From a virus: 21,338 nucleotides of DNA. Both the position numbers and the translations under genes were made by a program. Positions within the stretch are counted from its first letter, which is position 1. The number at the start of each line of letters is the position of its first letter. Below, piece by piece: positions 1 through 21,338 of the stretch. Below the pieces are notes generated by a model. It was not told the origin of the DNA. It did no database searches and saw nothing but the letters and a program-made list of their open reading frames with translations. The DNA lies in the IMG/VR virus record IMGVR_UViG_3300017971_000836, positions 1 to 21,338 of that record. One strand, 5' to 3'.

Positions 1-2909
1 AGACGTTCGTTGTCCTCTAGCATCTTTACGGTGGCTTCTTGCATATGCTCCGGATGCTTTTTGGTATTAAAGATGGCGTTGGGATTAACATAAGTTCCAG
101 TTAATTCCTTGTGAATACGCATAGCCAAAGTGAGCTTACGACCCTTATACTTATTTTCGTCAATGCCCTCTTCAAGTCTTTTAGCAGACTTAACGGGATC
201 ATTCATATTGACGTCTTGGGTTAGATTTCCTTCTTCGGCCATCCCCTCAATCTTATCAATGTAGTCACTTACATTTTGAACCCTAGTAGATTCGTCCGCA
301 GTAACACGAGTGTCGTCAGCGGCCGGTGCCTTTACATCAGTAATATCAGTTACTTCATTGACTTCGCCGAACTCTTGAGTGACTCCTTGCTGATTAGCGG
401 CAGTCCTCTCCTCGTTAATTTGGGCTGCTTCGTCTACTTTTCTTCTATTAGTAAAGCCTCGCATTGTTTTGATAGCATTCGTAGCAGGAGCATTGGCATT
501 AAATTTTAATGGATCTTTGCCCTCTCGAATATATTTCATTGCCGCCAAGTTTATTTCTTGCTGTACATCTTTAAACCTAGACGGCTGACTACGGGTGGCT
601 CTAATAGCTGCGTTTTTAATTCTTGTTTTAATACGAGCTAATTGTTTAGCGTCTTCCTTCGTCCACTCCGGCACCGCCGCAATTTCAGCCTTGAGTTTCG
701 CATCTTCTTCTGCCTGTCTTTCTGCTTCCTCTTTATCGGCTTCTGTCTTGGCTTTTTGTTGTTCCTCTAAATTAAATGCAGCGGCTTGCTTCTTCTTCTT
801 TGCAGCAATCTTAGTATTCAGATCTTCCTGTGCGTCCTCTAAATAATAGATTCCACCCTTCTTATTCTTAAAATAAATCTCAGCAGTGGGGTTGTCTTTT
901 AACGCCTGAGTAACCGTAGCTCTCCAAGATTTAATCTGATCATTGGTAGCATTGGACGGGCCTTTAGGCAACGGAGCAATATCCAACTCCGTCTCATTAC
1001 CGTTCTCATCACGTATGTAAAGTTTATCCCTGTCTTTCCAAGCTGGTGCTTTCGCGGACTTCCTTTGAGCTTTCTTCGGTGTCTCGTGTTTGTAAGGAGT
1101 CTTACCAAGTCTGTCTAACGCGACCTCTATTTCTTCTTCCGTAAACTGATCTCGATTATCCAGTACAAACTGAGCAGCTTGATCTAACTGCTGATCCTTT
1201 TCAGACTTCTGTTCTTGCTCAACAAGTTTCTTCTCAACGGCTTCTTCAGATACTCCTAATCTTTCTTTCGCTGCCGCAACAATATCCGCCTCCCACTCAC
1301 CGGGATTCTTGAGAACTTCTTGGGCAGCCAGATCCAACTTCTCGTCATTGGTTAATTCTTCCGTAGTTTCTGGAGGAGTTTCAGGAACAGTTTCTTCCTT
1401 TTCAAATTGCTCTGCTGCTGCTTGCTCTGCCTCATCCGCAACAGCCTCTTTAACTCTTTTAGGTTTTGTTTGCTTTGGTGCCTTCTTTGCATTTTCCAAC
1501 TCCTGTAAACGTGCTGTGGCTTCTTGAATCTGTTGCATTAGCTGTACCGCTTCCTCCTCGGAAGCAATCACATCATGAATCTTAGAAGACCCAATAGGCT
1601 CTGCGTCACCCCTTCTTTGGGCTTCATCCGCCATCTGCATAAAAGACTTAGGTTGCTCCACTTTGGCCGAGAAAGGCTGAAGCGAACCAGTAGTTTTGGC
1701 TTTCTGTTTTTCACGTAGTTTTGCGATCTTAGCATCGAGTTCTGCTTTGTCGTCTAACTTAGCTTGCTCTTCGACCGACAAAGATGAGTCTGGTGTTCCG
1801 AAGTCTATCTCTTCTGCCACTTCAGCAGCTCTTTTATTGAGGACGGCTTGAGCAGCTTGCTTGAGAGTCATATTCTTTATGGCACCACCAGCACCAATTA
1901 CACCACCAAATATAGCTCCGGCTGCTCCTTCTAATCCCATCTGCTGTAAAGTTTCAGGATCAGTAAGAGTATCCCATATAGCTTCTAATTCGGACTTACT
2001 TACATCTTGAGCCAGTATATTAGTAATTCTTTCCGGGAGAACCTGTAAAGCCTCCGTTGTACCTTCGGCAGCAGCGGCTTTCGCCATCTCTTGAAGTCGT
2101 CGTGCGACAGCAGAACGAAGATTAAATAATTTAGTAGCCTTCCCTAAACCAAATTGCTCTAAAGGATACTGTGCAATAGCATTAATAAAACCCATCTTGG
2201 TCGCTCTACGCAATGGTACACCTTTGGCTACGTTCTCTTCAATAGAACTACCCATGATCTGAGTTCCCATATAAGTTGCGCCTGCTGCGGGACTTTTAGT
2301 TAGTACGGTTAAAGCAGCAGCCACGCCCATATTCGGGGCGGCCATAACTAATTGATCAACAAACCCCATATCTTCTATGACTTTGGGATTAGCTTTGAGC
2401 CAATCAGAATCAATAGCCGCTTCCACAACCTTACGATATTTCTTGTCCTCTTCCGCAGACGGTTTGACTCCGGGAGTAGGCACCGTTGTAAACTGTTGAT
2501 CAGGATGATAGAAAGGTTTTGGTTCTTCGTACTCCCCAATGCCCGTCGCTCGTTTGATATTATTCCATATATTTGAAGCGTACTCCCCTATGGTGTCTGG
2601 TGTTTTAGCTGTAGTTTGTACGGGAACTGGTTGACCTGTGTTGTCAATGGGAACACGCATCGTACTTTCAGGAACTTCATACTGTTCTAAACCACCACGA
2701 ACAGTTTGTAGTCCGTGCCTTGCCATGCTCTTACCCGTCTCTTTAAGCACCGGCCCAAGTGTGGCGTCATCCGTAAAATCAAATTCCGAATCGGCCAAGG
2801 CACCAGAAACCAGCATGGATAATGTTCCGCCTGTCTGTCTTTTTCTATCTTTCTTGCGTTTCTTAATGACCTCTTTAGACTCATTAGCTAGATCAGCAAT
2901 ACTTCCCAT
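1..2909 (-). CDS. Giant internal virion / DNA-ejection-type protein, C-terminus beyond the window (969+ aa)
   Basis: My own translation of the minus strand from the ATG at 2909 stays open for 969 codons to the left edge, so the C-terminus is missing. The start overlaps the previous stop as TAATG and has a GGGGGT Shine-Dalgarno five bases upstream. The N-terminus (MGSIADLANESKEVIKKRKK) is basic. Residues about 185-220 and 325-346 (rich in Gly, Ala and Ile, such as GAIFGGVIGAGGAI) could insert in a membrane, and between them lies an AEGTTEALQ segment like those in large polyvalent phage proteins. From about residue 370 it is long, charged, Lys/Glu/Ala-rich and probably coiled coil. It follows two other large virion-type genes, so an injected internal virion protein is the likely role. 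That is inferred from size, composition and position; no enzymatic domain was recognised in the visible part. Confidence 0.8.
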   Translation of the reverse strand, partial: MGSIADLANESKEVIKKRKKDRKRQTGGTLSMLVSGALADSEFDFTDDATLGPVLKETGKSMARHGLQTVRGGLEQYEVPESTMRVPIDNTGQPVPVQTTAKTPDTIGEYASNIWNNIKRATGIGEYEEPKPFYHPDQQFTTVPTPGVKPSAEEDKKYRKVVEAAIDSDWLKANPKVIEDMGFVDQLVMAAPNMGVAAALTVLTKSPAAGATYMGTQIMGSSIEENVAKGVPLRRATKMGFINAIAQYPLEQFGLGKATKLFNLRSAVARRLQEMAKAAAAEGTTEALQVLPERITNILAQDVSKSELEAIWDTLTDPETLQQMGLEGAAGAIFGGVIGAGGAIKNMTLKQAAQAVLNKRAAEVAEEIDFGTPDSSLSVEEQAKLDDKAELDAKIAKLREKQKAKTTGSLQPFSAKVEQPKSFMQMADEAQRRGDAEPIGSSKIHDVIASEEEAVQLMQQIQEATARLQELENAKKAPKQTKPKRVKEAVADEAEQAAAEQFEKEETVPETPPETTEELTNDEKLDLAAQEVLKNPGEWEADIVAAAKERLGVSEEAVEKKLVEQEQKSEKDQQLDQAAQFVLDNRDQFTEEEIEVALDRLGKTPYKHETPKKAQRKSAKAPAWKDRDKLYIRDENGNETELDIAPLPKGPSNATNDQIKSWRATVTQALKDNPTAEIYFKNKKGGIYYLEDAQEDLNTKIAAKKKKQAAAFNLEEQQKAKTEADKEEAERQAEEDAKLKAEIAAVPEWTKEDAKQLARIKTRIKNAAIRATRSQPSRFKDVQQEINLAAMKYIREGKDPLKFNANAPATNAIKTMRGFTNRRKVDEAAQINEERTAANQQGVTQEFGEVNEVTDITDVKAPAADDTRVTADESTRVQNVSDYIDKIEGMAEEGNLTQDVNMNDPVKSAKRLEEGIDENKYKGRKLTLAMRIHKELTGTYVNPNAIFNTKKHPEHMQEATVKMLEDNER

Positions 2910-4759
2910 TACATACCCCCAGTTACAAATTTAGAATTACGACGATCAGGTGTATACGGTTTCATAAACTCATCTCCAGATTCCTCTCGCCATTGTTGTT
3001 CAAATTCATACGAAGCAAACTTTTCTAAAGCTGCTTTTATTCTATCTCGTTTACTAAAGCCCTTGGATAAGGATTGTAGATTCTTTAAGCGACGAGATAA
3101 CATTTCGGCTCGTTTTGTCCACCCAACCGTATCTTTATTATTACCATTGTCTTTGGCTTCTTGAGCCGATGCCTGTGCTATTGCCAGATCATCAGAGTAT
3201 CGTTCTGCGACTTTCGTTAAGGCTTTCGCTGTTACTTGTTTGTTACTTAGAATATATGGTATATTATCTACATCATCTTTCCAAGACAAATGAGTCTTTC
3301 TGTAGAATTCCAAAGCCGCTTGTTTCGACAGTAGATTCTGTTTCGGATTACCTTTAAACTTAGTTTGAGAATACAAAGTAGCTAGTTTTCCTAGATTCTG
3401 TTTAATCGGAGTCCCTATCTGATCCACAATCTTAGCGGCCATACCTGTAGCTTTTATGTCCTCATTGAAATTAGTCATCTGACCCGGAGTTAAATCCTTT
3501 TCGGGAGACTCTTTGGCCGGAGCAGAATGCGTTAATCCTAAATCAGCCAAAGAAGATTTTGTTCTGATAGTTTGTCCATTCATAGTCAGAATTAAGTCGC
3601 CGGTTGTTAAATCGCGAGTCACCAATGGGCCGGGTTCGTTGGTTCCTTTAACATAAGTTTTTATTTGTCTTAGGCCATCAGCAGATATAGCATCTGGTTT
3701 AGTCATCTGTTTAGTAATAATCTCTACATTCTCTCGATGGTGGGCAGCTTGTTTTTCCGCAACAGCAGCTTGGTTTGTTTGTCCCATATCCAGTAACATA
3801 GTGGCTCTATTTTGGGCTTCGTCTGCTTCTTCTTGATGGTAATTTAACTGTCCTTGCGGAGTGAAAAACGCCTCATGTTGCTTAATCTGTTTCTCAAGAA
3901 CTTTAATTTCTCGATTCGCAATAGCAACATCCTTCATGTGTTTACCTTTATGTTTATTCTTAGTAGAAGCAACGAAGGATTTAAGTTCTTTGTGCTTGCC
4001 TCTCAAGGCTTCTATGTTTTTCTGAACCACTCTATTACGATCATCATATTTAGCTGCAAGCGTGGCTAAGCCCGGATAGATTTTAGTTAAATCATTAGCT
4101 GAAATAAGTACGGGATTTCCATTTTTATCAACAGGAATGTTATTCTGTATGTCCGCAATCTTAGGATTATTCTGATTTAGATACGAAATTAATTCTTGTT
4201 TACCATTCTCAAGTAAATCATTACCAGCCAATGCACTAAGGTCTACCTGTCTCGGCGTACTTCTATCTCGAATCTTACGTGCTTCGTCTCGAACCTTAAC
4301 TAATTCATTCTTAGTTTTCTCAAGATTTTGTTTATGCATGGCGGTTCGTTCTGCCGCTGCAACTTCTGCTCTAGCATCTGTATTCTCGGCTATCTGTTGG
4401 GCATGTTGCTGATTCTCAAAGTTCATTACGTCGATTACAGAATTACGATCATTCCGTATTTTATTCTGTTTCTGTGTCTCTTTGAACTGTTTATCCGCCA
4501 ATAGGTAATTTTTTTCTGCGTTTTCCAGATCGGCCCGTAACCTAGTGACTGCTCGTTGTTCGCCACGCTTGGATAACTCTAAGTTATGCATTGCCATTTC
4601 TTTATTGAACTGCTGCAACTCCAACTGGCTTTGGAGTCGGGTATTCTCCCGTTCTTGCTGAGCCGCAGCAGCTTGATGTTTAGCATCCCATTGTTGGGAG
4701 TCTAATAAAAGTCTATTAAACTCCCTAAATCCTTCTCTCAATGGTTCGTATATTGTCAT
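2909..4759 (-). CDS. Coiled-coil internal virion-like protein (616 aa)
   Basis: This 616-residue protein begins MTIYEPLREGFREFNRLLLD. Roughly its first 330 residues are rich in Gln, Glu, Lys and Ala with heptad-like spacing, which suggests long coiled coils. The middle (about 370-420) is less helical (a GDLILTMNGQTIRT stretch) and the C-terminal third returns to charged helices, ending VTGGM. No signal peptide or clear membrane segment was seen. The start lies two bases after the upstream stop, with GGAG in that gene's last codons as ribosome binding site, and its own stop overlaps the next start as TAATG, so the three large genes are probably co-translated. By position and composition it resembles internal core or ejection proteins of short-tailed phages (the T7 gp14-16 type of role). 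I cannot assign it to a family from sequence alone. Confidence 0.85.
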   Translation of the reverse strand: MTIYEPLREGFREFNRLLLDSQQWDAKHQAAAAQQERENTRLQSQLELQQFNKEMAMHNLELSKRGEQRAVTRLRADLENAEKNYLLADKQFKETQKQNKIRNDRNSVIDVMNFENQQHAQQIAENTDARAEVAAAERTAMHKQNLEKTKNELVKVRDEARKIRDRSTPRQVDLSALAGNDLLENGKQELISYLNQNNPKIADIQNNIPVDKNGNPVLISANDLTKIYPGLATLAAKYDDRNRVVQKNIEALRGKHKELKSFVASTKNKHKGKHMKDVAIANREIKVLEKQIKQHEAFFTPQGQLNYHQEEADEAQNRATMLLDMGQTNQAAVAEKQAAHHRENVEIITKQMTKPDAISADGLRQIKTYVKGTNEPGPLVTRDLTTGDLILTMNGQTIRTKSSLADLGLTHSAPAKESPEKDLTPGQMTNFNEDIKATGMAAKIVDQIGTPIKQNLGKLATLYSQTKFKGNPKQNLLSKQAALEFYRKTHLSWKDDVDNIPYILSNKQVTAKALTKVAERYSDDLAIAQASAQEAKDNGNNKDTVGWTKRAEMLSRRLKNLQSLSKGFSKRDRIKAALEKFASYEFEQQWREESGDEFMKPYTPDRRNSKFVTGGM

Positions 4760-4760
4760 G

Positions 4761-7700
4761 TTATACTCCCTCTATTACAGGATTCGCCATCCACAATTGT
4801 TTCCGTTTCTTCTTTTCCTCGTCGGTTAATCCTGCTTCTATTAAGTTCGACAGTATTCCGGAATTAATTGCTCGTGTTCCGGTAGCCATCCTCTGAAGAT
4901 CACTCATCGGATCTTCCTGACCCGCCGATGAACTAAATAAATCAGCTTGCGGGCTAGTCGGAGGACTAGTAGCTCCAGCACCAGTATCATCGTCACCCGG
5001 TGGGATAGTAATGGGTGGTATTCCACCTTGATCTTCTATTTTATTAGTAATTACCTCTAAAGCCCCTCCGGGAGTAAATACTTCATATGTGGGAGGGCCA
5101 TCAGGTGGAGGCATCTCCAACCCACCGCCGGTATTAGTTTTCTCTTCGAGATCCTCTAACGTTAACGGAGGAGGTGCAATTCCAGAAGTTACAATCGGAT
5201 CTCTAACTCCGGGAATACGATTAGGCTGACCGTTCTCGTCCACAGTACTTATACCCGTTGCAACTTGAGCCAAAGTTTCTTCAGGAGATACGTCTTTTTC
5301 CTTAATTAACTCCTCAAATGGGCTTCCAATAGGATCAGGTCTGTACTCCCGATCTTCTGGAGTAGTACCACCTAAATATGGGCCGCTTAAATCTTCAATG
5401 GAAAGATTCGTAGGTTGAAGCGCATTATCTATAACCGTCGGAAGACCGCTAGAATCTATACCTGTTACGTTTTCAATAGGATCTGTCCTATAGGCAGGTT
5501 GATCAAAAGGAGCACTTTCAGGATAATCCCTGTATTCCCTGTCTTCGGCTGGCGTTTCGGCCAAATAAGGCCCACCTAATTCCTCTATGGACGGTGGTGT
5601 AAGGGCTTGATCAACATTAGTACTCAAACCACTTGGCGCAGTACCAGTAACATTCTGAATGGCATTTGGAACGGGTTCCCCCATAATAGGAGCTTGGATA
5701 GCAGTGGGAGAATATTCCGGTACGGGATCTGGAGTCGTTAGATAAGGCCCACCTAATTCTTCAATCGTAGGTAATGGAAGCGGTTCAACGCCCCCAGTTA
5801 CAGTTTCTACATCCGGAATATTAATATTTTCTATTGGTTCCTGCACCACGCCCATTGGCCCAGTAGGAGCCTGCGCTAAATTCTCTTGTTCGTGGGTGAA
5901 ATTATAATCACCGCCTTGAATTAACTGACCTTCGTCCATAGTAAAATCTTGAATGCCAGCGCCTATACCATATCCAGTATCAGTATTAGCTAATCTAGCT
6001 AAATCAGTTTTTGTTGTGGGAATAGTAGCCCCTTCTTGTGCTAATCCAATATCTCCGGGGGCGGCCCCAACTTCTAATGCGGAAGGAGCAATATCACCCG
6101 GCTCTGCGCTTGTCGTAGTTCCAGATTCCTTTAATGTATCTCCGGTAGACATATCACCAATTCCAATACTGTTCATTATGTTTTCACCGGCTTGTTTGAA
6201 ACCCTCTCCAACTCTATCCATGAATCCTAACTCTTCGCCTGCGGCATCAACCGGAACAGGACTTACAGCAGGTGTCGTTTCCATTCCAAGGGCACCTTTA
6301 GCTTCATTTAATACAGCACCACCGGCAGAGCCAGCTACGTTAGTTCCAACATTAATTGCGGCATCCTTTAGAGTACCACTTAATGATACATCTTCACCTT
6401 GTAATGCAGAAATACCTGCATTTCCTACTGTTTTAACTAAACCTTCTCCAATATCTCCTGCGATAGTACCGGGTACACCGCCAATACCACTTTCCAAACC
6501 AGTCCCAATACCTCTAGCAAGAGTACCTACGGCACTTTGTCCGGCACCAACTGCTGCATTCTGAAGTATTTCGCCTAAACTACCCTCTCCTGCTGCAACA
6601 CCTTGAAGCGCATTGTATGCTCCTCCAACGCCCATACCAGCCAATAAAGGACTACTTGCTCCGGCCGTGGCTGCCGTAATAACGCCACCTACTACCTTTG
6701 GTAGTATCTGTCCACCAACCACATCTGCCCAAGAATTTGAAGGTTCGTGATTAAGAGCTACATTTTGTCCGTGGCTACTTGTGTTTTGAAGCATTTTCAA
6801 AGAGTGGCCTAGATTATCCACATGAACAGGATTATTCAGATCTACCGTTTCATAAACATCTGGATTCAAAGCAGCTAAATTAGATACAATAGCACCCTCA
6901 GTTCCAAGTTCCCTCTGCAAGGCGGTCTGTTGAGCCATCTCTTGACGTTGTTGCCGATTGACAAAATCCTGTGCATTTCCGCCACTAGCCATGGATGCCA
7001 TTAATTCCCCACCAGTTTGACGAGAACGAGAGGCATTTAAAGCCTTATTAGTCTGTTCCTCTGTTAATCCTAATTTAGAAGCAATTCCGCGTACTTCTTC
7101 TATTTGTTGAGCTTTGGCTGGATCGTTTATGTCTATTCTATTTACATGAGAAGTCTGATCTCCAATCAACCCCGCAGCTTTCGCTACGGCTACGTTTTCT
7201 GCCCCAACATGAAAACCATCGCGACCAAACCCCCCTTTGCCTTGGGATTGAGATAGTGTCGTTTTCATATTTTGCGCTTGCGACACTAGTTCATTGGCTT
7301 CTCTGCCTCTACTCTGCGTGACCTTTTGTGCGGCACTTTTGGCCGCATGTTGCTGTTCTAATTCTTCACGACTTAATCTATTTGGATTAGCCGGATTGGC
7401 GCTAGTATTAGAAACCGGAGTAGTTGCATTTGGTAGTGCTGTGTTTGCTTGTTGCGCTGCTTGTTCTTGGGAGGTTCCTTTCTCTCTGGCACTAAAATAC
7501 TCCTCCATTTGCTGACCGTATTGGCCCGTAGTCCAACTATGTTTTTTACCACTATTTTTAGCAGCAGTAGCCCTAGGAATAATAGTTTTTTCAATCATAC
7601 TAGAATTAATTCCTAGAGATTTACCAAATTCCCTAACCTGATCTTCGAAACTTCCCGGTCTTTTATAACTCGGAGCTTGCGGTGTGGGCGTAGTTTTAGG

Positions 7701-7991
7701 TTCCGGCTCAGTCGAACCAGATGCAAGTTGCGATTTTATAGGAGATCCGGGAACAGATAAGCCTCTCTTTTCCATTTCTGGAGCAGCGCCTCTTAAAAAT
7801 GCTGCTCGTTCAGAAGCGTCTACTTTTCCGTCTGCCATGAAGTGTTTAGTCCAGTAGTCAAGACCACCAGCACCACCTTCACGTTTTAAAATATCTCTAT
7901 ATAGAGCTTCAACTTGCTTTCGTGTTTCTTGCTGTCTGGCGGCTTCTGCGGCCATTTCTTTTGCTCGTTGTCGTCTGGATGCTCTACTCAT
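4761..7991 (-). CDS. Large modular virion protein with DUF4214-like N-terminus and GGPYL repeats (1076 aa)
   Basis: Modules can be seen in order. Residues 1-26 are basic and helical. Residues about 27-72 (ALYRDILKREGGAGGLDYW, then a short helix) fit the DUF4214 pattern LYR..L.R....GL.YW. Residues about 80-430 are polar and helical. About 430-610 is a long Gly/Ala/Val-rich, weakly hydrophobic stretch that may be membrane-active. About 738-925 holds diverged repeats around (T/S)IE(E/D)L(G/S)GPYL. The tail is acidic and proline-rich. DUF4214 is usually found in secreted or surface proteins and its function is not well defined. The start ATG overlaps the previous stop (TAATG). Neighbours on both sides look like internal virion proteins, so DNA ejection is the best guess; a structural protein binding the tail or cell wall is an alternative. 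The gene call itself is secure. Confidence 0.85.
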   Translation of the reverse strand: MSRASRRQRAKEMAAEAARQQETRKQVEALYRDILKREGGAGGLDYWTKHFMADGKVDASERAAFLRGAAPEMEKRGLSVPGSPIKSQLASGSTEPEPKTTPTPQAPSYKRPGSFEDQVREFGKSLGINSSMIEKTIIPRATAAKNSGKKHSWTTGQYGQQMEEYFSAREKGTSQEQAAQQANTALPNATTPVSNTSANPANPNRLSREELEQQHAAKSAAQKVTQSRGREANELVSQAQNMKTTLSQSQGKGGFGRDGFHVGAENVAVAKAAGLIGDQTSHVNRIDINDPAKAQQIEEVRGIASKLGLTEEQTNKALNASRSRQTGGELMASMASGGNAQDFVNRQQRQEMAQQTALQRELGTEGAIVSNLAALNPDVYETVDLNNPVHVDNLGHSLKMLQNTSSHGQNVALNHEPSNSWADVVGGQILPKVVGGVITAATAGASSPLLAGMGVGGAYNALQGVAAGEGSLGEILQNAAVGAGQSAVGTLARGIGTGLESGIGGVPGTIAGDIGEGLVKTVGNAGISALQGEDVSLSGTLKDAAINVGTNVAGSAGGAVLNEAKGALGMETTPAVSPVPVDAAGEELGFMDRVGEGFKQAGENIMNSIGIGDMSTGDTLKESGTTTSAEPGDIAPSALEVGAAPGDIGLAQEGATIPTTKTDLARLANTDTGYGIGAGIQDFTMDEGQLIQGGDYNFTHEQENLAQAPTGPMGVVQEPIENINIPDVETVTGGVEPLPLPTIEELGGPYLTTPDPVPEYSPTAIQAPIMGEPVPNAIQNVTGTAPSGLSTNVDQALTPPSIEELGGPYLAETPAEDREYRDYPESAPFDQPAYRTDPIENVTGIDSSGLPTVIDNALQPTNLSIEDLSGPYLGGTTPEDREYRPDPIGSPFEELIKEKDVSPEETLAQVATGISTVDENGQPNRIPGVRDPIVTSGIAPPPLTLEDLEEKTNTGGGLEMPPPDGPPTYEVFTPGGALEVITNKIEDQGGIPPITIPPGDDDTGAGATSPPTSPQADLFSSSAGQEDPMSDLQRMATGTRAINSGILSNLIEAGLTDEEKKKRKQLWMANPVIEGV
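5320..5775 (-). repeat. Protein-level tandem repeats (GGPYL type) in the 1076 aa gene
   Basis: Three diverged units of about 59 to 63 residues share the order IE(E/D)L(G/S)GPYL, then an acidic P-x-x-EY element; the first two also share NVTG, SGL-x-T and D-x-AL. Unit starts lie near 5770, 5590 and 5400, and the last unit decays after its REY element. The DNA copies differ at many positions, so this is an old internal duplication and not a recent slippage repeat. Confidence 0.75.
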
Positions 7992-8569
7992 TAGCTAAAA
8001 TATCCTCCTAATCCGCCAGATATAAGACCTGTCAATCCGCTATACAAACCTTGCCCCGGTTTGCTTGCCAACAGACCCATTAAAGCCCCACTTCCAGCGC
8101 CAAATAAACTCTTCTTAGTTTTACCACCACCGACTAATTTACCAACCCCATATCCTGTGAGTCCGGAAGAAATAGCCCCACCAATATTAAAATCACTAAA
8201 CATATTACTTCTGGCTGGGGGGTTCGCACTCCCTAGTTTACCCATGGATACTTTATTCAAGGCTTTACTTCCGCCACTTAAAGCATCGCCTATTGTCTTG
8301 CCTCCGAAGTCACTCATTCCCATTGTAAGACCTAATTTAGCAGCCTCCATACCCATGCCTCGTTCTGCCGCATCCTCTTCCATCTTACGTCTTTTATTCA
8401 TTAAACGTAACTGTTGGTTCTGAAAATTAGTATCTCTCTGGATAATAGCTTTCTGCTGTTTCTGTGCTAACGAAGCAGGCAGTCTTGCTATTTTCGACTG
8501 GAGAATAGCATGAGCCGGGTTGGAAGATCGACCTCTATTTTCAGTTACTTTTCTCATTTGTTGTGCCAT
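7991..8569 (-). CDS. Small internal virion-like protein with Gly-rich hydrophobic C-terminus (192 aa)
   Basis: The protein has a basic, Gln-rich helical N-terminal half (residues 1-75) and a C-terminal half dominated by Gly, Ser, Leu and Ala, with segments such as GSGALMGLLASKPG and GLTGLISGGLGGYF that could associate with or insert in a membrane. GGAGG lies five bases before the start. Its stop overlaps the start of the 1076 aa gene as TAATG. This charged-helix plus glycine-rich tail layout is typical of small phage ejection proteins (P22 gp7 / T7 gp14 kind), but there is no specific sequence signature. The function is inferred from composition and its place immediately before the large ejection-type genes. 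Confidence 0.8.
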   Translation of the reverse strand: MAQQMRKVTENRGRSSNPAHAILQSKIARLPASLAQKQQKAIIQRDTNFQNQQLRLMNKRRKMEEDAAERGMGMEAAKLGLTMGMSDFGGKTIGDALSGGSKALNKVSMGKLGSANPPARSNMFSDFNIGGAISSGLTGYGVGKLVGGGKTKKSLFGAGSGALMGLLASKPGQGLYSGLTGLISGGLGGYFS

Positions 8570-8583
8570 AGTATCCTCCAGTG

Positions 8584-9021
8584 TTATTTAAAGTTAGGGA
8601 TACCACCATATCGAGCTAAGTCTTGAAGTCTGTATGTGTTGGTATCTCTATCTATTTCTATGTTACGTAATATTCGTCTTTGTTGTTCAGCCAATGCTTC
8701 CGTGGCTTTTGCTCGTCTTCGACCTTCCACAGTGGAATACAAAGCTCCAGCAGCACCTATACCTAATTCCCAAGGTAGCTGTTTCTTGGCGGTCTTTAAA
8801 TCTTTCTTCGCCATATTAAGATTCGCCATTCTTCCACGATGAGCTAAATCCGATCTTTGTTTGGTTTGCTGAATATCTCGAAACTGCTGTCTACGTGCGA
8901 GATCTTGATCTGCAAACTTAGCCTGTACAGCAAATTCATTTGGCCTTTGACCTCTCATGGAGGCTTTAGCCAAGTGTCGTTGCATAGCTCTTTGATACAT
9001 TGGCTGATTCAAAAACCCCAT
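8584..9021 (-). CDS. Hypothetical small virion protein, basic and helical (145 aa)
   Basis: A 145-residue basic protein starting MGFLNQPMYQRAMQRHLAKA. It has Arg/Gln/Lys-rich helices over residues 1-80, one short apolar stretch (about 83-98, LPWELGIGAAGALYS) and another charged helix ending IPNFK. AAGGAGGG sits close upstream of the ATG, inside the last codons of the preceding 59-residue gene. The same charged-helix plus single-apolar-segment layout recurs in the next gene, so these may be components of one internal virion complex. No family was recognised; the role is inferred from the neighbourhood only. Confidence 0.75.
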   Translation of the reverse strand: MGFLNQPMYQRAMQRHLAKASMRGQRPNEFAVQAKFADQDLARRQQFRDIQQTKQRSDLAHRGRMANLNMAKKDLKTAKKQLPWELGIGAAGALYSTVEGRRRAKATEALAEQQRRILRNIEIDRDTNTYRLQDLARYGGIPNFK

Positions 9022-9022
9022 A

Positions 9023-9202
9023 TTATCCCTCCTTATTGGAAAGTTGACCGATTAGGGCCGTAGTAAAGCCTGTCATATTAAACTGCGTAATCTTATTTCC
9101 TATTTCTTGCTGAATAAAAGCATTCACAGTTTCCTGAATAATCTGATGGACTTTCTCTAACTCAATCATTTCTTTCTTGGTTTCTTTAATCTCTTTACTC
9201 AT
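9023..9202 (-). CDS. Short hypothetical protein (59 aa)
   Basis: A 59-codon frame read directly from the minus strand. It starts ATGAGTAAAGAG, preceded by AAAGGGGGA eight bases upstream, and its TAA ends one base before the next gene's ATG. The protein (MSKEIKETKKEMIELEKVHQ and on, ending QLSNKEG) is charged and helical in its first half. It fills what would otherwise be a 200-base gap in a tightly packed operon, and its last codons supply the Shine-Dalgarno of the following gene. Both facts support a real gene. Nothing in it indicates a function; a small chaperone or accessory virion protein is possible. Confidence 0.7.
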   Translation of the reverse strand: MSKEIKETKKEMIELEKVHQIIQETVNAFIQQEIGNKITQFNMTGFTTALIGQLSNKEG

Positions 9203-9223
9203 TGTAATATCCCCCTTTGTTTA

Positions 9224-9511
9224 TTAGTTTCCATTTGCAATTGCATTCCAATACAGAATTGCAATTAATCCCAAGTCTTTACATTGCGTTTCCGTCCACG
9301 GATCGTCGGAATCGGCTATCGTTTCTACTCTGTTCTTCAGTTTAATCAACTGATTTTCGGTTAAGTTCTGCCAATCCTCAATATGGTCTTTACGCGATTT
9401 GAAGTGTTGAATCATAAGTTGCTTCCAGTGATTTAATAGATCGGAAGCCGTCAACACCTCTGCTTGTGCTGTGAGTTCGTCTAACTTATTTTGTACGTTA
9501 AATACAGACAT
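9224..9511 (-). CDS. Hypothetical small helical protein downstream of the fibre gene (95 aa)
   Basis: A 95-residue mostly helical, mildly acidic protein (MSVFNVQNKLDELTAQAEVL and on, ending ILYWNAIANGN). AGGAG lies about eight bases before the ATG. It follows the tail-fibre gene by about 30 bases. Small genes in that place sometimes encode fibre-assembly chaperones, but nothing in the sequence specifically supports this. It has no cysteine cluster, signal peptide or membrane segment. Family not recognised; the gene call itself rests on start signals and tight packing. Confidence 0.75.
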   Translation of the reverse strand: MSVFNVQNKLDELTAQAEVLTASDLLNHWKQLMIQHFKSRKDHIEDWQNLTENQLIKLKNRVETIADSDDPWTETQCKDLGLIAILYWNAIANGN

Positions 9512-9540
9512 ATATTATTCTCCTATTAAATTTAATTGAC

Positions 9541-11664
9541 TTATTTAGCTACCCAACCCGTGTTACCCGTGCCAGACTCTTTAACATACATAGATGTTGA
9601 CGTTCCACCGTCCGCCCTTAAAAAAATGCTGCCAACCGGGGCCGAAACTACCGAATTAGGCGAACCATTGCCGGATACAATAACAGCCCCGGAATTCATC
9701 GCTATTCCCCTTTTATCATTTACAACGGTTGTTTCAATACATTTCAGGTTGTTATAATACAGTTCAACGTCAGCACCTTCATGGCATCGAACATGCGGGT
9801 AGTTGCTTGTATCTATAATTTCAAAATACTTGCTACTTTGATAATGTTTTAGTTTGACATTACCGTCTGTACCAACCCACATAGCCGCTTGAAACGTTGG
9901 GCTTGTTGTATTATATAGGTTAAATCCGCCCGGATCGCGTGTTTCAAAAGCCTTTACACCTGCATAATACAATTCTGCTTCTCCGTCCGGGTCGCCAATA
10001 AATATAGAATCGGTATTTGACCCGCTATCGGTTCCAAGTATCTTGACCGGCGCGCTAACCGTTAAATTGTGCCAAGTGGCATCACCGGAAGATTGATTGT
10101 AAATTTGGCAATGATAAGACGTACCGCCCCGCGTAACCCTAATACCGGATGAAATAGTATCCATCGTTCTGTTGCCATCATAGTATAGTTCCGCCGCCCC
10201 ATCGGGATCGCCTTTAAATATAGTTTTGCTCGCACCACTTGCGTTTTCACATTTTATAGAAAATGGGTTGCCGTGATCATAACTATATATTTCAAAGCCG
10301 CTACCGCTACTTTGTAAAGCCATTGTATTACTATTTGATAAAACTTGAATGCCTAAAGAGTTTGTTTGAAACATTTTAGTACCGGCATAATATAGTTCCG
10401 CCTCCCCGTCGGGGTCGGCTTTAAACATATATTTCCCGCTTCCGCTTGCGTTCTCGCCTTGTATTGATACGGGTAAACCATGCGCCCCGGAATAAATACG
10501 CGTATCGGTACTATCGGCAACTATATGAGTTTGTGAACCAGACCCGTCATATAAGGAAATGCCACCCGCTCTCGTTTCAAAAACCTTAGTACCCGCGTAA
10601 TACAATTCCACCGCATCATCGGGGTCGCCTACTACTATATATTTTGCATCACCACTTGCGTTTTCACCGCTTAACTGAACACCACCACCGTGCGTATAGT
10701 TTTGCAGAATTGCTACTGTACCGCTATGATATAAATACAGATTGTCGGACGCGTCGCTATCATAAACCAATAGGCCAGACCCGGCGGTTTCACACTTTTT
10801 CGTCCCATTATAATACAGTTCTGTCGCCCCATCAGGGTTGCCTTGAAATAAAGTACTTTGCCCCGTGGCCGCTTTTTCGGCGACAAGAGATACCAAACCG
10901 CCCGCTTCATTATTATCAATGACTAAATTATCACCGCTAAAGCGTAATTTAGCCGCTGTTGCCGTGCCGTCGGTTATAGCCACTCCGTCTGATGCAGTAC
11001 TGAAAATCGCAGTATTGTCATAATATAAATCTACCGACCCGTCGTCGGTAAATACCGCCAACGTTTCTCCAGATCCGCTGAGCGTTACAGTCCCCCCAGT
11101 AATCTGAAAACCAGTTGAGTCGGTAATTACTCCGTCGGTTATTACCGTATCCCCAACAGTGAAGTCCACCGTTACATCACAACTACCAGTAATAGATATA
11201 CCGCCCGTTACGGTCTCAAACTTCTTGGAGTTTGCATAATATAGATCCACACTACCAGCGGGATCAAGAACCATAAGAGTAGCGTCACCACTGTTCTCAC
11301 CTTTAATTGTAATCGTACCTGTGTCGTAGGTATTGTCAATAGTTAGATTACCCGAACTCTGAGAAAAATTAACCTTATTGGTAGTCCCGGCTTCATAGAG
11401 GGATAGACCAACAAGATTAGCCCCAAGCATTAACCATCGTTTATTCCCAGCATTAGCATCGGGTTGCATTACCGTAGGTATGACTTGCGTACCGGGTGGA
11501 CTTGTCGAGGCATAGTCTGAATCAAGCCAGAATACCCCTATTTTATCTGTACTATCTAAAGCGAAAGCTCCATCTAAATCCGACAAGTTTCCGCCATCAA
11601 TATTATCAAGAAAACCATCAGAGCCACCACTGACCCCAATAGCTCCGAAGAACTTATTAGACAT
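9541..11664 (-). CDS. Repetitive tail fibre / receptor-binding protein (707 aa)
   Basis: After an N-terminal region of about 130 residues, presumably the attachment part, the protein is built from eight units, each with a variant of (V/A/T)(E/D)LYY-x(2)-x(2-3)-K-x-x-E-T. The LYY triplets fall at residues about 141, 213, 283, 354, 424, 493, 565 and 635, a nearly constant spacing of 69-72. Several units are preceded by GENASG and DPDG. The C-terminus has the motif SVVSAPVGSIFLRADGG followed by MYVKESGTGNTGWVAK, an ending common in fibres of environmental phages. The composition (Gly, Ser, Thr, Asp, Tyr) fits a trimeric beta-rich fibre. It starts with an AGAGAGG site and overlaps the preceding 63 aa gene by eight bases. 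Host-receptor binding is inferred; the C-terminal region would be the most likely contact. Confidence 0.88.
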   Translation of the reverse strand: MSNKFFGAIGVSGGSDGFLDNIDGGNLSDLDGAFALDSTDKIGVFWLDSDYASTSPPGTQVIPTVMQPDANAGNKRWLMLGANLVGLSLYEAGTTNKVNFSQSSGNLTIDNTYDTGTITIKGENSGDATLMVLDPAGSVDLYYANSKKFETVTGGISITGSCDVTVDFTVGDTVITDGVITDSTGFQITGGTVTLSGSGETLAVFTDDGSVDLYYDNTAIFSTASDGVAITDGTATAAKLRFSGDNLVIDNNEAGGLVSLVAEKAATGQSTLFQGNPDGATELYYNGTKKCETAGSGLLVYDSDASDNLYLYHSGTVAILQNYTHGGGVQLSGENASGDAKYIVVGDPDDAVELYYAGTKVFETRAGGISLYDGSGSQTHIVADSTDTRIYSGAHGLPVSIQGENASGSGKYMFKADPDGEAELYYAGTKMFQTNSLGIQVLSNSNTMALQSSGSGFEIYSYDHGNPFSIKCENASGASKTIFKGDPDGAAELYYDGNRTMDTISSGIRVTRGGTSYHCQIYNQSSGDATWHNLTVSAPVKILGTDSGSNTDSIFIGDPDGEAELYYAGVKAFETRDPGGFNLYNTTSPTFQAAMWVGTDGNVKLKHYQSSKYFEIIDTSNYPHVRCHEGADVELYYNNLKCIETTVVNDKRGIAMNSGAVIVSGNGSPNSVVSAPVGSIFLRADGGTSTSMYVKESGTGNTGWVAK
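9745..11253 (-). repeat. Eight-copy repeat of about 70 residues in the fibre gene
   Basis: The ELYY-type unit recurs eight times with a period of 69 to 72 codons (about 210 bases). Units between about residues 330 and 570 are most alike, sharing DPDG followed by AELYYAGTK variants. The unit around residue 310 carries an additional decayed copy (NLYLYHSGT). Such arrays can gain or lose units by recombination. Confidence 0.8.
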
Positions 11665-11848
11665 TTCCTATACCTCTCTTTTGTTTAGACGAAGTTTGAA
11701 TTTCATATTTTGGTATTTGAATTTTCAATGCTGGTTTCTTCTTAAATGGTAGAGTGCCATTTAACTGCTGTAACCATTCATTATCCTGATTCATATTATC
11801 GTCTGAACTGTTTTCAATTTCGGAGTTATTTATATTTCCAGCTATCAT
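11657..11848 (-). CDS. Hypothetical small polar protein (63 aa)
   Basis: The ATG at 11848 overlaps the stop of the nozzle gene as TAATG, the same arrangement used at several other junctions here, so I prefer it to a longer version that would begin with TTG at 11899 deep inside the nozzle gene. The product (MIAGNINNSEIENSSDDN and on) is acidic and Asn/Ser-rich at the N-terminus and basic at the C-terminus (KQKRGIGNV). It overlaps the fibre gene by eight bases. No family recognised; a small linker between nozzle and fibre is possible but unsupported by motif. Confidence 0.65.
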   Translation of the reverse strand: MIAGNINNSEIENSSDDNMNQDNEWLQQLNGTLPFKKKPALKIQIPKYEIQTSSKQKRGIGNV

Positions 11849-14550
11849 TATTGCGTAGCCTGATCTCCTTTCCGTTCTATTCTGTATCTGATACCCCAAG
11901 CAATTGGTCTAAAACCTCTAGGTACGTTTGTGGTCGTAATAACAAACTCGAAACAATGACCCCAACCCGTACGGTTTTCATCGGTCACAATATTAATAAT
12001 TCGCTTAGCCCCAATATCTTGGTTAACGTTAATTGATACAATTGATGTTGCTGCCCACTCTACTCCTGCGTTTCCGTTAACTGCCATAGCTGCGGTTGTG
12101 TCTTCAAAAGAAACCTTTACACCGGTTAAATCATCCGTATCAACAAATGTGATACCACTACCAATTAACTCCTCGGTGTCTCCATAGTAATAAATATCAA
12201 GATAGTTTTGTGCCGATACTTCTTCGAATTTATGGGTTAACAATTTAAATTTTCGTATGGTAGTCTCGTCCCAAATATTACTACTTGGAAAGAAGTCTCC
12301 GGTCTTAACCCGCTGGGTGATTCCAGTACCGGCCCAACTAGTTCCATTTTCTAAATAAAGCATCACACCACTGGCGGTTCCGCCATAGTTTCTTCTCTGT
12401 CCCGATTCGTCTATGACCTCCCATGCAGATTGCGGGAAACTAGCCGTACCTGTTCTCTTTTCATACCATTTACGTCTCAACAGATCATAAACTAACCATT
12501 TATTGACTGTAGTCTGTCCGGATGAAGACGGAATCAAGAGATTATATTCTTTGTAGACGTTGTCAATCCATCCCCTACATTTATCTATGGCACTCCAATT
12601 TATGTATTCATCATTATTAGGATCAAAGAAATTCTCTAATCCACGAATGGAACTAATAGAAGCACCATCAAACATAACCGGCCCGGAAGCCGACATCCAA
12701 ATGGCAATATTTCTTGTGACACCTTCGGTGGGTTTTGAACTGGTGTTAACCTCTCCCGTAGCCAACGTTAATGGAGCAGGACATCCAATTGTTTTAGATA
12801 CTTCGTAAATAACAAACTCATCCGGAGTATCACCAACTAATAAATATGTTTCCGAATCTTTAAGAACCAGCAATAAACTCAACAAGTTAGATCCGAATCT
12901 GTTGTAGAGTGCCTTACCTGCGGTTATCTTTTCTTTACCACCAAAATATAATGATTGATCTCCGTTGTTTGAACTGTCTGCTCCGTTGAATACGTCGGGA
13001 GCATTGGCAGCCGAAAAGTCCATTCTATTGCCTTCATTACTAATTGAAGGAGCGCAAAGCATTAATCTCGTACCGTAATTAATACTGAAATCGTAGGCTT
13101 TCACGTCTTTTAGGGCCGGAATGCCAGTACAAAGATCAATATATACGTCAGACGACGTAGGAGGCACGACATTAGTACCTACTTTTATCTGATACGCATA
13201 CCCGAATGTGTTGAATAAAGTCCTAGGTTTTTCAGTTGTAGTGGGAATCCAGCTAATTAATCCGGACTGTTCGAACCCCGGCCCCGTACCCGCACTTGTG
13301 CCGTCTACCTGCACCCCAACGGCTTGGTATGCAGAACCGTCCCAATACTTAACCGTAATAGCAGAACCAGCAGCGGCTTCATTGATTAATGCCCCAAGCA
13401 TTTGCATACGAATACCAGCCATTTGTTCAGTAAACATAACTATTATTTCACCTGTGGTTTCCAACGATGTTAGTTTCCCACCAACAGGATTATCTTCGTC
13501 CGACGCCACGTTAACAGGTGCGGTGTAATCAATATATGCCGTGTCAGAACTGGTATTTTTTAATTGGAACTGTACGGGCTGCCGATAAACACCATCCCAT
13601 ACATTTTCGACATTTTGCAAAGCAGTATCAACAGAAATATTATAAATATCAGCCGTAGCCCCTGCACCGGATATTTGAATAAGATACGCATACAAGTATA
13701 AATCTTCATAATGTTTAAGTTTAACTGTGGTTTTCGTGTGATCAAAATAATACCATCCACTACTAGAGAGTCCGGATGTTTTGTCGCCTCCACTATAATC
13801 CGAAACAGCCGCCCACGACGATCCATTCCAATATTTAATTGTAAGTGTTCCGCCGGTAGAACCGCCATTAATATAAAATTTAATACCTTGAATTGGTCGA
13901 GTTGTCATTAACACCGCATAATCTTTTCCTGCGGTAGAGATTGTCATGGTTTCCGTAGTAATGTTACTGGTTAATTCTTCTGTGTAATCAACAGGATTAG
14001 TCGGATTCCAAGGCGACGAAGATCCATCATCATCTGCTGAAAATACAGCGGCGGGGGATTGCTCATCCCCACCAAATATCATAGCCTCTCTGCCGTTACA
14101 ATAGGCCATGTTTCCTTGGGGAGCATCGCTAAATCTACCCGTGAGTCCGTTTGCAGAATCTTGATAATAAGAATGAGCACTAGTATCTAAGCGATTCGTG
14201 GCATCAAACTCTCCCGTACTTCCTATATCGTTTCTATTTACGCGCAGTCTTCCTATTGTGTCGTTGTCTGCGTGGACAAAATTATAGGTCTTTTGTGTTC
14301 TGTCCGATCTTAATTGATGACCATTTGCTATATTATCGTAAGTAGCCAATGGCGTACCGTTAATAGCCGTATACCCGTTAACTCCTTCTAGACCAGAATC
14401 CTTATATCGCAGGTTTTCAAGTTTAGCATAGTTTTGAGGGCCGATCAAAGAGGGGTCTACGTCAGGTATCCATCGGCCATCAAATCTAAATTGTAAATCT
14501 TTCCAAGGATTATCTGGTACTTGAGGTAATTTTGTTTCAATCTTAGGCAC
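11848..14550 (-). CDS. Tail nozzle / P22 gp10-like stabilisation protein (900 aa)
   Basis: A large beta-rich protein. Its N-terminus (GPQNYAKLENLRYKDSGLEG, then VNGYTAING) resembles the opening of tail nozzle proteins, where a 'path' segment leads into a beta-propeller. The later part (about 540-800: LYFGGKEKITAGKAL, a DSETYLLVGD strand, ASGPVMFDGASI, NKWLVYDLLRRKWYE) has the blade-like pattern of P22 gp10 / T7 gp12-type nozzles. Between them sit two similar domains marked by TIKYWNGSSW (near 237-246) and TVKYWDGSAY (near 399-408). The start is GTG at 14550 with GGAGG five bases upstream, overlapping the adaptor gene by eight bases. It lies after the adaptors and before the fibre, as expected for a tail hub. 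Assignment rests on order, size and fold-like pattern, not on a conserved catalytic motif. Confidence 0.72.
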   Translation of the reverse strand: MPKIETKLPQVPDNPWKDLQFRFDGRWIPDVDPSLIGPQNYAKLENLRYKDSGLEGVNGYTAINGTPLATYDNIANGHQLRSDRTQKTYNFVHADNDTIGRLRVNRNDIGSTGEFDATNRLDTSAHSYYQDSANGLTGRFSDAPQGNMAYCNGREAMIFGGDEQSPAAVFSADDDGSSSPWNPTNPVDYTEELTSNITTETMTISTAGKDYAVLMTTRPIQGIKFYINGGSTGGTLTIKYWNGSSWAAVSDYSGGDKTSGLSSSGWYYFDHTKTTVKLKHYEDLYLYAYLIQISGAGATADIYNISVDTALQNVENVWDGVYRQPVQFQLKNTSSDTAYIDYTAPVNVASDEDNPVGGKLTSLETTGEIIVMFTEQMAGIRMQMLGALINEAAAGSAITVKYWDGSAYQAVGVQVDGTSAGTGPGFEQSGLISWIPTTTEKPRTLFNTFGYAYQIKVGTNVVPPTSSDVYIDLCTGIPALKDVKAYDFSINYGTRLMLCAPSISNEGNRMDFSAANAPDVFNGADSSNNGDQSLYFGGKEKITAGKALYNRFGSNLLSLLLVLKDSETYLLVGDTPDEFVIYEVSKTIGCPAPLTLATGEVNTSSKPTEGVTRNIAIWMSASGPVMFDGASISSIRGLENFFDPNNDEYINWSAIDKCRGWIDNVYKEYNLLIPSSSGQTTVNKWLVYDLLRRKWYEKRTGTASFPQSAWEVIDESGQRRNYGGTASGVMLYLENGTSWAGTGITQRVKTGDFFPSSNIWDETTIRKFKLLTHKFEEVSAQNYLDIYYYGDTEELIGSGITFVDTDDLTGVKVSFEDTTAAMAVNGNAGVEWAATSIVSINVNQDIGAKRIINIVTDENRTGWGHCFEFVITTTNVPRGFRPIAWGIRYRIERKGDQATQ

Positions 14551-15196
14551 CAGTTCCTCCCTTCTGCGGAACTCTAAAACTACCTACAGAATCTACTTCC
14601 CTTACGTGCTTATCCGTTCTTTCAAAATTAAGATCATTATAGAACTGAGACATCATGGAAGTCGCTTCTGCAAACTTTTGATCTTTTAATTTAGCTCGGG
14701 CTATCGCATAGTATATCGGTAAATGTTGATATTCATCCGCTAAATCTGTTATGTCGTCCGTTTCCGTGGCGTATAATAAGGTTATTTTAGCGCCAGCCGC
14801 AACTATGGTTGCGTTTGCCACAGGCCAAACGTATATATTTCTATTATGTAAACAGTAGTATTTAGGCGCACCACTGGTAAAAGTTTTAACGTTCCCCAAT
14901 TGTCTAGGATGAATCTTAATTAACCCTTTATAATTTGTAGACCCATCATTGTAGATTGCCGCATAAGGTTCGATCACGTTTGCAATCCAAGTTTCATCAC
15001 TAGAAGTGTATGATAATTGATTCGCAACAAGAGGACTAATATCATCCTCCGCCTCAACCATTAGAGTTTTAGAGGCAACGATTTTAGTACCTTCCTGTAG
15101 CCAATATGTAATTTCTGCATCTGTCCAAAACTGCGGACTCGTCTCATTTAGGACACCCCTAACCTGAGTTATTGCATTTGCTAAAGTTATTGCCAT
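14543..15196 (-). CDS. Head-tail adaptor-like protein 2 (217 aa)
   Basis: The N-terminus ITQVRGVLNETSPQFWTDAE followed by ITYWLQEG matches the recurring pattern of phage adaptor proteins (helix, then W-T/S-D-A-E-I-x-x-W/Y-I/L). A beta-rich middle (PYAAIYND, IKIHPRQLG, APKYYCLHNRNIYVWP) and a C-terminal helical bundle (IYYAIARAKLKDQKFAEA) follow. These proteins form the ring that connects portal to tail in short-tailed phages. Its Shine-Dalgarno, CAGGAG, lies inside the last codons of the preceding adaptor gene, and its 3' end overlaps the nozzle start by eight bases. It is similar in size and layout to its upstream neighbour, so the two probably form successive parts of the neck. Confidence 0.75.
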   Translation of the reverse strand: MAITLANAITQVRGVLNETSPQFWTDAEITYWLQEGTKIVASKTLMVEAEDDISPLVANQLSYTSSDETWIANVIEPYAAIYNDGSTNYKGLIKIHPRQLGNVKTFTSGAPKYYCLHNRNIYVWPVANATIVAAGAKITLLYATETDDITDLADEYQHLPIYYAIARAKLKDQKFAEATSMMSQFYNDLNFERTDKHVREVDSVGSFRVPQKGGTGA

Positions 15197-15198
15197 AA

Positions 15199-15849
15199 TT
15201 AAAACTCCTGATAATTATAAGGTTTTGGAATAAAACCCCTTTGTATTTCTTCCTGCATAGCCCTACCTTTAAACATCTGTGTGATAGCACTATCAATAGA
15301 AGTCAGTCCCTTCTTTCTGCCCCTGCCTAATAGAACCAACATCTCCCTAAAGAATTCATTGAATCTATCGCTGTAGGGCATATTATCGGTCAGGGCGAGA
15401 GCCGCTGTCTTCTTGTCGTAGTATATATTTAAATCAGTGTGGGCAGCATCGCAGTCTTGAGGGAATAATATATAATTATTCGACAAGGCCCAAATTGTTG
15501 GTTCGGCTTCCCCACTTCTGAATTGTCTTGTGTACCTCATGTAGTTCAAGGATACCTGTTCCAATCTGGACGATCCAATCCACACAGATCTAATCCTAGT
15601 CCAAAGACCGGAATTAAGACCAGAAATATCCACATAATTCTGACTTGCTACAGTGTTGATTGAAGTTTCCTCCGCTTCCACTAAGTCAGAAGAAAGGGCC
15701 GATAGTTGGGAATCCATCAGCCCTATTAATCTATTGAGGTAGTTTAGCAATTCAACATCGTCATATTCGATACCAACACCAACCCCATCTACGTAATCCA
15801 TGAGGTCATAACGTGCGCTATCAATTATGTTTTGTGCTGTCTCTGCCAT
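15199..15849 (-). CDS. Head-tail adaptor-like protein 1 (216 aa)
   Basis: The protein opens with helices (AQNIIDSARYDLMDYVDG, EYDDVELLNYLNRLIGLMD) like those of phage adaptor / connector proteins, then a beta-rich stretch with WTRIRSVWIGSSRLEQVSL and TIWALSNNYILFPQDCD, and a C-terminal helical region (FNEFFREMLVLLGRGRKKG) ending PYNYQEF. The ribosome binding site AGGAGGT is nearly ideal. The order helical, beta, helical matches the following 217 aa gene. With the nozzle gene immediately after them, this pair likely builds the portal-to-tail collar. The exact family was not confirmed. Confidence 0.72.
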   Translation of the reverse strand: MAETAQNIIDSARYDLMDYVDGVGVGIEYDDVELLNYLNRLIGLMDSQLSALSSDLVEAEETSINTVASQNYVDISGLNSGLWTRIRSVWIGSSRLEQVSLNYMRYTRQFRSGEAEPTIWALSNNYILFPQDCDAAHTDLNIYYDKKTAALALTDNMPYSDRFNEFFREMLVLLGRGRKKGLTSIDSAITQMFKGRAMQEEIQRGFIPKPYNYQEF

Positions 15850-15864
15850 TTATACCTCCTATTA

Positions 15865-16317
15865 TTACGGTCTGTAAACCAACATCCAAAATTCCACAAC
15901 ACCACCAGCACCCGAAGCCGTCAAAGTCAGAGCATCAACGGTATCAGAAGTAGCGATGTACACCGGATGTAAAATACCTCTAGTGCAAGCCGGTAAACTG
16001 GTATCATTAGCCACCAGACCATCCATCAGCATGTCAACATCTCCACCAGTAAAACCAAGATCAATTACACAAGCGCCCGTAGTAGCCGTAATAACATTAC
16101 CACCAGCCGCTATAATAACATCTCCCGGAGCCACATCGAAAACCTGAAACGTATCGTTGGCCGCCAGAGCCGTTCCGGTCGTTGTGGCAATTGCGTCGAA
16201 ATCCACTCGACATTTACGCATGTGAAGAACACCCCTTCCGGGTTTCTTCGTGGGATCGTGATTCACTACGTTCTGTTTAGACGCAGCTAAGTTTGCTCTT
16301 GTAAATGCAGTTGCCAT
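15865..16317 (-). CDS. Small capsid-associated structural protein (150 aa)
   Basis: A beta-rich protein with RKCRVDFDAI near residue 34, ANDTFQVFDVAPGDVIIAAG near 58-77, and ATTGACVIDLGFTGGDVDML after it. The 'F-x-V-x-D-V-x-P-G-D-V-I' core is common in small structural proteins next to N4-gp56-type capsid genes. The 213 aa protein at 18433-19074 has a matching series (RIDWDDA, ALAVLNVANTFRILEVPARV), so the two look like distant paralogues. A decoration or minor capsid role is inferred. AAAGGAA precedes the ATG. It is separated from the adaptor gene by about 15 bases. Confidence 0.68.
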   Translation of the reverse strand: MATAFTRANLAASKQNVVNHDPTKKPGRGVLHMRKCRVDFDAIATTTGTALAANDTFQVFDVAPGDVIIAAGGNVITATTGACVIDLGFTGGDVDMLMDGLVANDTSLPACTRGILHPVYIATSDTVDALTLTASGAGGVVEFWMLVYRP

Positions 16318-16339
16318 AATTTATTCCTTTCTTATTTTA

Positions 16340-17140
16340 TTAACTAATAATTGCGTGTCCGTAGAACCTAATAATAAACTGTCCTGCTGTATAAGTTCCT
16401 TCATTTGCGGCAGTATCGCCTTCTGTCAGATAGATGTAATCGTTAGCCGTAAATCCGCAGGTTTCTAAAACATCTACAGATCCAGCAGTTACAGTACCCT
16501 GATCGAACTCCGAAGCACCAGCCGCACCATCGTATTCAAGTGCATCACTCGAATTAAAAGCAATATCAATATCCGCAGTAATGTTGGTTCCGGCAGGGAG
16601 TTCTAAACACATTCTTTCCATTCGATAAACGATACCATAAGTACTCGTAACATACCGCCCAATATAAGCCGCACCGCCAGCACCCAATCCGATAACATCA
16701 TCGGCAGCCGTACCTTTGGCTTTTAGGCCCGTAAGGTCAATATGAATCTCTGTAATAATATGACCGCCTACCGTACCGTGATAAGTTCTTGGTGCGAAAG
16801 CAGTCCCAATAGCACCGGGGCCATGTTCAGCAGTCGCCAGTGTGCCGGGAATAGTAGTGATTGCTTGCGTACCGTTTATAGTTCCAGTTGCTACTAAGTC
16901 TCCGCCAAGATTTAGAATACCGCCGGAATCTAAAATAGCGGTTTTGCCGGATGTATTATTAGTGGCTGTTGCTCCAGCCAACGCATTAATCTCTGCGGTT
17001 GTGGCCGTAACACCATCCATCTTATTTAGTTCTGAGGCTGTTGCTGTAACCAACGTCGGTTTATTTCCAAAACCCTTCTTACTTCCGTGAGCCGTCGGCA
17101 AATACAACTTTTTAACTCTCACTTTGTTAAAACTTGCCAT
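16340..17140 (-). CDS. Head-fibre-like structural protein (266 aa)
   Basis: Residues about 32-55 contain TATASELNKMDGVTATTAEI followed by NALAG, the 'A-x-E-L/I-N' repeat widely found in phage fibre and head-fibre proteins near their attachment stem. A beta-rich domain follows, with ITEIHIDLTGLKAKGTAADD near 130-148 and VYRMERMCLELPAGTNITAD near 169-188, ending EGTYTAGQFIIRFYGHAIIS. That ending resembles the closing motif of capsid head fibres. AAGGAG precedes the ATG, and the gene overlaps the CxxCxxCC gene by 14 bases. It sits between capsid and adaptors, so a capsid-surface fibre is likelier than a tail fibre. Confidence 0.72.
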   Translation of the reverse strand: MASFNKVRVKKLYLPTAHGSKKGFGNKPTLVTATASELNKMDGVTATTAEINALAGATATNNTSGKTAILDSGGILNLGGDLVATGTINGTQAITTIPGTLATAEHGPGAIGTAFAPRTYHGTVGGHIITEIHIDLTGLKAKGTAADDVIGLGAGGAAYIGRYVTSTYGIVYRMERMCLELPAGTNITADIDIAFNSSDALEYDGAAGASEFDQGTVTAGSVDVLETCGFTANDYIYLTEGDTAANEGTYTAGQFIIRFYGHAIIS

Positions 17141-17402
17141 CCCATTTCTCCTTATAGCTGCATATTACGTCTGTCATATCTGGTTGTTGTTGTCTACAAA
17201 CTTTAGGTCTATTTTCATAAATAGAACAACCTTCTTTTGTGATATATTGACATGAACAAGGAACCACAAACAAATAAACCCTATCATCCTCTAACATATC
17301 TAAACCAAAGTTTTTGTAGAATTCTATATAATCTTTATCAAACTTTCCTACGGGAATCGTAAGATAATGACAACATACCTGACAGTCTATACAACTTTTC
17401 AT
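17127..17402 (-). CDS. YkgJ/FliB-like CxxCxxCC metal-binding protein (91 aa)
   Basis: This short protein carries C4-x2-C7-x2-CC (C10, C11) at the N-terminus and a second group C49-x-C51, C59 and C69, in the arrangement CSIYENRPKVCR. That series, CxxCxxCC then C-x-I-Y-x-x-R-P-x-x-C-R, is diagnostic of the putative zinc- or iron-chelating family (YkgJ) that also contains the flagellin N-methylase FliB. At 91 residues it is close to a bare metal-binding core. Its ATG overlaps the stop of the preceding cysteine-rich gene as TAATG, so translation is likely coupled. Its place among virion genes is unusual. Possible roles include lysine modification or metal-cluster chemistry on a virion protein; the sequence does not decide. 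Confidence 0.85.
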   Translation of the reverse strand: MKSCIDCQVCCHYLTIPVGKFDKDYIEFYKNFGLDMLEDDRVYLFVVPCSCQYITKEGCSIYENRPKVCRQQQPDMTDVICSYKEKWDGKF

Positions 17403-18379
17403 TATGTTGTTTGATCCGCGCCTTTAATCATAAAAGGCTCAAAGTAGTTTCTGTCATACATACCCAACATCAAACTTAGATCTTTAGGCTCCATTCCGTT
17501 AGCCTTGGCATAATCCAAAGCCAAATGCCTAAATTCCGTAGTCTTTTCAGGGTTGATCCCTTTAGTCGCATACGCCTGCGCGATTGCCATTTCTTCTTTA
17601 ATCTCATTAATATCACCTTCATGGTATTTCTGGTAGTCTTCAAACATCGGAACGCCACCATTAATTTCCAAGTAGGTTTCGTCTCCGTTTGCAAATGCAT
17701 ATTTCTGCCATTCTTTTCGAACCCAAGCCTTGACATAATCAGGCTGTTTACTGGATAGAATAGCAGGATTTTCAAAACGAGTTTCAATGATGTCATCTAG
17801 TTCTTGAACTTCCGGAGTGACACCCCAAAATCCAGAATTACCGAATTTCATTTCAAATTCTGTACAAGCCCGTTTTAAAATCACATTAACATCCGGGGAG
17901 ATCATATCACTAACGGCTTCACGCACCGCAGTATAACATTCTCTACCTTCTTCTAAACTATCATTATAAAAATACCCACCGTAATGTCTCGGTGTGTAGT
18001 TACGCACTTCAATACCGCATTTAGATGGACGGTTCATTATGCGTTCTAGTTCCTCAAGTTTAACCAACTCCACAATAGTCCTAGGCATAACGACAACTTT
18101 CCAGCATTGCATACATCTTGGAGGAATATAACCAAATTTCTCAAACTTAATCGTATGGTCAATCCCACATCTCTTAGAGCAAGCCTGTTTAACATGAATC
18201 CACGGAGTACGATACCCATGAGACTTCTTCATGCCAATCATGCCAGAATCAGTTTTAATGTAATACCCTCTGCCCAACATATCTTCCACGTTGGAGATCA
18301 CATCGAGTTTATTCCATTCGGCGGCTTTACCGCCCCATTGTCTTACTTTCTCTACATACGGTCTTGTATTGTCAATCAT
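17402..18379 (-). CDS. Cysteine-rich protein of unknown function (325 aa)
   Basis: I do not recognise a named family. Residues about 67-92 hold C67-x3-C71, then C89-x2-C92 in PPRCMQCWKVV, which would suit a zinc or other metal site; further cysteines are at about 121, 148 and 172. The N-terminal 60 residues (RPYVEKVRQWGGKAAEWNKL) are followed by a compact aromatic-rich segment, and the C-terminal 80 residues are helical. AGGGGGAA lies just before the ATG, immediately downstream of a probable terminator. It is joined to the CxxCxxCC gene by a TAATG overlap, which hints at a functional pair. A signature of radical-SAM enzymes (CxxxCxxC) was looked for and not found. Confidence 0.7.
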   Translation of the reverse strand: MIDNTRPYVEKVRQWGGKAAEWNKLDVISNVEDMLGRGYYIKTDSGMIGMKKSHGYRTPWIHVKQACSKRCGIDHTIKFEKFGYIPPRCMQCWKVVVMPRTIVELVKLEELERIMNRPSKCGIEVRNYTPRHYGGYFYNDSLEEGRECYTAVREAVSDMISPDVNVILKRACTEFEMKFGNSGFWGVTPEVQELDDIIETRFENPAILSSKQPDYVKAWVRKEWQKYAFANGDETYLEINGGVPMFEDYQKYHEGDINEIKEEMAIAQAYATKGINPEKTTEFRHLALDYAKANGMEPKDLSLMLGMYDRNYFEPFMIKGADQTT

Positions 18380-18391
18380 AATTCCCCCTAT

Positions 18392-18430
18392 AAAAGTGAG
18401 GGGGCAGAGCGCACCCCACCCCCATTTTAG
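18392..18430 (-). terminator. Probable rho-independent terminator
   Basis: Between the stop of the 213 aa gene and the ATG of the 325 aa gene the minus strand reads TAAAATGGGGGTGGGG, a short loop, then GCCCCCTCACTTTTA. The G-run and C-run pair as a GC-rich stem, and the flanking A and T tracts extend it, ending in TTTTA. It could stop part of the transcription after the capsid genes, keeping capsid transcripts more abundant than those downstream. The T tract is short, so termination may be partial. Confidence 0.5.
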
Positions 18431-18432
18431 TA

Positions 18433-19074
18433 TTATTCAGGCATGTAATCGCAATCAGCGACAACCTCAAACACACCATCAGCAGTCACGCCACCGCTGG
18501 AGGCACTAGACCCACCAGTAGAAGCGATAATACCCATGGTGATATACCCGCCGTAACCACTAAACAGCGGCAGTACGGGAGCGTTGGTGTCAGACTGAGA
18601 CACATCCCAAGTCTGCGGAGTAGAAGCCGAACCACTAAACATCGTGGACGGAATAGCCGCAGTACTGTTAGTCAGAGCATGGTCGGCCAGAGCATCAGGA
18701 TCAGCCGTACCATAAGAACCGGAGGCATTTTTCTTAAAATAAACACCAACGCCCAAAGTCGCCGAAGCAACCGAACCATAAGAGGAGGCCGTCGGGGTTA
18801 AAGAAAAATTAGTAGTTCCCGGTACTTTTACCAGCCGCAGATTCCGAATAGAAACGCGAGCCGGTACTTCAAGAATACGAAAGGTGTTAGCAACGTTCAA
18901 AACCGCCAGAGCATTAGTCGGCATGTCCGCATCGTCCCAATCAATCCGGTTTCGAAGGGTGAACCCACCCTGCCGGGGAGTGGACTTGGGGCTTGCGCCC
19001 GGATACGTAGTACTCGACGCTTTGCTGTCGGTCAGGTCATAAGTCGTTCCACCAGTAGTAGTATATTTAGCCAT
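18433..19074 (-). CDS. Capsid-associated structural protein (213 aa)
   Basis: A Gly/Ser/Ala/Thr-rich beta protein immediately downstream of the major capsid gene. It starts MAKYTTTGGTTYDLTDSKAS and contains LRNRIDWDDADMP, ALAVLNVANTFRILEVPARV and a C-terminal VFEVVADCDYMPE. Its core resembles the 150 aa protein at 15865-16317 (RVDFDA, DTFQVFDV). Proteins of this size and composition next to N4-gp56-type capsids are usually decoration or minor capsid proteins. AAAGGA lies about nine bases before the ATG, after a 112-base spacer with several small hairpins. The role is inferred from position and the paralogue. Confidence 0.7.
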   Translation of the reverse strand: MAKYTTTGGTTYDLTDSKASSTTYPGASPKSTPRQGGFTLRNRIDWDDADMPTNALAVLNVANTFRILEVPARVSIRNLRLVKVPGTTNFSLTPTASSYGSVASATLGVGVYFKKNASGSYGTADPDALADHALTNSTAAIPSTMFSGSASTPQTWDVSQSDTNAPVLPLFSGYGGYITMGIIASTGGSSASSGGVTADGVFEVVADCDYMPE

Positions 19075-19090
19075 TGTTATAAATCCTTTG

Positions 19091-19184
19091 GAGAGTTACG
19101 ATCTCTCAGTTTTTATTTGCCGGGGGAACGGCACCTTACGATGAATGCCTATTAACCCCGGACTTGGAATAGTCAACGACTATT
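19091..19184 (-). other. Hairpin-rich spacer downstream of the capsid gene
   Basis: Three inverted repeats occur in the spacer after the capsid stop: AATAGTC-GTT-GACTATT (19168-19184), TGCCG-TTCCCC-CGGCA (19118-19133) and GAGAG-ATCGTAA-CTCTC (19091-19107). None is followed on the minus strand by a T tract, so they do not look like terminators. They could slow 3' exonucleases or mark a processing site in a highly expressed capsid mRNA. The perfect 7-bp stem two bases after the stop codon is the clearest. Confidence 0.45.
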
Positions 19185-19186
19185 TA

Positions 19187-20299
19187 TTACACGTTATGAG
19201 AAGCAGCATAGGAGGTAATAACCATCTTACCATAATCCTTGCTGTTGAACAGGGTAGACTTTATACCGAAGATACTACCAACAGAGATGGCCTTCTCATT
19301 ACCAAAGTCATCAGTCTGTTCATACCAAGACATGATATTGTCTTTACCCATGCGCTCTTTCTCGATTCCGTCATAGGCCGAACCAAGAGCGAACACACCA
19401 GCCTGAGCGCCCAAGAACAGGTTACGCCGCACAGTACTAGCCGCAGCACCGTCAAAGACAGGCAGATAGGTAGATTCCATTAGGATACATCCATTATAAA
19501 CACCCAAGGCACCCGTAAAGATCGGGTTCTTCAGGCCGCGTTTATTCGCATACATCTGGATCGTGGGCCAATCGGTGTAAGCACTATTAGCAACGTCCAA
19601 ACGAACATCGGTCACGCTATAAGGATGAAGGATGACAACATAATATTCCCCACCTTCGATCTGAGCCGGTCGAATAGGCGGAGTCAGAGTCTTAGCAGCT
19701 TCTTTCGCATAGTCAATGTCAGCTAACTGAATCTGATCGTTGTTTCCAAGGGAAGCCTCGTCAGTAGCGATGACACCAGTAGAGGCCACATCACCAGAGA
19801 TGATGTAATGGTCGCTATCCGGATCTGTCGGGGTATTACCGGCGAAACTAAACGTGGTTTTACCACACAGATAATTGAACAGATAGGTATCAAACTTACC
19901 GGCGAACCAATCAGCCAGATTACCTTTAGCATCCATTCTCATGTCGTGCAGCGTTCTCTGCTGAGACATCCTACGGAAAGCATGGGCGTTCCGAAGCTGG
20001 TCAATTGCAACGGTATCTTGGTAGTATACCAGAGCTTCTTCATTGTCCCGCATACGGTTATCGCCGGTCACGCCTTCTCCGGTCATCTGCATCAGCAGCT
20101 CATATTTAATGGTATCACCAGCAGATTTCTCCAGTTCAGTCAGTCTCTGGATGATCGCTCGTTTACCAGAACCCATCAGCTTATTAGCCATCGTGGGTTT
20201 CAGAGCCTCCCGCATCGTCACGGTAGACCAAAGTTTTACAGTTTGGGCATCATTAGTACCCTGTAAGTTATTGAAATCGTTTAAGATATTCACTCCCAT
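19187..20299 (-). CDS. Major capsid protein, N4-gp56 family (exon 2 of a split gene)
   Basis: The sequence matches the N4-gp56-type HK97-fold capsid pattern: AQTVKLWSTVTMREALK, then LEKSAGDTIKYELLMQMTGE with GVTGDNRMRDNEEALVYYQD, TVAIDQLRNAHAF, MSQQRT and LADWFAGKFDTYLFNYLCGK. It forms the icosahedral shell. The ATG at 20299 has no Shine-Dalgarno, unlike nearly all other genes here, and directly follows group I intron core sequence. I therefore infer that the real start is the ATG at 20996 and that exon 2 begins at GGA (20296), giving a 378-residue product (9 + 369). The unspliced reading from 20299 is given as the span because it is what a simple gene caller reports. The family is secure; the splice model is strong but not tested. 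Confidence 0.9.
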   Translation of the reverse strand: MGVNILNDFNNLQGTNDAQTVKLWSTVTMREALKPTMANKLMGSGKRAIIQRLTELEKSAGDTIKYELLMQMTGEGVTGDNRMRDNEEALVYYQDTVAIDQLRNAHAFRRMSQQRTLHDMRMDAKGNLADWFAGKFDTYLFNYLCGKTTFSFAGNTPTDPDSDHYIISGDVASTGVIATDEASLGNNDQIQLADIDYAKEAAKTLTPPIRPAQIEGGEYYVVILHPYSVTDVRLDVANSAYTDWPTIQMYANKRGLKNPIFTGALGVYNGCILMESTYLPVFDGAAASTVRRNLFLGAQAGVFALGSAYDGIEKERMGKDNIMSWYEQTDDFGNEKAISVGSIFGIKSTLFNSKDYGKMVITSYAASHNV

Positions 20300-20969
20300 T
20301 ACTGAGAGGCACGGACTATATCATCAGTTTCCTGTGGGGCGCTCGTGTCGGTCTTATTGGTAGACTCCTCAACCGTTAGTCTCTGAACCTTCGTAGATAC
20401 TTTTATGTCATTCTCTAAGCTTGGCTGCTGATTGCCCTCAACATTACTTGGTCGGGTTTCCAGCAATTCACCCCATTGTTTTCTAATATTCGTAGCGTCT
20501 TTTCCCCTATAATTCAACCCTCGCATTATTTCAGCAAGACGTTCTCGTATAGGTTCAAGAGGGTCAACCTGTCCTGGTTTTCCCCTAAGCAATGAATGAT
20601 AATAACCCGCAAGTAAAGCACACTCAGCCTGTGCTTTTTTGGATATAAGCATAGGATATAATAATTTTATCATATCTACGGCAGCATTATAATACACACT
20701 CATAACATAAGAATCGTCTGTATTTTTGCCCCTATGTGTTCTATGTTCTATATTCCATTTAGTCGGGAAATTGTTCTGGACCCATTCTATTAGTACCGGG
20801 TCATTATTACAAAAACGTAAACAAACTCTATAATAATATTTATTACGTCTCTTATCATACCCATTGCGAGTATACATTATTGAACCTTCACCATCTACTA
20901 ATCCTGCGAAATAAGCTAACTTCTCTTTATCATTCATAGCTTATCTCCTTAGACATATTAGGCTTTCTC
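20297..20969 (-). ncRNA. Group I self-splicing intron with embedded homing endonuclease
   Basis: Conserved core elements can be read in order on the minus strand: P (GAATTGCTGGAAACCC, from 20469), Q (CAATCAGCAGCCAAGC, 20434-20419), R (GGTTCAGAGACTA, 20389-20377) and S (GATGATATAGTCC, 20325-20313). P4 pairs TTGCTG with CAGCAG, and P7 pairs GACTA (20381-20377) with TAGTC (20318-20314), forming the guanosine-binding site. P1 pairs exon TTAGAT (20975-20970) with GTCTAA (20954-20949) and ends in U-G at the proposed 5' splice site. The 3' end TAATG at 20301-20297 resembles that of the T4 td intron. Splicing is autocatalytic in this class. P3 and P10 were not traced with confidence, and G20291 is an alternative in-frame 3' site. 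Confidence 0.9.
20299..20937 (-). CDS. LAGLIDADG homing endonuclease encoded in the intron (212 aa)
   Basis: Residues 7-20 (LAYFAGLVDGEGSI) are a clear LAGLIDADG motif, with the acidic residue at E17 as the likely metal-binding catalytic position. Only one motif is present, so the enzyme should act as a homodimer cutting an intronless capsid allele near the insertion point to drive intron spread. The DNA-binding part probably spans residues 1 to about 140. The tail (SNVEGNQQPSLENDIKVST and on, ending TDDIVRASQ) is translated intron core and is probably not part of the nuclease fold. AAGGAG seven bases before the ATG overlaps the intron guide sequence. The stop TAA lies in the intron's final bases. 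Confidence 0.88.
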   Translation of the reverse strand: MNDKEKLAYFAGLVDGEGSIMYTRNGYDKRRNKYYYRVCLRFCNNDPVLIEWVQNNFPTKWNIEHRTHRGKNTDDSYVMSVYYNAAVDMIKLLYPMLISKKAQAECALLAGYYHSLLRGKPGQVDPLEPIRERLAEIMRGLNYRGKDATNIRKQWGELLETRPSNVEGNQQPSLENDIKVSTKVQRLTVEESTNKTDTSAPQETDDIVRASQ

Positions 20970-20975
20970 ATCTAA
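20945..20975 (-). promoter_or_regulatory. Intron P1 helix overlapping the endonuclease ribosome binding site
   Basis: TTAGAT (exon end, 20975-20970) can pair with GTCTAA (20954-20949) through five Watson-Crick pairs and the splice-site U-G. The endonuclease Shine-Dalgarno AAGGAG (20950-20945) begins with the last two bases of that guide strand. Folding of P1 in the unspliced RNA, or ribosomes on the Shine-Dalgarno, could each hinder the other, so splicing and nuclease synthesis may compete. This competition is inferred from the overlap. Confidence 0.6.
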
Positions 20976-20996
20976 TGAAAAAGCAGTAACAGCCAT
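20970..20996 (-). CDS. Major capsid protein exon 1 (9 codons)
   Basis: ATG at 20996 opens MAVTAFSLD and is preceded by AAAGGAG (21010-21004) with a seven-base spacer, one of the best initiation sites in the window. Without splicing it would stop after 12 codons (MAVTAFSLDEKA). Ending the exon at T20970 gives a P1 with the required U-G pair, and joining to GGA at 20296 keeps the capsid frame (LD-GVNILNDF). An MAVT-type opening is also common among capsids of this family. A nine-codon exon is far too short for routine gene prediction. Confidence 0.78.
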
Positions 20997-21049
20997 TTTA
21001 TTTCTCCTTTACATATTTTGCTTTGTCTAATGCCATCCCATTTAAATTG

Positions 21050-21338
21050 TTATTCCCGACCAACCTGTTTCATTAGAACTTCAATTTGGTCGTCAGTCAG
21101 ATCCATAATGTCCTGACTTGATAAACTACCTACCCTCTCTAGGATAGATACCTGTCCAGCTTTAGCATTCGCTTGATTTCCAAGGGTGGATGGCTTATTT
21201 AAAACCTTTTGAAATCTACTGTCCACTTTATCCTTGGGCAAGTTGCTTGAGGTAGAATCCATTGAATCCGCTATATTATTCATTGCGCGTCTAAAGTGTG
21301 CTTGTGAATCTTCAGCCGTCACTACGTCAACAATGTCA
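21050..21338 (-). CDS. C-terminal part of a small acidic protein upstream of the capsid gene (partial)
   Basis: The frame is open to the right edge. A GTG at 21322 could be a start but has no Shine-Dalgarno and the reading continues upstream (DIVDVVTAEDS), so I treat the gene as truncated by the window. The visible 95 residues are acidic and helical, ending with SLSSQDIMDLTDDQIEVLMK then QVGRE. A protein with a helical charged C-terminus directly before a capsid gene is often the capsid scaffold, whose C-terminal helix binds the shell. That is positional inference only. The gap to capsid exon 1 is about 50 bases with no clear promoter. Confidence 0.7.
   Translation of the reverse strand, partial: DIVDVVTAEDSQAHFRRAMNNIADSMDSTSSNLPKDKVDSRFQKVLNKPSTLGNQANAKAGQVSILERVGSLSSQDIMDLTDDQIEVLMKQVGRE

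Follow-up and report, generated by a model that had tools for sequence, protein, structure and literature searches.

The capsid gene and its exons

The window, that is, the whole stretch of 21,338 nt analyzed here (IMG/VR record IMGVR_UViG_3300017971_000836, positions 1 to 21,338), belongs to an uncultured tailed phage and carries the locus described below on its minus strand. The ORF at 20299-19187 encodes the major capsid protein. It matches the N4-gp56-like Phage_capsid_3 profile (PF13252) over the full length (E = 8.1e-51, positions 15-365) and phrog_334 (E = 3.1e-66), and the host gene is thus a phage major capsid gene, as originally predicted. A contig identical to the window (L001/L016) reaches further upstream, where its ORFs, read by eye, resemble the terminase large subunit, portal, and scaffold in the usual head-module order. 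Elsewhere in the window, the product of 14543-15196 (minus strand) is an SU10-type adaptor protein (PF24175, E = 4.7e-12), which hints at a short-tailed phage, and 17127-17402 (minus strand), among the structural genes, encodes a small protein whose CxxCxxCC domain is a putative chelator of zinc or iron (PF03692, E = 1.9e-7). In the genome_contigs scan, two distant capsids were found in Deltaproteobacteria/Desulfobacterales MAG contigs, a signal too weak for a host call.

Comparison with relatives divides the capsid gene into two exons. A Shine-Dalgarno motif AAGGAG at 21009-21004, which precedes the capsid ATG in most relatives, is followed by exon 1 at 20996-20979, six codons (ATGGCTGTTACTGCTTTT, MAVTAF) starting with the ATG at 20996 and matching the N terminus of intronless relatives. 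Exon 2, identified by PF13252, phrog_334, and the relatives, begins with GGTACTAATGATGCC (GTNDA) at 20260 and runs as GTNDAQTVK... to the stop codon at 19187. We collected 14 IMG/VR contigs with close capsid relatives and a wider set of 45 loci, in which close relatives keep the same N-terminal pattern. In 10 contigs (L002-L011), the capsid gene is uninterrupted and starts with MAVTAFGTNDAQ or the variants MAVTHFGTNDAQ, MAITAFGTNDAQ, and MAVTSFGTNDAQ; these intronless relatives read MAVTAF directly into GTNDAQTVK with nothing in between, and the intronless counterparts that were anticipated therefore exist. The capsid match of MW202512 (Manatee Spring) starts late, as seen in the annotation table.

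Because the intronless relatives have no counterpart of SLD or GVNILNDFNNLQ, the junction is placed after TTT (20979) and before GGT (20260), and both peptides are translations of intron sequence. The strong Shine-Dalgarno and short 5' exon of the original prediction are retained, with six codons instead of nine. Its splice sites shift: the 5' site after MAVTAFSLD is wrong by 9 nt, and the 3' site directly ahead of GVNILNDF is wrong by about 36 nt. Excision of the intron restores the host gene as it occurs in intronless relatives, and the spliced protein, MAVTAFGTNDAQ..., has 363 aa by this alignment rather than the 378 aa first proposed, a length equal to that of L002, L003, and L010. Exon 2 keeps an open frame, on which purifying selection is strong (dN/dS = 0.06 versus L002).

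Structure of the group I intron

The 718-nt intervening sequence at 20978-20261 is a group I intron, with boundaries set by intronless relatives and sister introns and a core recognized by Rfam. RF00028 matches 20545-20292 on the minus strand over its full model (1-253) with 80.4 bits (E = 2.6e-19) against a gathering score of 50, and it is the only Rfam family that reaches its gathering score in the window. The conserved core (P3-P8) is present, which confirms that a group I intron lies on this strand. A distant DNA search revealed partial similarity of the core to many isolated phages, the best being Proteus phage 3H10_20 (72% over ~184 nt), and the ribozyme is therefore of an ordinary phage type. 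When the core was searched in IMG/VR as an exact DNA pattern, only four contigs were returned, all already found by the capsid search.

Folding and the sister introns place a P1 hairpin at 20984-20962 (GCUUUU|UCAU...AUGA GAAAGC), whose first six bases are exon and whose U.G pair marks the 5' splice site. All eight introns, across three insertion sites, have a P1 with U.G where comparison puts the splice site. The sequence that extends the GCUUUU/GAAAGC helix varies and yet stays paired, being UCAU/AUGA in the window and UAG/CUA in L014. A 6-bp P1 is by itself not improbable, arising in ~25% of shuffles; because such a hairpin is not rare, it is the relatives and not P1 that fix the 5' site, and the weight of the predicted P1 lies in its recurrence, in eight introns, at the site fixed by comparison. 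The alternative P1 proposed earlier, UUAGAU/GUCUAA with U.G, is able to pair within the window, but its 5' strand, UUAGAU, is not conserved at the corresponding position of the sister introns.

At the other end, the intron closes with ...AACTTACAG, followed by GGT, and its last base, 20261, is the terminal omega-G. A terminal hairpin at 20292-20272, 3' of the Rfam core, is present in all seven introns checked; it carries paired changes in relatives (AAAUC/GAUUU in L013, AAACC/GGUUU in L014), and introns at the other sites have an equivalent hairpin. Inspection by eye for a P10 pairing with the 3' exon found none that was convincing or conserved. Not all group I introns have a P10.

The intron-encoded endonuclease

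As originally predicted, a LAGLIDADG gene lies inside the intron: an ORF of 212 codons at 20937-20299, preceded by its own Shine-Dalgarno AAGGAG (20950-20945) 7 nt ahead of the ATG, whose product is of the I-CreI type by both sequence and fold. Sequence matches include the I-CreI variant 3mx9 (E = 1.4e-5) and other I-CreI chains (E about 0.02-0.1), and the motif FAGLVDGEGS aligns to LAGFVDGDGS of I-CreI with the acid kept at the D20 position. An AlphaFold model of 160 aa (mean pLDDT 82, pTM 0.76) has the alpha-beta-beta-alpha-beta-beta-alpha fold, and Foldseek matched it to I-MsoI, I-CvuI, and I-CreI with E about 1e-7 (7.6e-08) and a probability of 1.00; the rmsd to the I-CreI group is 6-8 Å over full-length alignments. 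With Pfam LAGLIDADG_1, the window protein scores 14.7 bits, below the cut-off of 23.1, whereas the L012, L014, and L056 proteins score above it. By its predicted fold, the protein is an I-CreI/I-MsoI-like LAGLIDADG enzyme that probably acts as a homodimer. Among isolated phages, one weak match to it was found. The region 20302-20937 (minus strand) is filed under phrog_5046, "HNH endonuclease"; we reject that label for this protein on the basis of fold, and the family label may be wrong.

Selection is not uniform along the ORF. Between the window and L013, dN/dS is 0.10 for codons 1-110 and 0.07 for codons 110-150, whereas in the part of the ORF that overlaps the ribozyme, codons 150-190, dS is only 0.24 and dN/dS is 0.61. 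The endonucleases at site B (see below) follow the same pattern (0.21, 0.16, then 1.04). Codons 1 to ~150 are thus under purifying selection and the tail over the ribozyme is not. Because dN/dS is low before codon 150, and dS is low and the ratio high after it, the working protein comprises ~150 residues and the remainder is read-through of the ribozyme. The values for codons 150-190, together with a frame shift in L013, rule out the 212-aa ORF as one functional protein to its end, and the overlap of the ORF with the core is better explained by RNA constraint.

Sister introns and insertion sites

Rfam scans of the relatives combined with exon joining defined three insertion sites in this capsid gene. 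Site A, the boundary between codons 6 and 7, holds the introns of the window (718 nt), L012 (718 nt; junction offset by 1 nt, GCTTT|T), L013 (721 nt), and L014 (452 nt). Site B, after GGTGAT near codon 73, is occupied in L014 (830 nt), L056 (795 nt), and L059 (373 nt), and site C, between ATGCAGAT and G near codon 65, in L054/L055 by a 293-nt intron without an endonuclease (2677-2969). At all three sites, the introns end in G, have a P1 with U.G, and restore the conserved capsid frame on removal. The site-A sister introns (L012, L013, and L014) share 82-95% core identity with the window. In each of them, the sequence homologous to GTGAATATCTTAAACGATTTCAATAACTTACAG, which the original prediction took as the beginning of exon 2 in the window, belongs to the intron and has no corresponding open frame.

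Endonuclease genes across the introns of the relatives are intact, swapped, decayed, or absent. Decayed genes are found in L059 and at site A of L014, where a truncated window-type endonuclease runs for 37 aa before a stop. The L012 LAGLIDADG protein is 27% identical to that of the window. The cores of L012 and L014 site A are 95% identical and their LAGLIDADG proteins (4329-4766 and 3572-3685, respectively) are different, a comparison that suggests a recent endonuclease swap within an almost unchanged ribozyme. A further observation is that in L014 two sites of the single capsid gene each hold a group I intron (3530-3981 and 4183-5012); the endonuclease gene of the first is decayed, whereas the second has an intact LAGLIDADG gene.

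Introns occur in seven of the 34 distinct capsids placed on the tree, in a patchy distribution. The window capsid falls in a clade of five (starred on the tree; 97/93) whose other four members are intronless, and explaining where the site-A intron occurs on the capsid tree takes no fewer than two gains or losses. Between the window and L013, the capsid exons differ by 0.77 at synonymous sites (saturated; 66% DNA identity), whereas the synonymous difference of the endonucleases is lower, about 0.6, and the cores are 82% identical; because the capsid synonymous sites are saturated, the argument for transfer from these values is a modest one. Patchy sites with intact, swapped, decayed, or absent endonucleases are what homing and decay would be expected to leave, in line with the already known cycle in which intron invasion is followed by decay and replacement.

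All three insertion sites lie within the first quarter of the capsid gene. Three sites in one phage clade, two introns in L014, and the apparent recent endonuclease swap would fit this quarter being a repeated target of intron invasion, an idea to which we give about even odds. With only three sites, a hotspot cannot be claimed firmly.

Interpretation of the locus

Three other readings of the locus were weighed. If exon 1 were MAVTAFSLD and the intron ended at 20297, GVNILNDFNNLQ would be exon and the capsid would have 378 aa; the frame indeed stays open, and the P1-like UUAGAU/GUCUAA helix with U.G would mark the 5' site. The 15 extra residues, however, occur in none of the intronless relatives, and the supposed start of exon 2 is homologous to intron sequence of L012, L013, and L014, where it is out of frame, and forms the conserved terminal hairpin, making this reading very unlikely.

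It is extremely unlikely that there is no splicing and that a free-standing endonuclease precedes a 370-aa capsid with its own ATG at 20299. This ATG overlaps the endonuclease stop codon (TAATG), an arrangement that could couple translation, yet no Shine-Dalgarno lies directly ahead of it, the homologous stretch in L012-L014 lacks such an ATG-started open frame, a full group I core is present, and exon 1, together with the Shine-Dalgarno that precedes it, is conserved; a capsid start at ATG 20299 was accordingly rejected. Decay of endonuclease genes in some relatives (L014 site A and L059) could be taken to mean that the window intron is likewise a non-splicing remnant and the capsid gene broken. 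Against this, the window ribozyme fits the full model, its endonuclease is intact, the constraint on the open exon 2 relative to L002 is strong (dN/dS = 0.06), and an identical copy exists in another contig, so that we regard a remnant as improbable in the extreme.

The reading that we favor, with a probability of roughly 0.93, is that a mobile group I intron sits in the capsid gene directly behind codon 6, that its splicing yields the 363-aa capsid protein, and that its LAGLIDADG endonuclease is expected to home into intronless alleles. We infer splicing in cells, cleavage, and homing alongside the observed core, the comparative boundaries, the predicted endonuclease fold, purifying selection, and the patchy distribution. 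The ribozyme would fold in the transcript and the exon end GCUUUU would pair with the internal guide GAAAGC. Cleavage would take place 3' of the U in the U.G pair, and joining of TTT to GGT would give the 363-aa protein; the spliced junction would read ...ACTGCTTTT followed by GGTACTAATGATGCC, with AVTAFGTNDAQTVK as the N-terminal peptide of the capsid. The endonuclease, translated from its own ribosome-binding site, would be expected to cut intronless capsid alleles of co-infecting relatives at the same site, whereupon repair would copy the intron in.

Implications and comparison with known systems

Annotation that does not take out the intron by reference to relatives would get the N terminus of this capsid wrong, giving 370 or 378 aa instead of 363. 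A clade with intact, swapped, decayed, and endonuclease-free introns together with empty sites allows a direct comparison of homing, replacement, and loss, and, if introns do repeatedly invade the first quarter of the gene, this clade would be a natural system in which to observe the homing cycle within a structural gene that is highly expressed. Phage PhiPA3 is reported in PMC11620839 to have an intron endonuclease that acts in competition between co-infecting phages, and an endonuclease that homes into a capsid gene could do likewise.

The locus adds a clear Phage_capsid_3 case to a short list of phage capsid-gene introns, and its kind is already known. The original remark that a capsid host gene is less familiar was overstated, because such introns are on record in LittleE and Tuc2009 (PMC3706429). 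In LittleE, a Cluster J mycobacteriophage, splicing of a probable group I intron in the major capsid gene was proved by RT-PCR and protein sequencing (PMC3706429). Like the window intron, the LittleE intron carries a LAGLIDADG (I-CreI-related) gene, follows an exon that ends in U, itself ends in G, and leaves a product of the intronless length on removal (PMC3706429). However, the siphovirus LittleE has an HK97-type capsid and an endonuclease ORF on the opposite strand (PMC3706429), whereas the window has a Phage_capsid_3 capsid, a sense-strand ORF overlapping the core, several sites occupied within one phage clade, and splicing inferred from comparison. The lactococcal phage Tuc2009 also has an intron in its capsid gene, as cited in PMC3706429.

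More than one group I intron per gene is likewise indicated for Twort, by a title cited in PMC6669764, and in the Jug phages, which are rich in introns, several essential genes are interrupted, namely, terL, nrdD, and DNA polymerase (PMC12363816). The present clade resembles these phages in carrying multiple introns in an essential gene, which is the capsid gene here as opposed to terL, nrdD, and DNA polymerase in Jug. The endonuclease resembles the single-motif LAGLIDADG enzymes I-CreI, I-MsoI, and I-CvuI in its predicted fold, in the acid at the D20 position, and in being intron-encoded; unlike them, it shares only about 16-22% identity, has Glu (DGEG) for Asp (DGDG), and resides in a phage capsid gene.
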